Assembly: GCA_026417555.1 (NCBI GenBank)
Contig: JAOADA010000004.1
Coordinates: 124,001 to 188,000, forward strand
From: Brevinematales bacterium
Lineage (GTDB): Bacteria; Spirochaetota; Brevinematia; Brevinematales; Thermospiraceae
Reading direction: 5' to 3'
Length of the DNA stretch: 64,000 bases
In this document: in pieces, positions 1-64,000 of the stretch
How positions within the stretch are numbered: position 1 is the stretch's first letter
Layout: each line of letters starts with the position of its first letter
The notes under the pieces: model-generated
Databases searched by the model: none
Seen by the model: the letters and a program-made list of their open reading frames with translations, nothing else
Told to the model about the DNA's origin: nothing
Translations under genes and position numbers: made by a program

Positions 1-2
1 CT

Positions 3-98
3 GCGAATGGGGATCTTCCCTCCCTGTTAGGGGGTTTTCTTGGCACGTTACTTCTTGCGCCGGTGTCTCTTGGCTTTTATAAGCGGCTTCGGACCTAA
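3..98 (+). CDS. C-terminal end of a membrane protein (partial)
   Basis: An open frame runs in from the left edge and ends with TAA at 96-98, giving 31 residues. They include a hydrophobic stretch (GGFLGTLLLAPVSLGF) followed by a basic tail (YKRLRT), which looks like a last transmembrane helix with a cytoplasmic end. The stop overlaps by four bases the stop of the leftward YjbQ gene, so the two genes converge with no spacer. The family cannot be named from this fragment. The coding call rests only on frame openness and composition. Confidence 0.4.
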   Translation, partial: ANGDLPSLLGGFLGTLLLAPVSLGFYKRLRT

Positions 99-505
99 CA
101 AGGGACGATCTGGAACCATACCTCTCGTGTTCTTGGCCCATCGAATTCACAGAGAAACACACTCTGCCATGTGCCAAGGTGGGCTTTTCCTTCCGAGATG
201 ATAAGAGAAAGAGATGGTCCCACGAGGATGCTCTTGATATGGGCGTCTGAATTGCCTTCACTATGGTGGAAGTCACCACGTTTGGGGATGATTGTTCTGA
301 GATGAGAAAGAATATCCCGCTGAACATCAGGATCGGCGTTCTCATTGATAGTAAGTGCAGCTGTGGTATGGGGAACAAAGATAGTACAGATTCCTTCTTT
401 CACCCCAGAAGTGGCAATTATCTCCTGGATGAGGGCATCAAGAGCAACCATACATTCTCGAGAGGGAGTAGAGAGGTTTCGGCGGATCATTAGAGATTGC
501 TCCAT
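95..505 (-). CDS. YjbQ/UPF0047 family protein
   Basis: A 136-residue protein of the usual family length. The family signature is intact: a GICTIFVPHTTAALTINEN-like stretch around residues 39-57, then an acidic DPDVQRD segment and HSEGNSDAHIKS with conserved histidines near residues 81-89. Members have been linked to a secondary thiamine-phosphate synthase activity, but the physiological role is not settled. Its start at 505 lies 16 bases inside the end of the metallophosphoesterase gene, so the two are translated from one transcript. No promoter of its own is visible. Confidence 0.88.
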   Translation of the reverse strand: MEQSLMIRRNLSTPSRECMVALDALIQEIIATSGVKEGICTIFVPHTTAALTINENADPDVQRDILSHLRTIIPKRGDFHHSEGNSDAHIKSILVGPSLSLIISEGKAHLGTWQSVFLCEFDGPRTREVWFQIVPC

Positions 506-1764
506 GCTCCGGTAGTCATGTTGATGCGAAGCTCTCTATCGGGTGGCAAAAGGTCTGTTTGGAGTCCACGGATGACGTAGCCCTGATACCACAGGATAAA
601 TTTTGCCCTGACACCCATGTTTCGACTGTCAGGAAAGAAGCTCACCCCTTCTTCATCCCCTGCATAATGAACAGCAAACCCCTTGGCGACATCTTCTGCA
701 ATGGGGATACCATCCTTGTCAGGGACCCCATACCTGCGTATAGTTTTGAGAGCCTGGCCTGTGAGGCCGTGAATAAGATATTGGCGGCTAAACTCCTCAA
801 ACCCTGAAGACAGGGAAATTGTCTTTGTCTGGATGGTGAGCCAATCTCCCTCCAATCGACAGAGACGATACGGAGAGGGATAAGAAACCAGTGATCCTGT
901 TTCAATATCGTAGAGGGTTTGTTTGTTGACGACTGTTGCCGTGATATCCTGGGAATGATAATGTCCTGTAAAGACAAGGCGGATCCCATGGCGAGCCATC
1001 AGGGTGGCAAGCTCACGTCTATTGTTCAAAAGATACTCGGGGTGGAGCTTGCGCTGGCCTGGCCAGTGTTCAAAAAGCCCATGATGCATCATAAGCAAAA
1101 GGGTGGCGTTTTCTTTCTTGGCTGTAGTGGCAATACTGTCAAGCCAGGAGAGAGTTTGCGGTCTGAGTCTTCCCTCTGTGACGGGGTGTTTGAGCATACG
1201 GTTGGATTCATAAATAGAGGAATCAAGAGCGGCAAGCCAGAGAGAGGGAGTGATCTTCACAGCGTAAGAGAGAGAAGAGGAATCTCGACTGAAAGCCTCT
1301 TTGTAGCCGAACTCTTCATAGAAAGAGGGAAAGTCTTCAGAAGAGAGGAAGTCCACGGGTTCAGTGGTATCGTCTCGATACCGATAGGCCTCAGGGTTAT
1401 TGAGATCATGGTTCCCTGGGATAACAAAAATCCTTGGCCTGTTGGGGTGGGTGTCTTTGAGTTTTTTGAGAGCATTTCTTACCGCAAGGTGATTGATCAT
1501 TTCCCCATCTTTGGTGAGGTCTCCAGGAATGAGAACAAACTGAATGTTTAATTTCATTATGTCACTCATCCATGCCTCAATGAGTTGGGGGCTCTCTCGC
1601 AAGAGTTTCCTATCATCGGCAAGGTAAGCTTCAAAGGCTTTGCCATTGGTACCGAGTTCCGGGCTATAATAATGAAAATCTGAAGCAACAACCCACGTAA
1701 TGGTTTCACACATTCCCCATGAGACAAAGAAAAAAAAGAAAAGAAAAGAGAAAGGGTATTTCAT
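490..1764 (-). CDS. exported calcineurin-like metallophosphoesterase
   Basis: A 424-residue protein with a signal peptide (MKYPFSFLFFFFFVSWGMC) and the two-metal phosphoesterase motifs in order: SDFHYY (the D-x-H motif), PGDLTKDGE, PGNHDLN, MMHHGLFEH and TGHYHSQD. It probably hydrolyses phosphoesters in the periplasm; the substrate is unknown. A longer frame to 1833 exists, but the start at 1764 has the AGGGGG ribosome site and the promoter at 1795-1823 lies inside the longer version, so the short form is right. It heads a two-gene operon with the YjbQ protein. A cysteine late in the signal peptide (SWGMC) could make it a lipoprotein, though the lipobox is poor. Confidence 0.88.
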   Translation of the reverse strand: MKYPFSFLFFFFFVSWGMCETITWVVASDFHYYSPELGTNGKAFEAYLADDRKLLRESPQLIEAWMSDIMKLNIQFVLIPGDLTKDGEMINHLAVRNALKKLKDTHPNRPRIFVIPGNHDLNNPEAYRYRDDTTEPVDFLSSEDFPSFYEEFGYKEAFSRDSSSLSYAVKITPSLWLAALDSSIYESNRMLKHPVTEGRLRPQTLSWLDSIATTAKKENATLLLMMHHGLFEHWPGQRKLHPEYLLNNRRELATLMARHGIRLVFTGHYHSQDITATVVNKQTLYDIETGSLVSYPSPYRLCRLEGDWLTIQTKTISLSSGFEEFSRQYLIHGLTGQALKTIRRYGVPDKDGIPIAEDVAKGFAVHYAGDEEGVSFFPDSRNMGVRAKFILWYQGYVIRGLQTDLLPPDRELRINMTTGAWSNL

Positions 1765-1794
1765 ATTTCCCCCTGATTGCTTTTTCTCTCCCCT

Positions 1795-1823
1795 ATTGTA
1801 ATGTGGTAAAGAGAAAAAGGCAA
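1795..1823 (-). promoter_or_regulatory. promoter of the metallophosphoesterase-YjbQ operon
   Basis: Read on the minus strand: -35 TTGCCT (1818-1823), a 17-base spacer and -10 TACAAT (1795-1800). It sits about 30 bases upstream of the start at 1764. Confidence 0.65.
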
Positions 1824-1835
1824 GTTTATGCAAAA

Positions 1836-1929
1836 AACATTTCCAATTTTTGGGAAATGTTATACCTTCCTTTCAAGAGAAATGAAGCCCCACCTGTGAG
1901 AACGTGACGTGTCAAGAAAGTGGGGCTTC
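1836..1929. promoter_or_regulatory. two inverted repeats in the divergent spacer
   Basis: Between the leftward phosphoesterase and the rightward WecG-like gene there are two perfect inverted repeats. The first is AACATTTCC (1836-1844) with GGAAATGTT (1853-1861), 9 bp around an 8-base loop, just upstream of the leftward -35 box. The second is GAAGCCCCAC (1884-1893) with GTGGGGCTTC (1920-1929), 10 bp around 26 bases. Neither is followed by a T-run on either strand, so they look more like operator or RNA-structure elements than terminators. Confidence 0.45.
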
Positions 1930-1974
1930 GAATCTGAGGACTGTGGGTGAAAAAAAGGGAGTTTCTCTATTTCC

Positions 1975-2003
1975 TTGCTAAAAATTCTTTTTTTCCTTAC
2001 AAT
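1975..2003 (+). promoter_or_regulatory. promoter of the WecG-like/GlgD-like genes
   Basis: -35 TTGCTA (1975-1980), a 17-base spacer and -10 TACAAT (1998-2003), 32 bases before the start codon at 2036. Confidence 0.7.
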
Positions 2004-2035
2004 ACCTCAAAACAGAAAAAAGAAAAGGAGAAATC

Positions 2036-2773
2036 ATGCTTCCGGTCTGTATTCCCTTTTTGTCGGCGAAGGTTTCCCTTTTTGGACGTGATGACCTCAA
2101 GGAGTATCTGGTTCACACCATCTATGAGAAAAATCGTTTCCGTATCTTGATCCTTGATGAGAAAAAACTCTTTGCTTCTTTTTTTAGTCGGGAGGTGCGG
2201 CGCATCATTGATCAAACGGAAGTAGTGCTTTGTGGGTCTCCGGTGATTGCATGGTGTATTCGGCTTTTAACAGGAAGGCATGTCGAAGTTTTTTATCCCA
2301 TCACTATTCTTTTGGATATGTTGAGAATAGCTGATGAGATGCAGTATTCGTGCTATCTTTTAGGGGGGAATAAAAAAGTGGCCAATGAGGCAAGCAAGCG
2401 AATTCGTCGTTCTTTTCCCAATGTGAGGCTGTTGGGGTATTATACCAATGAGCTGTCGGAAAAACAATGGCTTGATGTGCTCATTTCTATCCGCAAGGCC
2501 TGTCCCCAAATCTTCATTGTGAGTTTTCCCGATAGTGTGTATCAGGAACGCTGGATTACCAAGAATTTTTCTTACTTCTCGCAATCGATTATTTTGGGTA
2601 TTGATGCTTCTCTTGATGTCTTTGCTGGAAAGAAAAAAATGGGTGTGGTTTGGGATGAGAAACGAGGGTGGCGAGCGGTGGGGTTTTCCTTTCGCCCAAT
2701 CACATGGTTGAGGCAGATGATCATTATTGGAGCAGCGATAGGGAAGAAAATTTTCCAGCGAGAGGAAGCCTGA
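2036..2773 (+). CDS. WecG/TagA/CpsF-family glycosyltransferase-like protein
   Basis: A 245-residue protein with the overall pattern of the WecG/TagA/CpsF (GT26) family, which transfers ManNAc(A) or similar sugars onto lipid-linked acceptors at the inner face of the membrane. Visible family features are the YLLGG segment near residue 104, the NVRLLGYY segment, and the late GIDASLDVFAGKK..GWRAVGF..RPITWLRQM block. The acidic DG motif expected near residue 60 is replaced by CGSP, and the usual PKQE-type motif reads SVYQERW, so activity is uncertain. The start follows AAGGAG. The stop overlaps the next start (TGATG), which couples it to a GlgD-like protein. Confidence 0.78.
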   Translation: MLPVCIPFLSAKVSLFGRDDLKEYLVHTIYEKNRFRILILDEKKLFASFFSREVRRIIDQTEVVLCGSPVIAWCIRLLTGRHVEVFYPITILLDMLRIADEMQYSCYLLGGNKKVANEASKRIRRSFPNVRLLGYYTNELSEKQWLDVLISIRKACPQIFIVSFPDSVYQERWITKNFSYFSQSIILGIDASLDVFAGKKKMGVVWDEKRGWRAVGFSFRPITWLRQMIIIGAAIGKKIFQREEA

Positions 2774-3909
2774 TGGGAGAAGAGAGAGTCTGTGATATTG
2801 CATTGATTATTGGGAAACAGGACAAGGATCTTCTCTCGCTTGATGTGTACACGCATCATTATCTTTTGCCGTTTACCCCTCGGGTGAGGACGATTGATTT
2901 TGTGGTATCTTCTCTGGTAAATACGAAGGTGAATCCTCTTCTTGTTCTTACGCCAGAGGATGCGGATCTTTTGCATGATTATCTTGTGAAAGGTTGGCCA
3001 GAGAATGAGATATATGTTTTTGATAAACACAAAACAGAAATGGAGTTTTTGCCTTTCCTCGAGACTTTGCAGTCTGACCATCGTGGGAAAACGATTGGGA
3101 TTTTTTATGGGCATTTTCCCAATTGGTTTTTCCCTCCGGCAAAGCGGCCGTTGCCTACCTATGCGGTGCTTTGCTGTGAAACACCTCAAGCACAGGTCCC
3201 TGTTGGGGTTGTCTTGCCCTTTCGGGCTTTTCAGGAGGGTATTCGGGCGACTTCGCAGACCAATCTTTATGATTTTTTGGAGGGATTGATTGATACTCTT
3301 GCTCAGGAAAAACGGATGCAAAGGGTGAGGTTGTTAGGCTATTTTCGCCCTCACTATACCATAGAAGAGTACTATCAGATCCATATGGATATGCTGGAAG
3401 ACTATTATTTTCTGGATCATCTCAATTCTTTGGTTCCTGTGAGACCTTTCACTCTCCCCAATATTGTTTCTCGGACATACCGTTCCTCTCATGTGATCAA
3501 TTCTCTAGTAGGGGAAAATGTCCATATCTATGGGCGGGTGGAAAATTCCATCATATTTTCCAATGTAATTGTGGACAAGAAAGCTGTGATAAAAAACTCG
3601 GTGATACTCCCGGGGAATCATATTGGAAGTGAGGCCCACATTGAGCATACCCTTATTGATGAGTTTTCTCTTGAGAATACTGTCCCTAATATTGGAGCCA
3701 AATCTCGTATTGGAAGTCTCTCGGCCATAAGGCCTAATGAAAAGTTTCCCCAGTTATCCTCTGGATTGACGGTGATTGGCAAAGATGTTGTGCTTCCTGA
3801 AAAGAGTGTTATTGGCGGTAACTGTTACGTAGAGAGTTTTTTGCCACCAAGTGTTTTGAAAAGGCATCATGTTCTTCGGGATGGAGAGAGTCTTGTTCAT
3901 GAAGGATAA
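2773..3909 (+). CDS. GlgD-like ADP-glucose pyrophosphorylase subunit homologue
   Basis: A 378-residue protein built like GlgD, the non-catalytic relative of GlgC. The N-terminal half is a degenerate nucleotidyltransferase fold (TPRVRTIDFVVSSLVNTKV near residues 37-55) without the glycine-rich nucleotide-binding loop or the catalytic lysines. The C-terminal third is a left-handed beta-helix: hexapeptide-type repeats such as NVHIYGRVENSI, AVIKNSVILPGNHIG and RIGSLSAIRPNEKF. It likely regulates or assembles with a pyrophosphorylase for glycogen synthesis, which fits glgA 150 bases downstream; no glgC is in the window. A longer frame exists, but the start at 2773 overlaps the previous stop (TGATG). 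Confidence 0.75.
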   Translation: MGEERVCDIALIIGKQDKDLLSLDVYTHHYLLPFTPRVRTIDFVVSSLVNTKVNPLLVLTPEDADLLHDYLVKGWPENEIYVFDKHKTEMEFLPFLETLQSDHRGKTIGIFYGHFPNWFFPPAKRPLPTYAVLCCETPQAQVPVGVVLPFRAFQEGIRATSQTNLYDFLEGLIDTLAQEKRMQRVRLLGYFRPHYTIEEYYQIHMDMLEDYYFLDHLNSLVPVRPFTLPNIVSRTYRSSHVINSLVGENVHIYGRVENSIIFSNVIVDKKAVIKNSVILPGNHIGSEAHIEHTLIDEFSLENTVPNIGAKSRIGSLSAIRPNEKFPQLSSGLTVIGKDVVLPEKSVIGGNCYVESFLPPSVLKRHHVLRDGESLVHEG

Positions 3910-4005
3910 GTGATGAGAGGAGGAGGTTTTCCCTCCTGGTGATGGGGAAAGTGTGACTTTGGAGATGGTGGGGGAAAAGGTACTGGAGGTTTGGTCTCAA
4001 GTTTT

Positions 4006-4033
4006 TTGTAAGAAACGGTCGATAGAGTATATA
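4006..4033 (+). promoter_or_regulatory. candidate promoter of glgA
   Basis: -35 TTGTAA (4006-4011), a 16-base spacer and -10 TATATA (4028-4033), 28 bases before the glgA start. The rest of the 150-base gap holds only a short GGAGG/CCTCC hairpin near 3922-3940 with no T-run. Confidence 0.5.
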
Positions 4034-4061
4034 TGGAAGAGTCCGAGAGAGGAGGGTTGCT

Positions 4062-5534
4062 ATGCCAGGTTCAAAACCCCATGTGCTTTTGGTGGCTACG
4101 GAAGTCTCTCCCCTTGCCAAGGTGGGAGGACTGGCAGATGTCGTGGGAGCCCTTGCCAAGGAATTTCAAAGACTGGGCAAAGTAAAGGTGAGTGTTGCCC
4201 TTCCTCGCTATCATGAAGTGGACAAATGTCTGATGTCAGAACACATCACACCTCGTCGGAGAGAAGAATTCGCTGTTGCCATAGGAACACAGTCTTTGAT
4301 GGGAGCTATCGAACATGTGGTGTATCACGATATCGATGTCTATCTTGTGGATCAACCCCACTATTTCAAGCGAAACGGCATCTACTTTGATGAGACTTAC
4401 AAGATAGATTATGCGGATAATCTGGAAAGGATGGCGTTTTTTACTCGTTTTGTTTTCGAGGCCCTCAAGGTTCTGGATCTGAAGGTGGATGTGATTCATG
4501 CCCATGATTGGCAGTGTGGGCTTTTTCCCTTTTATCTCAAGAGTCTTTACAAGATGGATGGTTTTTTTAAAAACACCAAGAGTGTTTTTACTATCCATAA
4601 TCTCTCGTATCAGGGGATTTTTTCTGTGGAGCAGTATGGGATCTTGGGTGTGGACTGGAAGTATTTTACTATCAATGGACTTGAGTTTTATGGACATATC
4701 AATCTCTTGAAGGCAGGGATCAACTTCTCGGATATGATTACGGTAGTCAGTGAAACCTATGCGAAGGAGATCCAGTTGCCAGAGTTTGGCAATGGGCTTG
4801 AGGGTATTATCAGGGAAAAGGCGGCGGCAGGTCAGATTGTGGGAATCATGAATGGGGTAGATTACGAGGAATGGAACCCTGAGACAGATGAGTATCTTCC
4901 GGTTCACTATACAGCGAAGAGCCTCGACCAGAAAAAGGCCTTCAAAATGACCTATCTCAAAGACAAAGGTATATCTCAACCGGATCCAGGGCGACCCTTG
5001 TTAGGTATGGTTTCGAGGCTTGTGGACCAAAAAGGACTCGATATTCTTCTTGAGATTGTTCCTCAGCTGATGGAACAGGGGGTGTATCTGACTGTCCTTG
5101 GGCAGGGGAAAGAAGAGTATGAGGTGAGACTGAGAGATCTTGCTCGCCATTATGCTCCGGCGTTGATACTTTCTATCACCTTTGATGTGGCAGAGTCTCA
5201 CAGGATTATAGCTGCTTCCGATATGCTTCTGGTGCCCTCTCGGTTTGAACCGGCAGGACTCACCCAACTCTATGCCATGGCGTATGGGACTCTTCCTGTG
5301 GTTCGAAAAACTGGGGGGCTGGCTGATTCGGTGAAACATGGAGTTACTGGGTTTGTCTTTGAGCCGTATACCCCAGAGGCCTTGTTAGGGATGGTGTCGC
5401 AAGCGATTGCAACCTATAAACAGAACCCCACTCAGTGGGAGAAGATGATGAAAAATGCGATGAAAGAAGATTTTTCATGGAAGCAGAGCGCGCATAAATA
5501 TCTAGAAATCTATAAACACCTTCTCCAGGAGTGA
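4062..5534 (+). CDS. glgA: glycogen synthase (ADP-glucose type)
   Basis: A 490-residue GT5 glucosyltransferase of normal length. It adds glucose from ADP-glucose to the growing alpha-1,4-glucan in the cytoplasm. The N-terminal KVGGLADVVGALAKEF motif (about residues 20-35) is the ADP-glucose and glucan-binding loop, VIHAHDWQCGLFP marks the N-domain, and the C-domain carries MVSRLVDQKGLD and PSRFEPAGLTQLYAMAYGT with the conserved glutamate. An AGGAGGG ribosome site precedes the start. The stop overlaps the next start (TGATG), which ties it to a membrane LuxR-type regulator. Confidence 0.96.
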   Translation: MPGSKPHVLLVATEVSPLAKVGGLADVVGALAKEFQRLGKVKVSVALPRYHEVDKCLMSEHITPRRREEFAVAIGTQSLMGAIEHVVYHDIDVYLVDQPHYFKRNGIYFDETYKIDYADNLERMAFFTRFVFEALKVLDLKVDVIHAHDWQCGLFPFYLKSLYKMDGFFKNTKSVFTIHNLSYQGIFSVEQYGILGVDWKYFTINGLEFYGHINLLKAGINFSDMITVVSETYAKEIQLPEFGNGLEGIIREKAAAGQIVGIMNGVDYEEWNPETDEYLPVHYTAKSLDQKKAFKMTYLKDKGISQPDPGRPLLGMVSRLVDQKGLDILLEIVPQLMEQGVYLTVLGQGKEEYEVRLRDLARHYAPALILSITFDVAESHRIIAASDMLLVPSRFEPAGLTQLYAMAYGTLPVVRKTGGLADSVKHGVTGFVFEPYTPEALLGMVSQAIATYKQNPTQWEKMMKNAMKEDFSWKQSAHKYLEIYKHLLQE

Positions 5535-6508
5535 TGAAGCATTTTCTTTTAGTGTATTATGCGTTGGCAGTTTTTTCTGGCGTTGTGGGTATGGCGCTGG
5601 TGGTATTGATGGTGTGCCAGCGTCTGGGAAAGTTGGCCCTTGTGTATGGAGTTTTCGTGGGGGCTTTCTTGCTTCTTCTTGTGAATATCCTTTTCCAGTA
5701 CTATAGTTATGTTATTCTTGGCACAGGAGAGACACCAGAGAAACTCTGGGGGCTGACGCTTTTGATTTTTCTCTCTAAAAATCTTTTTCTCTTTGGGTTT
5801 GGGTTGATTATGGGTTTTCTTTTTTGGGGAAAATGGTGGGGACGTGTGATAGGGGGAGTGGAGTTTGTGTTCTCGGGTGTGGGAATTCTTATGGCCGTAG
5901 GGATGGCTGTTTTGGGCTTTTCCCCGGAAAAACTTCGACTTCTCTTGTTTCTTGATCAGTGGGTATGGGGAAGTCTTATGGTAGTTTTTCTTGCTGTGAC
6001 CCTTGCTTTGCTGTGGTTTCAACGGGTGTGGGGTGTTTCTTTTCTTTTGTCTCGAGTAGTGCGGGTGCTTCTTTGGTTGACACTTGGGTTTCTTCCCTTG
6101 TTTGTTGTGGACAATCTCTGGGAGATTTTTCAGATAAGGTGGGGAATACTCCCTCGCTGTTTTAATTTTAGTCCTTTGTATTACATGGTATGGAATTTTC
6201 TCACTTTTGTGTATATGATACGGTTTCTTGCAGAGAAAAAGCTTTGGCTTTCTGAACTTGTCCAGTCTTGTCCTTCGTCGGTTGGGGGAGTGGTTTTTTC
6301 CCGGCGGGAAAGAGAGATTATAAGCCTTCTGATCCAGGGGCATGATAATGCTACTGTGGCCGCGAAACTCTTTATTACTGAACATACGGTGAGAAACTAT
6401 ATTTCCAAACTTTATGAAAAAACAGGTACCACTAATCGGGTGCAATTAGTTCAAAGGCTTCTTCGTATGATAAACGAAGAAAAAGAAAACCCGTCCCTAT
6501 CGAAGTGA
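5534..6508 (+). CDS. membrane-bound LuxR-type transcription regulator
   Basis: A 324-residue protein with about seven hydrophobic helices over residues 3-235, followed by a C-terminal LuxR/GerE helix-turn-helix. The HTH begins FSRREREIISLLIQGHDNATVAAKL and continues with TEHTVRNYISKLYEKTGTTNRVQL. The DNA-binding domain should face the cytoplasm while the membrane part senses an unknown signal. A GTG at 5531 is in frame, but ATG at 5534 overlaps the glgA stop and has AGGAG at good spacing. Co-translation with glgA suggests control of glycogen or surface-sugar metabolism; the target genes are not known. Confidence 0.8.
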   Translation: MKHFLLVYYALAVFSGVVGMALVVLMVCQRLGKLALVYGVFVGAFLLLLVNILFQYYSYVILGTGETPEKLWGLTLLIFLSKNLFLFGFGLIMGFLFWGKWWGRVIGGVEFVFSGVGILMAVGMAVLGFSPEKLRLLLFLDQWVWGSLMVVFLAVTLALLWFQRVWGVSFLLSRVVRVLLWLTLGFLPLFVVDNLWEIFQIRWGILPRCFNFSPLYYMVWNFLTFVYMIRFLAEKKLWLSELVQSCPSSVGGVVFSRREREIISLLIQGHDNATVAAKLFITEHTVRNYISKLYEKTGTTNRVQLVQRLLRMINEEKENPSLSK

Positions 6509-6640
6509 CTTGGAGTCTCAGGCAAAGACGTGAAATCACCCGTGGCTATGATGAGAGAGAATTTTCAAAAACAGAAAAAAGATACTCTTCTGTGAAGTAG
6601 GGGTTTCAGCAGACGAGATCCTTTGCGTGTGTCTTTTTCA

Positions 6641-6669
6641 TTGCACTTTTTTTGTTGCTATGGTATAAT
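6641..6669 (+). promoter_or_regulatory. promoter of the pyrG operon
   Basis: -35 TTGCAC (6641-6646), a 17-base spacer and -10 TATAAT (6664-6669), 27 bases upstream of the pyrG start. The preceding 130 bases after the LuxR-type gene show no clear terminator. Confidence 0.8.
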
Positions 6670-6696
6670 ATACGGCAAGAGACAGAGGAGTATCGT

Positions 6697-8523
6697 ATGG
6701 AACATAAAAAGTATATCTTTGTGACTGGGGGAGTGTGTTCGTCACTGGGCAAAGGTATTACTGCGGCTTCGATTGGTGCCCTTCTCAAGGCCGCTGGTTA
6801 CAAGGTCAACATGATGAAAATTGATCCCTACCTTAATGTGGATGCTGGGACAATGAGCCCCTTTCAGCATGGAGAGGTGTTTGTGACTATCGATGGGGCA
6901 GAAACGGATCTTGACCTTGGAAACTATGAACGTTTTCTTCAGATAGAAACCACCCAGGCAAATAGCCTCACAACGGGACAGGTGTACAAGCATGTGATTG
7001 ATGCTGAACGACGAGGAGAATACTTGGGCAAGACAGTTCAGGTTATTCCCCATATTACCGATGAAATCAAACGACGGATCAGGCTCTGTGATGAGGGGAA
7101 AAACTCGGACATTGTGATTGTAGAGCTTGGGGGGACCGTAGGAGATATTGAAGGGCTTCCTTTTCTTGAGGCTATACGCCAGTTTGCTATCGAAGAGGGT
7201 CGCAATCATGTCAAGTTTCTCCATCTCACGTTAGTGCCAATGATTGCAGGGTCGGGGGAACTGAAGACCAAACCTACCCAGCATTCTGTGAAGGAGCTGA
7301 TGTCTATGGGGATTCAGCCCGACTTTCTTTTTTGTCGGACAGATGTCTTTTTGCCTGAGAGTCTGAAGAGTAAAATTGCTCTCTTTTGTAACATTGATGA
7401 GAGTTGTATCTTTTCTGCTGTCAATGTTTCTTCTACCATTTATGAGGTTCCTCTTCTTTTTCATCAGCAGGGGGCTGATCGGATCATTTTGGAGAAATTA
7501 GGTCTTCCTTATCGCAAACCGAATCTCGTGGCCTGGGAAAAAATTGTTCATACCTTTAAACATGCGAAAAAAACAGTGAATGTTGCCATGGTGGGAAAAT
7601 ATGTTACCCTTGAGGATACCTACAAATCGGTAGATGCAGCCCTCAAACATGGTGGGCTTCCTCACGATTGTGAGGTGAGAATCGTCAAAATAGATGCTGA
7701 AGACTACGAGGCAGAAAACTATGACGGCGAAAAGGGGCTTCTTTATCGGGTTTCGGCAGAGTATTTCAACAATCAGATTCTTTCACGGATTGCTGATGAA
7801 CGGGATCAAGCCTTTCTGAAGTCTGTGTACGAAAAGGAGGTAACGAAAAACACCTATCTTCTTTCTCCTGATATCAAAGAAGACGATCGTAAACGGGTGG
7901 CCAAGATTCTTCGGGAGATAGGTTTTGCTGGGATTATTCCTCCTTCGATTGATGCTATCTTGATTCCTGGGGGATTTGGGAATCGGGGGATAGAGGGGAA
8001 AATCAAGGCTATATACTATGGACGTACTCACCGTATTCCTACGTTTGGAATCTGTCTTGGGATGCAGTGTATGGTGATAGAGTTTGCAAGAAATGAGTGT
8101 GGGCTTACAGAAGCACACTCTACTGAGTTTGCTCCAGCGACGAGTCAACCAGTGGTAGATCTGCTTGATAACCTCAAGGGGGTGAAATACATGGGGGGAA
8201 CGATGCGCAAAGGCGGGAGCAAGTGTCTCCTTGTGGCCAAGAGCCGTATCCACACCATATATAACCAGACCACGATTGTTGAGCGTCATCGCCATCGTTA
8301 TGAGGTGAATCCTGAATATATCGATCTTCTCCAGAGTAAGGGACTCGTTATCTCAGGTCGAGCAGAAAATGAACTTGTTGAGACAGTGGAACTCTCTGAC
8401 CATCCCTGGTTTATTGGGACCCAGTTTCATCCAGAGTTTCAATCTTCGCCTTTGACCCCTCACCCGTTGTTTGTGTCTTTTATCAAGGCGGCTTTGGACT
8501 ATCAGGCAAGGAAGGGAAAGTAG
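6697..8523 (+). CDS. pyrG: CTP synthase
   Basis: Makes CTP from UTP, ATP and glutamine. The N-terminal synthetase domain opens with YIFVTGGVCSSLGKG (the P-loop) and has KIDPYLNVDAGTM. The glutaminase domain has IPGGFGNRG, the nucleophile Cys in FGICLGMQC (about residue 453) and GTQFHPEF with the catalytic His and Glu. At 608 residues it is longer than the usual 530-550, because about 60 extra charged residues lie between the two domains (roughly residues 340-415). The start at 6697 has AGAGGAG upstream; the longer frame begins inside the promoter. It is the first gene of a six-gene operon. Confidence 0.97.
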   Translation: MEHKKYIFVTGGVCSSLGKGITAASIGALLKAAGYKVNMMKIDPYLNVDAGTMSPFQHGEVFVTIDGAETDLDLGNYERFLQIETTQANSLTTGQVYKHVIDAERRGEYLGKTVQVIPHITDEIKRRIRLCDEGKNSDIVIVELGGTVGDIEGLPFLEAIRQFAIEEGRNHVKFLHLTLVPMIAGSGELKTKPTQHSVKELMSMGIQPDFLFCRTDVFLPESLKSKIALFCNIDESCIFSAVNVSSTIYEVPLLFHQQGADRIILEKLGLPYRKPNLVAWEKIVHTFKHAKKTVNVAMVGKYVTLEDTYKSVDAALKHGGLPHDCEVRIVKIDAEDYEAENYDGEKGLLYRVSAEYFNNQILSRIADERDQAFLKSVYEKEVTKNTYLLSPDIKEDDRKRVAKILREIGFAGIIPPSIDAILIPGGFGNRGIEGKIKAIYYGRTHRIPTFGICLGMQCMVIEFARNECGLTEAHSTEFAPATSQPVVDLLDNLKGVKYMGGTMRKGGSKCLLVAKSRIHTIYNQTTIVERHRHRYEVNPEYIDLLQSKGLVISGRAENELVETVELSDHPWFIGTQFHPEFQSSPLTPHPLFVSFIKAALDYQARKGK

Positions 8524-8524
8524 C

Positions 8525-9379
8525 ATGCGTGTGATTGAACGCTGTGACGAGATGCAAAAATTAGCCAGAAGTTGGCACAAGGAGGGGCTTTCTCTTGGTT
8601 TTGTTCCTACGATGGGTGCCCTTCATGAGGGACATCTTTCCCTGGTAAGGGAGGCTCGAAGGCATCATGATAGGGTTGTGGTGAGTATCTTTGTCAATCC
8701 TTTGCAGTTTGGACCAAAGGAAGACTATACTCGTTACCCTCGTACTTTTGAGCAAGATAAAAGTCTTCTTGAAAAGGAAAATGTGGATGTTCTCTTTTAT
8801 CCTTCTGTGGAGGAACTGTATCCTCAGGGGTTTCAGACCTATGTTGTGGTAGAGAAACTCCCCGAGCCTCTCTGTGGGCGTTCTCGGCCGGGGCATTTCC
8901 GTGGGGTGACAACAGTGGTGACTAAACTTTTTCATATTGTGATGCCCCATGAGGCTTACTTTGGAAAGAAAGACTATCAACAATACCGTATCATTGAACG
9001 TATGGTGATGGATCTCAATATGGATATTCGTATTACTCCTATGCCTATTGTGCGAGAACCAGATGGATTGGCAATGAGCTCAAGAAACCGATACCTTTCC
9101 CCAGAGGAGCGTCAGAAGGCACGCATCCTCTTCCGGGCACTTGAGTTGGCCAAGGAGTGTATCCAAAAGGGGGAGAGAGAGAGTAGTGTGTTAACCGAGA
9201 AACTCAAGAGTTTTATTGTAAACGAAGTTCCTGAGGCTCGGATTGATTATGTGGCTTTTGTGGATGCTTTGACTCTTGAGGATGTTTCGCGTCTTCGTGG
9301 GCATGTGCTTCTTGCTTTGGCTGTGTTTTTGGGAAACACCAGGCTCATTGACAATTGCGAATTCTTTCTCGAGGAGTAA
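8525..9379 (+). CDS. panC: pantothenate synthetase
   Basis: A 284-residue enzyme that joins pantoate and beta-alanine using ATP, the last step to pantothenate. Seen are FVPTMGALHEGHLSLV (the HIGH-type ATP motif, about residues 22-37), SIFVNPLQFGP, GHFRGVTTVVTKLF, YFGKKDYQQ and MSSRNRYLSPEER. The length is normal. The start lies two bases after the pyrG stop, behind AAGGGA. No panB or panD is in the window, so the other pantothenate genes are elsewhere. Confidence 0.96.
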   Translation: MRVIERCDEMQKLARSWHKEGLSLGFVPTMGALHEGHLSLVREARRHHDRVVVSIFVNPLQFGPKEDYTRYPRTFEQDKSLLEKENVDVLFYPSVEELYPQGFQTYVVVEKLPEPLCGRSRPGHFRGVTTVVTKLFHIVMPHEAYFGKKDYQQYRIIERMVMDLNMDIRITPMPIVREPDGLAMSSRNRYLSPEERQKARILFRALELAKECIQKGERESSVLTEKLKSFIVNEVPEARIDYVAFVDALTLEDVSRLRGHVLLALAVFLGNTRLIDNCEFFLEE

Positions 9380-9380
9380 G

Positions 9381-9830
9381 ATGGTAGTGAGGGTCAAAAA
9401 ACTGAGAGAGAAGGCTTCTCTCCCTCTTTACAAAACTGAGCATGCGGCTGGGGCAGATCTTGTGGCTTGTGTGGAGCAACCTCTTCCTATTCATCCAGGA
9501 GAAGTGGTTGGTGTTCCAACAGGGATAGCCCTCGAGATTCCCCCTGGGTATGAGGGACAGATACGTCCTCGAAGTGGATTAGGCAAACTTGGACTTTCTA
9601 TTCCCAATGCCCCTGGGACGATTGATGCGGATTATCGTGGGGAGATTATTGTACTTTTGATCAATCTTTCTCATGAGACTCATACTGTCTATCCTGGGGA
9701 TAGGATTGCCCAGTTAGTGATTGCCCCGGTAGTTCAGGCTGAATTTGCTTTTGTTGATGAGCTTTCTCATACCCAGCGGGGACAGGGGGGATTTGGGAGT
9801 ACAGGGAGGAATGATGCTTTTCAAGGATGA
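9381..9830 (+). CDS. dut: dUTP diphosphatase
   Basis: A 149-residue trimeric-type dUTPase that hydrolyses dUTP to dUMP and keeps uracil out of DNA. All five motifs can be read: AGADLVA, RPRSGLG, GTIDADYRGEI with the catalytic aspartate, DRIAQLVIAP, and the C-terminal GQGGFGSTG arm. GAGGAG lies seven bases before the ATG at 9381. It starts one base after the panC stop, and its last 17 bases overlap obg. Confidence 0.97.
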   Translation: MVVRVKKLREKASLPLYKTEHAAGADLVACVEQPLPIHPGEVVGVPTGIALEIPPGYEGQIRPRSGLGKLGLSIPNAPGTIDADYRGEIIVLLINLSHETHTVYPGDRIAQLVIAPVVQAEFAFVDELSHTQRGQGGFGSTGRNDAFQG

Positions 9831-10836
9831 GGTGGAGATCTGGGTAACTGCGGGCAAAGGGGGAGATGGATCCAAAAGTTTTCGTCGGGAGAAATATATC
9901 CCGTATGGGGGGCCAGATGGGGGGGATGGAGGGGACGGGGGAGATATTGTCTTGGTGGTGAATTCTCACCTTCGTACCCTTTCCCATATCCATAATCGTC
10001 AGAAATTTCGTGCTGAGAATGGTGAGAATGGGATGCGAAAACACATGCATGGGAGAAATGGGAGAGATACTCTCATTGAGGTGCCGCCTGGTACGGTGGT
10101 ATGGGATGCTGACAGTGGGGAGCTTCTTGCGGATTTGACACAAAGTGGGGAAAGAACTATCATAGCCAAAGGAGGGCGTGGGGGAAGGGGAAACGTTCAT
10201 TTCAAAAGTGCTACAAATCAAACCCCTTTTTATGCAGAACCAGGAAAACCAGGACAAAGTCGGCATTTGCGTCTCGAACTCAAGATGATAGCCCATATTG
10301 GTCTTGTGGGTTTTCCCAATGCTGGAAAATCTACGCTCATTTCTCGTCTCACCAATGCCAGACCCAAGATTGCTGATTATCCCTTTACGACGTTAGAACC
10401 CAATGTGGGGGTGATGACTTTGGATGATGCGTACACGAGTGTCTTGATTGCTGATATTCCTGGACTCATTGAAGGGGCCCACCTTGGCAAGGGGCTTGGG
10501 ATTGAGTTTCTCAAGCATATTGAAAGGACGAGGGTGCTTCTTTTTGTCCTTGATATCACCAATGATCCCCAAAGACATTTTGCTATCCTTCGGGAGGAAC
10601 TTAGGGCATATTCTCAGAAGCTTTATGAAAGACCATTTCTCATTGCCTTGAATAAAAAGGATATGTATAGTGAAGAAACACATGATCTTGTTCGAGATTT
10701 TGCCTCATGTAGCCCTTGTTATGTGATTTCAGCCCTCACAGGAGAGGGTTTGCGAGAACTCAAAGTAGCTCTTTTTGATGCTTACAGAAAAGAAGAAAAA
10801 CGGGAGGCAACAGATGAACCTCTCTCTTCCCAATGA
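9814..10836 (+). CDS. obg: Obg GTPase
   Basis: A 340-residue ribosome-associated GTPase. The glycine-rich Obg domain comes first (AGKGGDGSKSFRREK, then GGPDGGDGGDGGD), followed by the G domain with GFPNAGKST (G1), DIPGLIEGAHLGKGLG (G3) and NKKD (G4). A C-terminal extension domain is very short or absent. Two adjacent ATGs exist (9811 and 9814); the second has the better spacing from GGAGG. It overlaps dut at the front and proB at the back, so it is translationally coupled to both. Confidence 0.95.
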   Translation: MLFKDEVEIWVTAGKGGDGSKSFRREKYIPYGGPDGGDGGDGGDIVLVVNSHLRTLSHIHNRQKFRAENGENGMRKHMHGRNGRDTLIEVPPGTVVWDADSGELLADLTQSGERTIIAKGGRGGRGNVHFKSATNQTPFYAEPGKPGQSRHLRLELKMIAHIGLVGFPNAGKSTLISRLTNARPKIADYPFTTLEPNVGVMTLDDAYTSVLIADIPGLIEGAHLGKGLGIEFLKHIERTRVLLFVLDITNDPQRHFAILREELRAYSQKLYERPFLIALNKKDMYSEETHDLVRDFASCSPCYVISALTGEGLRELKVALFDAYRKEEKREATDEPLSSQ

Positions 10837-11956
10837 CCATAGTCTTTCTGTGAGACGTGTGGTACTTAAGCTGGGGACAAAGCAGATAACCGATACGACA
10901 AAGATAAACGAGGAGAACATTACACGTTTGGTGTCTCAGATTGTTGAGTTGCGAAAGACTGGGATAGAGTGTATTCTTGTGGCCAGTGGAGCTATTGGAA
11001 TGGCGCGCTACGCTATGGGGTTTGGAAAACAAGAATTCACTCTCTCGCAGAAGCAGGCTCTCGCTGGTGTGGGGCAGAGTCTTCTGATGAATTTTCTTTT
11101 GGAGAAATTTCGTATCCACAACCTATGGGTGGGGCAAGTCCTTTTGACACATTATATCTTTGATAATCGGAGAACCTATCTCAATGCGAGAAATACCCTT
11201 ATGACCATGCTGGAAATGGGTATTATTCCCATTATCAACGAAAATGATTCGGTGGCAACTGAAGAGATTCAGTTTGGGGACAATGACAGATTGGGAGCCT
11301 ATGTGAGTGTGATGATGGATGCAGATCTTTATATTATGCTTACAGATATAGATGGCTTGTATGCTAACTATGGAACTCCTGAACAGATGCTTTTGCGGGT
11401 GGTGACAAATCTTTCTTCGGTTATGCGTTATGCCAAGAAACCCCAAGAGAGTTTTACGCGGGGAGGAATGATTACCAAACTTCAAGCTGCCCGTATCACA
11501 ACCACGGCAGGTATTCCTGCCATTATTGCCAATGGCTTTCGAGAGCATGTGCTTCAAGAGATTTTTGACAATCTTTCTACGGGAACTATCTTTCTCCCCT
11601 CAGCTCGAGGTATCAATCGTCGGAAACGATGGATTTCTGCCAAACGTATCAAAGGAAAAATCTATGTTGACGATGGGGCAAAGAGGGCTCTTCTTGCCCA
11701 TAAAAGTCTGCTTGCTGCTGGTGTGACACATGTGGAGGGAAACTTTCTTGAGGGAGATACGGTGGTTATTTTGGACAGCAAAGCTGAAGAAGTTGGGCTT
11801 GGTATTGTCAATTACGATAGTAGGGAACTTATACAAATTGCTGGGAAACGCTCTGAAGAGATCACTGCTATCCTTGGTAAGAACAAGGTGAATACCGTTA
11901 TTCACTGTGATAATATGGTACTCTATGGTGAGGAAAATGAACATGACCATCTATGA
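10814..11956 (+). CDS. proB: glutamate 5-kinase
   Basis: A 380-residue enzyme that phosphorylates glutamate, the first step of proline synthesis. The amino-acid kinase domain shows VVLKLGTKQI, VASGAIGMAR, INENDSV (glutamate site) and FGDNDRLGAYVS; a PUA domain follows from about residue 275. The start at 10814 follows GGGAGG; the longer frame would sit deep in obg. It overlaps obg by 23 bases and the next gene by 20. proA is not in the window. Confidence 0.95.
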   Translation: MNLSLPNDHSLSVRRVVLKLGTKQITDTTKINEENITRLVSQIVELRKTGIECILVASGAIGMARYAMGFGKQEFTLSQKQALAGVGQSLLMNFLLEKFRIHNLWVGQVLLTHYIFDNRRTYLNARNTLMTMLEMGIIPIINENDSVATEEIQFGDNDRLGAYVSVMMDADLYIMLTDIDGLYANYGTPEQMLLRVVTNLSSVMRYAKKPQESFTRGGMITKLQAARITTTAGIPAIIANGFREHVLQEIFDNLSTGTIFLPSARGINRRKRWISAKRIKGKIYVDDGAKRALLAHKSLLAAGVTHVEGNFLEGDTVVILDSKAEEVGLGIVNYDSRELIQIAGKRSEEITAILGKNKVNTVIHCDNMVLYGEENEHDHL

Positions 11957-12674
11957 AATAGAAAAAGAGGTTTCTGATCTTCTTCAGGCTCATATGTTTC
12001 AAGATTTTTGTTATAATGGTATCCAGATAGAGGGCAAAAAAGAGCCCACCCTTCTCGCGGTAGGGGTTTCTCTCAATATGGCTTTTCTTCGTGAGGCTGT
12101 CCAGAAAGGGGCAGATATGGTGCTGGTCCATCATGGTTTTTTTGGCAAGGATTTTATGCGGCTGAGGGGATTTCTTCGTCAACGGGTGGCGTATGTCCTT
12201 GCCCATAATCTTACAGTGATGGGGTATCATCTTCCTCTTGACGCTCATCCTGAATATGGCAATAGTGCACTTATTGCCAAAGGTTTGGGGCTTGTTCTTG
12301 ATCATCGGGTGGATGTGGGGTATCTGGCTCTCTATGAGACTCCTCTCTTGTGGGAAGAATTTGAAAAACGTCTTCGGCTTCTTTTTCCTTTCTCCAAACT
12401 TCATATCTATCGTCACAATGATTGGGTTCATCGGGTGGGGATTATAACGGGAGGAGGGGCCTCTTTTCTCAAAAATTTTGAGGGAGAGATTGATACCTTT
12501 GTATGTGGAGAAACCAAGGAGCAGACACGGCATGAGGCTGAAGAGATGAAGATTACTTTCGTGAATGCAGGGCACTATTATACCGAGACGTTGGGTGTTT
12601 GTGCACTGGCGAGGTATATTGAGGAACGATGGGGACTTCCTTGGGTTTTTATAGATGTGCCTAACGATGTCTGA
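11937..12674 (+). CDS. NIF3-like dinuclear metal-centre protein
   Basis: A 245-residue NIF3/YbgI/GTP cyclohydrolase I type 2-like protein. Metal ligands can be seen in VLVHHGFFG (about residues 63-71), LPLDAHPEYGN and the late GHYYTETLG. The family forms toroidal hexamers with two metals per subunit; the cellular function is not established. It is the last gene of the pyrG operon and converges on the tautomerase gene with only four bases between the stops. The start is ATG at 11937 behind GAGGA; a second ATG at 11943 is possible. Confidence 0.88.
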   Translation: MNMTIYEIEKEVSDLLQAHMFQDFCYNGIQIEGKKEPTLLAVGVSLNMAFLREAVQKGADMVLVHHGFFGKDFMRLRGFLRQRVAYVLAHNLTVMGYHLPLDAHPEYGNSALIAKGLGLVLDHRVDVGYLALYETPLLWEEFEKRLRLLFPFSKLHIYRHNDWVHRVGIITGGGASFLKNFEGEIDTFVCGETKEQTRHEAEEMKITFVNAGHYYTETLGVCALARYIEERWGLPWVFIDVPNDV

Positions 12675-12678
12675 GAAA

Positions 12679-12906
12679 CTACATTCGGTACCCTGGTTTG
12701 ATCCAGAGGTCTTCCATATGGGGAGCGATTTCTGGGTCGTAGACTTTTTCCTTCCATTCGGAGGGGGAAATCTCCTCGATAGCAAGGGAGATGGTTTTTG
12801 GATCGGCTCCAATGGAACGGATGATGGCCTCACTCACAGCCTCAGCCATTGTCCTCTTCTGCTCCTCTGTTCGTCCAGGATAGAGTTTGATAATGATGTG
12901 TGGCAT
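12679..12906 (-). CDS. 4-oxalocrotonate tautomerase family protein
   Basis: A 75-residue small tautomerase. After Met removal the N-terminal residue is proline (MPHIIIKLYPGRTEEQK), the catalytic base of the family. The body (AEAVSEAIIRSIGADPKTISLAIEEISPSEW) matches, with a slightly longer tail than the 62-residue classical enzyme. The substrate is unknown. It has its own promoter at 12924-12952 and an AAGGAGG ribosome site. It stands alone, facing the pyrG operon. Confidence 0.9.
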   Translation of the reverse strand: MPHIIIKLYPGRTEEQKRTMAEAVSEAIIRSIGADPKTISLAIEEISPSEWKEKVYDPEIAPHMEDLWIKPGYRM

Positions 12907-12923
12907 AGAAACCTCCTTGAAAA

Positions 12924-12952
12924 AGTATAGAGGAAGAAGGGCTTTTTTGCAA
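12924..12952 (-). promoter_or_regulatory. promoter of the tautomerase gene
   Basis: Minus strand: -35 TTGCAA (12947-12952), a 17-base spacer and -10 TATACT (12924-12929). The TSS falls within about 15 bases of the start codon, so the leader is very short. Confidence 0.65.
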
Positions 12953-13036
12953 AAAGAGGGTCCTTGGAGAGGGGTATACTTTTAGAGAAAAGGTGGGTTT
13001 TTTGAGGGAGAAATATCCTCATTGAGAGGAGATGAG

Positions 13037-13414
13037 ATGAAGCCATCGATTTTTCATAATCTGTGTGTATTCGTGGAGGCTCTTCACCATCCCCGTTGTC
13101 CCTGGTATGTCAAGGTGATTATCTTTGTTACTGTAGCTATGGCCATGAGTCCTGTAGATCTTGTGCCAGATTTTGTTCCTGTATTGGGTCAATTGGATGA
13201 CCTTCTTCTTGTCCCCTTTGGGATATGGTTGGTGTACCGTCTTCTTCCCAAGGAGGTGATTCAGGAAGCAGAGAAAAGGGTAGCGGAAAAAGATACGCGT
13301 TCTCTCTTGAAAAAATATGCGGTGGGGGGTATGATAGGAATGATGATAGTGTGGCTTCTTGGTGTAGGATGGGTGGGAATACTTGTGGTGAAGTGGTTCC
13401 ACTCCTCAAAATAA
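13037..13414 (+). CDS. DUF1232 (YkvA-like) membrane protein
   Basis: A 125-residue protein with the DUF1232 signature SPVDLVPDFVPVLGQLDDLLL around residues 38-58 and a second hydrophobic segment near the C-terminus (MIGMMIVWLLGVGWVGILVV). Function unknown; the signature segment is thought to insert in the membrane. The start at 13037 follows GAGGAGATGAG. It ends just ahead of the mreB promoter and is probably separately transcribed; no convincing promoter was found for it, though TATACT occurs at 12975-12980 without a matching -35 box. Confidence 0.85.
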   Translation: MKPSIFHNLCVFVEALHHPRCPWYVKVIIFVTVAMAMSPVDLVPDFVPVLGQLDDLLLVPFGIWLVYRLLPKEVIQEAEKRVAEKDTRSLLKKYAVGGMIGMMIVWLLGVGWVGILVVKWFHSSK

Positions 13415-13443
13415 TTGCATATTTTTCTCCTTTTCTTTACAAT
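13415..13443 (+). promoter_or_regulatory. promoter of the mreBCD operon
   Basis: -35 TTGCAT (13415-13420), a 17-base spacer and -10 TACAAT (13438-13443). It begins immediately after the DUF1232 stop codon. Confidence 0.8.
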
Positions 13444-13480
13444 AACCTATCAAAAAAGGATGGAGAAGCATGGAGGAAGT

Positions 13481-14515
13481 ATGGGCATGAATATCTTCAA
13501 GGCTGTGGCTGAGGCGTTTGTCAATGATATTGCGATTGATTTAGGGACAGCAAATACCCTGATATATGTGAAAGGCAAAGGAGTAGTGATCAATGAGCCC
13601 TCTGTGGTAGCTGTTCAGACAGGAACGGGACAGGTGCGTGCTGTTGGCAATGAGGCAAAAAACATGCTAGGGAAAACCCCCGGCGACATCATTGTGATTC
13701 GTCCCATGAGAGAAGGGGTGATTGCTGATTTTGATGTGGTAGGAAAAATGCTCAAGTACTTTATCAACAAGGCTCAAGTGACCCGAAAACTTGTCCATCC
13801 TCGAGTGGTTATCAGTGTTCCTTCTGGAGTTACGGAAGTGGAACGTCGAGCCGTGAGGGAATCTGCTCTTCAAGCTGGTGCTGCCAAGGTTCACCTGGTA
13901 GAGGCTCCCCGCGCGGCAGCCTTGGGTGCCAATATTCCTATTGAGGAACCTGCAGGACACATGGTGATTGATATAGGAGGGGGAACAACAGAGATCGCGG
14001 TTCTTTCTCTTGGTGGTATTGTGGTGAGCAATTCCATTCGGGTAGGCGGGGATAAATTTGATGAGGCTATTATGGCTCATCTGAAGAAGTATCACAATCT
14101 TATTGTGGGTGAAAAAACCGCAGAGGATATCAAGATCAAGATAGGGAGTGCTTATCCCCTCAAGAATGTAGAATCCATGGAAATCAAAGGACGGGATGCT
14201 GTAAGTGGTCTTCCTCGTATTCTTAAGATTGATAGCGTAGAGGTTCGTGAGGCTCTCCAGGACATGGTAAACAAGATCCTTGAGGCTGTTCGTCAGACTC
14301 TCGACCAAACCCCTCCTGAATTGGCATCAGATATTCTCGAGAGGGGGATTGTTATGGCGGGAGGGGGATCTCTTCTTCGAGGTCTTCCCAAATTTATCGC
14401 CAAAAATACCGGAGTCCCTGTGTTTCTGGCAGATGATCCTCTTGTGTGTGATGTCCTTGGGGCTGGGAAGTTTCTTGAAAATATCAAGAAGTATGAAACC
14501 CAGTTCAACCTGTAG
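13481..14515 (+). CDS. mreB: rod-shape protein MreB
   Basis: A 344-residue bacterial actin. It has the phosphate-1 motif [12 protein letters not shown] near the N-terminus, the phosphate-2 region [19 protein letters not shown] and the adenosine motif [17 protein letters not shown]. It forms membrane-associated filaments that guide cell-wall synthesis, here in a helical or rod cell. The start ATG at 13481 follows GGAGG; a second ATG six bases on is possible. The longer frame begins inside the promoter. mreC and mreD follow directly. Confidence 0.97.
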
Positions 14516-14528
14516 GTGAGGGTTTTTC

Positions 14529-15389
14529 ATGCCAGTGTTGACGTTTACTCGTCGGCGTACGCTTTTGACCATGTTTCTCTTGTGTGGTATCTCTGTGGCT
14601 TTGATGGTATGGGAGGTAAAGATTCCCCAGGTTACTGTCCGTTCGGTATTTCTTTTTTTTCTGTATCCTTTTCAGTGGGCATGGTCAACGAGTGTCCGTG
14701 TGGTGGGGGAGGCAGCCCAAAGGATAGTGGCAGTGGGAGAGGCACAGAAATCCCTCAGTGAGGCAGAGACTGAGATTCGAGAGCTCCAGACAAAACTTTT
14801 GCTTCTTTCCCAGCTTGAGAAAGAAAACGAGGACTTGCGGACAATTCTTGATATCAAGAAACGGGTGACGTATGAATCCCTCTATACACGAATAATTAAT
14901 AAAAGCCTTGACGTAACCTCGTCGAGAATTCTTATTGACCGTGGCATACGTGATGGGGTAAGGAGAGATTCAGCCCTCATTGGATATACCAAAGAACATG
15001 GTTTTTATGTCGTTGGGAAGGTCGTTGAAGTCAATGTGTTTACCTCTGTGGTTGAGCTTCTCTATTCTGAGAACTTTTCCATGGGTGGCATGCTGTCAAA
15101 TGGGGCGCTTGGAGTGGTGAGTGGTCAGGGAGGGTGGCACCAGTATTGTGTGATGTCGTATGTTCCTAATGAAGCGCTTGTAGAAGTGGGGGATGTTGTG
15201 AGTACTACTTCTGAGAGTGATATTTTTCCTCCTGGATTTGGTATAGGGGTGGTGGTGGGTATTACCACCTCACTTCGACAGGAGTTTTTTAAACGCTTGT
15301 ATGTGAAGCCGTTCTTTCATGTGATGCAAGCGCAGTCACTTTTTGTGTTGAAGTGGACACCTCAAGAAGAGGGGGGAAATCGTGAATAG
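14529..15389 (+). CDS. mreC: rod-shape protein MreC
   Basis: A 286-residue inner-membrane protein with a short basic N-terminus, one transmembrane helix (about residues 12-28), a coiled coil (about residues 65-110, rich in E, Q and L with KENEDLR), and the periplasmic beta-domain pair with the MreC pattern SRILIDRGIRDGVRRDSALIG and GVVSGQGG. It links MreB to the wall enzymes in the periplasm. It starts 13 bases after mreB and its end overlaps mreD by 8 bases. Confidence 0.93.
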   Translation: MPVLTFTRRRTLLTMFLLCGISVALMVWEVKIPQVTVRSVFLFFLYPFQWAWSTSVRVVGEAAQRIVAVGEAQKSLSEAETEIRELQTKLLLLSQLEKENEDLRTILDIKKRVTYESLYTRIINKSLDVTSSRILIDRGIRDGVRRDSALIGYTKEHGFYVVGKVVEVNVFTSVVELLYSENFSMGGMLSNGALGVVSGQGGWHQYCVMSYVPNEALVEVGDVVSTTSESDIFPPGFGIGVVVGITTSLRQEFFKRLYVKPFFHVMQAQSLFVLKWTPQEEGGNRE

Positions 15390-15873
15390 ACCGTGGCTTC
15401 GGTGGGTGTGGTTTGGGATTTTTCTTTTTCTTGTGGTTTCGCTTCAGTGTAGCCATGTGTTTCAGGTGTATCAGGTGATTCCAGACCTGTTACTGGTGGT
15501 GTTTGCTCTCTTTTCGATTTTTCGGGATAGATTTATGGCTGAGATTGTGGGTTTTGGTGTTGGGCTTGTTGTGGATACATTGACGGGGGGCTGGTTTGGC
15601 TTTCATGCGTTTCTTTATACCTTTGTTGCATGGTTCGTTGGGCCATATCAGAAGAAGTTTTTTGTGGATACGTTTCGTGGTTTTCTCTTTTTTGTCTTCT
15701 GGATAACGGTGATGAAGTACTTGATTTTTTCCCTTTTTTCCTTTATAATAAAAGGACAATGGGTGTGGAGTAGTGGCTATCTCTTTGTCTTTTTTGGGGA
15801 GTGGCTCTACAATAGCCTGTGGGCTGTTCTTTTCTTTTTTTCGCTTCCCCCATTGTTTTTTAAGGAAGAATGA
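15382..15873 (+). CDS. mreD: rod-shape protein MreD
   Basis: A 163-residue, very hydrophobic inner-membrane protein with about five helices. The context (third gene after mreB and mreC), length and segments such as VIPDLLLVVFALFSIFRDRFMAEIVGFGVGLV fit MreD. The start is GTG at 15382 after GGGGGAAATC and overlaps the mreC end. The usual mrdA/mrdB genes do not follow; tRNA genes do, although a penicillin-binding protein gene lies at the far right of the window. Confidence 0.85.
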   Translation: MNRPWLRWVWFGIFLFLVVSLQCSHVFQVYQVIPDLLLVVFALFSIFRDRFMAEIVGFGVGLVVDTLTGGWFGFHAFLYTFVAWFVGPYQKKFFVDTFRGFLFFVFWITVMKYLIFSLFSFIIKGQWVWSSGYLFVFFGEWLYNSLWAVLFFFSLPPLFFKEE

Positions 15874-15876
15874 TGT

Positions 15877-15950
15877 GCGCCCATAGCTCAGATGGATAGA
15901 GCGTCAGATTGCGGATCTGAAGGCCAGAGGTTCGATTCCTCTTGGGCGCG
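15877..15950 (+). tRNA. tRNA-Arg (anticodon GCG)
   Basis: A 74-base cloverleaf: acceptor GCGCCCA/TGGGCGC, D-stem GCTC/GAGC, anticodon stem TCAGA/TCTGA with loop TTGCGGA, T-stem AGAGG/CCTCT with TTCGATT, discriminator G. The anticodon is GCG, which reads CGC and CGU. The rest closely matches the common bacterial tRNA-Arg that carries ACG, so this looks like a first-position change. CCA is not encoded. It begins three bases after the mreD stop and may be processed from the mre transcript. Confidence 0.95.
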
Positions 15951-15989
15951 TTTTTTGAAACCTTCGCGGAGAGCGAAGGTTTCAAAAAA
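15951..15989. repeat. 17-bp perfect inverted repeat after tRNA-Arg
   Basis: The left arm (15951-15967) begins TTTTTTGAAACC and the right arm (15973-15989) is its exact complement, around a 5-base loop GGAGA. The T-run precedes and the A-run follows the stem on both strands, the reverse of a normal terminator. It may end the mre-tRNA transcript or guide 3' processing of the tRNA. Confidence 0.8.
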
Positions 15990-16095
15990 CCTGTGGTGGT
16001 GTGGAGCTTGCGGGGTAAATCTATTGGTTTTGGGTTGGTTACATCAGGCAAAATTCTCTCACCATAAAGAGACGGACAGTATTTTTTATCTCTTT

Positions 16096-16184
16096 GGAGA
16101 GGTGCCAGAGTGGTCGATTGGGTCTGACTCGAAATCAGATGTACGCTTTTTGGCGTACCGTGGGTTCGAATCCCACCCTCTCCG
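16096..16184 (+). tRNA. tRNA-Ser (anticodon CGA)
   Basis: An 89-base class II tRNA. Acceptor GGAGAGG/CCTCTCC, anticodon loop CTCGAAA with anticodon CGA (reads UCG), a long variable arm (GTACGC...GCGTAC) and T-loop TTCGAAT. Discriminator G, no encoded CCA. No clear promoter was seen in the 105 bases before it. Confidence 0.96.
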
Positions 16185-16201
16185 ATGGTGTATTTTTCCC
16201 C

Positions 16202-16230
16202 TTGACAAAATCCAAAAAGTATGCTATACT
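16202..16230 (+). promoter_or_regulatory. promoter of tRNA-Glu
   Basis: -35 TTGACA (16202-16207), a 17-base spacer and -10 TATACT (16225-16230), 19 bases before the mature 5' end. It lies between tRNA-Ser and tRNA-Glu, so tRNA-Glu has its own transcript. Confidence 0.85.
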
Positions 16231-16248
16231 ATATGCCTCTTTGAGTAT

Positions 16249-16320
16249 GCCCCCATCGTCTAGGGGTTAGGACACAGGGTTTTCATCCCTGCAGCCGGGG
16301 TTCGAGTCCCCGTGGGGGTA
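16249..16320 (+). tRNA. tRNA-Glu (anticodon TTC)
   Basis: A 72-base cloverleaf. Acceptor GCCCCCA/TGGGGGT (the first pair is G-U), D-arm GTCTAGGGGTTAGGAC, anticodon stem CAGGG/CCCTG with loop TTTTCAT, T-arm CGGGG-TTCGAGT-CCCCG, discriminator A. The anticodon TTC reads GAA and GAG. CCA is not encoded. Confidence 0.96.
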
Positions 16321-16322
16321 AG

Positions 16323-16352
16323 AGGGCCGGATTTTCCGGCCCTTTTGCTTTT
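16323..16352 (+). terminator. terminator after tRNA-Glu
   Basis: Stem AGGGCCGGA (16323-16331), loop TTT, complement TCCGGCCCT (16335-16343), then TTTTGCTTTTT. A strong intrinsic terminator. Confidence 0.9.
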
Positions 16353-16405
16353 TGGGGTTGTATTGGTGTTTCTTAAAAAAATCTCAAAAAATCTTCTCAA
16401 AAGAC

Positions 16406-16434
16406 TTGTTTTTTTTTTGTGTTTATGGTAGAAT
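16406..16434 (+). promoter_or_regulatory. promoter of the LysM lipoprotein gene
   Basis: -35 TTGTTT (16406-16411), a 17-base spacer inside a long T-run and -10 TAGAAT (16429-16434), 32 bases before the start codon. Confidence 0.65.
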
Positions 16435-16466
16435 GAAGATAGAGAATTCTCGCAAGGGAGGTAAAT

Positions 16467-17726
16467 ATGAGAAAATTGATAACTGGAAGTCTGATTGTGC
16501 TTATAGCATTGTGGTTTACGGGCTGTTCTTCTGTTCCCAAAAAGGAATTGGAAGAGGCCAAGGCAGCTATAGAAAAAGCGCGGGCAGTTGATGCGTCGTT
16601 ATTTGCTTCGTCGGAACTTGCTGCTGCTCAGAATGATTATGATGCCGCCAACAAGTTTGTAGAAGGCAAGAAAAACAAAGAAGCCAAGGAAAAAGCACTC
16701 TCATCGAAACAAAAAGCAGAAGAGGCTTATAAATTGGCGAGAGAACGACGGGCAGAAGATATTTATCAAAAGAATGTAGCGCTTATGAACCAAATTCGAG
16801 ATAACTTTGGTGAAAAGAGGGCTCCTGAAGCTTACAAGGACGCGGTGTCTTCTTTTAGTTCTTTTGAGGCGACATATGCCAAGAAAGATCCCGATGCTAC
16901 CTATCAGGAGGGGGCTAAGTTGTATGAGAAACTGGCTCCGTTAGCTCAGAAGTTGGTGGCTGATGTGGAACAAGCGACAGCTGCTGTGACCTCAGCCCAG
17001 GATAAGTACTATGCTGCTGAGAATCGTGATATTGTGAAAACCTATGCTTCGAAAGAGCTGTCGGATGCAGCGGTGATTCTGCAGAGAGCCAAAGAGGCTC
17101 TTTCGAAAGGTGACTTGGAAGAAGCCATTGCTCTTGCCCAACAAGCCTCGGCCCTGATTGATGGAGCGGTTGCCAAAGCTGAACAAGCCTACCAAAGAGA
17201 AATCTCTAGCCAGCAGCAGAGACGGATTCGTCCTGGGGGAGAGGATGCAGCCACCCAGAAGCAAAAAGCTGAGCAATACATTGACGAAGCAAAGAAGAAA
17301 CTTGAAGAGCTCAGAAAACGTCGAGGAAGTAAGGGGAGTAGTTATCTTCCTGAAGCCAATTTCGTCTATTTGGCAGTAGGGGTAGAGGCCACAGAGGAGG
17401 TTAACGATGCCCTGGTGGAAAAATATATCAAGCTTGCCGAAGAGGCCTATGCAAAAGAAGAATACCTGGATGCTATAGATTATGCGCGAGAGGCTATCCG
17501 GTTAGCAGATATGCTTCTTGCTATGGAAGAAGCGGCCACCTATACGGTGAAGCTTAATCCTTCCAATAGGGATTGTCTGTGGAAGATTGCGGGCTATATG
17601 TATGATAAGCGGTATTGGTTGTGGCCCATGATCTGGCGTGCGAATAAGTATCAGATCAAGGATCCTGATCTCATTTATCCTGGGCAGGTGTTTAAAATTC
17701 CTCCCATGGTAACAGAAGGGAAATAA
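16467..17726 (+). CDS. LysM-domain lipoprotein with helical N-terminal region
   Basis: A 419-residue lipoprotein. The signal peptide ends in a lipobox (WFTGC, Cys near residue 20). Residues 25-350 are alanine-, lysine- and glutamate-rich helices with DUF4398-like and TPR-like repeats (SSELAAAQNDYDAA, SKELSDAAVILQRAKEAL, EYLDAIDYAREAIRLA). The last 60 residues are a LysM peptidoglycan-binding domain (YTVKLNPSNRDCLWKIA ... DLIYPGQVFKIPPM). Proteins of this layout are common in spirochaetes and probably tie the outer membrane to the wall. Its own promoter and terminator make it a single-gene unit with a GGGAGG ribosome site. Confidence 0.85.
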   Translation: MRKLITGSLIVLIALWFTGCSSVPKKELEEAKAAIEKARAVDASLFASSELAAAQNDYDAANKFVEGKKNKEAKEKALSSKQKAEEAYKLARERRAEDIYQKNVALMNQIRDNFGEKRAPEAYKDAVSSFSSFEATYAKKDPDATYQEGAKLYEKLAPLAQKLVADVEQATAAVTSAQDKYYAAENRDIVKTYASKELSDAAVILQRAKEALSKGDLEEAIALAQQASALIDGAVAKAEQAYQREISSQQQRRIRPGGEDAATQKQKAEQYIDEAKKKLEELRKRRGSKGSSYLPEANFVYLAVGVEATEEVNDALVEKYIKLAEEAYAKEEYLDAIDYAREAIRLADMLLAMEEAATYTVKLNPSNRDCLWKIAGYMYDKRYWLWPMIWRANKYQIKDPDLIYPGQVFKIPPMVTEGK

Positions 17727-17738
17727 GAAGACCAAAGG

Positions 17739-17768
17739 AGGGCCTGTGAGATCGACAGGCCCTTTTTC
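17739..17768 (+). terminator. terminator of the LysM lipoprotein gene
   Basis: AGGGCCTGT (17739-17747), a 7-base loop, ACAGGCCCT (17755-17763), then TTTT and CTTTC. A 9-bp GC-rich stem with a T-run. Confidence 0.88.
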
Positions 17769-17778
17769 TTTCAAAAAT

Positions 17779-17807
17779 TTGTAAGAAACGTTTTTTTGTT
17801 GTATCAT
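17779..17807 (+). promoter_or_regulatory. promoter of the CmpB-like/HD/pyrD operon
   Basis: -35 TTGTAA (17779-17784), a 17-base spacer and -10 TATCAT (17802-17807), 22 bases before the start at 17830. Confidence 0.6.
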
Positions 17808-17829
17808 ACTAAGGGAGAAAAGAGGGAAT

Positions 17830-18558
17830 ATGCAGTTTTTTTCGACGTTGGTTTTGTATTTTTCAGCGATGGCTTTTGCGGGATGGTTTTTAGAAACTGT
17901 GTTTCGTTCTTTTCAACAGCGAAAGCTTGTCAATCCAGGGTTTCTTCAGGGGCCTTTTGTGGCAGTTTATGGATTTGGAGGGGTGGGAATTTATCTCGTA
18001 ACGCTTCTTTTGCCTTTTGATCAGTGGGGGATCTGGGCATGGGTGCTGATTCTTGTGTTGCCCTCAGTGGTGGAATATGTGGCTGGGTGGTTTACTGAGA
18101 CGATTTTTCATCTCAAGTTGTGGGATTATAGTGAGTTACCATTTCACCTCCATGGGAGGATTTGTCTTTATTTTAGTGTGGTGTGGGGGATACTATCGGT
18201 GATTGTTGTGGTATGGATTCAACCATTTCTTCTCTCGCTTTTGGAAATGCTTTCTCTTGAATGGCGATGGCTTCTTACCGGCTGGTTGAGTATGTATTTA
18301 GTGGTAGATTTCTGGTTTTCGGCCAAAATGTACCAGCGGTATGCTGTATGGATCACCCATCTGAAAGAAAATCTTGTTCAGTTGCCGGAGAAGATTTTGT
18401 TTCCTTCTCTTTCGCTTCGTGATACACAGAGATATTTTCGTCATCTTTTCCAACCGCTTCATGCCTTTCCTCATTTGGCGAGACAGTTTCGAGAAAAGAT
18501 AAAGGAGTTTCCAGAGTCTTTTCGTGACTTTGTGAAGCGGTTTCTTCCCAAGGAGTGA
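17830..18558 (+). CDS. putative ABC transporter permease, CmpB type (PF06541-like)
   Basis: A 242-residue membrane protein. The family pattern is visible: GWFLETVFRSFQQRKLVNPGFLQGPF near residues 17-42, VYGFGGVGI, VVEYVAGWFTETIFHLKLWDYSELPFHLHGRIC, then FSVVWGILS. About five or six hydrophobic helices occupy residues 1-160. The C-terminal 80 residues are a basic, amphipathic cytoplasmic tail. The family name comes from annotation practice; transport has not been shown. The ATG start follows AGGGAGAAAAGAGGGAAT. It is followed 15 bases later by an HD-domain gene. Confidence 0.8.
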   Translation: MQFFSTLVLYFSAMAFAGWFLETVFRSFQQRKLVNPGFLQGPFVAVYGFGGVGIYLVTLLLPFDQWGIWAWVLILVLPSVVEYVAGWFTETIFHLKLWDYSELPFHLHGRICLYFSVVWGILSVIVVVWIQPFLLSLLEMLSLEWRWLLTGWLSMYLVVDFWFSAKMYQRYAVWITHLKENLVQLPEKILFPSLSLRDTQRYFRHLFQPLHAFPHLARQFREKIKEFPESFRDFVKRFLPKE

Positions 18559-18573
18559 GTGTGAGGGGGGATA

Positions 18574-19023
18574 ATGGTATTGGGTAGGCATACCTATGCT
18601 GTAGTGAAAAAACCAATCTATCGGCGTTTGAAACATATTCGACATCATGAGAGAAGTATTTTTTATCACAATCTTCGGGTGGCAAGGGTGGCGTATCGCC
18701 TTGGAAAGATAATAGAACGGTTATCTTTTTGGCGCATGAGAAAAAAAGCGCTTATCCGAGGAGCACTTTTGCATGATTTTTTCTTTTATGATTGGCGAAG
18801 GGAGAGACCGGTAAGTGGAAAACTCCACGCTTTTGAACACCCTCGGGAGTCTTCTCGTCATGCGGTGAGGTTTTATGCCGCGACTCGTCGGGAAAGAAAT
18901 ATTATCCTCTCTCATATGTGGCCCCTTGGAAGGTATTGGCCCTGCCATGTAGAGAGTTGGCTTGTTACCATTGCGGACAAGTGGGTCTCAACCAAAGAAT
19001 TTTGGAGAAAATGGTTTCCATAA
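18574..19023 (+). CDS. HD-domain hydrolase
   Basis: A 149-residue protein of the HD phosphohydrolase superfamily. Metal ligands fit FYHNLRVARVAY (first His, about residue 32), GALLHDFFFYD (the HD pair, about residues 67-68), HAFEHPRESSRHAV and the late TIADKWVS aspartate. It resembles the small HD proteins that act on nucleotides or phosphates in the cytoplasm; the substrate is unknown. It lies between a CmpB-like membrane protein and pyrD in one transcript. Confidence 0.85.
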   Translation: MVLGRHTYAVVKKPIYRRLKHIRHHERSIFYHNLRVARVAYRLGKIIERLSFWRMRKKALIRGALLHDFFFYDWRRERPVSGKLHAFEHPRESSRHAVRFYAATRRERNIILSHMWPLGRYWPCHVESWLVTIADKWVSTKEFWRKWFP

Positions 19024-19034
19024 GGAGCAAAAGT

Positions 19035-19919
19035 ATGTATGAGACTTCTGTAGGTTCTTTGGTTTTCAAAAATCCAGTCCTCACAGCGTCGGGAACGTTC
19101 GGTATGGGAGAATCCTTTGCGGATTTTTATGACTATAGTCTTTTGGGGGGTGTGGTTCTGAAGACGCTTACCCCTCAACCTCGTGAAGGGAACCCTCCTC
19201 CCAGGTTGTATGAAACACCAGCAGGGCTTTTAAATTCCATTGGACTTGAGAATGAGGGATTTGATGCTTTCGAAAGACGGATAAAAGAGAATAATCCTTT
19301 TGTGTCCTGGGGGACGCATGTGATTGTGAGTATTGCCGGTGATGATGAGGGGGATTTTGCGCTTCTCTCTCAAAGGGCTTCGCGTATCCGGGAAATTGCT
19401 GCCCTTGAACTCAATCTCAGTTGTCCCAACGTGCATGCAGGAGGGATGACTTTTGACGCTCGAAGTGAGCATGTGTATCGTATTGTAGCGTCGGTGAGAG
19501 AAAGGGTGGAGATTCCTGTGTTTGTCAAGTTGAGCCCTCAGCATGATATGGTGGCCAATGCTCGTGAAGCAGAACGAGCGGGAGCCCATGCAGTCACAAT
19601 TTCCAATACTTTTTTGGGAATGGCTATTGATAGTCAAAAACGTTCGTTTGTGTTTGCAAAAAAATTTGCAGGTTTTTCTGGTCCAGCGGTGAAGCCCCTT
19701 GCCCTCGCGAATGTGTATCGTGTGGCCCAGGCGGTGAGTATCCCGGTTGTGGCAAGTGGTGGCATTGCCTCAGGGGAGGATGCGGCAGAGTTTCTTCTGG
19801 CAGGGGCAAGGCTTCTTGAGATTGGAACGATGGCTTTTGTCAAACCAAGGCTTGTGGTTGAGGTGGTAGAGTTTCTTGAAAAGTATTCCCAAGGGGGGCG
19901 TATTATCCCTCTTCAGTGA
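19035..19919 (+). CDS. pyrD: dihydroorotate dehydrogenase, class 1B catalytic subunit
   Basis: A 294-residue FMN enzyme of pyrimidine synthesis that oxidises dihydroorotate to orotate. It shows NPVLTASGTFG, VVLKTLTPQPREGNPPPR, LLNSIGLENEG, LNLSCPNVHAGG with the catalytic Cys typical of class 1B, VKLSPQHD, ISNTFLGMAID and GGIASGEDAAEFLLAGA. The start at 19035 follows AAGGAG; upstream in-frame ATGs lie in the HD gene. No pyrK electron-transfer subunit gene is nearby. It overlaps the end of the convergent GGDEF gene by 17 bases. Confidence 0.95.
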   Translation: MYETSVGSLVFKNPVLTASGTFGMGESFADFYDYSLLGGVVLKTLTPQPREGNPPPRLYETPAGLLNSIGLENEGFDAFERRIKENNPFVSWGTHVIVSIAGDDEGDFALLSQRASRIREIAALELNLSCPNVHAGGMTFDARSEHVYRIVASVRERVEIPVFVKLSPQHDMVANAREAERAGAHAVTISNTFLGMAIDSQKRSFVFAKKFAGFSGPAVKPLALANVYRVAQAVSIPVVASGGIASGEDAAEFLLAGARLLEIGTMAFVKPRLVVEVVEFLEKYSQGGRIIPLQ

Positions 19920-20829
19920 TGTCACATACGACTTGATTTTTACCTCTTTGTTTTGCCTGATACATGAGATGATCGGCCCGCTGGATGGCGCTTTCTAAAC
20001 TTTCCGGAGGAGACACAGACGTAGCACCAATGGAAGCAGTGACAGTGATACAAAGATCACCTTCTTCAATAAATTGAGAGGCAATAAGACTTCGGTAACG
20101 TTCTGCAATCTTTGGGAGGTGAGCAAGGGTATCCAAAAAGACAACCACCACAAACTCTTCTCCTCCCCATCGACAGAGAAGATCAAAAGGACGAAGGGTA
20201 TGCTTGAGGGTGGAAGCAGTATTGAAAAGTACTTTGTCTCCCATGCTATGCCCGTAATGGTCGTTGATCTGCTTGAAGTTGTCCACATCAAGGAAAAGAA
20301 GGCCTATATGTTTTTTGAAAGCAAGCATTTCTTGAAGTCGAGAGTAGAAAAGACTCTCAAGCCCTCGTCGGTTGAGGGTTTCTGTGAGGGGATCATTGAG
20401 AGCGAGGCGGATGAGGGCCTCAGTTGGGATAAAAAATTCCTGCCACAAGGGAAAAAAGAGTTCAATAGCCACGTTTTCCGTGGGATGGTTCAAAGTGGGA
20501 AAGAGTGTGGATGGAAAAAGGATCCCTTTCACATGAACAGGGAGACGATAGCCCTTTTTGTGATGGAGAAAGACATCAGCTTCAATGAACCTTTCTCCCG
20601 AGAGAATGCAAAGCATCGGACAGCCGTCTTCACAGAGATTTCTTCCCTTGTCATCAATATGACGGAGGATGTTGTCCTTGCAGGATTTTCCTACGACCTC
20701 TTCGGCTTGGAAACCGGTTATTTTTTCGGCTGCTGGATTCCAAAAGAGGATAGTACGGGATTGGTCAAGGATGTAGGCTCCCTCTGTGAGATGATTCAAG
20801 ATCTCCCTCAAAAAAGGAGGGATAATCAT
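19903..20829 (-). CDS. PAS-GGDEF diguanylate cyclase
   Basis: A 308-residue cytoplasmic protein without membrane segments. A PAS domain (residues 5-120) carries the cysteines of NLCEDGCPMLC, a pattern seen in a PAS subgroup often paired with GGDEF domains, perhaps a metal or redox site. The GGDEF domain (about 140-308) has FLDVDNFKQINDHYGH, the active-site signature as GGEEF (222-226), and an RxxD inhibitory site (RPFD, 213-216), so c-di-GMP synthesis with product feedback is likely. The start is uncertain: ATG at 20829 has AAAGGGG, but in-frame ATGs at 20868 and 20898 are possible. Last gene of the birA operon. Confidence 0.88.
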   Translation of the reverse strand: MIIPPFLREILNHLTEGAYILDQSRTILFWNPAAEKITGFQAEEVVGKSCKDNILRHIDDKGRNLCEDGCPMLCILSGERFIEADVFLHHKKGYRLPVHVKGILFPSTLFPTLNHPTENVAIELFFPLWQEFFIPTEALIRLALNDPLTETLNRRGLESLFYSRLQEMLAFKKHIGLLFLDVDNFKQINDHYGHSMGDKVLFNTASTLKHTLRPFDLLCRWGGEEFVVVVFLDTLAHLPKIAERYRSLIASQFIEEGDLCITVTASIGATSVSPPESLESAIQRADHLMYQAKQRGKNQVVCDITEEG

Positions 20830-20869
20830 TGTTGTCCCCTTTTTCTTCTCTATGTTTTGGCCTGTCATA

Positions 20870-22213
20870 TTATAATCGGCCAAGCCGTCGCAAAACATAA
20901 ATAGCCTTCAAAAATGCCTCCTGAGACTCGGGAATACGATAGTCCCCCCAATTGTGAAAGGTCAGTGTTTTTGAACGAATATCTTCAAGAAGATGGCAAA
21001 GGATAGGAGGGAGCAAATCAGTCGGCGTTTCAAAAGGCTTAATGGCGTAAAGACAGGCAGCCACCCCAATCTCATAGGTGATGATCTCTATTTGCCAGGA
21101 AGAGGTGAGGGTGGAAAGTACCAGAGGCACTTCTTCTTGGCGGATAATCTCCTTTGCCTCGAGCAGAAACCATTGTTTAAGAAACTCCATGGCTTCGAAA
21201 GCACGTTTTTCCATGGGTTGGCTGATCCACCACAGCCGATCTTCTCGAAGAATAGCAAGGCCTCGTTTGGAGATCACGTCGTGCCACCAAGAGAGAAAAA
21301 CCTCTTCTGGAACAAAACTCCCATAGGCAGCAATGAACCGTGAGGGGATGAGGCTTGCATACCTTTCCCGCAGAGAACGGGGGAGGTGAGAAAGGGAAGC
21401 GTGCCAGTGATCAGCCCCCTGAAGGAATCTTACCAAGTCTTCGGCGGTTTGTTGTCTGCGAAGATCTGAATATGTCCTCAATATAGCAATATGGGACACG
21501 AGAGGACCACTATGACGAAAGAGATTGTGGTGGATGAGGTATCGTACCTCATCAGCCCAGCGATAACTTCTTTCCCTTCTGTAGGCTGCCATGAGTTCTA
21601 CAACGTGATGACGGATACTCTGGGAGAGATTATCCACAAGACGTTTTCCCTTTTCCTCGAGACTCCAGATATAGGCGGCTAGCATATCCACAGAAACAAT
21701 ATGTTGAGAGAGCATCCACTGAAGAAGCCATTGGAGGTTGCGGTCAGAAAGAGAGGTGATCAATGTTTCAAAATTAAGGGGAGGGCGTGTGAGAGCAGCC
21801 TGAAACCAATGGGAAAGTTCTTCCAGAAGGGTATCTCTCTCAAGAGAAGAGGCCGCTTTGCCAGAAAGAAGATGGATCAGTGCCTCAAGATCTTCTGGAG
21901 AGAATCCCAAAACGAAATGAAAGCAATGGCCTGAAAAACGGAGAAAAAAATACTTTTGAAAAGAGAGAGGAGAAGAAAAAGAGTTCTTTTTTTGTAGATG
22001 GACACCACGAGGGAAAAGTGGGTGAGGTTTTGCGAAAAAATGGGAGAGTATCTCGTCTGTTTTTTCATTTTCTACAAAAAGTGGGAGAGTACGGTCAATC
22101 CCGAAGGGCTTGAAGTAAATCCTCAGTCCTTGAGGGAGCCCAGGAGGGAGATCAAAAGAGAGAATCTCGATACTTGCAGGGGAGGGTGCAAAGAGACATG
22201 CCCATGCTGTCAT
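20870..22213 (-). CDS. unknown protein with a weak FliG-middle-domain-like stretch
   Basis: A 447-residue soluble protein that I do not recognise. It has no signal peptide or membrane segment. Residues 145-215 (FETLITSLSDRNLQWLLQWM and later LVDNLSQSIRHHVVELM) have the spacing and character of a FliG middle-domain unit, in which DDRDIQ and a late NMS motif recur. The C-terminal half is tryptophan- and leucine-rich and helical. It starts inside the birA stop (ATGA) and is followed by the PAS-GGDEF gene, so all three are one operon. The FliG link is inference and should be tested by profile search. Confidence 0.75.
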   Translation of the reverse strand: MTAWACLFAPSPASIEILSFDLPPGLPQGLRIYFKPFGIDRTLPLFVENEKTDEILSHFFAKPHPLFPRGVHLQKKNSFSSPLSFQKYFFLRFSGHCFHFVLGFSPEDLEALIHLLSGKAASSLERDTLLEELSHWFQAALTRPPLNFETLITSLSDRNLQWLLQWMLSQHIVSVDMLAAYIWSLEEKGKRLVDNLSQSIRHHVVELMAAYRRERSYRWADEVRYLIHHNLFRHSGPLVSHIAILRTYSDLRRQQTAEDLVRFLQGADHWHASLSHLPRSLRERYASLIPSRFIAAYGSFVPEEVFLSWWHDVISKRGLAILREDRLWWISQPMEKRAFEAMEFLKQWFLLEAKEIIRQEEVPLVLSTLTSSWQIEIITYEIGVAACLYAIKPFETPTDLLPPILCHLLEDIRSKTLTFHNWGDYRIPESQEAFLKAIYVLRRLGRL

Positions 22214-23151
22214 GATCGGGAAAGAAAAAGATCTCCGGAGTACACTTTTTCTATGGTTTGGTCTGTTTGGATGATGGCTATCCCTTGTTCATTAATATCA
22301 AGGAAAATCCCTTCAATAACCTTTTGGCCGGTATCGATACGCACTTTTTGTCCAAGTCCCATCAAGACACTTCGCCATTCCTCATAGATCTGGGAAAAAT
22401 CTCCTTGGCCGTAGGTGTGAACAAGATCAAAAAAGGTATTGAGAATCTCTGCAAGGATAATGTGTCTGTCAAATTCTTTTTCTGTGAGGGTCTTGAGGGA
22501 GACTGCCTGGGGAAGAGAGGGGGTTGAATTAATATTGATACCAACACCGAGAATCAAGCTTCGAAGGCGATTCTCTTCGGTGAGCATTTCAGTAAGAATA
22601 CCACAGAGCTTTTTTCCATTGACGTAGATGTCGTTTGGCCATTTGATCTGTACTGTGGTATTGGTAAGAGGGAGAAGGACTCGGTAAACAGAAAGAGCCA
22701 TCATGATAGTATACTGATAGTAATGACACACATCGGTATTGAGAGGAATCCCCAAGGAAAAGGCTATATCCTTGCCAGTTTCACACTCCCATTGACGTCC
22801 AAGTCGCCCTCGTCCAGCAAATTGTTTGTCAGTAAAAAAAACAGAAGGTTTTTCATATCGGACCATCACCTCTTTTGCCCAAAGATTGGTGGAGTCCACT
22901 TCAGGCTTGTAAAACCACTCGAGGGGATAACGAGAAAAAAGGGCAAGTTTTTCAACAATCCAACGATTGGTGGGAAGGGTATGGAGTCGGTAGCCTTTCT
23001 TTTTGATACAGTCTATCCCATAACCCTCAGCTCTAAGGCCTTGCACGTGTTTCCACACTGCCGTGCGCGAGAGGCCAGCTTCTTGGGAGATTTTCATCCC
23101 CGAAACAAATACCCCCTGGTGTTTAAGAAGATGAAGAAGCACTGGATCCAT
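22210..23151 (-). CDS. birA: biotin--protein ligase / biotin operon repressor
   Basis: A 313-residue bifunctional BirA. The N-terminal winged helix (residues 1-60, QEAGLSRTAVWKHVQGLRAEGYGID) is the DNA-binding part. The ligase has the biotinyl-AMP loop GRGRLGRQW (113-121), KWPNDIYVNGKKLCGILTEM, and a C-terminal SH3-like domain. It attaches biotin to carboxylase carrier proteins and may repress biotin genes, none of which is in the window. The ATG follows AAGGAAAACAC and a near-consensus promoter. The stop overlaps the next start (ATGA). Confidence 0.95.
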   Translation of the reverse strand: MDPVLLHLLKHQGVFVSGMKISQEAGLSRTAVWKHVQGLRAEGYGIDCIKKKGYRLHTLPTNRWIVEKLALFSRYPLEWFYKPEVDSTNLWAKEVMVRYEKPSVFFTDKQFAGRGRLGRQWECETGKDIAFSLGIPLNTDVCHYYQYTIMMALSVYRVLLPLTNTTVQIKWPNDIYVNGKKLCGILTEMLTEENRLRSLILGVGININSTPSLPQAVSLKTLTEKEFDRHIILAEILNTFFDLVHTYGQGDFSQIYEEWRSVLMGLGQKVRIDTGQKVIEGIFLDINEQGIAIIQTDQTIEKVYSGDLFLSRS

Positions 23152-23196
23152 GTGTTTTCCTTAGAGATTTTTTCGATTATTTTATCAACGCTTTTT

Positions 23197-23225
23197 ATTA
23201 TACAAAAAGAGGGAGAAAAAATCAA
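23197..23225 (-). promoter_or_regulatory. promoter of the birA operon
   Basis: Minus strand: -35 TTGATT (23220-23225), a 17-base spacer and -10 TATAAT (23197-23202). The 224 bases between this and the rightward promoter at 23450 hold no gene that I can support; a 7-bp TCATTTT/AAAATGA repeat near 23388-23406 is the only structure seen. Confidence 0.8.
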
Positions 23226-23449
23226 ATTTTGTCTTGGTGGGTATCGTTGGGGAGAGGGAAGAGGGAAACGGGCAACTGGGAAAGAGAGAAGAATTTTCTC
23301 AGATCCTTGAACAAGAGAGGACTTTTGATGTTGCCCATGGCATCTCATGTTTTGTGAGGATGGAATGTCCCATAAAGAATATGGGGTGTCATTTTTGTGA
23401 AAATGAAAAGGGGTATTTTTCACAGGCAATATCACCCTATTTTTGAGAT

Positions 23450-23478
23450 TTGACATTTTTGGGAGACAATGGTATAAT
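23450..23478 (+). promoter_or_regulatory. promoter of the TRIC/YadS-type channel gene
   Basis: -35 TTGACA (23450-23455), a 17-base spacer and -10 TATAAT (23473-23478), a full consensus match, 25 bases before the start. Confidence 0.9.
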
Positions 23479-23503
23479 CATCGCATTGGAAAGAGAGGGA
23501 GAG

Positions 23504-24109
23504 ATGAGTCTTGTTCTTTTTGTGTTGAATCTTGTTGGAATTGTGGCATTTGCGATTTCTGGGGCCATGAAAGGGATGAAGTATTCTCTGGACATTTTGG
23601 GGGTTGTGGTTCTGGGTATTTTAACAGCCCTTGGTGGGGGGATAGTGAGGGATGTGCTTTTGGATCAGGTGCCAACGGCTCTCCAGCAGGAGAACGATCT
23701 CATCTATGCTATTGTGGCCTCAGTGGTTACATACTTTTTTGGCAAGAGAATAGAGAATCTTACAACATGGGTGAGGTATTTTGATGCACTGGGATTGGCT
23801 GTTTTTACGGTTGTTGGGGCACAAAAGGGGATAGAAGCCTCTCTTGGGATCCTGGGGGTGGTGATTATGGGTACCTCTACAGGGGTAGTAGGGGGGATGC
23901 TTCGAGATATTCTGGTGAGTGAGATTCCCTCTGTTCTCAAAGAAGAAATCTATGCGTCTTTCTGTATTGGTGGATCGATTCTGTACTATGTGTTTGTTCA
24001 TGGAGGGATTTCACGGGTGGTGAGTTTGGGGGTGGTAGTGTTTTTGATTTTTGTGGGGCGCATTTTGGCAATCACCTATGATTGGCACCTGCCAAGGCGA
24101 AGTTTGTAA
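23504..24109 (+). CDS. TRIC/UPF0126 (YadS-like) membrane channel protein
   Basis: A 201-residue membrane protein made of two inverted-type repeats of three helices, each with a glycine-rich motif: SGAMKGMKYSLDILGVVVLGILTALGGGIVRDVLL and GAQKGIEASLGILGVVIMGTSTGVVGGMLRDILV. This is the UPF0126 family, bacterial relatives of TRIC cation channels. A cation- or amino-acid-related role has been suggested for relatives, and the cargo here is not known. The start at 23504 follows GAGGGAGAG. It is a single-gene unit, followed by the liv promoter. Confidence 0.92.
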   Translation: MSLVLFVLNLVGIVAFAISGAMKGMKYSLDILGVVVLGILTALGGGIVRDVLLDQVPTALQQENDLIYAIVASVVTYFFGKRIENLTTWVRYFDALGLAVFTVVGAQKGIEASLGILGVVIMGTSTGVVGGMLRDILVSEIPSVLKEEIYASFCIGGSILYYVFVHGGISRVVSLGVVVFLIFVGRILAITYDWHLPRRSL

Positions 24110-24117
24110 TGAACTTT

Positions 24118-24147
24118 TTGCGAAAAATATTTCTTTTTCTTTATAAT
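24118..24147 (+). promoter_or_regulatory. promoter of the liv operon
   Basis: -35 TTGCGA (24118-24123), an 18-base spacer and -10 TATAAT (24142-24147), 39 bases before livJ. It begins just after the preceding stop codon. Confidence 0.7.
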
Positions 24148-24186
24148 AAACACGAAAGAATGTTTTATGTCGAAAGGAGGAGAAGG

Positions 24187-25356
24187 ATGAAGAAGTTACT
24201 TTTTTCTCTCGGGTTTGTGTTGTTGGTTTTTGGGTGTGCGTCCAAACCCAAGGAGATTGCCGTTGGGTTTATTGGACCATTGACTGGTGATGCGGCGAAC
24301 TATGGGAAGCTCTCTCTTCAGGCTGTTCAAATTGCCCTTGAAGAGGTGAATAGCCAGGGCGGTATTGGTGGGCTTCCTGTGAAGCTTTATGTAGAGGATG
24401 ATGAAGGCAAGCCAGAGAAGGCCAATGCTGCGTTTGAGAAGCTGTATGGTGTGAACAAGATTTATGGGTTTGTAGGTCCTATGTTTTCTTCGTGTGCGCT
24501 GGCCATTGCTCCAAAGGCTCAGGCAGCCAAGGTCGTATTGCTCTCTCAATCCGCTACACACAAGGATGTGACGGCGAAGGGAGATTTTATCTTCCGGAAT
24601 GTGTTGTCTGATCAGCTTCAGGCAGAGGTGTTTGGTCGCTACGTGGCAGAGAAGCTTGGTATTAAGAAAGTGGCTATCCTATATATTAAGAATGACTATA
24701 GCCAAGGGCTTGCGATGGATTTTAAGCGGGTGTACGAGGCAAGTGGTGGCCAGGTTGTGGCTGTAGAAACAGGAGTCCAGGGTGATAAGGATTTCAAAAC
24801 CCAACTCACCAAGATCAAGGAAGCTAAGCCGGAAGCCCTCTATATCCCTAACTATGTGGCTGAGATGGCCCAGATCCTTGAGCAGGCCAAGCAGCTTGGA
24901 TTGAAGGTGAAGATTCTTTCTGCCGATGGATTTTCTAATCCTGAGATTTTCACCCTTGCCAAAGATCTTGCTGATGGAGTGATCTTTTCTAATTCAGCTG
25001 ACGAGAGCGGGATCAAGAACCCTCTGAGAGAAAATTTCGTGAAAACCTATCGACAAAAGTATGGTGAGGATCCTGATGCCTTTGCTATCAATGCCTATGA
25101 TGCCTTCAAGGTGCTTTTGCTGGCTATCAAGAGTGCGTATGAAGCCTCTTCTGATGGCAAGATTGATCGCACCAAAATTCGTGATTTTCTCTTGAAACTT
25201 CAAGGGTATCAAGGTGTCTCTGGAACGATCACGTTCTTGCCTTCTGGTGATGCTATTAAGAATGTGGGTATTTTCGTTGCTGATGCCAAGAACAAGACCT
25301 ACAAGCAAACCGCTGTGTACAAGGTGGAGAATGGCAAGCTTGTTGAGGTGAAGTAA
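24187..25356 (+). CDS. livJ: branched-chain amino-acid ABC transporter substrate-binding lipoprotein
   Basis: A 389-residue type I periplasmic binding protein of the LivJ/LivK family. The signal peptide ends in a lipobox (VLLVFGC), so it is anchored by lipid. The start of the mature protein (IAVGFIGPLTGDAANYG) and the LSQSAT, KVAILYIKNDYSQG, DKDFKTQLTKIK and INAYDAFKVLL segments are typical. It delivers Leu/Ile/Val or related amino acids to LivHM. AAAGGAGGAG precedes the start. A terminator separates it from livHMGF, which would keep the binding protein in excess. Confidence 0.94.
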   Translation: MKKLLFSLGFVLLVFGCASKPKEIAVGFIGPLTGDAANYGKLSLQAVQIALEEVNSQGGIGGLPVKLYVEDDEGKPEKANAAFEKLYGVNKIYGFVGPMFSSCALAIAPKAQAAKVVLLSQSATHKDVTAKGDFIFRNVLSDQLQAEVFGRYVAEKLGIKKVAILYIKNDYSQGLAMDFKRVYEASGGQVVAVETGVQGDKDFKTQLTKIKEAKPEALYIPNYVAEMAQILEQAKQLGLKVKILSADGFSNPEIFTLAKDLADGVIFSNSADESGIKNPLRENFVKTYRQKYGEDPDAFAINAYDAFKVLLLAIKSAYEASSDGKIDRTKIRDFLLKLQGYQGVSGTITFLPSGDAIKNVGIFVADAKNKTYKQTAVYKVENGKLVEVK

Positions 25357-25364
25357 TATGATCT

Positions 25365-25406
25365 CCGGACGGCTTTATGCCGTCCGGTTGTCTTTATTTT
25401 TTAGGT
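25365..25406 (+). terminator. partial terminator between livJ and livH
   Basis: CCGGACGGC (25365-25373), loop TTTAT, GCCGTCCGG (25379-25387), then TTGTCTTTATTTTTT. A strong stem with an interrupted T-tract. No promoter is visible between it and livH, so livHMGF must depend on read-through. Confidence 0.85.
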
Positions 25407-25420
25407 AAGGAAGGGCAACT

Positions 25421-26350
25421 ATGACACTTTTTCATCTTTCTTGGTCAGAGATAGGGCAACACGTGGTGAATGGTATCACTCTTGGAAGTATCTATGCCCT
25501 GATAGCCCTTGGATACACTATGGTGTATGGTATTCTCAAGTTTATCAATTTTGCTCACGGGGAAATCTTGATGATGGGGGCATATGCGGGGTATTTTTTC
25601 TACCTTGGCCTTAATGGAGAACACCTTCAGCCTTTTTCTTTGGGGTTATTTCTTGTGGCTATGGTAGGGGCAATGGTTGTGAGTGCCCTTTTGGGGATGA
25701 CAGTAGAAAAGCTTGCCTACAAGCCCCTTCGTCGGGCTCCTCGTCTTGCGCCACTTTTGAGTGCGATTGGGGTCTCAATCATTCTTTCGAATCTGGCAGC
25801 CTTTCTCTTTGGAACAAAATCAAAACGGCTTGATTATCCTTTTGTGAATGACACTCTCTTTCTTGGGACAGTGGCAATAACCCCGCATCAAATCCTGATT
25901 GTGGTTTCTGCGCTCGTGCTTATGGTCGCGCTCAAGATTTTTGTGGAGTATACTCGCTTGGGCAAGGCAATGCGGGCAACAAGCCAAAATATGTTTGTGG
26001 CAAAGCTGATGGGAATAGATACGGATTTTATTATTTCCCTGACTTTTGCAATTGGGTCAGCATTGGCGGCAGCCGCTGGTATGCTTGTGGCTCTTGAGAT
26101 CAAGATTTATCCTACGATGGGGACGCTTGCTGGTCTGAAGGCTTTTGTGGCCGCGGTCTTTGGGGGGATTGGCAATATTACGGGTGCCATGATAGGGGGA
26201 ATACTGTTGGGGGTGATTGAGACGTTTGGTGTGGCGGCATTGGGTATCCCTCAAGGGCTTCGAGATACGGTGGCATTTACTATTCTCATTTTGATACTTC
26301 TCTTTCGTCCATCGGGATTGCTGGGAAAAAAAGAACGGGAGAAGGTATAA
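25421..26350 (+). CDS. livH: branched-chain amino-acid ABC transporter permease LivH
   Basis: A 309-residue inner-membrane permease with about eight helices. NGITLGSIYALIALGYTMVYGILKFINFAHGE near the start and the TRLGKAMRATSQN loop, followed by FGGIGNITGAMIGG, are LivH hallmarks. It forms the channel with LivM, powered by LivG and LivF. Its stop overlaps the livM start (TAATG). Confidence 0.95.
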   Translation: MTLFHLSWSEIGQHVVNGITLGSIYALIALGYTMVYGILKFINFAHGEILMMGAYAGYFFYLGLNGEHLQPFSLGLFLVAMVGAMVVSALLGMTVEKLAYKPLRRAPRLAPLLSAIGVSIILSNLAAFLFGTKSKRLDYPFVNDTLFLGTVAITPHQILIVVSALVLMVALKIFVEYTRLGKAMRATSQNMFVAKLMGIDTDFIISLTFAIGSALAAAAGMLVALEIKIYPTMGTLAGLKAFVAAVFGGIGNITGAMIGGILLGVIETFGVAALGIPQGLRDTVAFTILILILLFRPSGLLGKKEREKV

Positions 26351-27270
26351 TGCTGAATTTTCTTTTTCTTTTGATGATTTACATAGAGATCTATGCTATT
26401 CTGGCTCTCAGCCTTAATCTGATTGCTGGGTATACGGGGCTTCTCTCTCTTTGTCATGCGGCATTCTTTGCTGTGGGGGCATATACTACGGCTATTGGAA
26501 CAACCATGGGAGGATGGAACTTTTGGGTGGTGTTAGGGCTTAGTGGTATCTTGGCGGCTGGATTGGGGTTTTTAGTGGGGCTTCCTACGTTGCGGCTCAG
26601 GGGGGATTATTTGGCAATTGCCACGTTGGGTTTTGGTGAGGTAGTGAAGAATGTCATCATCAATTGGGATAGTCTCACTCGGGGACCAAATGGGATCAAT
26701 GGGGTTCCTGGACCAAAACTCTTTGGGATTCAGTTTGGGTATGATACGAGTCTTGGGTATGTTCTCTTGTACGCGGTTTTTGTGTTGTTTACGTACCTTT
26801 TTATTCGGCGTCTGGTTCATTCTCGTTTTGGAAGGGCACTTGAGGCTATTCGTGAGGATGAGATTGCAGTTGGAGCGATGGGAATTAACGCGGTGAAGTA
26901 CAAGGTAGTGGCTTTTATGATAGGAGCTTTTTTTGCGGGTGTGGCTGGTTCTCTTTGGGCAGTGTACAATCAAGCTGTGGCTCCCCAGACATTTGATTTT
27001 ATGCTTTCTATTCTCATTCTTTGTATGGTGGTCCTTGGGGGATTGGGAAATTCTCTGGGGGCTCTTTTTGGTACCCTTGTTTTGGTGCTTCTTTCCGAAG
27101 CCCCGCGTTTAATGGGACTCACAAGTGTGATTCCCGCTCAGTTTAATCAGATGTTTTTTGGGCTTCTTTTGATTGTAGTGATGATTTTCAGACCTCAAGG
27201 GGTGCTGGGACGAAAGCGGATCTCATATGAGACAGAGGTGGCTAACATTCTTGAGAGGAGGTCTTCATGA
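26350..27270 (+). CDS. livM: branched-chain amino-acid ABC transporter permease LivM
   Basis: A 306-residue permease. SLNLIAGYTGLLSLCHAAFFAVGAY, the PTLRLRGDYLAIATLGFGE loop, LTRGPNGINGVPGP and FGRALEAIREDEIAVGAMGI are the LivM signatures. It is shorter than the E. coli protein and lacks the long N-terminal extension, as in most bacteria. The stop overlaps livG (ATGA). Confidence 0.95.
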   Translation: MLNFLFLLMIYIEIYAILALSLNLIAGYTGLLSLCHAAFFAVGAYTTAIGTTMGGWNFWVVLGLSGILAAGLGFLVGLPTLRLRGDYLAIATLGFGEVVKNVIINWDSLTRGPNGINGVPGPKLFGIQFGYDTSLGYVLLYAVFVLFTYLFIRRLVHSRFGRALEAIREDEIAVGAMGINAVKYKVVAFMIGAFFAGVAGSLWAVYNQAVAPQTFDFMLSILILCMVVLGGLGNSLGALFGTLVLVLLSEAPRLMGLTSVIPAQFNQMFFGLLLIVVMIFRPQGVLGRKRISYETEVANILERRSS

Positions 27271-28046
27271 AACTCCTCTATACTTCATGTCTTCGCAAAG
27301 AGTTTGGGGGGCTTGTAGCCGTTAATGATGTAGACTTCGAGGTTGAAGGAGGGACAATTACTGGGTTGATTGGTCCCAATGGAGCAGGCAAGACAACCTT
27401 GTTTAATACCATCACTGGTCTTGATGAACCGACGGAAGGGTTTGTCTTTTTTGAGGGACGAGATATTACCGGTTGGCCGGCATACCGTATTGCAAGGTTG
27501 GGAATTTCTCGTACCTTTCAGAATATTCGACTTTTTCGCGAGCTGAATGTGTTTGAGAATGTGATGATTGGTAGGCATTTCAAGGGAACGCATCCCTTTA
27601 GCGGGCCCCTTGGCGTATTGAATGCCTTCTATGCCTTGGTGAATTCTCGAAATGAAGAAAGAGACATCTATGAAAATGCTTGGAAGTGGCTTGAGTTTGT
27701 AGGGGTAGAAAAGTATCATGCTGAACTTCCTGGGAATCTTCCCTATGGGATTCAGCGCAAAGTGGAGATTGCCAGGGCCCTTGCCATGGAACCGAAACTT
27801 CTTTTTCTTGATGAGCCGGCGGCAGGGATGAACCCTGTAGAAACAGAGGAGTTGATGGGCCTGATTAGGAGAATCCGTGACCTTGGGATTACGGTGGTAC
27901 TTATTGAGCATGATATGAAACTGGTGATGAATATTTGTGATACTATTACCGTTCTCAACTATGGCCAAAAGATTGCTTCTGGCACACCAAAAGAAATTCA
28001 GGCACACCCCCAGGTGGTAGAGGCCTATCTTGGGAGAGAATCATGA
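27267..28046 (+). CDS. livG: branched-chain amino-acid ABC transporter ATPase LivG
   Basis: A 259-residue ATPase. Walker A is GPNGAGKTT (about residues 34-42); the family insert ISRTFQNIRLFRELNVFENVMIGRH follows; the signature motif is atypical (NLPYGIQRKVEIARALA in place of LSGGQ, usual in LivG); Walker B is LLFLDEPAAGMNPVE, with the switch His in LIEHDM. The start follows GAGGAGG. Overlaps livM and livF by four bases each. Confidence 0.95.
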   Translation: MKLLYTSCLRKEFGGLVAVNDVDFEVEGGTITGLIGPNGAGKTTLFNTITGLDEPTEGFVFFEGRDITGWPAYRIARLGISRTFQNIRLFRELNVFENVMIGRHFKGTHPFSGPLGVLNAFYALVNSRNEERDIYENAWKWLEFVGVEKYHAELPGNLPYGIQRKVEIARALAMEPKLLFLDEPAAGMNPVETEELMGLIRRIRDLGITVVLIEHDMKLVMNICDTITVLNYGQKIASGTPKEIQAHPQVVEAYLGRES

Positions 28047-28792
28047 GAGAGAGTATTCTCCGAGTCGATAATGCCCATGTTCATTATGGAGGCATTCAGG
28101 CCTTGAAGGGGATATCGCTTGTGGTTTTTCGGGGTGAGATTGTGACTCTTATTGGGGCCAATGGTGCCGGAAAAACCACCCTTCTCAAGGCAATTATGGG
28201 GTTGGAGTCCCTTGCGGAGGGGAGTATCCTTTACAAGGAGAAGGTGATTTTTGAGGTTTTTTCTGACAGATCTCATACGGTGAGTACTCCGACGCATCTT
28301 TTGCCAGGGAAGGGGCTTGTCCTTGTCCCAGAGGGGAGAGGGATTTTTCCTGAGTTGACGGTGAGGGAAAATTTGGAGATGGGGGCTTTTCTTCAGAGGG
28401 ACAAAAAGCGTATAGAAAAGAATCTCCAAGAGGTTTATCAATGGTTTCCTGTACTGAAGGATAGGGCTCATCAACGGGCGGGGTATCTCTCAGGGGGAGA
28501 ACTTCAGATGCTTGCTATTGGTCGAGCAATGATGGCTGAACCGGAGCTTCTTCTTCTTGATGAACCAGCCCTGGGTCTTGCGCCTCTTATGGTACAAAGG
28601 ATATTTGAGATTATTACCAAGCTCAATACGGAAAAGAAGCTTTCTGTGCTTCTCGTGGAGCAAAATGCCAAGCAGGCCCTCAAGATTGCGCATCGAGGGT
28701 ATGTTTTGGAAACAGGGAGACTTGTTCTCTCGGGAAGTGGTCAAGAACTTCTTGATAACCCTGAGGTGAAACGAGCCTATCTTGGAGGGTAA
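28043..28792 (+). CDS. livF: branched-chain amino-acid ABC transporter ATPase LivF
   Basis: A 249-residue ATPase. Walker A GANGAGKTT, the LVPEGRGIFPELTVRENLEMGAF segment typical of LivF, signature LSGGELQMLAIGRA, Walker B LLLLDEPALGLAP and LLVEQNAKQAL. It has a somewhat longer loop (residues 65-90) than usual. It ends one base before the GTG start of mntP. Confidence 0.95.
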   Translation: MRESILRVDNAHVHYGGIQALKGISLVVFRGEIVTLIGANGAGKTTLLKAIMGLESLAEGSILYKEKVIFEVFSDRSHTVSTPTHLLPGKGLVLVPEGRGIFPELTVRENLEMGAFLQRDKKRIEKNLQEVYQWFPVLKDRAHQRAGYLSGGELQMLAIGRAMMAEPELLLLDEPALGLAPLMVQRIFEIITKLNTEKKLSVLLVEQNAKQALKIAHRGYVLETGRLVLSGSGQELLDNPEVKRAYLGG

Positions 28793-28793
28793 C

Positions 28794-29369
28794 GTGGAAT
28801 GGTGGACACTCATTGGTATTGCTTTGGGGTTGTCTCTTGATGCGTTAACGGTTTCTTTGGCGAATGGTTTTCTCATGCAAACAATGCAGTGGAAACATGC
28901 TTTTCGTATTGCGTTTGCGTTTGGTTTTTTTCAGGCCCTGATGCCGCTTGTAGGATGGCTGGCTGGTTTTCAGTTGGCAAGCCTTCTTCAACAGTGGGAG
29001 CACTGGATAGCTTTTGGGCTTTTAGGGTATGTTGGGGGCAAGATGATATGGGAGTCTTTTTTTTCTGAAGAATGTGAGAAAAAAAGTTGTGTAGAGCTGC
29101 CTGTACTTTTTATGATGAGTATTGCGACGAGTCTTGATGCCCTAGCTGTAGGGGTGACGATTGGGGTTTTGGGAGAGGCCATTGTCCTTCCAGCGTTGAT
29201 CATAGGGCTTATCACGTTTCTTGTGTGTTTTCTGGGGGTGTATGTAGGACATCGGCTGCAATCATTTTCTCTTGCTTTTCAAGAAAAAAGGTTTGAATGG
29301 GTGGGAGGGGTGGTGCTTATTGGAATTGGATTGAAGATCCTTCTTGAACATCTTGTCAAAGGAATTTGA
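28794..29369 (+). CDS. mntP: manganese efflux pump MntP
   Basis: A 191-residue membrane protein with six helices. The family motif appears twice: GLSLDALTVSLANG near the N-terminus and SIATSLDALAVGVTIG in the middle, where the aspartates are important for Mn export. The start is GTG at 28794, with GGAGGG five bases upstream at 28784-28789; a TTG further upstream is in frame but has no ribosome site. It follows livF by one base and is probably co-transcribed with the transporter, although the functions are unrelated. Confidence 0.92.
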   Translation: MEWWTLIGIALGLSLDALTVSLANGFLMQTMQWKHAFRIAFAFGFFQALMPLVGWLAGFQLASLLQQWEHWIAFGLLGYVGGKMIWESFFSEECEKKSCVELPVLFMMSIATSLDALAVGVTIGVLGEAIVLPALIIGLITFLVCFLGVYVGHRLQSFSLAFQEKRFEWVGGVVLIGIGLKILLEHLVKGI

Positions 29370-29379
29370 AAGGTTTTAT

Positions 29380-29408
29380 TTGACAGGTTTTTTTTCTTTC
29401 GGTATAAT
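29380..29408 (+). promoter_or_regulatory. promoter of eno
   Basis: -35 TTGACA (29380-29385), a 17-base spacer and -10 TATAAT (29403-29408): a perfect consensus, as expected for a highly expressed glycolytic gene. The leader is about 40 bases. Confidence 0.92.
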
Positions 29409-29453
29409 AATGCCGGTTTTGACTGAGCCAGAGAATACAGAAGGAGGATATAT

Positions 29454-30758
29454 ATGTCAACAATTATTGATGTACATGCGAGAGAAATCTTTGATTCCCG
29501 TGGTAATCCAACAGTAGAAGTAGAGGTGGTGCTTGAAGATGGTACGATGGGTCGCGCGGCAGTTCCAAGTGGGGCATCTACGGGAGAGAGAGAAGCAGTG
29601 GAGTTGCGCGATGGAGACAAAAATCGTCTCTTGGGCAAGGGTGTCTTGAAAGCCGTTGAAAATGTGAACAATACGATTGCTGAAGAGATTGTTGGGCTTG
29701 ATGCCCTCAATCAAGTAGAGATTGATAGAATCATGATAGACCTTGATGGGACAGAGAACAAAAGCAAGCTTGGAGCAAATGCTATTCTTGGGGTATCTAT
29801 GGCTGTAGCCCATGCAGCGGCAAATTACCTTGGGTTGCCTCTCTATCGGTATCTTGGGGGGACCAATGCGAAGATTATGCCTGTTCCCATGGCCAATATC
29901 ATCAATGGTGGAAAGCATGCAGACAACAAGGTAGATTTTCAAGAGTTTATGGTGATGCCTATAGGAGCAGATAGTCTCAAAAAGGCTGTCGAAATGATTG
30001 CCGAGGTGTTTCATAATCTTAAATCTATCCTCAAAAAAGCAGGCAAGAATACGGCAGTAGGTGATGAGGGTGGTTTTGCTCCCGATATCGATAACGAAGA
30101 AGGACTAAAGTATATTCTTGAGGCTATTGACAAGGCTGGTTACAAGGCAGGTCTTGATGCGGACTTTGCTATTGCTATGGACTGTGCTTCTTCTGAACTC
30201 TTTGAAGAGGGTGGAAAGAAGGGATACCGTTTCTGGAAGTCTAACCCTGACAAGATTTTCTCTACTGATGAGATGATTGAGCTTCTTTCAAAATGGGTGG
30301 AGAAATATCCAATTATTTCTATCGAGGATCCCTTTGATCAGAATGATTGGCAGGGATATGAGAAGTTTACCAAGCTTCTGGGACATAAGATCCAGATTGT
30401 AGGTGATGATTTGTATGTGACAAACCCCTCTATTCTCAAGAAGGGTATTCAAACCAAGGCAACCAACTCGATTCTTATTAAACTCAATCAGATTGGTACC
30501 GTGACGGAGACAATCGATGCTGTTCAGATGGCTCAGAAGGCTGGGTTTACAGCGGTGGTTTCTCATCGTAGCGGAGAAACAGAAGATGCTACCATTGCTG
30601 ACTTGGTGGTGGCTCTTAACACAGGCCAGATCAAGACAGGTTCTCTCTCTCGTACCGACCGTATTGCCAAATACAATCAGCTTATCCGTATTGAAGAGGA
30701 GCTTGGTGAGTTTGCCATCTATCCTGGCAAGGCTGCTTTCTACAACATATACAAGTAG
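29454..30758 (+). CDS. eno: enolase
   Basis: A 434-residue glycolytic enzyme that converts 2-phosphoglycerate to phosphoenolpyruvate. It has [31 protein letters not shown], the catalytic region [10 protein letters not shown], the metal ligands [18 protein letters not shown] and GDDLYVTN, and [15 protein letters not shown]. The length is normal. AGAAGGAGG precedes the ATG. A single-gene unit with a perfect promoter and a strong terminator. Confidence 0.98.
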
Positions 30759-30774
30759 ATCCTACCAAGACAGA

Positions 30775-30808
30775 AAAGCCGCCCGATTCATCGGGCGGCT
30801 TTTTTTTG
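30775..30808. terminator. bidirectional terminator after eno
   Basis: GCCGCCCGA (30778-30786), loop TTCA, TCGGGCGGC (30791-30799), followed by eight Ts and preceded by AAAA. It ends eno and, read backwards, could help end the leftward barrel operon whose stop is at 30818. Confidence 0.92.
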
Positions 30809-30817
30809 AGTGTTTTC

Positions 30818-32737
30818 TCAGAATCCCATTTGGGTTGTGAGACCAAAGGTGTCCTTGGCGGTAAGATTTCCGGTAATGAGATCGATGGTGTAGTATCTTT
30901 TGAACTGGATGCCAAGGAATGCCCCTGGAGAAATGGCGTAAAACACCGAGGCGCTCACAATACTTCCATCACCAGGGAAAGAGGTAAAAAGATCTCCAAG
31001 ATTGAAGTTTGCTCTATCGTATGCCACAGAACCATACCCCCATTTAAGTACTCCCTTCTCAATCCCGGCTTCTATGTGAAGGGTGTTCATGTTCACGGAG
31101 ATATTGGTTTCCACGAGAGGGAAGAGGTGCTCATACTGAAGTTTTATCCAACCAAGACCTTTGAAGGTTTTGCCTGCCTCGACAAGAAATCCTGAATAGT
31201 CTTCTTCTTTGCTGAATAAAAGTCTCTCATATTTTTTTGGTCGGGTCACATCATAACTGGTGTCCACATAATTGATGATAAACCCATCCTGAAGGTAGCG
31301 ATACTCGGCACGGAAATCAAGGATTACGAGGCTTCCTCGTAAACCACTTGCCCATCCAAATCCCTTGGCATTAGTTGAGAGATTGAGGACTTTGTCCTGA
31401 TAGCCGAGGGTAGCTATATCGGAATAGATTACCATGAAGAGGCTATCGCTTATTTCAAAAAGTGGCAACTCAACATCCGCAGCATACCCAAAGACAAGTT
31501 GTTCATTGGTGAAGAAAAGAACTGGTTGGCGATCATAAAACCCTGAGATACCAAATCCAAGTTTTCCGATGAGGGGTTTGCCAGCGAAAGGACGAATAAA
31601 CAATCTTCCCCCGGCCATATCCCAGGCAAAACCGTTCCCTGTCAGGACTTCAAACCCTATGACTTGAGCGTCCACCTTGACTTGTCCCCCAATCTTGCGA
31701 ATGGCCGGGAACTCGAGATCATTGGCATAGTTGTTAATGAGAATACCATGACCAAGGGTCAGGTTGGGGAGAGAACCAATACGGAAGAGAAGCCATTTGT
31801 TTTGGTACTCAAGGAAACGTATTTTCATAGCAAGATCATGGAGACTATCCCCAAAAGAAGCAAAATCCCATTCGTTCTTATTGTACCAGCGAGAGGGATA
31901 TCCGAGATCATCAAACGAGAGGAAGTAGACAGGGATATAGAGTCCTACACCAAATGCTCCAAATCGAAGAACTGGACTGAGAATGACTTTGTTCCAGAGT
32001 TGGCCATCAATATTCTCTCCCCCTACGGCCCAATCGAAGGAAAAACCACTCCCGCGTGGTTTGGGAGTAGGGGCTTCTTGTTTTGGTGAGGGGGGCGGTG
32101 TCTTTTCCTCCACTGGGGGAGAAGGTTGAGATGATGGTTCGGCTTGATACTCCTCATCAAAACTCTTGATCTCTTCTGGTTTCGCTGGTTGAGGATTGGG
32201 GAGTGGGGAGACCGTTGGAGGAAGAGAGAGTTTCTGTCCAGCATTGACAATCTTGGGGGCTTGTGTTCGTGTTGGATCTGTTACCTCAACGCTTCCCTCG
32301 GAGACCACAACAGAGCCACCCTTTCCCGGTGTGAAACTCACCCCAAATCGTGTGCCTCGGACAGCAGCAACAGCAGTTTCTGTTTCTACTTCAAATACCG
32401 TTCCCTTTTTCTTTTGTATTTTGGCAAAGAGTTTTCCCAACGTGAGTTTAATCACGTTTTTCGAGGACGCATCTTTTTGGAGACTTGCTACTTGGATGAC
32501 GGTGGCCCCCAAGAGTTGAAGAGAGGAGCCATCATTCCAAACAAGTTCGAGAGAGTCATTTTTTCCAGGAACGCGTATAGAGGCTGAAAGAGGGACCTCC
32601 ATGCCGTATTCTACGGCCATCCACGTTTGACCATCGAGAGAATATTCACAATTCCCAATAAAGGCACCTATTTTGACTGTTTGAGCGAGGAGCATACTGG
32701 CTAGCAACAAACCAGTTATGATACTGTATCTTTTCAT
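30818..32737 (-). CDS. FecR-domain protein fused to an outer-membrane beta-barrel
   Basis: A 639-residue exported protein with a signal peptide (SIITGLLLASMLLAQ). Residues 25-175 are a FecR-type domain (LELVWNDGSSLQLLGATVIQV, FEVETETAVAAVRGTRFGVS, SVVVSEGSVEVT). A proline/glutamate-rich linker follows (about 180-230). The rest is a beta-barrel of alternating strands ending in FGLTTQMGF, with a C-terminal Phe. The barrel is homologous to that of the neighbouring upstream protein: both share TLGHG/TLGNG, EFPAIRKIG/DFPAIKKLG, and GFEV...WDMAG/GFES...WDIMG. FecR here is not next to an anti-sigma or TonB receptor, so it may be a wall- or ligand-binding module. GGAAGGAGG ribosome site. Confidence 0.8.
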   Translation of the reverse strand: MKRYSIITGLLLASMLLAQTVKIGAFIGNCEYSLDGQTWMAVEYGMEVPLSASIRVPGKNDSLELVWNDGSSLQLLGATVIQVASLQKDASSKNVIKLTLGKLFAKIQKKKGTVFEVETETAVAAVRGTRFGVSFTPGKGGSVVVSEGSVEVTDPTRTQAPKIVNAGQKLSLPPTVSPLPNPQPAKPEEIKSFDEEYQAEPSSQPSPPVEEKTPPPSPKQEAPTPKPRGSGFSFDWAVGGENIDGQLWNKVILSPVLRFGAFGVGLYIPVYFLSFDDLGYPSRWYNKNEWDFASFGDSLHDLAMKIRFLEYQNKWLLFRIGSLPNLTLGHGILINNYANDLEFPAIRKIGGQVKVDAQVIGFEVLTGNGFAWDMAGGRLFIRPFAGKPLIGKLGFGISGFYDRQPVLFFTNEQLVFGYAADVELPLFEISDSLFMVIYSDIATLGYQDKVLNLSTNAKGFGWASGLRGSLVILDFRAEYRYLQDGFIINYVDTSYDVTRPKKYERLLFSKEEDYSGFLVEAGKTFKGLGWIKLQYEHLFPLVETNISVNMNTLHIEAGIEKGVLKWGYGSVAYDRANFNLGDLFTSFPGDGSIVSASVFYAISPGAFLGIQFKRYYTIDLITGNLTAKDTFGLTTQMGF

Positions 32738-32756
32738 ATCCTACCTCCTTCCAGCA

Positions 32757-34049
32757 CTAAAAGCTTACCTTTGTGCTGATACTGGTAGTGGTGAGACTCT
32801 GGATAACACCGTTCTCATCAAGTTTAAAGGTACGTTTATAGACCAAGGAGAGGATGAGATTTTGGCTCGCATAATAATTGATAAGGAGCCCAAGTTGCGA
32901 GTCCTCGCTTTCGTATTTGAAGACATCATTCCACTCAGCGATATTTTGTCTTGTCCAGGTAGCCCGAATATCAAAGAGTTGGAGGATCTGTTTATTTGCT
33001 CCCAAAGCCAAGGTAAGAGAAGGAAGAGAGGTTTCTTCCCAGTTATCTTCGATAGTAAAGTCTACAAAGAGAGCTCCCTTCATCAATTGAAGGCCAGAGG
33101 TAAATGCCCATCCTGCCGAGTGATTGGTGAAATTTTCAAGAGAATCATACTTGATTGACCGAACACTCTCATAATACGTATCAAAATAGATGGGAACAAA
33201 CCTGGGTTGGAGAATACGGACCTCAAAGCGATAGGGGATGATCGATACCACATCTCCCCGTATTCCCACCGCTTCTCCTGTTCCCTTGTTTACAATATAC
33301 CCGATATCAGCATATGGTCTCAGGGTAAACCATGGAGAATCTACAAGAGGAAGTCCCATATCAAGCCCAACGACAGTGACGGGTTTGGCATTTCCATCGC
33401 TGAACTGATAGGGTTTGTCTGCTGGTGGTGTGGGATTGGCAGGATCAAGGTCTGCAGCTACGGTGCCACCTATCTCAAGTTTTTCTAGAAGAAAGATCTG
33501 GGTTGGCTGAAGGGGACGAACATACACACGAAGTCCCATAATATCCCAATCCCATATATTGTCTACAGCAGATTCGAAGCCAGTAATTTTGAAATCCGTG
33601 TCTAACGCTAAACCCAACTTTTTTATGGCTGGGAAGTCACGCATGTTGGAGAAGCGCCGCATGATCCAACCATTCCCGAGGGTGAAATCATCAATATTGC
33701 CCACTTTGATGTAGAAAGGGTCTCCCTTGACACCATACCGGATATACAGAATCTTGGAAAGGACAGCCTGCCAGGTGTTCCATTCTGAAGTTCGAAAGTT
33801 CCACTGAGGGTCAAACTCAAGATTGAGGTCTAACCCAATGCCAAACTTGCCTATAGAAAGATCTGGCTGAAGACGAAGCGAAAGATAGTTGGTTCCATCA
33901 AGAGTGATATTTCCTACCTGAAACCCAAACGTAAAGGGGGAGGAAGCAGGTTGTGTGGTCTGTGATTGGGTGATGTTGGTATCTTCTGCCCATAATGGGG
34001 AAAGCCCAAGTCCTATGCCTATGACAAGAAGGGAGAGTTTGACTTTCAT
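32757..34049 (-). CDS. outer-membrane beta-barrel protein
   Basis: A 430-residue protein with a signal peptide ending near PLWAED, a short Thr/Gln-rich linker, and strand-rich sequence ending in Phe (ISTKVSF), as expected for an outer-membrane barrel. It is a paralogue of the barrel in the next gene (shared TLGNG, DFPAIKKLG and WDWDIMGLRVYVRP blocks). No transport substrate can be inferred. AAAGGAGG lies before the start. A candidate promoter is at 34086-34114, and the FecR-barrel gene follows 19 bases after the stop, so the two form an operon. Confidence 0.8.
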   Translation of the reverse strand: MKVKLSLLVIGIGLGLSPLWAEDTNITQSQTTQPASSPFTFGFQVGNITLDGTNYLSLRLQPDLSIGKFGIGLDLNLEFDPQWNFRTSEWNTWQAVLSKILYIRYGVKGDPFYIKVGNIDDFTLGNGWIMRRFSNMRDFPAIKKLGLALDTDFKITGFESAVDNIWDWDIMGLRVYVRPLQPTQIFLLEKLEIGGTVAADLDPANPTPPADKPYQFSDGNAKPVTVVGLDMGLPLVDSPWFTLRPYADIGYIVNKGTGEAVGIRGDVVSIIPYRFEVRILQPRFVPIYFDTYYESVRSIKYDSLENFTNHSAGWAFTSGLQLMKGALFVDFTIEDNWEETSLPSLTLALGANKQILQLFDIRATWTRQNIAEWNDVFKYESEDSQLGLLINYYASQNLILSLVYKRTFKLDENGVIQSLTTTSISTKVSF

Positions 34050-34085
34050 ACGACCTCCTTTTTGGGTTGTGTATTTCCTATGTAC

Positions 34086-34114
34086 ATAATACGCTTTTGA
34101 GGAAAAAAAGTGAA
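34086..34114 (-). promoter_or_regulatory. candidate promoter of the barrel-protein operon
   Basis: Minus strand: -35 TTCACT (34109-34114), a 17-base spacer and -10 TATTAT (34086-34091). The -35 match is moderate. Confidence 0.45.
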
Positions 34115-34120
34115 ATTTTT

Positions 34121-37100
34121 TTATGATCGATAAACTACCGCCTTGTTTTTTCCATGGTTCTTGGCTTCATACAGGGCTATGTCGGCGAATTCCAGGAGAC
34201 GCTGGAGGTTCCCTGCCTGTTTGTAATCAGCAATACCCATAGAAATAGAAAGGGATTTTTCTGTGGGAATTGGCTCCTGGATATAATGAGAGAGAATCTT
34301 TTCAAAGAATTGGGTCTGCTGCATTTTTTGATATAGCCTCTGGATAAGAAGAAGTGCTTTGTGACGGTGGGTGTCCGGAAGAACAAGGACAAATTCGTCT
34401 CCCCCGAATCGTCCGAGGAGATCTACTTTTCGGATATTCTGCTGGAGGAAAAGAGCCACTTCTTGGAGGATGGCATCCCCAATACTGTGACCAAAGGTAT
34501 CGTTGTAGTATTTGAAGTTGTCCATGTCGGTAAACACCACAGAGAAATTATAGTCTTCAGAGCGTTTGACACGCTCTTCTTCTTCTTCAAGGCGTTTTCT
34601 CAAGGCAAGACGGTTGGCACAGCCGGTGAGCATGTCTGTTTGGGCGGTGTGGTGAAGCATCTCTGCATAAATGAGGTTGGCAAGCATGGTGTTTATTTGC
34701 TTGATGGCCATGTGCATCTCTCGGAAGGTTTGCTCTGAGAAAGCGTTGTCCTCTTTTCGGTTGGCAAAGAAGATACACCCAGCCTCCTGCTCTTCAATAA
34801 AAAGAGGAAAATACATGATACTGTGAAATTGTGGAAAAAAGAGTTTCATATAGTGAGCGGCAAGATCAATTATTCGTTTCTCTTGATGAGTGGTAAAACA
34901 CGCCCGGATATTTTCATAGAGGTCAGGGGGGAGGTGTTTGACCTCATGGGAAGAATAAATAAGACTCCAATTTTTGTAATTGTCGCGATGAGAACCGAGA
35001 TAGCACACAATGAAGTCCACAAGAATATAGCGCCTGATGAGGAGAAGAGACTCTATGATGAGGGTGTTTTTGTCTTTTTGTCTCAAAAGGATTTTTTGAA
35101 GTTGGTTCATAAAATCAAGAGTTTCAAGAGTATGTTGCACCTGATTTATCTGAGCGTACAAACGGGCTGTCTCAAGGATATGTTCCTTGGGGATGGGATA
35201 ATGATGACGGGTAGGACGAACATGACGCTCAAGAAGATAATTTTGATAGTAATAAAGATTGAGGGATTGGAGACGATCGAGAAAACGCTTTTTCTGATTT
35301 TCGAAAAGAGAGGGTTGGTTTGTCTTGAGCCAAACCAGATAATCGTACCATATCTCCATTTCATTGTAATTGAATTCGTCTTGTGAGATATGGGAGAGGG
35401 CCTCTTCGTAGGCTTGAATGACTTTTTGAGAGTTGATGTAGCGTTGATAGTAGCGAGCCAAAAACCACTGAAGGTAGGCATATTCTTCATGAGAGGAGAA
35501 GGTTAAAGTATCTTCTGTTTTGGCAATGATTTCACTGGCTTGGTGGTAGTAGGGAACAAACTTGTTGAGTTTTTCTAAAAGATAGGTATGAAGGGTGGTG
35601 ATTTTGGTGTTGGAATGAATAGGGAGAGATTCGATTCCGAGTTCTTTTTTCAGATCAATGAGAAAAGAAAGAAGTTCCTCCGCGGTATCATAATTGTGAA
35701 GGATCATCTCCAGCTGTACCACATTCATGAGGCTCATGCAGAGTTCTCGATAGTCTCTGAGTTCAATATTGAGCTTGATAGCTCGATTGTAATAGTAAAA
35801 GGCTCTATGAAAGTTTTCTGCGGCAAAGTACACATACCCAAAGCCATTGTAGGCATGGCACACTTTACGGAGATCGCCGAGTTTTTGTCTGAGTTGGATG
35901 GATTTTTTGTAGAAGCGAACAGTCTTTGGGTAGTCGTGGAGGCGGCTATAAAAGATAGCAATATGGTGGAGAAAGAAGGTCTGTCGGTAGAGGTGACCAT
36001 ACTTTTTGGCCAGAGAGAGATTCTTTTTAAGATGACGGATAGTTTTTTCCTCGGAAAGAATGTCTGAGACCATCATAGCAAAATAATAATTACTCGAGAG
36101 AAAAAGATAAAACAAGGGGTGGAGTCTTCGTATGGCGGGGACAAGAGAATGATAGAAATGCTTAAACTCCTGAAGAGAGAAGTCCCCACAGGCAAAGAGC
36201 AATCCCTGGGTTGTCAAAAAAAGAGTTTTGTCTGTAGGAGGGCATAGTTGGACGGTGTGGCGAGCGATTTTGAGGGCTGTCTCTCTACCCGCATCCTTGT
36301 TGAGGTAAAAGTAGGCCTGGAGGATCTGGGCTCGTACCAGAGCCTGAATATGGTTGTATTCCTGAAGGATGGAAAGAGCTCTTTCCATAGCAAAGATTGC
36401 CTCATTTATGGATCCCTCTATTGCTAACGAAAGAGCCAGTGCCGTTAAGGTTTCTACACGTTTTTCATAAGAGAGTTTGTCTTCGTGTTTGAGGATATAC
36501 TCTGCGAGGTTTTTGACATCTCGCCAGGCCCAGTATTGCTCACTTGTTTTCAATTGGAGAAAAACCTCTTCTATCGAGGGAAGGGAACTACTGAGACTGG
36601 CTTCTTCAAGGGCATTATCCGAAAAGATGAATTCAAAAGAATAGATCTGCTTTTGATATTTTTGAAAAAGCATATTCCATTCGAGGGATTGTTCTTCTGG
36701 AAATTGAGGAACAAGACGGGTATCCATTAAAAGGAAAAGAGGGGGGGATTTAGGATTTTCAAGAAGATAGGAAACAAAGTCAAAAAAAGCAAAGGATGCT
36801 TCATTGGTACACCGAAGGATGATCACATAGTGGTGGTGCTGATACAGCAAGACAAGAATCTCGCGAAGCCCTTTGAGGATTTCTTTCTGGAAGAAAAGGC
36901 ATTCATCTCTGTCAAAATACCAAAAGTAAAATGGAGGGGGGAGGTTCTCTGGCTGAAAAATCATAGAGAGAAGCAGTTGTTTCACAAAGAGAGGGAGAGA
37001 AAGGCGGGAAAAGAAGTGATCTCGCTGTTCCAAGGACATCTCAGCAAAAAGTTCTCGTACCAGGGTGAGAAAGGGTTCATAAGGATTTTTCTGGAGGGTG

Positions 37101-37261
37101 AGGAAAAAGACACGTTTTGAGAGAGAGGATTGCCTAAAGAAAGCCCTCATGGTATGCTCAAGAATACCGAGAGAGTCTGTCTCAATAGAGACAATGGGTG
37201 GTGCTTCATCGGATGTTACAAGGGAAAGAACATCCTCAAGTCTTTTCAGTTCATCCGACAT
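34121..37261 (-). CDS. large TPR-GAF-GGDEF diguanylate cyclase
   Basis: A 1046-residue cytoplasmic protein. Residues 1-235 form a mixed alpha/beta region that resembles the degenerate ATPase part of STAND-type regulators, but no Walker A is visible. Residues 240-680 are helical TPR-type repeats (GYVYFAAENFHRAFYYYNRAIKL, DYPKTVRFYKKSIQLRQKLGD). A GAF-like region (about 710-870) precedes a GGDEF domain with FTDMDNFKYYNDTFGH, an intact GGDEF (about 952-956) and an RxxD feedback site (RKVD). It should make c-di-GMP in response to an unknown ligand or partner. The ACGGAGGG ribosome site and the promoter at 37304-37332 settle the start. Confidence 0.88.
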   Translation of the reverse strand: MSDELKRLEDVLSLVTSDEAPPIVSIETDSLGILEHTMRAFFRQSSLSKRVFFLTLQKNPYEPFLTLVRELFAEMSLEQRDHFFSRLSLPLFVKQLLLSMIFQPENLPPPFYFWYFDRDECLFFQKEILKGLREILVLLYQHHHYVIILRCTNEASFAFFDFVSYLLENPKSPPLFLLMDTRLVPQFPEEQSLEWNMLFQKYQKQIYSFEFIFSDNALEEASLSSSLPSIEEVFLQLKTSEQYWAWRDVKNLAEYILKHEDKLSYEKRVETLTALALSLAIEGSINEAIFAMERALSILQEYNHIQALVRAQILQAYFYLNKDAGRETALKIARHTVQLCPPTDKTLFLTTQGLLFACGDFSLQEFKHFYHSLVPAIRRLHPLFYLFLSSNYYFAMMVSDILSEEKTIRHLKKNLSLAKKYGHLYRQTFFLHHIAIFYSRLHDYPKTVRFYKKSIQLRQKLGDLRKVCHAYNGFGYVYFAAENFHRAFYYYNRAIKLNIELRDYRELCMSLMNVVQLEMILHNYDTAEELLSFLIDLKKELGIESLPIHSNTKITTLHTYLLEKLNKFVPYYHQASEIIAKTEDTLTFSSHEEYAYLQWFLARYYQRYINSQKVIQAYEEALSHISQDEFNYNEMEIWYDYLVWLKTNQPSLFENQKKRFLDRLQSLNLYYYQNYLLERHVRPTRHHYPIPKEHILETARLYAQINQVQHTLETLDFMNQLQKILLRQKDKNTLIIESLLLIRRYILVDFIVCYLGSHRDNYKNWSLIYSSHEVKHLPPDLYENIRACFTTHQEKRIIDLAAHYMKLFFPQFHSIMYFPLFIEEQEAGCIFFANRKEDNAFSEQTFREMHMAIKQINTMLANLIYAEMLHHTAQTDMLTGCANRLALRKRLEEEEERVKRSEDYNFSVVFTDMDNFKYYNDTFGHSIGDAILQEVALFLQQNIRKVDLLGRFGGDEFVLVLPDTHRHKALLLIQRLYQKMQQTQFFEKILSHYIQEPIPTEKSLSISMGIADYKQAGNLQRLLEFADIALYEAKNHGKNKAVVYRS

Positions 37262-37303
37262 ATTCCCTCCGTAGGATATTCGTCAAGGGAGTCTCTCCCG
37301 TTT

Positions 37304-37332
37304 ATGATAGAGAAACGAAGAACTTCTGTCAA
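37304..37332 (-). promoter_or_regulatory. promoter of the TPR-GAF-GGDEF gene
   Basis: Minus strand: -35 TTGACA (37327-37332), a 17-base spacer and -10 TATCAT (37304-37309). The -35 box overlaps the stop codon of the preceding gene. A GGGAG/CTCCC hairpin sits in the leader near 37285-37300. Confidence 0.78.
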
Positions 37333-37814
37333 TTTTTGGTGATGTATTTGGATGCCTTCATAAAAAGACCAATGAGTCCTGTAGCCAGTAAAGGATGAGC
37401 AATGGTATAAAGAATCCCTCTGAGGATAACGTTTCCTCCGAAAAGCATACGATCAGCATGGAAGAGTCCTAACCTTGGATCACTTCCTACAATGGCGGAG
37501 AGAGAGAGACCTTTGTAGAGTCCCAAGCTGAGGGTGAACACTACTCCCACCACATACACCCAGAAAAGCACCCTGGTTCCCAGAGAGCTTTGTGTTTCTT
37601 CTTTGAAAAGGAACGAAAGCACAAAAGAGACCACAGAGAAAAGCAGGACATGCCCATGGGTGATGAAAAGATGAAACCCTACGACCACTTGTCGATCCAG
37701 ATAGATGTTTCGAAAAAAGAAACGACTCCATTCTCTGTCAAGGATACCAATACCCAGTCCTCCTAACAAGAGAATAAAGCCAAACCAAAAAAGCGATTGA
37801 CTGATGTTTTTCAT
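37329..37814 (-). CDS. four-helix membrane protein of unknown function
   Basis: A 161-residue membrane protein with four hydrophobic helices. Histidines sit within or next to helices (FHLFITHGHVLLF, LFHADRMLFGG, TIAHPLLA), which could bind haem or metal. I cannot name the family with confidence. An ATG at 37820 touches the ribosome site AAGGAGG, so the ATG at 37814, six bases from it, is the better start. It has its own promoter at 37846-37874. Confidence 0.78.
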   Translation of the reverse strand: MKNISQSLFWFGFILLLGGLGIGILDREWSRFFFRNIYLDRQVVVGFHLFITHGHVLLFSVVSFVLSFLFKEETQSSLGTRVLFWVYVVGVVFTLSLGLYKGLSLSAIVGSDPRLGLFHADRMLFGGNVILRGILYTIAHPLLATGLIGLFMKASKYITKN

Positions 37815-37845
37815 AGCCATCCTCCTTCTTCACAAGGGATACTTG

Positions 37846-37874
37846 AGTATAAAGAAAAAACACCAGATTGTCCA
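37846..37874 (-). promoter_or_regulatory. promoter of the four-helix membrane protein gene
   Basis: Minus strand: -35 TGGACA (37869-37874), a 17-base spacer and -10 TATACT (37846-37851). The remaining 210 bases up to the hairpin at 38088 contain no gene that I can support. Confidence 0.72.
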
Positions 37875-38087
37875 GTTTTCCTGTGAAGAAAGGACGTGCT
37901 CACGGCAAAGAGAACACGATACCAGTGTCTTTTCCATCATCGGGGTAGTGAGATTTTTGTGGGAAAAGGTGAGAAGCTCTGCATGACCATGGAGGTTTCT
38001 TTGGCAAAATTGGTAGGTCAGGATATGGAAAAGATGGACAGAGCTTGAGACATACCCTCCAAGGGATACATTTTTTTCTTGAATTAT

Positions 38088-38123
38088 CAACCGATAACCA
38101 CCAGAAAAGGTGGTTATCGGTTG
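38088..38123 (-). terminator. 15-bp perfect hairpin after the starch-binding lipoprotein gene
   Basis: CAACCGATAACCACC (38088-38102) and its exact complement (38109-38123) around AGAAAA, 12 bases past the stop at 38136 when read on the minus strand. The long perfect stem suggests an end-of-operon terminator, but there is no T-run on either strand, so it may act by another mechanism or protect the 3' end. Confidence 0.5.
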
Positions 38124-38135
38124 TATGGAAAAATG

Positions 38136-40241
38136 CTATGGCCTAGCTTCTACCGTTGCGGTAATGGTGCTATTTCCTACATCAAAGAGTACCCTGACAA
38201 CGTCATTGTTGTCACAGGTTACAGCAATCTGTTTGCCGGAATCATAAAGGGTGATTGGACCCACTTTTGTCCAGCTTGTAAACACCCATTGATCTACCCA
38301 GTTGGCATTGTTGATAACCTTGAATTCTATTGCGGTAGAAGAGGATCCCCGGCTGATGATATTTGTCACGATGGTGTTACTGAAAGTGATTTGTGAGGTG
38401 GAGCCAGCCGTGTGGGAAAGGGTTACCGAATTTGGGTCCCAATTGTTATGATCACCTGGAAGATAAAGGGTGCGAGTGGTATTCCAGTTGGAAAAGATGA
38501 TGATGAAAAGTCCATTGGGTTGACTGGCTGAAGAGGTTGTGAAACTGAGGGGGGTAGAGGTATAGAGGGCTGTGTTCCCACTATTGTCTTTGACAGCTAC
38601 GTTGACGTAGTAGGTAGTGTTTTCAAGGAGACTCGAAATGGTAGCCGAGGTCATATTTTCTGTCCATCCTCTCTGTGACACGTTACTGCTTGCGTTGGTT
38701 ACTTCCAAGAGAGTATCAATGAGAGAAGCGTTTGTGGCGTAAACAAGAAGGTACCGGAGGTATGCCTGTGACGTAGAATTATCTGAAGCGGCTGGCCAAT
38801 AAACAACAGCAGAGGAGTTTTGGATGTTCGAGACCTGGATGGATCCTCCAGGGATAGGGGCTTGGGTGTCCTCTATGGTGTAGGAAACGGTATTGGTAAG
38901 AGAGGGGGAGAGCCCTGATTTGGTGGCATAGGCCTGGAGGAGAAAGGTTCCTCCTGACAAGCTGAGGGAGGAGGAATTTTGCCAGGAGGCTCCATTGTTA
39001 GTACTCCAGAAAATTGTTGCTCCTGAAGTAGCACAACTGAGGGTTACCGTGATATTGGTGGGGTAGGTTCCTCCTATGGGCATAAACTGGGGTGAGGCTA
39101 CTTGCGTTTCATTGATGGTATAGGTCTTCTGGTTGGTGAGGGATTGATTTCCTGTTTTTTCTGCGTATCCCCGGAGTACCCATGTCCCCGCAGGCAAGAG
39201 GATTTGGTTGGTTTTTATCCACGAAATGCCATTGGTGGATAGGTAGATATCTGCATTTTCGGTAGATGTGGTGGCTGTTACCAGCGTGGCACTTTCGTAT
39301 GTCCCTTCCTGGGGAACAAAGATGGGTGTCGCTACTCCAGAGGAGGAAATACTGTATTCCCATACATTCGTAAGAGAAAGAAAGCCATCCTTTGTAGCGT
39401 ATGCTTTGACGATATGCCAACCAGAAGGAAGGACAAGAGAAGCAGAGGATGAGGTGATCCAGTTATTGGTCGTCCAGACAAAAGAGGCTTCTCGTGTGGA
39501 AGAGGAAAAACTCAGGGTTTGGTTTGAGGTATAAGAACCACTTCCAGGAGAAACCTCTGGTGGGGCTACTCGGATGGTATAGCTTCCTACGACTGTATCC
39601 GACTGGAGATAACCATACTTGGTGGCATAGGCTTTGACTTCGTAGTTTCCAAATCCAAGGGGAAGTGAAAGAGGAGAAACTCCGGAATGGATACTTTTCC
39701 AGTTATTGGTGGTCCAGAAGATGGTGGATCCTTCGGTAGCGGAAGAAAGAGAGAGTGAAAGAGGATTGGCCGATTCTCCGGGAAGAGGAGAAAAGAGGGG
39801 AGCCGCTACTTTTGCCACGTTGGTGTAGGCCTGGATGAGGATAGGACGAGAGGGGATGGTATAACCTCCCGATACTATTGCCTTCACCCAGAAATAATAA
39901 GTCCCCTCTTGAGAAAGGAGAAGATTGGTGCTTATGGTGATGGAGCCGTTTTTTCCTATGTCGATTCCTATGAGATTGGTGACAGTCTTTTCTCCTGGAC
40001 ACCAGAGGAAAAGAAGGGAATCCACATTGGAGAGGGTTGAAAGAGAAACCTGCACGGGTATAACCAAAGAGGAAAAGAATTGCAGATTTGTTGGTGAGAG
40101 AAGTTCTATCGAGGTTTGGGTTACAGGATCCACAGTGAGTAGTCCAGGAAAACTTTCTTTGCCTTTTTCACCCAATGAGGTACATCCGACTAAGAGCATT
40201 CCTAACCAACTAAAGACAAGCCATATATGCTTAAAACGCAT
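38136..40241 (-). CDS. surface lipoprotein with chitobiase-type repeats, FnIII and glycan-binding-like C-terminus
   Basis: A 701-residue lipoprotein (signal ending LGMLLVGC). After a linker, four repeats of about 80-85 residues (roughly 140-475) each carry a pattern like PQFMPIGGTYPTNITVTLSC...GATIFWSTNNG, as in the chitobiase C-terminal (CHB_HEX_C) repeat. A fibronectin-III-like domain follows (about 480-590), then a C-terminal domain with RTLYLPGDHNNWDPNSVTL, typical of starch/glycogen-binding modules related to CBM48 and CBM20. It probably sits on the cell surface and binds alpha-glucan. Last gene of the amylase operon; overlaps the upstream barrel gene by 11 bases. Confidence 0.82.
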   Translation of the reverse strand: MRFKHIWLVFSWLGMLLVGCTSLGEKGKESFPGLLTVDPVTQTSIELLSPTNLQFFSSLVIPVQVSLSTLSNVDSLLFLWCPGEKTVTNLIGIDIGKNGSITISTNLLLSQEGTYYFWVKAIVSGGYTIPSRPILIQAYTNVAKVAAPLFSPLPGESANPLSLSLSSATEGSTIFWTTNNWKSIHSGVSPLSLPLGFGNYEVKAYATKYGYLQSDTVVGSYTIRVAPPEVSPGSGSYTSNQTLSFSSSTREASFVWTTNNWITSSSASLVLPSGWHIVKAYATKDGFLSLTNVWEYSISSSGVATPIFVPQEGTYESATLVTATTSTENADIYLSTNGISWIKTNQILLPAGTWVLRGYAEKTGNQSLTNQKTYTINETQVASPQFMPIGGTYPTNITVTLSCATSGATIFWSTNNGASWQNSSSLSLSGGTFLLQAYATKSGLSPSLTNTVSYTIEDTQAPIPGGSIQVSNIQNSSAVVYWPAASDNSTSQAYLRYLLVYATNASLIDTLLEVTNASSNVSQRGWTENMTSATISSLLENTTYYVNVAVKDNSGNTALYTSTPLSFTTSSASQPNGLFIIIFSNWNTTRTLYLPGDHNNWDPNSVTLSHTAGSTSQITFSNTIVTNIISRGSSSTAIEFKVINNANWVDQWVFTSWTKVGPITLYDSGKQIAVTCDNNDVVRVLFDVGNSTITATVEARP

Positions 40242-40767
40242 AGGTTACCCCCATACTAAAAAGTATGTAGCCAAAGAAACTATCATAGATTCCGGCATGA
40301 TAGGCAATATCCATTCGCATACCCCACGAACGTGTGAAAAGGTACTTGCCTGCGACGTAAGGGGCCAGAATAACTCCAAAGCCATTCTGAGTTCCCCTTG
40401 TTTGCCCTACTTTGAATTCAAACCCGTACACACTCGGGATGAAATCAAGACCTCCTTCGAGGGTGAAAGCTGAGAGATTGGGGAGGCTATAATAGCCTGC
40501 CACACCCACTCCCAGACCGGTGTTCCAAAAAGAGGAGTTGGTGTTTCCACTCATCTCTGCAAACAAGATTCCTCTTGTTTTTATAGGCCAGTCGATATTC
40601 CAGAGATGAAGCAGAGGATAGTCAAGCGTGACGACTATACCCCCTCCTAGAGCATCCCCAAAAAAGCCTAAGGCAGGGCTTGCTGATGTTTCCAGGCGAG
40701 GGGTTTTGCCCCATACAAGAGGGGCAAAACCTAAGAGTAGGACAACAAAAATTTTTTTGTTCTGCAT
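40231..40767 (-). CDS. small outer-membrane barrel protein
   Basis: A 178-residue protein with a signal peptide (KIFVVLLLGFAPLVWG) and about eight amphipathic strands ending in GVTYAF, with C-terminal Phe. It looks like an 8-stranded OmpA/OmpW-size barrel. Its place between an extracellular amylase and a starch-binding lipoprotein suggests a part in holding or importing maltodextrins, but that is inference. The start at 40767 follows GGGAGATATGCT; a longer frame reaching 40818 overlaps the amylase gene and would hide the signal peptide. Confidence 0.75.
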   Translation of the reverse strand: MQNKKIFVVLLLGFAPLVWGKTPRLETSASPALGFFGDALGGGIVVTLDYPLLHLWNIDWPIKTRGILFAEMSGNTNSSFWNTGLGVGVAGYYSLPNLSAFTLEGGLDFIPSVYGFEFKVGQTRGTQNGFGVILAPYVAGKYLFTRSWGMRMDIAYHAGIYDSFFGYILFSMGVTYAF

Positions 40768-40789
40768 AGCATATCTCCCTTGTTTCTTT

Positions 40790-43700
40790 TCATGGTTTGA
40801 GGTAAGGACCGTCTTCACCTATCTTTCCTGGTCCATTGAGCACATAGATGCGAGCGTTGCCCTGTCCGCTACAGGTAGCGGTGAGAGATCCTCCATTGGC
40901 GACAACCTTTGTATCCCCGGTGATGGCATCCCGATAGGTGCCTCCGGGGAGGTTATAGAAAGTAGCACTTCCAGAGATAGTAACGAGGACAAAACTGTCA
41001 ATGCCACGAGCGGTATCTGTGTAACGTCTCTTGAATGCCATGCCGTCCCCTGAGATATAGGCAGTCGAGTATTGTCCCTTTTGCAGCGCTGGGATTCGCC
41101 GGCGAATGATGTTGAGGCGTCGGATATGCTGGGCAAGTGGGTACGAGAGGGTACTTGCTACCGTTCCAGAGGCTGTATAGACTCCATAATCAGAAGCAGA
41201 GACCGTTCCCTCAAGGTAATCGCCAAAATATGCCCGGCCGGTATTAGCCAAGGGACCACTGGCTCCATTGTCGCAAGGAGCTCCCTTTTTGAATTCTACT
41301 TCTGTGCCATAATAGATACATGGAATACCCCGGAACGTAAACATAAGGGTAAGATTTTCTGCCCAGTCAGCCTGGCTTCCATTGTAACGGGTATTCATGT
41401 CAGGACCGTAATCATGGGAATCCACGTAAACAACATTCCATGTGGCGTCGTTGTAGTAATGGTCTGTTCCCACAGCGAGATTAAAGGCATCACGAGCTCG
41501 GGCAAAATTCCAGTGCATGGGGAAATCGATCACATCCAAACCTGATCTTCGGGACCAATCAGGGGTATGATACTCGTTTCCATACTGTCCCCAGAGTTTA
41601 TGGTTCTCACTTGTTGGTTGAAGAGCGATTGTGGAGGAATCATAATTATCATCCCAGAGACGTTTGGTAGAATTGGTGTTTTGAGCAAGAGTACCCCACG
41701 GATAATTGACAGATTCTTTCCAGGTATAGAAGGGAGTGGAGATGACGGGTTTCTCAAAGTTCCATATACCGCGATAGCGAGTGCATACCTCACCAAAGAT
41801 GTAAAAGTTTTCCCCTCCTCTTTGTTTAAACTGAGGGATAAACTCTTTGTTGAATGTGAGACGAGAGATGTGTTTCACCGTATCGATACGGAAGCCATCC
41901 ACTCCCCAATCAATATATTGATAGTATGCCTCACGGAGGTATTGAGCAACGACGGGATTTTCCGTATTGAGATCCACACAATCACCAGCTATCTGGGCTG
42001 TTTGGACAGTGTAATCCTCCCATCCAAGATTTTTCTCGTGGTGGTAGATCTGATCTACGTCGGTCCAGTCCTCTTTCATTGCAGTTATTCTTGCACTGTA
42101 TTGAAGTCCGGCGCTGAGGGAATCATAATTCGATGGCAATCTATTGGTATAAGGACCTTTTGTAAAGGCATTACTATAAGGTTCTGCCTGGCGTCGGTAG
42201 AACATGGGATAGATGTTTTCTTCACCAAAGTTTCCCGTATGATTGAGCACAATATCTTGAATGATTTTGATACCCTTGGCATGAGCGGCCTGGATGAGGC
42301 GTCGATAGCTATCTTCAGCTGTGGCATCTTGAGAACTCTTGTAACGATAATCCACCTTTTTGTGATTGATAGCATGGTAGCCATGGTAGTCCATCCCACT
42401 TGCGTTTTGTACTACGGGGGTAATCCATATAGCAGAGAAACCAAGGGCCTTAATATAATCAAGTTTTTTGATAATCCCTTCAAAGTCTCCTCTCCAGGCA
42501 GGATCGTTGGGGTAGTTCCCTGCAGTCATATCATCCCAACAGTACACATTGTTGGCGGGATCGCCATCATAGAAACGAGTAGTGATGAGAAAATAAATGG
42601 TTTCCTCACGGAAATCCCCTGTTCTTGTATTGGTGATGACCATAACGGTGAAGTTGGTGGTACTACTTGCCCCGCTATTGTCGGTCACAGTGAGGCTTAC
42701 CTGAAAGGTTCCTGGAGAGAAGTAGCGATTGGATACCACAGCCCCATTTCTCGTAGTATATTCTGCCCCGGTAAATGTCCATGAGTAAGACACAATACTT
42801 CCATTGGGATCAAATGAACTCGAGGCGTTGAATACAAAAGTGTTGGAGATCATTCCATAGGTATCAGCCTGAAACTGGATGATAGGAGGGAGATTTGTGT
42901 TTGAGGTGATCACTGTCACAGGAGTTGACCAGTTGCTGTTTCCAGCCCCATCGATAGCCAAAGCCTTGAGAACGTGAGGGCCATTGGTACTGTAGGCACT
43001 ATTCCACACGACCTGATAAGGAGAAGAGGCTACAGTTTGAAGAAGGGTATTGTCAATATAGAAACTCACTGATTCAATAACCCCTGTATTATCACTTGCT
43101 GCTGCCACAAGGGTAACTTCTCCGCTTACTTGACTTCCTCCTGTGGGAGACACAAGGCTCACATTCGGTACAATAGTGTCATCAGGATCACAGAGATACC
43201 ATTTGCCGGTGATTTTTCCTCCACTTGTTCCATTGGTCACAAACCAGTATTCACCAGGGGAGGTGAGAGAGAGATCGACAGTTTGAGGGCTTCCCGATTT
43301 ACTGAAAATGAGGTTTGCTGATGTGGCATTTGTGAACACAAACCGATACCAACTTCCACTCTCTGCGGTCATACCCACTCCAGGCCAGCTCACGGCAGGC
43401 ATGGTTCCTGAGGGAGAAACATTCCAGTAATAGATGGAAGGAGTTGTCCAGCCCGAGGGATTTTTGAAATGGACGATGATACCTCCCTGGAAATTGGCAG
43501 TAAATGTGATAGTATTGGTTGCCGAAATATTGTGAGCATTGTCTTTGGCATAGACCTTGAGCACATGAGATCCGCTTGTCAGACTGAATGTCCTTGAAAA
43601 GGAGGTTGTCCCACTTGCTTCAACGAAGTCTCCTTCGTCAAGAGAAAGATAGATCTTGGCTACTCCAGAAAGGCTATCGGTTGCCGTTCCAGAAACGGTT

Positions 43701-44716
43701 ATTGAGCTCGAAAGTACTGTTTGTCCATTAGTGGGAGTGGTGACAGAAACCACAGGAGCCGTGGAATCCCGGACAACTACTCGTACTGAGGTGTTGGTCT
43801 TGTTGGCAGAGGAGATAGCAGAGACCTCAATAGTATTGGTTCCTTCCGAAAGAGAAATAGGAGAAGACCAAGAAGTACTTCCTGTTGCGTTTTGCCAGGT
43901 TCCATTGTTCACCCGCACCCTGACCTGAGAAATGGTGGCGCTTGCCACTGAGGCTGTGCCTTGACAAAGGAGAGAAGAAACATTGGTGAGCATATCAACA
44001 GGCGGTGTGGTAATTATCACCGATGGCATACCGACGACCGCTGTGAAAGAAAGAACGTTTGTCAGAGAGGTATTGCTTGCCGTATCCAACGCATAGATGC
44101 TTAAGGTATGGCTTCCCTCCTCTATGCTTATATTGGTAGAAAAACTTTGACTTTGACCGTTCAGAGGGAGAGCGTTCCATGGCAGGGTATCTACTTTGTA
44201 AACTATAGCCAAAAGCCCAGAATTGTCTGAGGCATTCCCTGAAATCTCAAGGAAGGATCCCGTGACATGATTATTTGTGGGGGAAAGGAGTGTCAATGAA
44301 GGGCGGATGGTATCTTGAAAAGAGATGGTGATGTTTGTTTTGGCAGAGAGCCCCAAGTTTCCACTTCTGTCCTCCGCAAGAAGAGAGAGCTCATATATTC
44401 CCGTTGGTAACGTGATCGAGAAAAGAGCATCTCCATAGTGTTTTCCACTAGAAATAGTTTGATGGAGATTGGTGAACACTATCCCTGATTGTTTAAGGGT
44501 GAGAGAGATTTTGGTTACCGTGTCATTATCACTCCAGCCAACACTGACGAGAAGGGTAGTTCCACTCAGGGTAACTGAATTCACACATACAAGAGGGGTC
44601 TCCCTATCCTCATTGCTCGTGAGAGGACCCTGGATATCTTTCATGAGTTGACACCCTACCAACACCATTGTCACCACGATCAGAAGGATCATTCTGATCC
44701 ACCCAACTTTCATCAT
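40790..44716 (-). CDS. lipid-anchored multidomain alpha-amylase (GH13)
   Basis: A 1308-residue lipoprotein (signal ending MVLVGC). In order: about four Ig-like domains (residues 35-405; repeats such as PSLTLLSPTNNHVTG and PVVSVTTPTNGQTV), a CBM25/26-like starch-binding module (about 408-510, VHFKNPSGWTTPSIYYW), another Ig-like domain, a PKD domain (about 612-695), and a GH13 catalytic domain (about 700-1150). Catalytic motifs: IVLNHTG, FRIDTVKH (nucleophile Asp, about 945), FGEVC (acid/base Glu, about 975) and VDSHD (about 1100). It should cut starch or glycogen outside the cell. CGGAGG precedes the start. First gene of a three-gene operon. Confidence 0.93.
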   Translation of the reverse strand: MMKVGWIRMILLIVVTMVLVGCQLMKDIQGPLTSNEDRETPLVCVNSVTLSGTTLLVSVGWSDNDTVTKISLTLKQSGIVFTNLHQTISSGKHYGDALFSITLPTGIYELSLLAEDRSGNLGLSAKTNITISFQDTIRPSLTLLSPTNNHVTGSFLEISGNASDNSGLLAIVYKVDTLPWNALPLNGQSQSFSTNISIEEGSHTLSIYALDTASNTSLTNVLSFTAVVGMPSVIITTPPVDMLTNVSSLLCQGTASVASATISQVRVRVNNGTWQNATGSTSWSSPISLSEGTNTIEVSAISSANKTNTSVRVVVRDSTAPVVSVTTPTNGQTVLSSSITVSGTATDSLSGVAKIYLSLDEGDFVEASGTTSFSRTFSLTSGSHVLKVYAKDNAHNISATNTITFTANFQGGIIVHFKNPSGWTTPSIYYWNVSPSGTMPAVSWPGVGMTAESGSWYRFVFTNATSANLIFSKSGSPQTVDLSLTSPGEYWFVTNGTSGGKITGKWYLCDPDDTIVPNVSLVSPTGGSQVSGEVTLVAAASDNTGVIESVSFYIDNTLLQTVASSPYQVVWNSAYSTNGPHVLKALAIDGAGNSNWSTPVTVITSNTNLPPIIQFQADTYGMISNTFVFNASSSFDPNGSIVSYSWTFTGAEYTTRNGAVVSNRYFSPGTFQVSLTVTDNSGASSTTNFTVMVITNTRTGDFREETIYFLITTRFYDGDPANNVYCWDDMTAGNYPNDPAWRGDFEGIIKKLDYIKALGFSAIWITPVVQNASGMDYHGYHAINHKKVDYRYKSSQDATAEDSYRRLIQAAHAKGIKIIQDIVLNHTGNFGEENIYPMFYRRQAEPYSNAFTKGPYTNRLPSNYDSLSAGLQYSARITAMKEDWTDVDQIYHHEKNLGWEDYTVQTAQIAGDCVDLNTENPVVAQYLREAYYQYIDWGVDGFRIDTVKHISRLTFNKEFIPQFKQRGGENFYIFGEVCTRYRGIWNFEKPVISTPFYTWKESVNYPWGTLAQNTNSTKRLWDDNYDSSTIALQPTSENHKLWGQYGNEYHTPDWSRRSGLDVIDFPMHWNFARARDAFNLAVGTDHYYNDATWNVVYVDSHDYGPDMNTRYNGSQADWAENLTLMFTFRGIPCIYYGTEVEFKKGAPCDNGASGPLANTGRAYFGDYLEGTVSASDYGVYTASGTVASTLSYPLAQHIRRLNIIRRRIPALQKGQYSTAYISGDGMAFKRRYTDTARGIDSFVLVTISGSATFYNLPGGTYRDAITGDTKVVANGGSLTATCSGQGNARIYVLNGPGKIGEDGPYLKP

Positions 44717-44836
44717 TGTGCTTCCTCCGAAAAATAAGTAACCGTTTTCATGATTCTTTCACGGTCCATTTTTAAATACGAAAAAACAACTCAAAAAGTG
44801 CAATTTTTCAAAAAATTTTTTTGTTAATTATTTTTC

Positions 44837-44865
44837 TTGTAAGAAGATAGAAGGTATTGTATATG
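44837..44865 (+). promoter_or_regulatory. promoter of the REC-PilZ/nadC operon
   Basis: -35 TTGTAA (44837-44842), a 17-base spacer and -10 TATATG (44860-44865). A leader of about 140 bases follows. Confidence 0.55.
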
Positions 44866-44880
44866 TGCATTGTGCACATA
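44862..44880. promoter_or_regulatory. operator-like palindrome TATGTGCA-TTG-TGCACATA
   Basis: A perfect 8-bp inverted repeat (44862-44869 and 44873-44880) that overlaps the -10 box and the expected start of transcription. Its position suits a repressor site. The binding protein is unknown. Confidence 0.5.
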
Positions 44881-44927
44881 AAAAGGTCAATGTAAACTAT
44901 TTTTAAGCATATACTGGAGGGAAACAC

Positions 44928-44960
44928 AAGGGAAAGGAAATTTGCATTTTCCTTTCCCTT
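44928..44960 (+). promoter_or_regulatory. 13-bp hairpin in the REC-PilZ leader
   Basis: AAGGGAAAGGAAA (44928-44940), a 7-base loop, and the exact complement (44948-44960). It lies within the leader, 52 bases before the start, with no T-run after it, so a role in translation or RNA stability is more likely than termination. Confidence 0.5.
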
Positions 44961-45012
44961 GCCTTATAGTGAATTTGTTAATGAAAGCACTTTTTTTAGG
45001 AAAGGATGGTGT

Positions 45013-45867
45013 ATGGAAATACTGATTGTTACTCAATCGTTTTATGTTCGTAATCAGTTTGTCAATACTTTTTATCCAAGGGGAGTTACGGTATACCATA
45101 CTGACAATGCCGAACAACTTCTTGAGAAGCTTCGTCTTTATCCAGGGATTGAATTTGTCTTTATTGATGTGATTCATGAAGAGTATGTTCAGGCTTTGGA
45201 TATCCTTGCCAAAGTCAAGGCTTTTGCTGTCACCCAGAGTCGAAAGATATTTGCGCTTTTGATCTATGTGGCTATTGACAAATCTATTGCTGCCAGAGCT
45301 ATTGAAAATGGATGTGTGGGATTTGTCAAAAGTAACGTTGGTGGGGATGATCTTTTTCTTTATACGATGCAATTATATCAAAAACTCAAAGGTACACCCC
45401 CTGAACGGAAATATGTTCGTATCTCTCTTGATCCCTCCAATCCAAATGAAAGGATCGGTATCAAGTTCCGTTCTCCTATCAATTCTCAACTGTTGGTGGG
45501 GGTGATTCGGGATATTAGTTTTGGGGGGCTTGCTGTGGAACTGGTAGGGATGTTTCCTCAGGAGGCTCTGAATGTCAATACACAGATCACGAATATCCAG
45601 TTTATGCTTGATGATAGGGATGTCTATGCTGATGCGACGGTAGTAGCCTATGATTATCGACGTCGTTTTTGTGCTCTTCGGTTTACCTATCTCAGTCATG
45701 ATGATCAAGAGATTTTAGCTTCATTTATTTTCAATCGTGTCTCGTTAGGGGCTATCCCTGGTTCACGTCCCTCTTCTGAAGAGGGGGAAGTGACAGGGGG
45801 GAATGGTCAAAAAGAGCAGGAATCTTCTTCCAAGCAATCTGAGGATCCCTCATCATCGCAAGGATGA
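45013..45867 (+). CDS. receiver-like domain fused to a PilZ domain
   Basis: A 284-residue cytoplasmic protein. Residues 1-125 look like a response-regulator fold (MEILIVTQSFYVRNQF, FVFIDVIHEEYV with a possible acceptor Asp, GCVGFVKSNVGGDDL), though the usual acidic pair at the N-terminus is missing, so phosphorylation is doubtful. Residues 135-245 resemble a PilZ c-di-GMP-binding domain (RKYVRISLDPSNP, RDISFGGLAVEL, CALRFTYLSHDDQ). The tail is Ser/Glu/Gly-rich and disordered. The start at 45013 follows AGGAAAGGA. nadC begins three bases after the stop. It is a likely reader for the c-di-GMP made by the two GGDEF proteins nearby. Confidence 0.8.
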   Translation: MEILIVTQSFYVRNQFVNTFYPRGVTVYHTDNAEQLLEKLRLYPGIEFVFIDVIHEEYVQALDILAKVKAFAVTQSRKIFALLIYVAIDKSIAARAIENGCVGFVKSNVGGDDLFLYTMQLYQKLKGTPPERKYVRISLDPSNPNERIGIKFRSPINSQLLVGVIRDISFGGLAVELVGMFPQEALNVNTQITNIQFMLDDRDVYADATVVAYDYRRRFCALRFTYLSHDDQEILASFIFNRVSLGAIPGSRPSSEEGEVTGGNGQKEQESSSKQSEDPSSSQG

Positions 45868-45870
45868 CCT

Positions 45871-46746
45871 ATGAAAAAATTTCCGTTTCGGCTGGAGAGA
45901 CTTGATCCTTTTCTTGTCGAGGAGACGGTACGTCGTGCCCTTGAAGAAGATCTGGGGGAAAAGGGTGATATTACCACTCGAGCTACCCTTGGTTCTGATC
46001 CTGTGATGAAAAAAGCTTTTATCGTGGCGAAGGAAGAGGGCATGGTGTGTGGAATGGAGCTTGTGAAGCAGACCTTTTTTCTTGTGGATCCCTCGGTAAG
46101 GGTTGAGGTTCGCATATCGGATGGACTATGGGTTCAGCGGGGAGAGATTCTTGCAGAACTGTGTGGCGCGGCACAGTCTCTTCTTGTGGGGGAACGGGTT
46201 GCCTTGAATTTTCTTGGTCTTTTGAGTGGGATTTCCACAAAAACAGCTCGTTTAGTGGCCCAGCTGAAGGGAACTGGGCTTAAATTGCTTGACACACGAA
46301 AAACTCTTCCAGGGCTTCGGATGTTTGAGAAGTATGCGGTGGCCATAGGTGGGGGGTACAATCATCGGTATGGTCTGTATGATATGATCCTCATCAAAGA
46401 AAACCACAGGGCAGCAGCCGGAGGGATCACGGTGGCCGTTGAACGGGCAAGGCGTCTGTATCCGGAGATGGTGATTGAGGTGGAGGTCTCTACGCTGGAG
46501 GATGTGAGAGAGGCATTGGCTACATCGGCAGATATTCTTATGCTAGACAATATGAAAAATGAAGACATTTCTCAAGCGGTTGCTCTTGTCAAGGGGCAAA
46601 AAAAACTTGAGGTTTCAGGGAATATGACTGAAGAGAGGATCATTGCCCTTGCTCGTATAGGGGTAGATTATGTTTCTATGGGGGCGCTCACCCATACGGT
46701 ACGACCACTGGATGTCTCTCTTCTTATGGAAGACTTTGTCTCCTAA
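45871..46746 (+). CDS. nadC: nicotinate-nucleotide pyrophosphorylase (carboxylating)
   Basis: A 291-residue quinolinate phosphoribosyltransferase that makes nicotinate mononucleotide in NAD synthesis. It shows EEDLGEKGDITT near the start, ERVALNFLGLLSGIST, LLDTRKTLPGLR, AIGGGYNHRYGLYDMILIKENH, EVEVSTLEDV, DILMLDNMK and VSGNMTEE. The length is normal. nadA and nadB are not in the window. It follows the REC-PilZ gene directly and is followed by a weak terminator. Confidence 0.96.
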   Translation: MKKFPFRLERLDPFLVEETVRRALEEDLGEKGDITTRATLGSDPVMKKAFIVAKEEGMVCGMELVKQTFFLVDPSVRVEVRISDGLWVQRGEILAELCGAAQSLLVGERVALNFLGLLSGISTKTARLVAQLKGTGLKLLDTRKTLPGLRMFEKYAVAIGGGYNHRYGLYDMILIKENHRAAAGGITVAVERARRLYPEMVIEVEVSTLEDVREALATSADILMLDNMKNEDISQAVALVKGQKKLEVSGNMTEERIIALARIGVDYVSMGALTHTVRPLDVSLLMEDFVS

Positions 46747-46795
46747 CATCAGGATGTGATGGAATGTTTTCTGATTGGGGGTTGGTCAAGAAAAC

Positions 46796-46821
46796 AAACA
46801 GAAGCTGTTTTGGTTTTTTTT
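46796..46821 (+). terminator. weak terminator after nadC
   Basis: AAACAG (46796-46801), loop AAG, CTGTTT (46805-46810), then TGG and eight Ts. A short AT-rich stem with a good T-run. Confidence 0.55.
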
Positions 46822-46911
46822 GTCTTTTTTGTAGGAGAGAAAGAGTCTTTTAGGATAAAAATGAAAAGAGGTATGTTTTCTCTTCTTTGTGTTCTTGTTG
46901 AGAGGGCTTAT

Positions 46912-46940
46912 TTTACTTTTTCTTTTTTTTGCCTTACAAT
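46912..46940 (+). promoter_or_regulatory. candidate promoter of the transketolase operon
   Basis: -35 TTTACT (46912-46917), a 17-base spacer and -10 TACAAT (46935-46940), 31 bases before the start. The rest of the 224-base gap has nothing else that I can identify. Confidence 0.55.
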
Positions 46941-46970
46941 ATAGGCTCTATTTCTAAAATGAGGTGAGAG

Positions 46971-47834
46971 ATGGAAAAGACAGAGAAACAGCGCTTGGAA
47001 GAGGTTTCCAAAAAGCTTCGCGCGAATATTCTGATGATGCTTACAGAGGCAGGGAGTGGACATCCAGGGGGATCTCTTTCCTGTATTGATATTCTGACGT
47101 ATCTCTTTCTGAAAGAGATGCGGTATGATCCTGCCAATCCTCATTGGGCTGAGAGAGACCGTTTTGTTCTCTCGAAGGGACATGCGGCTCCAGCGCTGTA
47201 TGCGATTCTTTCGTATGTGGGATATTACTCTTCAAATCTCTTGAAAACCCTTCGAAAACTTGGGAGTCCCCTTCAGGGACATCCCGATAGTCGTAAACTT
47301 CCCGGGGTGGAGAGTTCTACGGGATCTCTGGGGCAAGGGATTTCTGTTGCTGGAGGCATGGCGCTTGCGGCAAAGATGGACAAACGGGCCACTCGTGTCT
47401 ATTGTTTGGTTGGGGATGGAGAGATTCAAGAGGGGCTTGTGTGGGAGGCGGCCATGGCAATTGCTCACTTTGGATTGGATAATTTTTGTCTCTTTGTGGA
47501 TAACAACGGATTGCAAATTGATGGGCTTGTAGAAGAGGTGATGAGTGTTTATCCTATTGCGGAGAAGTTCGCTTCTTTTGGTTGGCACGTGATGAATATT
47601 CATGGCCATGATTTTGAAGAGATAGAAAAAGCCCTTCAGTTTTTTCAAGCCAATCAAGGGAGTGGGAAACCTACAGCGATTGTGGCCAAGACTGTCAAGG
47701 GGAAATGTATCAGTTTTATGGAGAACAAAGCCCATTGGCATGGGGTAGCTCCATCAAAAGAGGATCTTTTGAAGGCCTTGGATGAGCTTGGGTGTCTTGA
47801 AAGTATGGAAGAATGGAATGCGGAGGGAGAGTAA
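46971..47834 (+). CDS. transketolase, N-terminal subunit
   Basis: A 287-residue thiamine-diphosphate-binding half of a split transketolase. It has AGSGHPGGSLSCIDILTYL, LSKGHAAPALYAIL, SSTGSLGQGISVAGGMALAAK, and the ThDP motif GDGEIQEGLVWEAAMAIAHF ... DNNGLQIDG. Together with the next gene it moves two-carbon units in the non-oxidative pentose phosphate pathway. Its stop overlaps the next start (TAATG), which would help make the halves in equal amounts. Confidence 0.95.
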   Translation: MEKTEKQRLEEVSKKLRANILMMLTEAGSGHPGGSLSCIDILTYLFLKEMRYDPANPHWAERDRFVLSKGHAAPALYAILSYVGYYSSNLLKTLRKLGSPLQGHPDSRKLPGVESSTGSLGQGISVAGGMALAAKMDKRATRVYCLVGDGEIQEGLVWEAAMAIAHFGLDNFCLFVDNNGLQIDGLVEEVMSVYPIAEKFASFGWHVMNIHGHDFEEIEKALQFFQANQGSGKPTAIVAKTVKGKCISFMENKAHWHGVAPSKEDLLKALDELGCLESMEEWNAEGE

Positions 47835-48775
47835 TGGGAGAAGCAATGCTTGCAACCCGTGATGTGTATGGGAAGACACTCGTAGAGATTGGAAAGGAAA
47901 ACAAAAACCTTGTGGTTCTTGATGCTGATCTCTCTGAATCCACAAAAACAGCCCTCTTTGCCAGAGAATTTCCTGAGAGGTTTTTTAATTTTGGGATTGC
48001 GGAGTCCAATATGATGTGTTTTGCTGCAGGGCTTGCTCTCAGTGGGAAGGTGGTATTCGCAAGTAGTTTTGCCATGTTTGCTACCTTGAGGCCTTACGAG
48101 CAGATACGTAACTCCATTGCCTCTCAGAACCTCAATGTCAAGATTGCGGCTACTCATTCAGGGATTAGTGTAGGGGAGGATGGGCTTTCTCACCAGACGG
48201 TGGAGGATCTTGCTATTATGCGGGTGATGCCCAATATGCAGGTATTTGTTCCAGCGGATGGGGTAGCGACAGCCAAGATTGTGAAGCAGGCTGCTCTCTG
48301 TCCAGGGCCAGTATATATTCGTCTCAATCGTCCAAAAACTGAGGTAATCTACGATGAAAATTATGATTTTGTGATAGGGAAGATCCATGTCATCAAGGAT
48401 GCCCCTCGAGCTGATGTGGGTATCATTGCTCTTGGAACCATGGTGCCTCATTCCCTGAAAGCGGCCAAAATGCTTGAGGAAGAAGGGTATTCAGTGATTG
48501 TGGCTGATGCGGCTTCCCTGAAGCCTCTTGATAGAGAGACGGTTGTTCGGATAGCAAAAAGTAGTCGTCTTGTGGTTACCGTAGAGGAACACAGTATCAT
48601 TGGAGGGCTTGGGGGAGCTGTAGCTGAGGTGCTTGCTGAGGATTTTCCTGCCAAACTCTTACGTATTGGGATCATGGATGTGTTTGGGGAGTCTGGTTCT
48701 CCAGCAGCTCTTTATAAACATTTTGGACTCACTCCCGAGGATATCTTTCGTAAGATTCTCAAACAGATACGCTGA
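47834..48775 (+). CDS. transketolase, C-terminal subunit
   Basis: A 313-residue pyrimidine-binding and C-terminal half of the split transketolase. Seen are VVLDADLSESTKTALF, RFFNFGIAESNMMCFAAGLA with the catalytic Glu, HSGISVGEDGLSHQTVEDLAIMR and PADGVATAKI, then the C-terminal domain with VTVEEHSIIGGLG. The related 1-deoxyxylulose-5-phosphate synthase is excluded by the split form and length. An in-frame upstream start at 47813 would overlap the first half without a ribosome site. The stop overlaps the radical-SAM gene (TGATG). Confidence 0.95.
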   Translation: MGEAMLATRDVYGKTLVEIGKENKNLVVLDADLSESTKTALFAREFPERFFNFGIAESNMMCFAAGLALSGKVVFASSFAMFATLRPYEQIRNSIASQNLNVKIAATHSGISVGEDGLSHQTVEDLAIMRVMPNMQVFVPADGVATAKIVKQAALCPGPVYIRLNRPKTEVIYDENYDFVIGKIHVIKDAPRADVGIIALGTMVPHSLKAAKMLEEEGYSVIVADAASLKPLDRETVVRIAKSSRLVVTVEEHSIIGGLGGAVAEVLAEDFPAKLLRIGIMDVFGESGSPAALYKHFGLTPEDIFRKILKQIR

Positions 48776-49737
48776 TGGCTTACAAGCATATCTATGGACC
48801 CGTTCCGTCACGGCGTCTGGGGATCTCTCTTGGCGTAGATCTTTTTGAGGGCAAGACCTGCAATTTTAACTGTGTGTATTGTGAGTGTGGGAGAAATAGC
48901 CGTTATGTATGGGAACGGGGGCACTTTGTTCCTGCCGAGGATATACTTGAGGAGATAGAGGATTTTCTTTCTCATCATCCTGCTCCCAATTCGATTACCT
49001 TTTCTGGTTCTGGTGAACCAACACTCTCTCTTGATCTTGGGACGATCTTGCGGGAACTAGCCCATCGCTATCCTCATATTCGTCTGACGGTGTTGACGAA
49101 TGGGAGCCTTTTGTGGGATAGAGAGGTACAAGAGGATCTTCTTTGTGCTCACCTTGTGATTCCTTCTCTGGATGGGGTGACAGAGGAAGCCTATCGTGCT
49201 ATTGACAGACCTTATAAAGGGTTTTCTTTACACAAGATCATTGATGGGATAGCCGAGTTTTCTTCTCGTTTTCGGCACAATGAAGGTCGTGAGGTGTGGC
49301 TTGAAGTTTTTATTGTTCCTGGGGTAAATGACAGTGACGATCATACTCACCAGTTGGCCCACGTGATTCAAGAGATAGGTTGTGATAGGGTACAACTCAA
49401 TACCCTTGACAGACCTCCTGCAGAAACGTGGGTTACGTCTGCCTCTCAAGAGAGGCTTGTGCATATTCGGGATATTCTTCTTGGTGATGGGGTAAATATC
49501 CCAGTGGATATTGTGAAGCGCTACAGTGTGCGTTCGGAACTGGTTCGTTATCATGAAGATGTGGAGTCTGCCATTCTTGAGGTAATACATCGTCGACCTA
49601 TGCGGCTTCATGACCTTGTCCTTATGCTTGGGTTGAGTGAGGAGGAAGTGATTCCTTATCTTGATATTCTTCAACGAGAGGGAAAAATCCAGGCGAGCAT
49701 CCAGGAGGGAGAAATTTTTTATACTCAGCGGGGGTGA
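48775..49737 (+). CDS. radical SAM protein (COG0731-like) with C-terminal winged helix
   Basis: A 320-residue iron-sulphur protein. The cluster motif is CNFNCVYC (Cx3Cx2C, about residues 29-36), preceded by YGPVPSRRLGISLGVDLFEGK, and the SAM-binding segment is FSGSGEPTLS. Residues 260-320 (RRPMRLHDLVLMLGLSEEEVIPYLDILQREGKI) look like a winged-helix unit. The start is close to the wyosine-type oxidoreductase group, but the substrate is unknown. It is the last gene of the transketolase operon and converges on the acyl-CoA synthetase gene. Confidence 0.85.
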   Translation: MAYKHIYGPVPSRRLGISLGVDLFEGKTCNFNCVYCECGRNSRYVWERGHFVPAEDILEEIEDFLSHHPAPNSITFSGSGEPTLSLDLGTILRELAHRYPHIRLTVLTNGSLLWDREVQEDLLCAHLVIPSLDGVTEEAYRAIDRPYKGFSLHKIIDGIAEFSSRFRHNEGREVWLEVFIVPGVNDSDDHTHQLAHVIQEIGCDRVQLNTLDRPPAETWVTSASQERLVHIRDILLGDGVNIPVDIVKRYSVRSELVRYHEDVESAILEVIHRRPMRLHDLVLMLGLSEEEVIPYLDILQREGKIQASIQEGEIFYTQRG

Positions 49738-49766
49738 AAAAGAGGCTCTCCTTTTTATTCGAGGCA

Positions 49767-49795
49767 TGTTTTCTCACGAGAAGAGAACATGCGTG
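49767..49795. terminator. possible terminator hairpin between convergent genes
   Basis: GCATGTTTTCT and AGAGAACATGC form an 11-bp stem with one G-T pair between the radical-SAM and acyl-CoA synthetase genes. There is no proper T-run, so this is weak. Confidence 0.35.
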
Positions 49796-49831
49796 TGATG
49801 TTTTCCCTGAGGGTGCTTTGCCCAAGTGAAG

Positions 49832-51736
49832 CTACTTTTTCTTGAAGGGTTTGGAAGCCTCTAAAAGGAATCGTTTAATCTTTCTTGAAGAGGTCTTGGG
49901 AAGTTCCTCGTAAATGAGTTCGAAATCTCCAATTTTCTTGTAGGCTGGGAGATCAGCGGTGAGACGTTTTAACTCCTGAGAGAAAAGTTCGTAGAGAGAG
50001 TCTTCATCAAAGTTTCGTTCATTTTGCTCACTGAGGAGTTTGATGGCTTCCATATTCGGGTAGATAATAGCGTAAGGAACCTCTCCACGACTCTCCCAAT
50101 CCCGTCTCCCAATAACGGCTACTTCGCTGATGTATTCACTCTGAGACAGGAGGTTTTCGAGCTCCTCAGGATACACATTCTTGCCACCGGAGGTAACGAT
50201 GATATTTTTGATACGCCCAGTGATCCAGAGAAAACCCTGTTTGTCGAGAAAACCAATGTCTCCTGTATGAAACCATCCTTCTTTGTCAATGACCTTGGCA
50301 GTTTCTTCCGGACGATTCAGGTATCCTTGCATCACATTGGGTCCCCGTGCAAGGATCTCTCCGTGACCTCGTTTGTCGGGGTTTTCGATTTTGAGCTCGA
50401 CGTGTTTGAGGGCGTACCCAACAGATCCAAACTTGTTGACAGTGAGGTTGTTACATGTCAAAACAGGAGAGGTTTCTGTCAGTCCGTACCCTTGAGCCAC
50501 ATAAATTCCCAACGTATTGAGTCCGATAAGAATTTCTTTGGCAATGGGACCACCACCCGAAATAAAAAAGATCAAGTCCGAAAGACCCAGTTTTTCCCGT
50601 ATTCCTCGAAAGAGGATTTTCCCAGGATTGAGGGAAGTGAGTTTGTAAACAAATCGGGAGAAATGAAACATAGAGTTGAAAATAAACTGCACCAGGAAAT
50701 TTTTTTCCTTTACAGTTTTTATGATGTTTTTGTAGATTTTTTCAAGGAAGAGGGGAACAATCACGAGGCTGGTAACACGGCTTTGTTTGAATGTAGAGAG
50801 GATAACATCTGTGCGCAAGGAGGAAACAAACCATATGGTTCCTCGAGTGAAAAAAGGAACCAACAGTCCACCCATGGTGGGAAAGGTATGATGGAGGGGG
50901 AGAAGAGTAACCCAACGGTAATCTGGACGAAAACGTTCAAGCATCTGGATGTCATCAAGGTTACTGGCAAGATTTTTGTGTGTGAGAAGGACCCCTTTGG
51001 GGTTTCCTGTGGTGCCAGAGGTGTAAATAAGAGCGGCACTGTCATCGGGATCCAGCGGAATATTTTGCCAATCCTCTGGACAATTGGTGTGTCGAATGTT
51101 CTTTCCTGCCGCAAGAAGCGAAACAAAATCAATAAACCGCTCGTTTTGGAAGAGAATTTCACAGTTTTCTGTGAGGGAAAGATCCTTTTTATGTTCTATG
51201 AGGGTTTTCTGGAGTTTTTTAGGGAGAATGGAAAGGTCCAGGAGTCGAGAAACGAGGTCTTGGGCCTCTCGCTTTTCTTGAAGAGAGAGGGTATCTTGGA
51301 TAGGATCAAAGATCACAATATGCTGGAGGGGGAGGGTGTCAAAAGAAGAGAAACGCTCTTTTTGGGTAGCAGAGAGAAAAAGTATTTTAGCATTACTGTC
51401 ACGGATGAGATTTTCCAATTCAGGGGGTGTGAGAAGGATATCAAGGGGAACAATGACTGCTCCCATGCATACAGTCGCAAGATAAACAAGAGCCCACTCA
51501 GTGCGATTTTCTGACAAGAGGGCGATTCTGTCCCCTTTCTTAATACCAAGAGAAAGTAAGGCTTGGGCAAGAGAGGAGATGGTGTCCTTCACAGTGGGGT
51601 AATCCATTTTCGCGAAGGGTCCATCCACACTATTGACAAAGGCTGTATGTTCACGGAGGGACTCATCTATGGAGGTGATGATTTCTCGGAGGGTCATGAG
51701 ATTTTGAGACGGACGTGGATATCGTGCATTGCCCAT
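49832..51736 (-). CDS. long-chain acyl-CoA synthetase (AMP-forming)
   Basis: A 634-residue adenylate-forming enzyme of the FadD/Faa type. It activates fatty acids with ATP and CoA. Motifs: AALIYTSGTTGNPKGVLLTHKNL (P-loop), QGYGLTETSPVL, EILARGPNVMQGYLNRPEET, WFHTGDIGFLDKQGFLWITGR and IIVTSGGKNVYPEELE. About 60 residues more than short-chain relatives, as in spirochaete acyl-CoA synthetases. AAAGGAG precedes the start; the promoter is at 51763-51791. It is a single-gene unit. Confidence 0.93.
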   Translation of the reverse strand: MGNARYPRPSQNLMTLREIITSIDESLREHTAFVNSVDGPFAKMDYPTVKDTISSLAQALLSLGIKKGDRIALLSENRTEWALVYLATVCMGAVIVPLDILLTPPELENLIRDSNAKILFLSATQKERFSSFDTLPLQHIVIFDPIQDTLSLQEKREAQDLVSRLLDLSILPKKLQKTLIEHKKDLSLTENCEILFQNERFIDFVSLLAAGKNIRHTNCPEDWQNIPLDPDDSAALIYTSGTTGNPKGVLLTHKNLASNLDDIQMLERFRPDYRWVTLLPLHHTFPTMGGLLVPFFTRGTIWFVSSLRTDVILSTFKQSRVTSLVIVPLFLEKIYKNIIKTVKEKNFLVQFIFNSMFHFSRFVYKLTSLNPGKILFRGIREKLGLSDLIFFISGGGPIAKEILIGLNTLGIYVAQGYGLTETSPVLTCNNLTVNKFGSVGYALKHVELKIENPDKRGHGEILARGPNVMQGYLNRPEETAKVIDKEGWFHTGDIGFLDKQGFLWITGRIKNIIVTSGGKNVYPEELENLLSQSEYISEVAVIGRRDWESRGEVPYAIIYPNMEAIKLLSEQNERNFDEDSLYELFSQELKRLTADLPAYKKIGDFELIYEELPKTSSRKIKRFLLEASKPFKKK

Positions 51737-51762
51737 CGTATTCTCCTTTTTTCTTTAGTTAC

Positions 51763-51791
51763 AGTATACAGCAAGGAAAGTGTTTTGTCGA
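51763..51791 (-). promoter_or_regulatory. promoter of the acyl-CoA synthetase gene
   Basis: Minus strand: -35 TCGACA (51786-51791), a 17-base spacer and -10 TATACT (51763-51768), 27 bases upstream of the start. Confidence 0.72.
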
Positions 51792-51960
51792 GAAAACACT
51801 CAAAAAATTTTGACGGTTTAAGGAAAAAAGAAAGAAAGATCATTTAAAAAGAGACACGTCTTTGAAAAAGGAAAAAGTCTTTTTTTGGTCTTTTCATGAT
51901 TTTGGAAAGATTTCACCAAAAGAAACACCTACTCCTGCAAGGCAAGAGAAAAGATTTTTT

Positions 51961-52028
51961 GCGTGTCAGTGACTTCTTTTACAAGAAACATACTCTCCCT
52001 CTCTTTTGTGAAGGGAGAGGGAACACGC
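51961..52028. other. structured non-coding stretch, possible three-way junction
   Basis: Within the 286-base gap 51792-52077 an outer stem GCGTGT/ACACGC (51961-51966 with 52023-52028) encloses two hairpins: TTCTT/AAGAA (51974-51987) and CTCTCCCT/AGGGAGAG (51993-52019). It lies downstream of the flagellar/bactofilin operon on the minus strand and could be its 3' end structure or a small RNA. The outer stem is only 6 bp. The rest of the gap holds nothing that I recognise. Confidence 0.35.
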
Positions 52029-52077
52029 TTTCTTTTTTTGTTATCGGGATGTAAAAATGGAGAAAACGCCAAAAGAT

Positions 52078-52440
52078 TTAGCGGTTCTCATTATGTGGTA
52101 ACATTTCACATTTGCCCTGAAAGACCACACCATCATCCATCTTGAGTTTTGGGGTCTTGATATCTCCGTAGAGCTTGGCTGTGTCAAAAAGTTCGAGGCG
52201 CTTGCGGGCGTGAACGTTCCCACGGATTTCTCCCCCTACGATCACTTCATCGCAGATAATATCTCCTTTGATTTTTGCATGGGGACCAATCACAAGAAGA
52301 CCTTGGGCATCGATTTTTCCTTCGTAATCTCCATCAATACGTAGAGAGGTTTTGAATCGCATGGTTCCTGACCATTGAGAGGTATTACTGAGACGGGTCA
52401 CTGTAGGATAATCCCGGTAACGATCGATGTTTGGTGCCAT
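52078..52440 (-). CDS. bactofilin family protein
   Basis: A 120-residue bactofilin: a central beta-helical core (SGTMRFKTSLRIDGDYEGKIDAQGLLVIGPHAKIKGDIICDEVIVGGEIRGNV is the repeated pattern in shortened form) with short flexible ends. Such proteins polymerise without nucleotide and can affect cell shape; a spirochaete bactofilin is known to matter for helical shape in Leptospira. The start at 52440 follows AAAGGAGG; the longer frame overlaps the upstream gene. It is the last gene of the flgN-csrA operon, 20 bases after the small TPR gene. Confidence 0.88.
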   Translation of the reverse strand: MAPNIDRYRDYPTVTRLSNTSQWSGTMRFKTSLRIDGDYEGKIDAQGLLVIGPHAKIKGDIICDEVIVGGEIRGNVHARKRLELFDTAKLYGDIKTPKLKMDDGVVFQGKCEMLPHNENR

Positions 52441-52460
52441 GGTGGCCTCCTTTGTATTTT

Positions 52461-52682
52461 TTATTTTGTTGTCATGACAAACACCCCATCCCAATCTGGA
52501 GGGGGAGGATTCTTGATGAAGTAATCGCACCTTTCTATATAAATCTGGGATGGTCCATCATCTGGTACGATTTCTAAACATTTTTGAAAGTAGCTTTTGG
52601 CTTCGGCAAAGGATCGATTTCGGTAGAGATCGAGACCTTTATTGTAGTATTTGAGGAGCTCCATTTTTTCTGGTGAGATCAT
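52461..52682 (-). CDS. small TPR-like protein
   Basis: A 73-residue protein containing a single TPR-type helix pair (LLKYYNKGLDLYRNRSFAEAKSYFQKCLEIVPDDGPSQIYIERC) and an ending PPPPDWDGVFVMTTK. The same arrangement, TPR then P-P-x-D-W-D-G-V, is found at the C-terminal ends of some bacterial adenylate cyclases, but here it stands alone. Function unknown. The start overlaps the csrA stop (ATGA) behind GAAGGAGG, so it is coupled to CsrA. Confidence 0.82.
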   Translation of the reverse strand: MISPEKMELLKYYNKGLDLYRNRSFAEAKSYFQKCLEIVPDDGPSQIYIERCDYFIKNPPPPDWDGVFVMTTK

Positions 52683-52930
52683 GATTGGCCTCCTTCGGTC
52701 TTTTTATCTTTTTTGAGAACATTTTTCAAATCCTCTACGGGAATAGCGCTGGCTGCCGCAGCTTTGTTGGCGGCTTGTATTTCTTCGTACACCTCTTTGC
52801 GAAAAATTTTCACATTTTTTGGGGCTATGATGCCAATCTTGACCTGATCCTGTTTGATGCCGACAATCTTGATCTCAATAGTGTCATCGATGATGATGGA
52901 TTCCTCTTCCCTCCTTGACAAAACAAGCAC
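52679..52930 (-). CDS. csrA: carbon storage regulator CsrA
   Basis: An 83-residue RNA-binding dimer that blocks translation of target mRNAs. The core is intact: MLVLSRREEESIIIDDTIEIKIVG, VKIGIIAPKNVKIFRKEVYEEI, with the conserved Leu4/Arg6 and the late Arg44 region. The C-terminal 25 residues are a lysine- and glutamate-rich tail. The start is GTG at 52930 behind GGAGGGG. Next to fliW, it forms the FliW-CsrA switch that matches flagellin synthesis to assembly. Confidence 0.96.
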   Translation of the reverse strand: MLVLSRREEESIIIDDTIEIKIVGIKQDQVKIGIIAPKNVKIFRKEVYEEIQAANKAAAASAIPVEDLKNVLKKDKKTEGGQS

Positions 52931-52944
52931 GATTGCCCCTCCCT

Positions 52945-53394
52945 TTATGTGTGTGTTGGTGTGAGTTCTTTGGCAAAAAGTGGAACCTTGGTTCCATAGG
53001 CATTATGCATCGATATTCCTTGAATGGCAATCCGTTTTGTGGCATTGATGACAATAGGGCCTAACAGATTCATTGTCATCTTGTGGATGTCCTCAGGAAT
53101 ATTGACAATAGCAAAATCTATCACTTCATCCTGGGGAGCAATCTCCAAAAGCCCCCAGTCGATTTCATCAAGGATGAGTTTGTAGTCCTCTTGAAAAAGC
53201 CGGGGATTCACCACAACAAATGCCAAGTTGGGTTCTTCCGCGGATTGAAGCCAGTAGAAGTTAGGCAAATCCCCCATTTCGATCAGATAATACCTCGTCA
53301 ATCCTTCAAAGCCGAGGATCTCCCTTTTGAAGGTGATCATCGAACCGGGATCCACCTGAATCTCACCATACGCTTTGGTTTTGATGGTTTCCAC
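52945..53394 (-). CDS. fliW: flagellar assembly factor FliW
   Basis: A 149-residue antagonist of CsrA. It shows AYGEIQVDPGSMITFKREILGFE, RYYLIEMGDLPNFYWLQSAEEPNLAFVVVNPRLF and the late LGPIVINATKRIAIQGI. FliW binds flagellin or CsrA, so free flagellin levels control CsrA. The start codon is GTG at 53394 behind GGGAGG. It follows flgL after an 87-base gap that holds a weak ATGAGGA/TCCTCAT hairpin (53451-53479). Confidence 0.95.
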   Translation of the reverse strand: METIKTKAYGEIQVDPGSMITFKREILGFEGLTRYYLIEMGDLPNFYWLQSAEEPNLAFVVVNPRLFQEDYKLILDEIDWGLLEIAPQDEVIDFAIVNIPEDIHKMTMNLLGPIVINATKRIAIQGISMHNAYGTKVPLFAKELTPTHT

Positions 53395-53481
53395 AGGAAC
53401 CTCCCTTTTCCTCTTATACTTTAACCAAAAACAAAAAATTTCTCAAGAAAATGAGGACTTTTTTGTTTCTTTTCCTCATGG

Positions 53482-54732
53482 TTAGCGGAGAAAATCTAAA
53501 AGTGTCTTGGGCAAAATTCTTGCTCCAATGTTGAGAGCTACATCATGAGAAAATTCAAGCATTTTCAGTTTGGTGATTGTTCTAGGAATATCGGTGGCAA
53601 CAGCATTATCTTTGGCTTCGGTGATGTAAACCTCATCGGCAAGGAAACGCTCATTGATAATATCAAGGCGTGAGGAAACACTCCCCAGGTTTGCCCGGTA
53701 TCGAAGAAGATTTTCTAGAGATTGGTCTATCCCAGCCAGTGCGGTTCCTCCAATCTGGTGGATATTGTCATTTAAAAGGGCTTTGCGAAAGTCGATCAAC
53801 ACGTCAAAGATACTTCCCGTGTAAACACGAGCTGAAGGAGAATAGTTGTAGGGGGGGTACATACCATTGTCTACGAGACCGAGGTCTTGAAGGACACTTC
53901 CTCCTTCCATATCGTACATCACAATTTGATGGGGGCTTGTACTCTCTATGGAGAAGAAACTGGACCCGGCCTGAGTCTGAATGCTTGCTCGAACGGCAAG
54001 TCCTGCTCCATTGATCTTGTTGGCAATAGTTTCGATGTTGTCTCCGGCACGGATCTGGATCTCATGCCCATCGATAACAATCTTGGAATCCTTGGGGGCA
54101 GTGTACCCAGAGACCGAGAGAGTAGAGTATATTCCCATATCCTGGGCCCAAAAGATTTGATTTCCCGGCTGAGACATGGTAATCTTGATAGAACGTTCTA
54201 CTTCAAGGAGTTGGGCTTGAGAGTTTCCAATATATCGGACATCTTCAAGAAACTCTATCCCAGTTTGTTGGTTGATCTGGTACTGGGCTTTGAAGGGGGT
54301 ATCAAACACCATGGTTCCCCCAAAGAGGGCTTCTCCCTTGTAGTAACTATTGGCCTGGGATAGGATTTCTCTTGTGAGTTGGTCCACTTCTACTGCGATT
54401 TTTTCTCTCTCTTCTTTGGTGTACACCCCGTTGGCTGCTTGAACGGCAAGTTCTCGGAGTCGTTGAAGGATTTGGGTTACCGTGTCAAGTGAAGAATCGA
54501 TGGTTTTGAGTTTGGATTGGGCAAAACTTATTTGTGAGCGGTAGACGGACATTTCTTTTAATCGGCTGTCGTAATCCATAAAATTGATGGTAGCGACGGG
54601 ATCATCTGAGGGGAGATTGACCCGCATTCCAGAGGCAAGTTGCCTCTCTACACTTTGCGTTTCTGTTTGACGCTTGTGAAGATGGTAGTCAAAATCTTGT
54701 TGCATATATCCTTGGGTGACTCGACCTAACAT
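53482..54732 (-). CDS. flgL: flagellar hook-filament junction protein FlgL
   Basis: A 416-residue HAP3. The N-terminal flagellin-like coiled coil includes LHKRQTETQSVERQLASGMRVNLPSDDPVATINFMDYDSRLKEM, and the C-terminal coil FEHDVALNIGARILPKTLLDFLR ends as in flagellin-type proteins (the residues read EFSHDVALN in the gene). It joins the hook to the periplasmic filament. The length is normal. AAGGAGG lies before the ATG. It follows flgK after 14 bases. Confidence 0.94.
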   Translation of the reverse strand: MLGRVTQGYMQQDFDYHLHKRQTETQSVERQLASGMRVNLPSDDPVATINFMDYDSRLKEMSVYRSQISFAQSKLKTIDSSLDTVTQILQRLRELAVQAANGVYTKEEREKIAVEVDQLTREILSQANSYYKGEALFGGTMVFDTPFKAQYQINQQTGIEFLEDVRYIGNSQAQLLEVERSIKITMSQPGNQIFWAQDMGIYSTLSVSGYTAPKDSKIVIDGHEIQIRAGDNIETIANKINGAGLAVRASIQTQAGSSFFSIESTSPHQIVMYDMEGGSVLQDLGLVDNGMYPPYNYSPSARVYTGSIFDVLIDFRKALLNDNIHQIGGTALAGIDQSLENLLRYRANLGSVSSRLDIINERFLADEVYITEAKDNAVATDIPRTITKLKMLEFSHDVALNIGARILPKTLLDFLR

Positions 54733-54746
54733 AGGTTACCTCCTTG

Positions 54747-56648
54747 TTATGCCCCCATCCTGAGGATGGTTTCTATCATTCTATCTACTGTAGTGACCAT
54801 GCGTGCTGAAGCATTGTAACCATGTTGGAACATTAGGAGTTTCGAGAGTTCTTCATCTACATTCACTCCACTGATTTGTTCTCGGAGGTTGAGAAGGCTT
54901 GTAACAACGGCTTCATTTTTCTCTTTGCTGATGCGTGCAGATTCTGATCGTGTCCCAAAATCTCCGATGATGGACTTAAAATAGTCGCCAAAGGTAGCCT
55001 GGCGTTCAATCATTACAGGTTTATGACGGAGTTCGGCCATAGCAAGGGCTATACGGTTGTCACCTGTTCCACTGATCCTGTCCGGACTGCCATCTCCGTC
55101 CATGTCTATTCCACCGGCGGCAGCAATGTTGTCCGGGTTGTACACTATCTGTTCATGGATAGCCATCCAGAAGGAGGGATTTTCCTTTGGGGTAAATCCT
55201 ATCTGCTCTCTGGGAACGTTGAGGGCCACAATCCCCCCGGGATTCTGAAAGTCAAAAGCTCCTGCTGGCCCACTCTGGGTAAGGATACCGGCGATACCCA
55301 CGAGGAGGTTTCCAGAGTCTTCAAGATGACGGATCACATATTCTGGATGCTCTTCGGAAATGGGAAACCTGGCTCGGAAACCAAGTTGTCCTTTGTGGTT
55401 GAGGTAGGCAACGACACCTGCCTCGGATTTGTTAATCCGATCAATGATATCCTTGATGGTATCGTTGGGGTTGTAGGTGACAAGAATATCTGGACCATTT
55501 GGGTAGTTCGGTCCAAAATTGAGTACTCCAGCGCTTCCAATTGTGGTTTCAGGAGAGAGTTTTTCTCTTCCTGTGACGCGAAAGATGGCCACACCGTCAA
55601 TATTACCATCTTTGTTAAAATCATAGTCCCCATTCGCGTATGGAGAAAGGGGGACTTCTTTAAAAAACGGAAGATTGGTGGCTAGATTCAGTCCGAAACC
55701 GTCGCGATGTACCTCATTGACGCTATCCACAAGATGAGCGGCAAGGGTGTTGACGTTTTCAATGGCGTTTTTGATGTCAACATCCCGGGCGATGAGAAGT
55801 CCTGCCAGTTCGCCGTTGCCGAGATTGACAAGCCTTCCATCAGCCCATCGAACGTCCACAAAGCCTTCGTTCTCGGTATTTCCTACACCACTGATGGGAT
55901 TGACAAGCCCCCCCTGCACAAAATTCTCGGCCCCGATATACACAATGTACTCATGTTTGTTATTACGTTCGACCTTGATGGTCATGATTTTGGAGAGTTT
56001 TTCAATGAGAAGGTCTCTTCTGTCATAGAGGTCATTGGGGTTGTCTCCCATGGCCTCCGATTTCACAATCTGGAGGTTGAGAGAGGCAATCTCAGCCCCT
56101 ATCTGGTTCACCTCACTGATACGTTGTTCGATGAGAGCATTCGCACGGACCCTTAGGTCATGGAGTGAGGTGTAGGTATGGCGGAAGGTGTCTGTGAGGG
56201 TATTGGTGCGCTGGATGAGTTCCTCACGGGCAGCTCTTTCGGTGGGGTTGGCGGCAAGTTTCTGCATGCTTTCCCAGAAATCATCCATCACCGTGCGGAT
56301 ATTTGGTTTGTCTGGCTCATTGAGGATCATTTCAATCTGATGGAGAAACTGCTGACGCATCTCTGCGTTTCCAAGCCCTGCTTTTTCAAAGTAGATACGG
56401 TCATCAATCATCTGATCACGGATTCTCTGAATGTCTTCCACCACGACACCAGTTCCAATCTGACCTGGAACCTCTACACGGTTTGCTGTAGGCTCATAGA
56501 TAGGAATGAAGGTCTTGAGATGGACTCTTTGGCGGCTATATCCCTCCGTTTCAATATTGGCGAGGTTGTGGCCTATCGTTTGAATTGCCGTGTTGTTGGC
56601 CATGAGGCCTTTTTTTCCGACCTCGATGCCGTGAAATGTGGAAAACAT
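54747..56648 (-). CDS. flgK: flagellar hook-associated protein FlgK
   Basis: A 633-residue HAP1. The start MFSTFHGIEVGKKGLMANNTAIQTIGHNLANIETEGYSRQ matches the FlgK/rod-hook N-terminal motif (given here in shortened form: ANNTAIQTIGHNLAN), and the C-terminal coil LLMFQHGYNASARMVTTVDRMIETILRMG is canonical. The middle (residues 330-530) carries two DxDxDG-type loops, DFNKDGNIDG (about 341) and DMDGDGSPDR (about 512), that look able to bind calcium. It caps the hook and begins the filament. Preceded by flgN, nine bases away. Confidence 0.95.
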   Translation of the reverse strand: MFSTFHGIEVGKKGLMANNTAIQTIGHNLANIETEGYSRQRVHLKTFIPIYEPTANRVEVPGQIGTGVVVEDIQRIRDQMIDDRIYFEKAGLGNAEMRQQFLHQIEMILNEPDKPNIRTVMDDFWESMQKLAANPTERAAREELIQRTNTLTDTFRHTYTSLHDLRVRANALIEQRISEVNQIGAEIASLNLQIVKSEAMGDNPNDLYDRRDLLIEKLSKIMTIKVERNNKHEYIVYIGAENFVQGGLVNPISGVGNTENEGFVDVRWADGRLVNLGNGELAGLLIARDVDIKNAIENVNTLAAHLVDSVNEVHRDGFGLNLATNLPFFKEVPLSPYANGDYDFNKDGNIDGVAIFRVTGREKLSPETTIGSAGVLNFGPNYPNGPDILVTYNPNDTIKDIIDRINKSEAGVVAYLNHKGQLGFRARFPISEEHPEYVIRHLEDSGNLLVGIAGILTQSGPAGAFDFQNPGGIVALNVPREQIGFTPKENPSFWMAIHEQIVYNPDNIAAAGGIDMDGDGSPDRISGTGDNRIALAMAELRHKPVMIERQATFGDYFKSIIGDFGTRSESARISKEKNEAVVTSLLNLREQISGVNVDEELSKLLMFQHGYNASARMVTTVDRMIETILRMGA

Positions 56649-56657
56649 GTGTTCCTC

Positions 56658-57152
56658 CTATACTACGTGATTCACCAGAAAACTCCCTCCCCCTGATGGT
56701 TTTGCAGGGGCTTGGGGGGATTGGTAGGTTTCTCCATGGGTTTTCTGGAAAAGACCTAATGTCATACTAATAATTTCACTATTGAGTTGAATGAGGTGTT
56801 TGTTCTCCTCGCTTTGCATTTTGATACGGTCTCTTAATTCCGCAAGCTGGATGTAGATATTTTGGAAGGTGTGATGATATTCTTCGTTGTCTATGGAGGA
56901 GAGAAAGGTATGAAAGTCAGGAGCAGATGGGTGTATTTGTTGAAAAAGATGTTGGCGTTTTTCTTCTTTGAGATGAATCTCTTGAAGAAGAATCTCTTCC
57001 CGATCATTGATTGTCATGAGTTCTTCAAGGTTGACATCTTTGAGTGCTTGATATTTCTTTTCCTCTAGCTGAAGAACACGATCAAGTAAAGAAACCTCTT
57101 CTTGGAGAATAGAAAGCGCTTCATCCCATGGCTTTGTCATGACCGTATCCAT
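56658..57152 (-). CDS. flgN: FlgN-like export chaperone
   Basis: A 164-residue, almost wholly helical protein. It has the FlgN pattern: LSILQEEVSLLDRVLQLEEKKYQAL, LEELMTINDREEILLQEI and a late LRDRIKMQSEENKHLIQLNSEIISMTLGLF, with a low-complexity Pro/Gly end. FlgN holds FlgK and FlgL for flagellar export. The start at 57152 follows AAGGAGGG; a longer frame to 57299 would include the promoter. It is the first gene of the operon and is read from a candidate FliA promoter. Confidence 0.85.
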   Translation of the reverse strand: MDTVMTKPWDEALSILQEEVSLLDRVLQLEEKKYQALKDVNLEELMTINDREEILLQEIHLKEEKRQHLFQQIHPSAPDFHTFLSSIDNEEYHHTFQNIYIQLAELRDRIKMQSEENKHLIQLNSEIISMTLGLFQKTHGETYQSPQAPAKPSGGGSFLVNHVV

Positions 57153-57195
57153 AATAACCCTCCTTGGTTCTTTTGACATCCTTGTCTTATTGTTT

Positions 57196-57222
57196 CTATC
57201 GGCATTCTTCAAAAAAGCTAAA
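57196..57222 (-). promoter_or_regulatory. candidate FliA (sigma-28) promoter of the flgN operon
   Basis: Minus strand: -10 GCCGATAG (57196-57203), seven of eight matches to GCCGATAA, an 11-base spacer, and -35 TTTAGCTT (57215-57222), a weaker match to TAAAGTTT. Expected for late flagellar genes. Confidence 0.6.
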
Positions 57223-57357
57223 GATACATTCCACGAGGAAAAGAGGGATGTGAAGAGATTGACACAAGATTTTTTGATGAGATGAGAAAGTAATTTCATG
57301 AAGAGAGAAAGGGGGGGCTATTCAAGTGGAAGAAGAGAAACATTTTTTCTGAAATAA

Positions 57358-57386
57358 TTGACAGGTAGAGGACTTCTCTTTACAAT
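57358..57386 (+). promoter_or_regulatory. promoter of the STAS operon
   Basis: -35 TTGACA (57358-57363), a 17-base spacer and -10 TACAAT (57381-57386), 27 bases before the start. It is divergent from the FliA-type promoter. Confidence 0.88.
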
Positions 57387-57413
57387 GAAAAGGTATAAAA
57401 AGGAGGTACCACG

Positions 57414-57749
57414 ATGGTTGATGTAGAGAAGAGAGACAATGTTGTGGTGATTCGTGTCTCTGGGAGACTTGAGATCAATCAGGCACTTGAACTTGAAGAA
57501 ACCATCAATGCTCATATTAATCAGGGGGAGAAGTTTCTTATCTTTGATCTTGGCGATGTGCATTATTTAAGCTCAAGTGGTATTCGAGTTTTTATTGCGA
57601 CGATGCGTCAATTGAAAGAAAATAATGGTCGTATGATTCTTGCCAATCTCACCCCCAATGTTCATAAAACCCTTAAAATTGTAGAACTTGATGGTCTGTT
57701 TGAAATCATGGGAACGGTGGAAGATGCTCTAAAGGTGTTGCGTCCTTAG
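57414..57749 (+). CDS. STAS-domain anti-sigma factor antagonist (first of two)
   Basis: A 111-residue SpoIIAA-type protein. Motifs: VVVIRVSGRLEINQALELEE, IFDLGDVHYLSSSGIRVFIATMRQL, where the central serine of LSSSG is the usual phosphorylation site. Unphosphorylated, such proteins bind an anti-sigma kinase and free the sigma factor. No kinase (SpoIIAB/RsbW) gene is in the window. AAAGGAGG precedes the ATG. A second STAS gene follows 11 bases later. Confidence 0.92.
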   Translation: MVDVEKRDNVVVIRVSGRLEINQALELEETINAHINQGEKFLIFDLGDVHYLSSSGIRVFIATMRQLKENNGRMILANLTPNVHKTLKIVELDGLFEIMGTVEDALKVLRP

Positions 57750-57760
57750 GGAGAGAAGAT

Positions 57761-58093
57761 ATGGTTTCTCTTGAATTTCGGGAAACCATCGCCATTTTTC
57801 AGGTTATAGGAAATCTTGATGTTTCAGATGCCCAGTCTTTGGAAGAGATGGGGAGAAATCTCATACACCAAGGAAAGTGTCGGTTTCTTGTGGATCTTCG
57901 GGGGGTGCCCTACCTTCATTCGAGTGGTGCGCGGGCTCTTCTTGTTCTTCTTCGAGAGACCAAGGCTCATCAGGGGAGGATGGTTCTTGTGGGGTTACAA
58001 CCCAAAGTGAAAAAGACATTGGAGATTATTGGTCTTGGAGAGATTTTTGAGGTAGTGGATTCGGTAGACGATGCCATGGCCATACTGGAGTAG
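57761..58093 (+). CDS. STAS-domain anti-sigma factor antagonist (second of two)
   Basis: A 110-residue STAS protein. FQVIGNLDVSDAQSLEEM and LVDLRGVPYLHSSGARALLVLLRE keep the phosphorylatable serine (LHSSG). It differs widely from the first copy, so this is not a recent duplication. The pair could answer two kinases or act together. The next gene starts three bases after its stop. Confidence 0.92.
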   Translation: MVSLEFRETIAIFQVIGNLDVSDAQSLEEMGRNLIHQGKCRFLVDLRGVPYLHSSGARALLVLLRETKAHQGRMVLVGLQPKVKKTLEIIGLGEIFEVVDSVDDAMAILE

Positions 58094-58096
58094 TTC

Positions 58097-58528
58097 ATGG
58101 ATAAGCGTTTCTGGATGGCATTTGCTGGTTTTGTGGTATGTGTCGGTGGGGGAATGGGCTATCTGTGGTATGTGCGCTGGAAGAGACGAAGAACGCTTCG
58201 TTTTCTCATGGGGCTTCCGAAGGCAGAGAGGAAATTGTGGTATCGTTTGCGTATGCGAGGGTATAGGATAGGGGAATACCATCCTGTAAAGCAGATGAGG
58301 ATCCATACCCCTGAGGAGCCTATAGATGTGAAACTTCAGGTTGCGTGGCTTGTTTTCTGGCAGAAGGAAAAATGGGCAGTAATTCGAAAACCCCCGACGT
58401 GGGGAAGAAAGGAATGTGTTTCTTCATTTTTAGCAGCGGTGATGATCTATGGTGTCTCTGGGGTGTTGTGGTATGAAGAACACAGTGGAATGATTCTTCC
58501 GTGGAAACGAGAGGAGGAAACGTCGTAG
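58097..58528 (+). CDS. small membrane-anchored protein of unknown function
   Basis: A 143-residue protein with one N-terminal transmembrane helix (FAGFVVCVGGGMGYLWYV) followed by a strongly basic stretch (RWKRRRTLRF) and a cytoplasmic domain rich in Trp, Arg and Lys. A second hydrophobic segment (about residues 113-124) may return to the membrane. I do not recognise a family. Third gene of the STAS operon. Confidence 0.75.
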   Translation: MDKRFWMAFAGFVVCVGGGMGYLWYVRWKRRRTLRFLMGLPKAERKLWYRLRMRGYRIGEYHPVKQMRIHTPEEPIDVKLQVAWLVFWQKEKWAVIRKPPTWGRKECVSSFLAAVMIYGVSGVLWYEEHSGMILPWKREEETS

Positions 58529-58536
58529 AGGGTTTG

Positions 58537-58565
58537 TTGATATTTTAGGGTTTTGATAGTATAAT
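58537..58565 (+). promoter_or_regulatory. promoter of the secreted LolA-like protein gene
   Basis: -35 TTGATA (58537-58542), a 17-base spacer and -10 TATAAT (58560-58565), 30 bases before the start at 58596. Confidence 0.82.
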
Positions 58566-58595
58566 ACTACGATGATACGACACTGGGAGGTTCGT

Positions 58596-59243
58596 ATGAG
58601 AGAAAAAATCTTTTTGCTTTTGATGGGAGTGGCCCTTGCTGGGTTTGCAGCAGACAAAGCCTTTTTGATAAGGTTTCATAAGGCCTTGGTAGAGAGTCTT
58701 CCTCCTTCTTTTGAGGCTGAGCTCCAGGGAGGGCCTATTGAGAAAAAGTTAGCGACACTTCCTAAAGATATGATACAGAGTGGGCGAAAAGCAGGGGTGA
58801 GGATTGTGTATAGGCGTTTGCAGGGGGTCAAACTGGAGGTCACTGGCCTCACAACTGAGGGCAAGGAACTCTATGGGGATATTTTTCAGCCATATATGAA
58901 GGTTTTTACGCTGGGGCCTCTTCTTTTGAGTGCTCCAACAGACAAGACATGGGAGAATTATACCCTCACTACCGTAGCAGAGGATGAGAAAAGTGTGGTG
59001 CTTTCTCTTGTGCCAAAAAATACAGCCAATGAGTATCTCCTCTTCATAGATAAGGTGAACATGCGTCTTCAGAGGTTGGACTTCAAGGGGAGTGGATTTT
59101 TGACATCGACGATTGTGAAGTTTACCCAGAGGGGAGAGTACTGGATCCCTGAGGTGTTCTTGAACAAAACCATCATGGAGGATGGGACAGAAAATCTCCC
59201 TGATAGATACCAATTGGTGAACATCAAGATAGCGAAGGAATAA
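58596..59243 (+). CDS. exported protein, LolA-like beta-fold suspected
   Basis: A 215-residue protein with a signal peptide (KIFLLLMGVALAGFAADK). The body alternates strands and turns (VRIVYRRLQGVKLEVTGL, YTLTTVAEDEKSVVLSLVPK, EYLLFIDKVNMRLQRLDFKG), similar in order to LolA/LolB-type lipoprotein-handling folds. That assignment is from pattern only. The start at 58596 follows GGGAGG. The 187 bases after the stop, up to the convergent radical-SAM gene, hold only a short CTCCA/TGGAG hairpin. Confidence 0.78.
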   Translation: MREKIFLLLMGVALAGFAADKAFLIRFHKALVESLPPSFEAELQGGPIEKKLATLPKDMIQSGRKAGVRIVYRRLQGVKLEVTGLTTEGKELYGDIFQPYMKVFTLGPLLLSAPTDKTWENYTLTTVAEDEKSVVLSLVPKNTANEYLLFIDKVNMRLQRLDFKGSGFLTSTIVKFTQRGEYWIPEVFLNKTIMEDGTENLPDRYQLVNIKIAKE

Positions 59244-59430
59244 TCACCTCAGAAAAAAACATCCTCATTTCTTCAGAGGGAAAAGCTCCATAATTTTTCT
59301 GGAGATGAGATTACTCCCTACCAGAGAGAAAGATGGGGCTTTGCTTCCTCTTTCCTGTCATTGGGTGGGGGCTCCATAGAAAAAACCATAGGCTTTGTGA
59401 GGCTTCTCGTGTTACCAGTCTTAGAAGATC

Positions 59431-60822
59431 TCATGGGTGTTTGTGTTTTGAAAGGGAGAGGATCTCGTCCCAGGAGAGGTTCCCCCAAGCGAGGTCATAC
59501 TGAAGGTGTGCCCGTCTAGGGCTTTCACCACTGACAAACACCCTTCCTAAACCGTGGATATGGCGCTTGAGAAAAAGGATTTTTTTCTTGAGTGTCGCAA
59601 CATCCTCCATCTTCACGTGGGCCAACTCAGTGAAGGGTTTTGGAACGAGGGGATTGATATCGACAATAATCTCTGGGGTGTAGCCATAGGTTTTTGCCTG
59701 CTGTTTGGATAATCTACTTATCTCCTGAATGAGGTGGACCATGTCATATAAGTCACTCTCTGTTTCCTCAGGAAGCCCAATCAAAAAATAGAGCTTGATC
59801 CTTTTGATACCAATGGCGGTAGCTTGTTTCACCCTTTCGAGAAACACGTCGTTAGGAATCATTTTTCGCAAGAGGTGTTTATGCTTCTCACTTGCCGATT
59901 CTGGGGCGAGCACAAGGGTCTTTTTTTCATTGATGATAATTTTTTCCAGAAGACGAGGGGAGAGGGTCTCAATACGAAATGCGGAGAAGGAGAGTTCAAA
60001 TCCCATCCTGTTGAGGTCATCGATGAGAGTTTCACTTTCCGGATGGTTGGTGAGTGTGGCTGCCACTAAACCTAATTGATTGGTTTTCCCCTGGTAGAGC
60101 TGAGCGGTGGACAGGATATGTTCCCGTGAGAAGGGACGATACGCTCCATATACATGAGAAACCAGGCAAAAACGACACCGATAGAGGCAACTTCTGGAAA
60201 TCTCAATGAGTCCTCGCATGGGAAACTCATTCTCTGGGGTGAGGATAACGGTATGAAGTGGTTTTTCCACAGGGTGAGACACAAAGGGAAGGTGATGAGA
60301 AGAGGTATCTTCTGGAAGGTAGAGTCCTTCGTATTTTCCACAGGATAGCCACCAGTCTTCGTGAGAGGAGAGGAGGGCATCTATCACTATGGGAATGGCA
60401 AATTCAGCGTCTGTCGCCACAAGGATATTGGCAATCTTCTTTAGATATCCCGCAAGCAAGCTACATCCAATTCCCCCAACGATGAGAGGGGGATGAGAAC
60501 GTTGAGAGTTTTCTATAGGAATATGAGAAAGGGTGAGCATCTCAATCAGATGGAGAATATCCGTTTCAAAAGAGAGGCTAACCATGATGACATCAAACTC
60601 ATCTAAAGGGCGACCGGTCTCTACAGAAAGGGGTTGATGATTCCCCTGGTAGAAAAAACGCTCCACAGAAAGAAAAGGAGAAGACTGGAGGAGATGATAG
60701 ACACCCTGGAAACCGAGTGAAGCCATGCCTACCTCATAGCGTTCGGGGAAGACAAGAGCAATTTTTTTCACAATCTTCTGCTTGGGATAAGGATAAAGAA
60801 AAATCTCTGAATGTTTTCTCAT
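59431..60822 (-). CDS. radical SAM protein with B12-binding-like N-terminus
   Basis: A 463-residue protein. Residues 1-150 resemble a cobalamin-binding-type Rossmann region (IALVFPERYEVGMASLGFQ, DVIMVSLSFETDI, PLIVGGIGCSLLAG) but lack a clear DxHxxG motif. The radical SAM core has CLYRCRFC (Cx3Cx2C, about residues 212-219), then LAPESASEKHKHLLRK and YFLIGLPEETESDLYD. It is close to the COG1032 group; the substrate is unknown. Last gene of the PBP-DUF502-Maf chain; its start overlaps the Maf stop (ATGA). Confidence 0.85.
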   Translation of the reverse strand: MRKHSEIFLYPYPKQKIVKKIALVFPERYEVGMASLGFQGVYHLLQSSPFLSVERFFYQGNHQPLSVETGRPLDEFDVIMVSLSFETDILHLIEMLTLSHIPIENSQRSHPPLIVGGIGCSLLAGYLKKIANILVATDAEFAIPIVIDALLSSHEDWWLSCGKYEGLYLPEDTSSHHLPFVSHPVEKPLHTVILTPENEFPMRGLIEISRSCLYRCRFCLVSHVYGAYRPFSREHILSTAQLYQGKTNQLGLVAATLTNHPESETLIDDLNRMGFELSFSAFRIETLSPRLLEKIIINEKKTLVLAPESASEKHKHLLRKMIPNDVFLERVKQATAIGIKRIKLYFLIGLPEETESDLYDMVHLIQEISRLSKQQAKTYGYTPEIIVDINPLVPKPFTELAHVKMEDVATLKKKILFLKRHIHGLGRVFVSGESPRRAHLQYDLAWGNLSWDEILSLSKHKHP

Positions 60823-62456
60823 GAAAGGAGGGACTCCTCAAGAAGGAGGCGTTTTTGGATCATAAAAGCGAGGAAAGTACTTCCTTCTCGAATTTCTTGG
60901 CGAAGCTCATTCAAAAGGTGCTCGTCAACGGTAGAGGAGGAGAGAAGCTTTTGGATACTCTCTTGCATGGTCATTTCAATGAGCCGTCCAAAGAGGGGAT
61001 TTTTCTTTACTATTTCAAGAAGTCTTTGTTCTGGCTCCTTCTTGCTGAGTACATTCTGAAGGTGAAAGAGTTCATCGCGAAGTTTTTGGAGCGTGGGAAG
61101 AAAGGCAGAGGGAGAGGGGTGAAAAGAGTAACGAGAAAGATGATAAGGATGAAGAGGACAAGGGGTGCGTTCTATTACCTGGGCGAGGGGGTGATGTTCC
61201 ATTCCCTCAATGAAAAGCCCTCCTTCCGTGGCGTTTATCGTAGGGACCGAGATTTCCTGACATCGTCTCACGAACCATTCCTTGAAAGTGAGAAATTTTC
61301 TATCCGTAAGGACAATCCCTTGTCCATCCCACGATTTCACTTCGATTCTATCAGAGAAGGTTTGGGCACTGGCATTGTATCCCTCGTAGGTATGAAAACG
61401 ATCGTTTGTCTTCGAGAGGATATCTTCTAGAGCATTGTGAGGAGCATGGGTGTAACGATCCGAATAGGCAAGATCTTGCCCTACAAAAACAAGAGGAGAA
61501 CACCCAAGCCTGTATGCAAAATCGTAGGCGGTTGTGGAAACAGAACCTCCGCACTGGAGTTCACCCTTTTCTCCCCAGAAAGAACGAAAGGCTTGGTAGA
61601 GGGGGAGGACCGTATCATAGAGAAAGATCTTCTCCCTGGGGTAGTAGACAAAGCTGAGAAATGAGGCCCCACTATCAAGGATGAGGTATGGTTTTTGATG
61701 TGAGGCAAGGAGATAAAGCGCGTTTTTATCCTGGGGATCAACACTCACCACAAAGTCGGCCTCTACTCCGAGCCTGTCAAGGTAAGAAAGGATCGTATCT
61801 GTAGCGATGAGGATCCAGTTCTTTTTCTTGGCTTCATGCAAAAGGTGAGCATTTCTTGCGAGGGATGGACCAGCGCCGATGATGAGAGCAGGGTATCCTT
61901 TTGCTGTTCCGAAAAGAGACACGACACCAGGCAAAGAGGGATAAAAAAGGGAATTCTTCAGAATATTTCTCACCCAAAGTTTTTGAAACCGTCTGGCGGT
62001 TGCTTGATTGATTTGCTTTCGAGAAAGATAAGCCACCAGCATACCATGGAGAGAATCATAGGGGTGAGGAAAAAGAAGCACATAGGGTCGATGAATGTAG
62101 AGATTAAATTCTGCGATACCATGCTCTGAGAGATAATCTATGAGGTGTTGAGGGTCTTTCTGAAAGATCTTGACACGGGGATGGTTTTGTATTTTCTCAA
62201 AGAAGGTGTGATTCCATGGAGCAAAAACATCATCATGTTCGTAAACAAGCACCTCATAGGAGGTATGGGTGAGGATATAGTCTACGATATACCCAAGCCC
62301 TACCCCCGCTACAAGAACCGTAGATATCTTGGGGTTAAAGTGTTTCACCACACGCTCAGCCTCTCGAAGAGGATGAGTAGAATGGAGAGAGATCTCTTTT
62401 TCCCCTTGTTTAACTTTCAAATTGGGGAAGTTTCCCTCAATTTTTTCTATCTGCAT
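60819..62456 (-). CDS. motility-associated factor (Maf) glycosyltransferase
   Basis: A 545-residue protein of the MAF/DUF115 family. The N-terminal part has VLVAGVGLGYIVDYI and VLVYEHDD, and the central MAF domain (about 185-370) has GYPALIIGAGPSLARN, IATDTILSYLDRLGVEADFVVSVDPQDKN and CGGSVSTTAYDFAYRLGCSPLVFVGQDLAYSD. The family adds nonulosonic-type or other sugars to flagellin, so flagellar filament glycosylation is likely, with flagellar genes a few kilobases away. It overlaps the DUF502 gene by 20 bases; GGAGGG precedes the ATG. Confidence 0.9.
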   Translation of the reverse strand: MQIEKIEGNFPNLKVKQGEKEISLHSTHPLREAERVVKHFNPKISTVLVAGVGLGYIVDYILTHTSYEVLVYEHDDVFAPWNHTFFEKIQNHPRVKIFQKDPQHLIDYLSEHGIAEFNLYIHRPYVLLFPHPYDSLHGMLVAYLSRKQINQATARRFQKLWVRNILKNSLFYPSLPGVVSLFGTAKGYPALIIGAGPSLARNAHLLHEAKKKNWILIATDTILSYLDRLGVEADFVVSVDPQDKNALYLLASHQKPYLILDSGASFLSFVYYPREKIFLYDTVLPLYQAFRSFWGEKGELQCGGSVSTTAYDFAYRLGCSPLVFVGQDLAYSDRYTHAPHNALEDILSKTNDRFHTYEGYNASAQTFSDRIEVKSWDGQGIVLTDRKFLTFKEWFVRRCQEISVPTINATEGGLFIEGMEHHPLAQVIERTPCPLHPYHLSRYSFHPSPSAFLPTLQKLRDELFHLQNVLSKKEPEQRLLEIVKKNPLFGRLIEMTMQESIQKLLSSSTVDEHLLNELRQEIREGSTFLAFMIQKRLLLEESLLS

Positions 62457-63072
62457 CGAGCATCCCTCCAGAGAAAATAATTTTCACGGCTTCTTCCCAG
62501 CTGAGATGAGTTTTTTGAAGATTTTTTTCTTCAACGAGCAAAAGATACCCAGTGGTAGGAAGTGGAGCCGTAGGGATATAGACGACACAAAGCTCTTTTT
62601 CTTGGATTTCTGGAGGGAGAATATCCTTTTTCATTTTTCCCATGAGAAATCCAAGACTCTTGGTTTTGTCTCTTGGGAAATCGACAAGGACAACGGTCTG
62701 AAAGAGGGTATGGGTTTCTTCTTGTAAAAAGAGGGAAGCTATTTGTTTGATGGCACCATAAATACTCCCAATACCGGGAAAATTTTCAAAGAAATTTTCA
62801 AACGTACGACGAAACCATCGTCCCAAGAAAGTTCGAAGAAGGACACTGAAGACAAGAAGAAGGAGAAAAAGGCCCACCAAAGTAAAGAGTTCGAGAAGCC
62901 ACATATTCACTCGGAAAAAGCTCTGAAGATGGAAGATGGTGACAAGGTTTTCCATACCTCGGTGGATAGCAAGAAATAGCCACTTGAGGAGAAAGAATAC
63001 CCCAAGGAGGGGAACAATAAGCAAGAGGCCTTCTAAAAAACGGTTGCGAAGAAAAATCATAACTCGTTTCAT
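62437..63072 (-). CDS. DUF502 membrane protein (first to be followed by Maf)
   Basis: A 211-residue protein with two N-terminal transmembrane helices (about residues 12-32 and 58-80), then the DUF502 pattern GRWFRRTFENFFENFPGIGSIYGAIKQI and SLGFLMGK ... YIPTAPLPTTGYLLLV. Function unknown. It is a paralogue of the next gene upstream and overlaps it by four bases. Confidence 0.88.
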   Translation of the reverse strand: MKRVMIFLRNRFLEGLLLIVPLLGVFFLLKWLFLAIHRGMENLVTIFHLQSFFRVNMWLLELFTLVGLFLLLLVFSVLLRTFLGRWFRRTFENFFENFPGIGSIYGAIKQIASLFLQEETHTLFQTVVLVDFPRDKTKSLGFLMGKMKKDILPPEIQEKELCVVYIPTAPLPTTGYLLLVEEKNLQKTHLSWEEAVKIIFSGGMLDADRKN

Positions 63073-63704
63073 GGTTTCCTCCGCAAATCTTTGAGGACTC
63101 CAAAGGAGACAAGAAAGGCTGAGGCTTGATCCAGTGAGGTATGGAGTCTGATGGCATCTTTTTCTTCTACCAACATGAGAAAACCAGAAGAAATGTTTGG
63201 AACACCCGGAACGAAGACCTTAAGCCAGGTTTTCCCAGTGGGATCAAGGGCTGAGGTCTTCCCCATCACAAATCCCATAGAATATGCCCTATCATGGAAG
63301 GCTTTCACCAACACCACTTCTCCTGGAGTGCCCTCTTGCTGTGGTTTTTCTTGAAAAAGAAAAGAAAGAATCTGTTTTATAGCTCTATAAAAAATATTGA
63401 TACCTGGAAGGATTCCCACTGTTTTGTCTACAAGGGAATGAATCCATCGCCCTACTATCCCCTGAAGAACAATACCAACTATCAAAATGAAGACGAGCAT
63501 AAGAAAAAAACTTCCCAGGGAGAGGAGAAACTCTTGCCATGGGGTTTGGGGGGAGAACAAAAGAGAGAGGATATCAAGGGCTCGTAGCAGGTTCTGCACA
63601 TAGCCAAAGATCCATACCATGACCCATAGAGTGACTCCTACTGGCAAGAGAAATCCCAGAGCCTGAAGGATGCTTTTGAGAACCCACGAAAGTACCTTTT
63701 TCAT
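63069..63704 (-). CDS. DUF502 membrane protein (second copy)
   Basis: A 211-residue protein laid out like its neighbour: two helices, GRWIHSLVDKTVGILPGINIFYRAIKQILSFLF, then SMGFVMGK and FVPGVPNISSGFLMLVEEKD. The two copies have exactly the same length and clearly share ancestry, though they differ at most positions, so the duplication is old. The start overlaps the PBP stop (ATGA). Confidence 0.88.
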   Translation of the reverse strand: MKKVLSWVLKSILQALGFLLPVGVTLWVMVWIFGYVQNLLRALDILSLLFSPQTPWQEFLLSLGSFFLMLVFILIVGIVLQGIVGRWIHSLVDKTVGILPGINIFYRAIKQILSFLFQEKPQQEGTPGEVVLVKAFHDRAYSMGFVMGKTSALDPTGKTWLKVFVPGVPNISSGFLMLVEEKDAIRLHTSLDQASAFLVSFGVLKDLRRKP

Positions 63705-64000
63705 GGTTTTCCTCCAAAATAATCAGTTTGGATGATCATCCGTCTCACGATACGGGAAAAAATGGGGGCAGCGATTTCCCCTCCCGTGTGTTTGGGACCA
63801 TGGATTCTATTGACTGCCACAACCATGAGGTATTCAGGTTTCTCTGCAGGAAACACTCCCATGAAAAGAGCACTAAAAAAGTTTGGATAATACCCCTGAC
63901 CATTTTCTCGGGCGATCTGCCCTGTTCCGGTTTTTCCAGCAATAGCGAGGCCTTCAATACGGGCTGAGAGTGCTGTTCCGTTTTCTCCGACGACTTTTTC
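63701..64000 (-). CDS. penicillin-binding protein, C-terminal part (partial)
   Basis: The last 99 codons of a frame that enters from the right edge. It contains IEGLAIAGKTGTGQIA, the KTG box of a transpeptidase, followed by GYYPNFFSALFMGVFPAEKPEYLMVV and AVNRIHGPKHTGGEIAAPIFSRIV, as in class B enzymes of the FtsI/PBP2 family that cross-link peptidoglycan. The stop (63701-63703) overlaps the DUF502 start in ATGA. The N-terminal part lies outside the window, so FtsI versus another class B protein cannot be decided. Confidence 0.92.
   Translation of the reverse strand, partial: EKVVGENGTALSARIEGLAIAGKTGTGQIARENGQGYYPNFFSALFMGVFPAEKPEYLMVVAVNRIHGPKHTGGEIAAPIFSRIVRRMIIQTDYFGGKP

Follow-up and report, generated by a model that had tools for sequence, protein, structure and literature searches.

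In the Sus system of Bacteroidetes (SusCDEFG), an outer-membrane barrel is encoded together with a GH13 enzyme and a binding protein, both lipid-anchored. Outside the Bacteroidetes, little has been described about the holding and digestion of starch at the surface of diderm bacteria, and there is debate over the way in which spirochaetal lipoproteins reach the surface (PMC7857515, PMC11784454). In proteobacteria, Slam, a 14-stranded barrel with TPRs, places lipoproteins on the surface (PMC7857515). LptD is the proposed lipoprotein flippase of Borrelia (PMC11784454), in which, according to a reference cited in that paper, surface display is the default for lipoproteins. In Bacteroidetes, the lipoprotein export signal (LES) is C-X-K-(D/E)2-X at the mature N-terminus (PMC5080379).

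Here we describe a three-gene locus from a spirochaete of the order Brevinematales. The source genome (G000) comprises 2.04 Mb in 33 contigs, and the locus lies in a stretch of 64,000 nucleotides from contig C28, which we call the window. We interpret the locus as a co-regulated operon that serves starch foraging at the surface of the cell, in which a small outer-membrane barrel is most likely a dock for lipoproteins. We give this reading a probability of about 0.6.

Gene content of the operon

An initial reading of the window, made without database searches, proposed one leftward operon that encodes an amylase, a barrel, and a lipoprotein, spaced by 11 bases and a short overlap. The operon is confirmed by domain searches and by three ORFs on the minus strand: the amylase (40790-44716), the barrel (40231-40767), and a 701-residue lipoprotein (38136-40241). 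The short overlap between the barrel and lipoprotein genes also holds, and it measures 11 bp, but the spacing between the amylase and the barrel needs correction. The ORF of the barrel can open at GTG 40818, inside the amylase gene; ATG 40767 is more likely to be the start, as it is preceded by a ribosome-binding site (AAGGGAG) and is kept in both sister genomes. The true spacing is therefore a 22-bp gap, followed by the 11-bp overlap. Generic scans for promoters and terminators at the locus gave nothing clearly above shuffled sequences.

The neighboring genes include a divergent one upstream of the operon, for a PilZ-domain protein (44959-45867). Downstream and on the same strand is a gene for a 1046-residue protein that has TPRs and, at its C-terminus, a GGDEF domain (34121-37261). 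A 430-residue protein with a signal peptide (32757-34049) is weakly similar to the Leptospira ImpL63 family (NCBIfam, 2.2e-9).

The amylase has 1308 residues and a lipobox (LVGC, with the cysteine at position 22). Pfam identifies its Ig-like modules as Big_7, in four stretches, along with CBM26 (PF16738, 1.6e-21; 76.6 bits versus a cut-off of 28.1), PKD_4 (2.7e-14), and Alpha-amylase (PF00128, 4.3e-42). The CBM26 module, of a starch-binding type, spans residues 415-482 (43271-43474, minus strand), and the catalytic region spans residues 696-1308 (40790-42631, minus strand). The Asp/Glu/Asp catalytic triad of GH13 is present, and its residues (D945, E976, and D1102) are invariant in an 11-row alignment of the amylase and ten homologs. 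These matches bear out the proposal of a lipid-anchored GH13 amylase with Ig-like, CBM26-like, and PKD modules. Judging by sequence similarity, the catalytic domain is of a common and widespread type. It is 52-65% identical to those in Paenibacillus, Clostridium, Ruminococcus bromii, and others, and its homologs in public genomes also include Bacteroidales. GH13 matches are present in 23 distinct ORFs of the 2.0-Mb source genome, a large set for the amylase family.

The 701-residue lipoprotein begins with an N-terminal domain. The four chitobiase-type repeats that had been proposed for it are real: four tandem repeats of about 77 amino acids each (about residues 146-457) stand out in pairwise alignments against shuffled sequences (z = 7 to 15), and Pfam finds two CHB_HEX_C_1 stretches and Fn3, just under the cut-off. 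The repeats are followed by the Fn3-like domain and then by a C-terminal domain of 131 residues (residues 571-701; 38139-38531, minus strand) that has no Pfam family. As a whole, the protein is confined to the genus.

We searched for the C-terminal module in 393 genomes of the phylum. The only confident matches outside the genus were in G352 (E = 3.5e-23) and G381 (E = 4.4e-19), which belong to other spirochaete families. In both, the module is the last one of a lipoprotein alpha-amylase, and it follows CBM26 in one and CHB_HEX_C in the other. A five-row profile of the module found no further confident member, a comparison of the profile to PDB sequences found no relative, and tblastn against plasmids found nothing. 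A structure model of low confidence (pLDDT 47.5) matched no fold, and direct profile comparison to CBM48/X25-type domains gave weak similarity (best P = 0.008). Because the module occurs elsewhere in the phylum only at the end of two amylases, we consider it a probable starch-binding module that Pfam does not cover, and a candidate new family. The sharing of this domain suggests that the 701-residue lipoprotein binds starch. The glycan-binding character that had been suggested for the C-terminus thus gains support from the company that the module keeps, but not from any Pfam, PDB, or fold identification.

Conservation of the gene set and of an upstream operator

We label the family of the window's genus f1 (G000, G001, and G002); the other families include f2 (G003, G006, G009, and G011) and f3 (which includes G004). 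The sequence-only reading had named conserved gene order in relatives as a test of its proposal, and each of the three genomes in the genus has this order, while the four f2 genomes have the combination. In both G001 and G002, the gene order is identical and the barrel and lipoprotein genes again overlap by 11 bp. In G003, G006, and G009, three genes for GH13 lipoproteins are followed by a barrel of 182 residues and then by a lipoprotein of 803-806 residues. In G011, which also has this set, the first amylase reads as two ORFs. The barrels of f1 and f2 align end to end at about 24% identity (hhalign P = 3.7e-6). The lipoproteins align weakly across their first 140 residues (P = 4e-4), and their C-termini differ. 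G006 also has a second locus, with genes for a barrel, a lipoprotein, a lipoprotein with GH13 and CBM48, and another lipoprotein, in this order. No C-terminal domain common to the f2 lipoprotein and those of the second locus was found. That the three-gene set is kept together in related species suggests a kit for surface starch foraging. Directly 5' of the f2 amylase operon are genes for two tandem, similar proteins, the second of which has LVIVD repeats (L077:2359-4687).

A palindrome, TGTAANCGNTTACA, which we take to be of the LacI-family type, lies 5' of amylase genes in G001, G003, G006, G009 (three different amylase loci), and G011. At the four sites that could be measured cleanly, it is 39, 41, 45, or 53 bp from the start codon. 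In G006, G009 (L079), and G011, the mechanical ORF opens 5' of the likely ATG, so the measured distance is too small or the site is placed within the ORF itself. The palindrome was absent elsewhere, exactly or with one mismatch, from sampled stretches of G001 (419 kb) and G003 (418 kb). The window and G002 have TGAAAACGGTTACT, with two mismatches, at the corresponding place; in the window, it is about 20 bp 5' of the start of the amylase (44737-44750, minus strand). In 548 kb sampled from the window's own genome, there were five sites with two mismatches, and the one by the amylase was alone in lying no more than 120 bp 5' of a gene. It is probable that a LacI-type repressor acts on the operon through this operator. 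TGCA elements are repeated in the region at 44717-44960, which also contains a palindrome of 19 bp, TATGTGCACAATGCACATA. This exact palindrome is not conserved in the sister genomes, where TGCA-rich repeats recur.

The barrel and its relatives

The barrel has 178 residues, with a signal peptide, eight predicted strands, a GFFGDA motif, and a terminal F; the mature protein has 158 residues. It has no match in Pfam or NCBIfam. A scan of genome contigs with the single sequence found no relatives, unlike whole-genome search and profiles, which recovered them. The orthologs in G001 and G002 are 52-66% identical to it, and pN/pS against these two genomes is 0.30-0.48, which indicates purifying selection and hence a real gene. 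AlphaFold, given a two-row alignment, modeled eight strands with low confidence (pLDDT 48), and the best Foldseek matches of this model included OmpW, OmpX, OmpA, and NspA (TM about 0.4). A model of such confidence supports no more than a small outer-membrane barrel, probably with eight strands. This agrees with the sequence-only reading.

In a class-wide search of 18 genomes, we found the barrel confidently in f1, f2, f3, and f5, and the f2 and f3 barrels align with each other (P = 6.7e-11). The barrels of this family in G004 (f3) follow Kelch and beta-helix lipoproteins. At two f3 loci (L105:2991-8147 and L224:6786-8830), Kelch and beta-helix lipoproteins alternate with barrels, and one of these barrels carries a fused OmpA domain. 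In f5, a more distant family, one barrel follows a CBM26-bearing protein, and three others are solitary, without a lipoprotein neighbor. Since the f3 barrels are beside lipoproteins that are not amylases and the f5 barrels are mostly solitary, the barrel is not a starch-specific part. A barrel found mostly away from amylases had been named as grounds for doubting the system, and here the result is divided: barrel genes accompany those for amylases in f1, in f2, and at one locus of f5, but not in f3 or most of f5. We also rejected the idea that the barrel belongs to every amylase locus, because homologs of the amylase in Firmicutes and in other families of spirochaetes are encoded at loci without it.

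Alternative explanations

At all six independent barrel loci in the order (one in f1, two in f2, and three in f3), a neighboring gene encodes a lipoprotein. If the barrel were a dedicated sorting or export partner that, like Slam, places several kinds of lipoproteins on the surface, then the starch operon would be just one client among unrelated cargo (GH13, Kelch, and beta-helix proteins). A possible sorting signal is a lead in this direction. The motif C-x4-[DE]-[ILVM] after the lipobox is frequent in lipoproteins and enzymes encoded near barrels (L075-L080, L105, and L227), as compared to 2 of 83 background lipoproteins. But we noticed the motif in the same data, it is present in only 1 of the 4 lipoproteins at two loci that we examined later, and it also occurs on an amylase away from any barrel (L120), so we rejected it as a proven sorting signal. 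The motif differs from the K-(D/E)2 signal of Bacteroidetes (PMC5080379), and the window's lipoproteins, which begin with CQLMKDIQ and CTSLGEKG, do not have the Bacteroidetes LES. The Pfam model for LptD found no LptD in the genome, which would favor another exporter, but this absence is soft because the same model was silent in a Bacteroides control. Also, this barrel is smaller than the known exporters of such a kind (Slam has 14 strands; PMC7857515), and the three solitary f5 barrels have no lipoprotein to export. Export is a possible function of the barrel, but we consider a dedicated sorting or export partner to be unlikely. We are just as doubtful that these small barrels form a lineage-specific family of outer-membrane partners, which in Brevinematales dock or export several kinds of surface lipoproteins and count the starch set as one client. 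If this were true, the family would be a candidate for the missing machinery for surface lipoproteins in spirochaetes.

Alternatively, there might be no system, but rather an ordinary secreted amylase and accessory lipoprotein genes that are linked by recent ancestry, with a generic OmpX-like barrel. Recent ancestry does not easily explain why the same combination is present in two families whose barrels have diverged to about 24% identity, or the second f2 locus and the common operator. What this explanation does account for is the widespread catalytic domain, which is also present in organisms and loci without such a barrel, as well as the genus-specific 701-residue protein and the partly solitary relatives of the barrel. 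We consider it quite unlikely. Finally, a small specific channel for the maltodextrins released by the amylase would fit the co-occurrence of barrels and amylases, seen in f1 and f2 and at one locus of f5, and no LamB was detected in the genome, but this seems quite unlikely for a barrel of 158 mature residues and eight predicted strands (barrels of about this size generally lack a sugar-sized pore) with relatives that are beside non-amylase lipoproteins or, in one case, fused to a peptidoglycan-binding OmpA domain.

We prefer the reading as a co-regulated operon for surface starch foraging. The original interpretation as a starch set is partly supported: the conserved order, the operator, and the module shared with amylases argue for it, while the barrel is not starch-specific and the 701-residue protein is restricted to the genus.

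Proposed mechanism

In the preferred reading, a LacI-type repressor would control the operon via the operator 5' of the amylase. The amylase and the 701-residue protein would be exported and then lipidated at their lipobox cysteines, which are apparent in the sequences. Lipoproteins can face the periplasm, but we infer that both of these face outward from the outer membrane. There, the CBM26 module and the stalk of Ig and PKD modules would keep the catalytic GH13 domain in contact with starch. The 701-residue lipoprotein would be a stalk of beta repeats whose terminal module, of a putative starch-binding type, captures the polymer and holds it near the enzyme. A barrel with probably eight strands is unlikely to pass sugars, and our best guess is that it is a structural partner in the outer membrane, or dock, for the surface lipoproteins. 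Maltodextrins might enter via a separate porin or via the genome's single TonB receptor.

This analysis yields a defined three-gene unit, a candidate starch-binding module, and a candidate operator for a regulon. The systematic pairing of the small barrel family with lipoprotein genes is directly testable.

Comparison to known systems

OmpA-, OmpX-, and OmpW-type eight-stranded barrels resemble the window's barrel in size, predicted strand number, and the terminal F, and one of its relatives carries the OmpA C-terminal domain. In contrast to them, it has no Pfam match and a fold of low confidence, and its family is systematically paired with lipoprotein genes in the order. As with Slam, which is often encoded beside its lipoproteins (PMC7857515), an outer-membrane barrel is encoded near lipoproteins, but Slam has 14 strands and TPRs, while this barrel has 158 mature residues and no Pfam match. 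The cell-surface amylases of Firmicutes (Paenibacillus, Clostridium, and Ruminococcus bromii) have catalytic domains that are about 55-65% identical to the window's; unlike them, this enzyme is a diderm lipoprotein that is paired with a barrel, and no dockerin is among its Pfam matches.

The window's set lacks relatives of SusC and SusD, as was first proposed. SusD (PF07980) is absent from the genome, although a Bacteroides control matches, and the only TonB receptor is outside the operon, on contig C22. (This receptor adjoins genes that look like ExbB, ExbD, and TonB; L270:5862-10739.) The 701-residue lipoprotein does not match SusE or SusF in Pfam and has a different module, which it has in common with amylases. 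The predicted eight-stranded barrel and the LacI-type operator are further differences from Sus. The resemblance lies in the co-encoding of a lipid-anchored GH13 enzyme, a lipid-anchored binding protein, and an outer-membrane barrel, and the GH13 lipoprotein is a SusG-like feature if, as we infer, it is on the surface. We propose that the set serves surface starch foraging and that it works like part of Sus, without being Sus.
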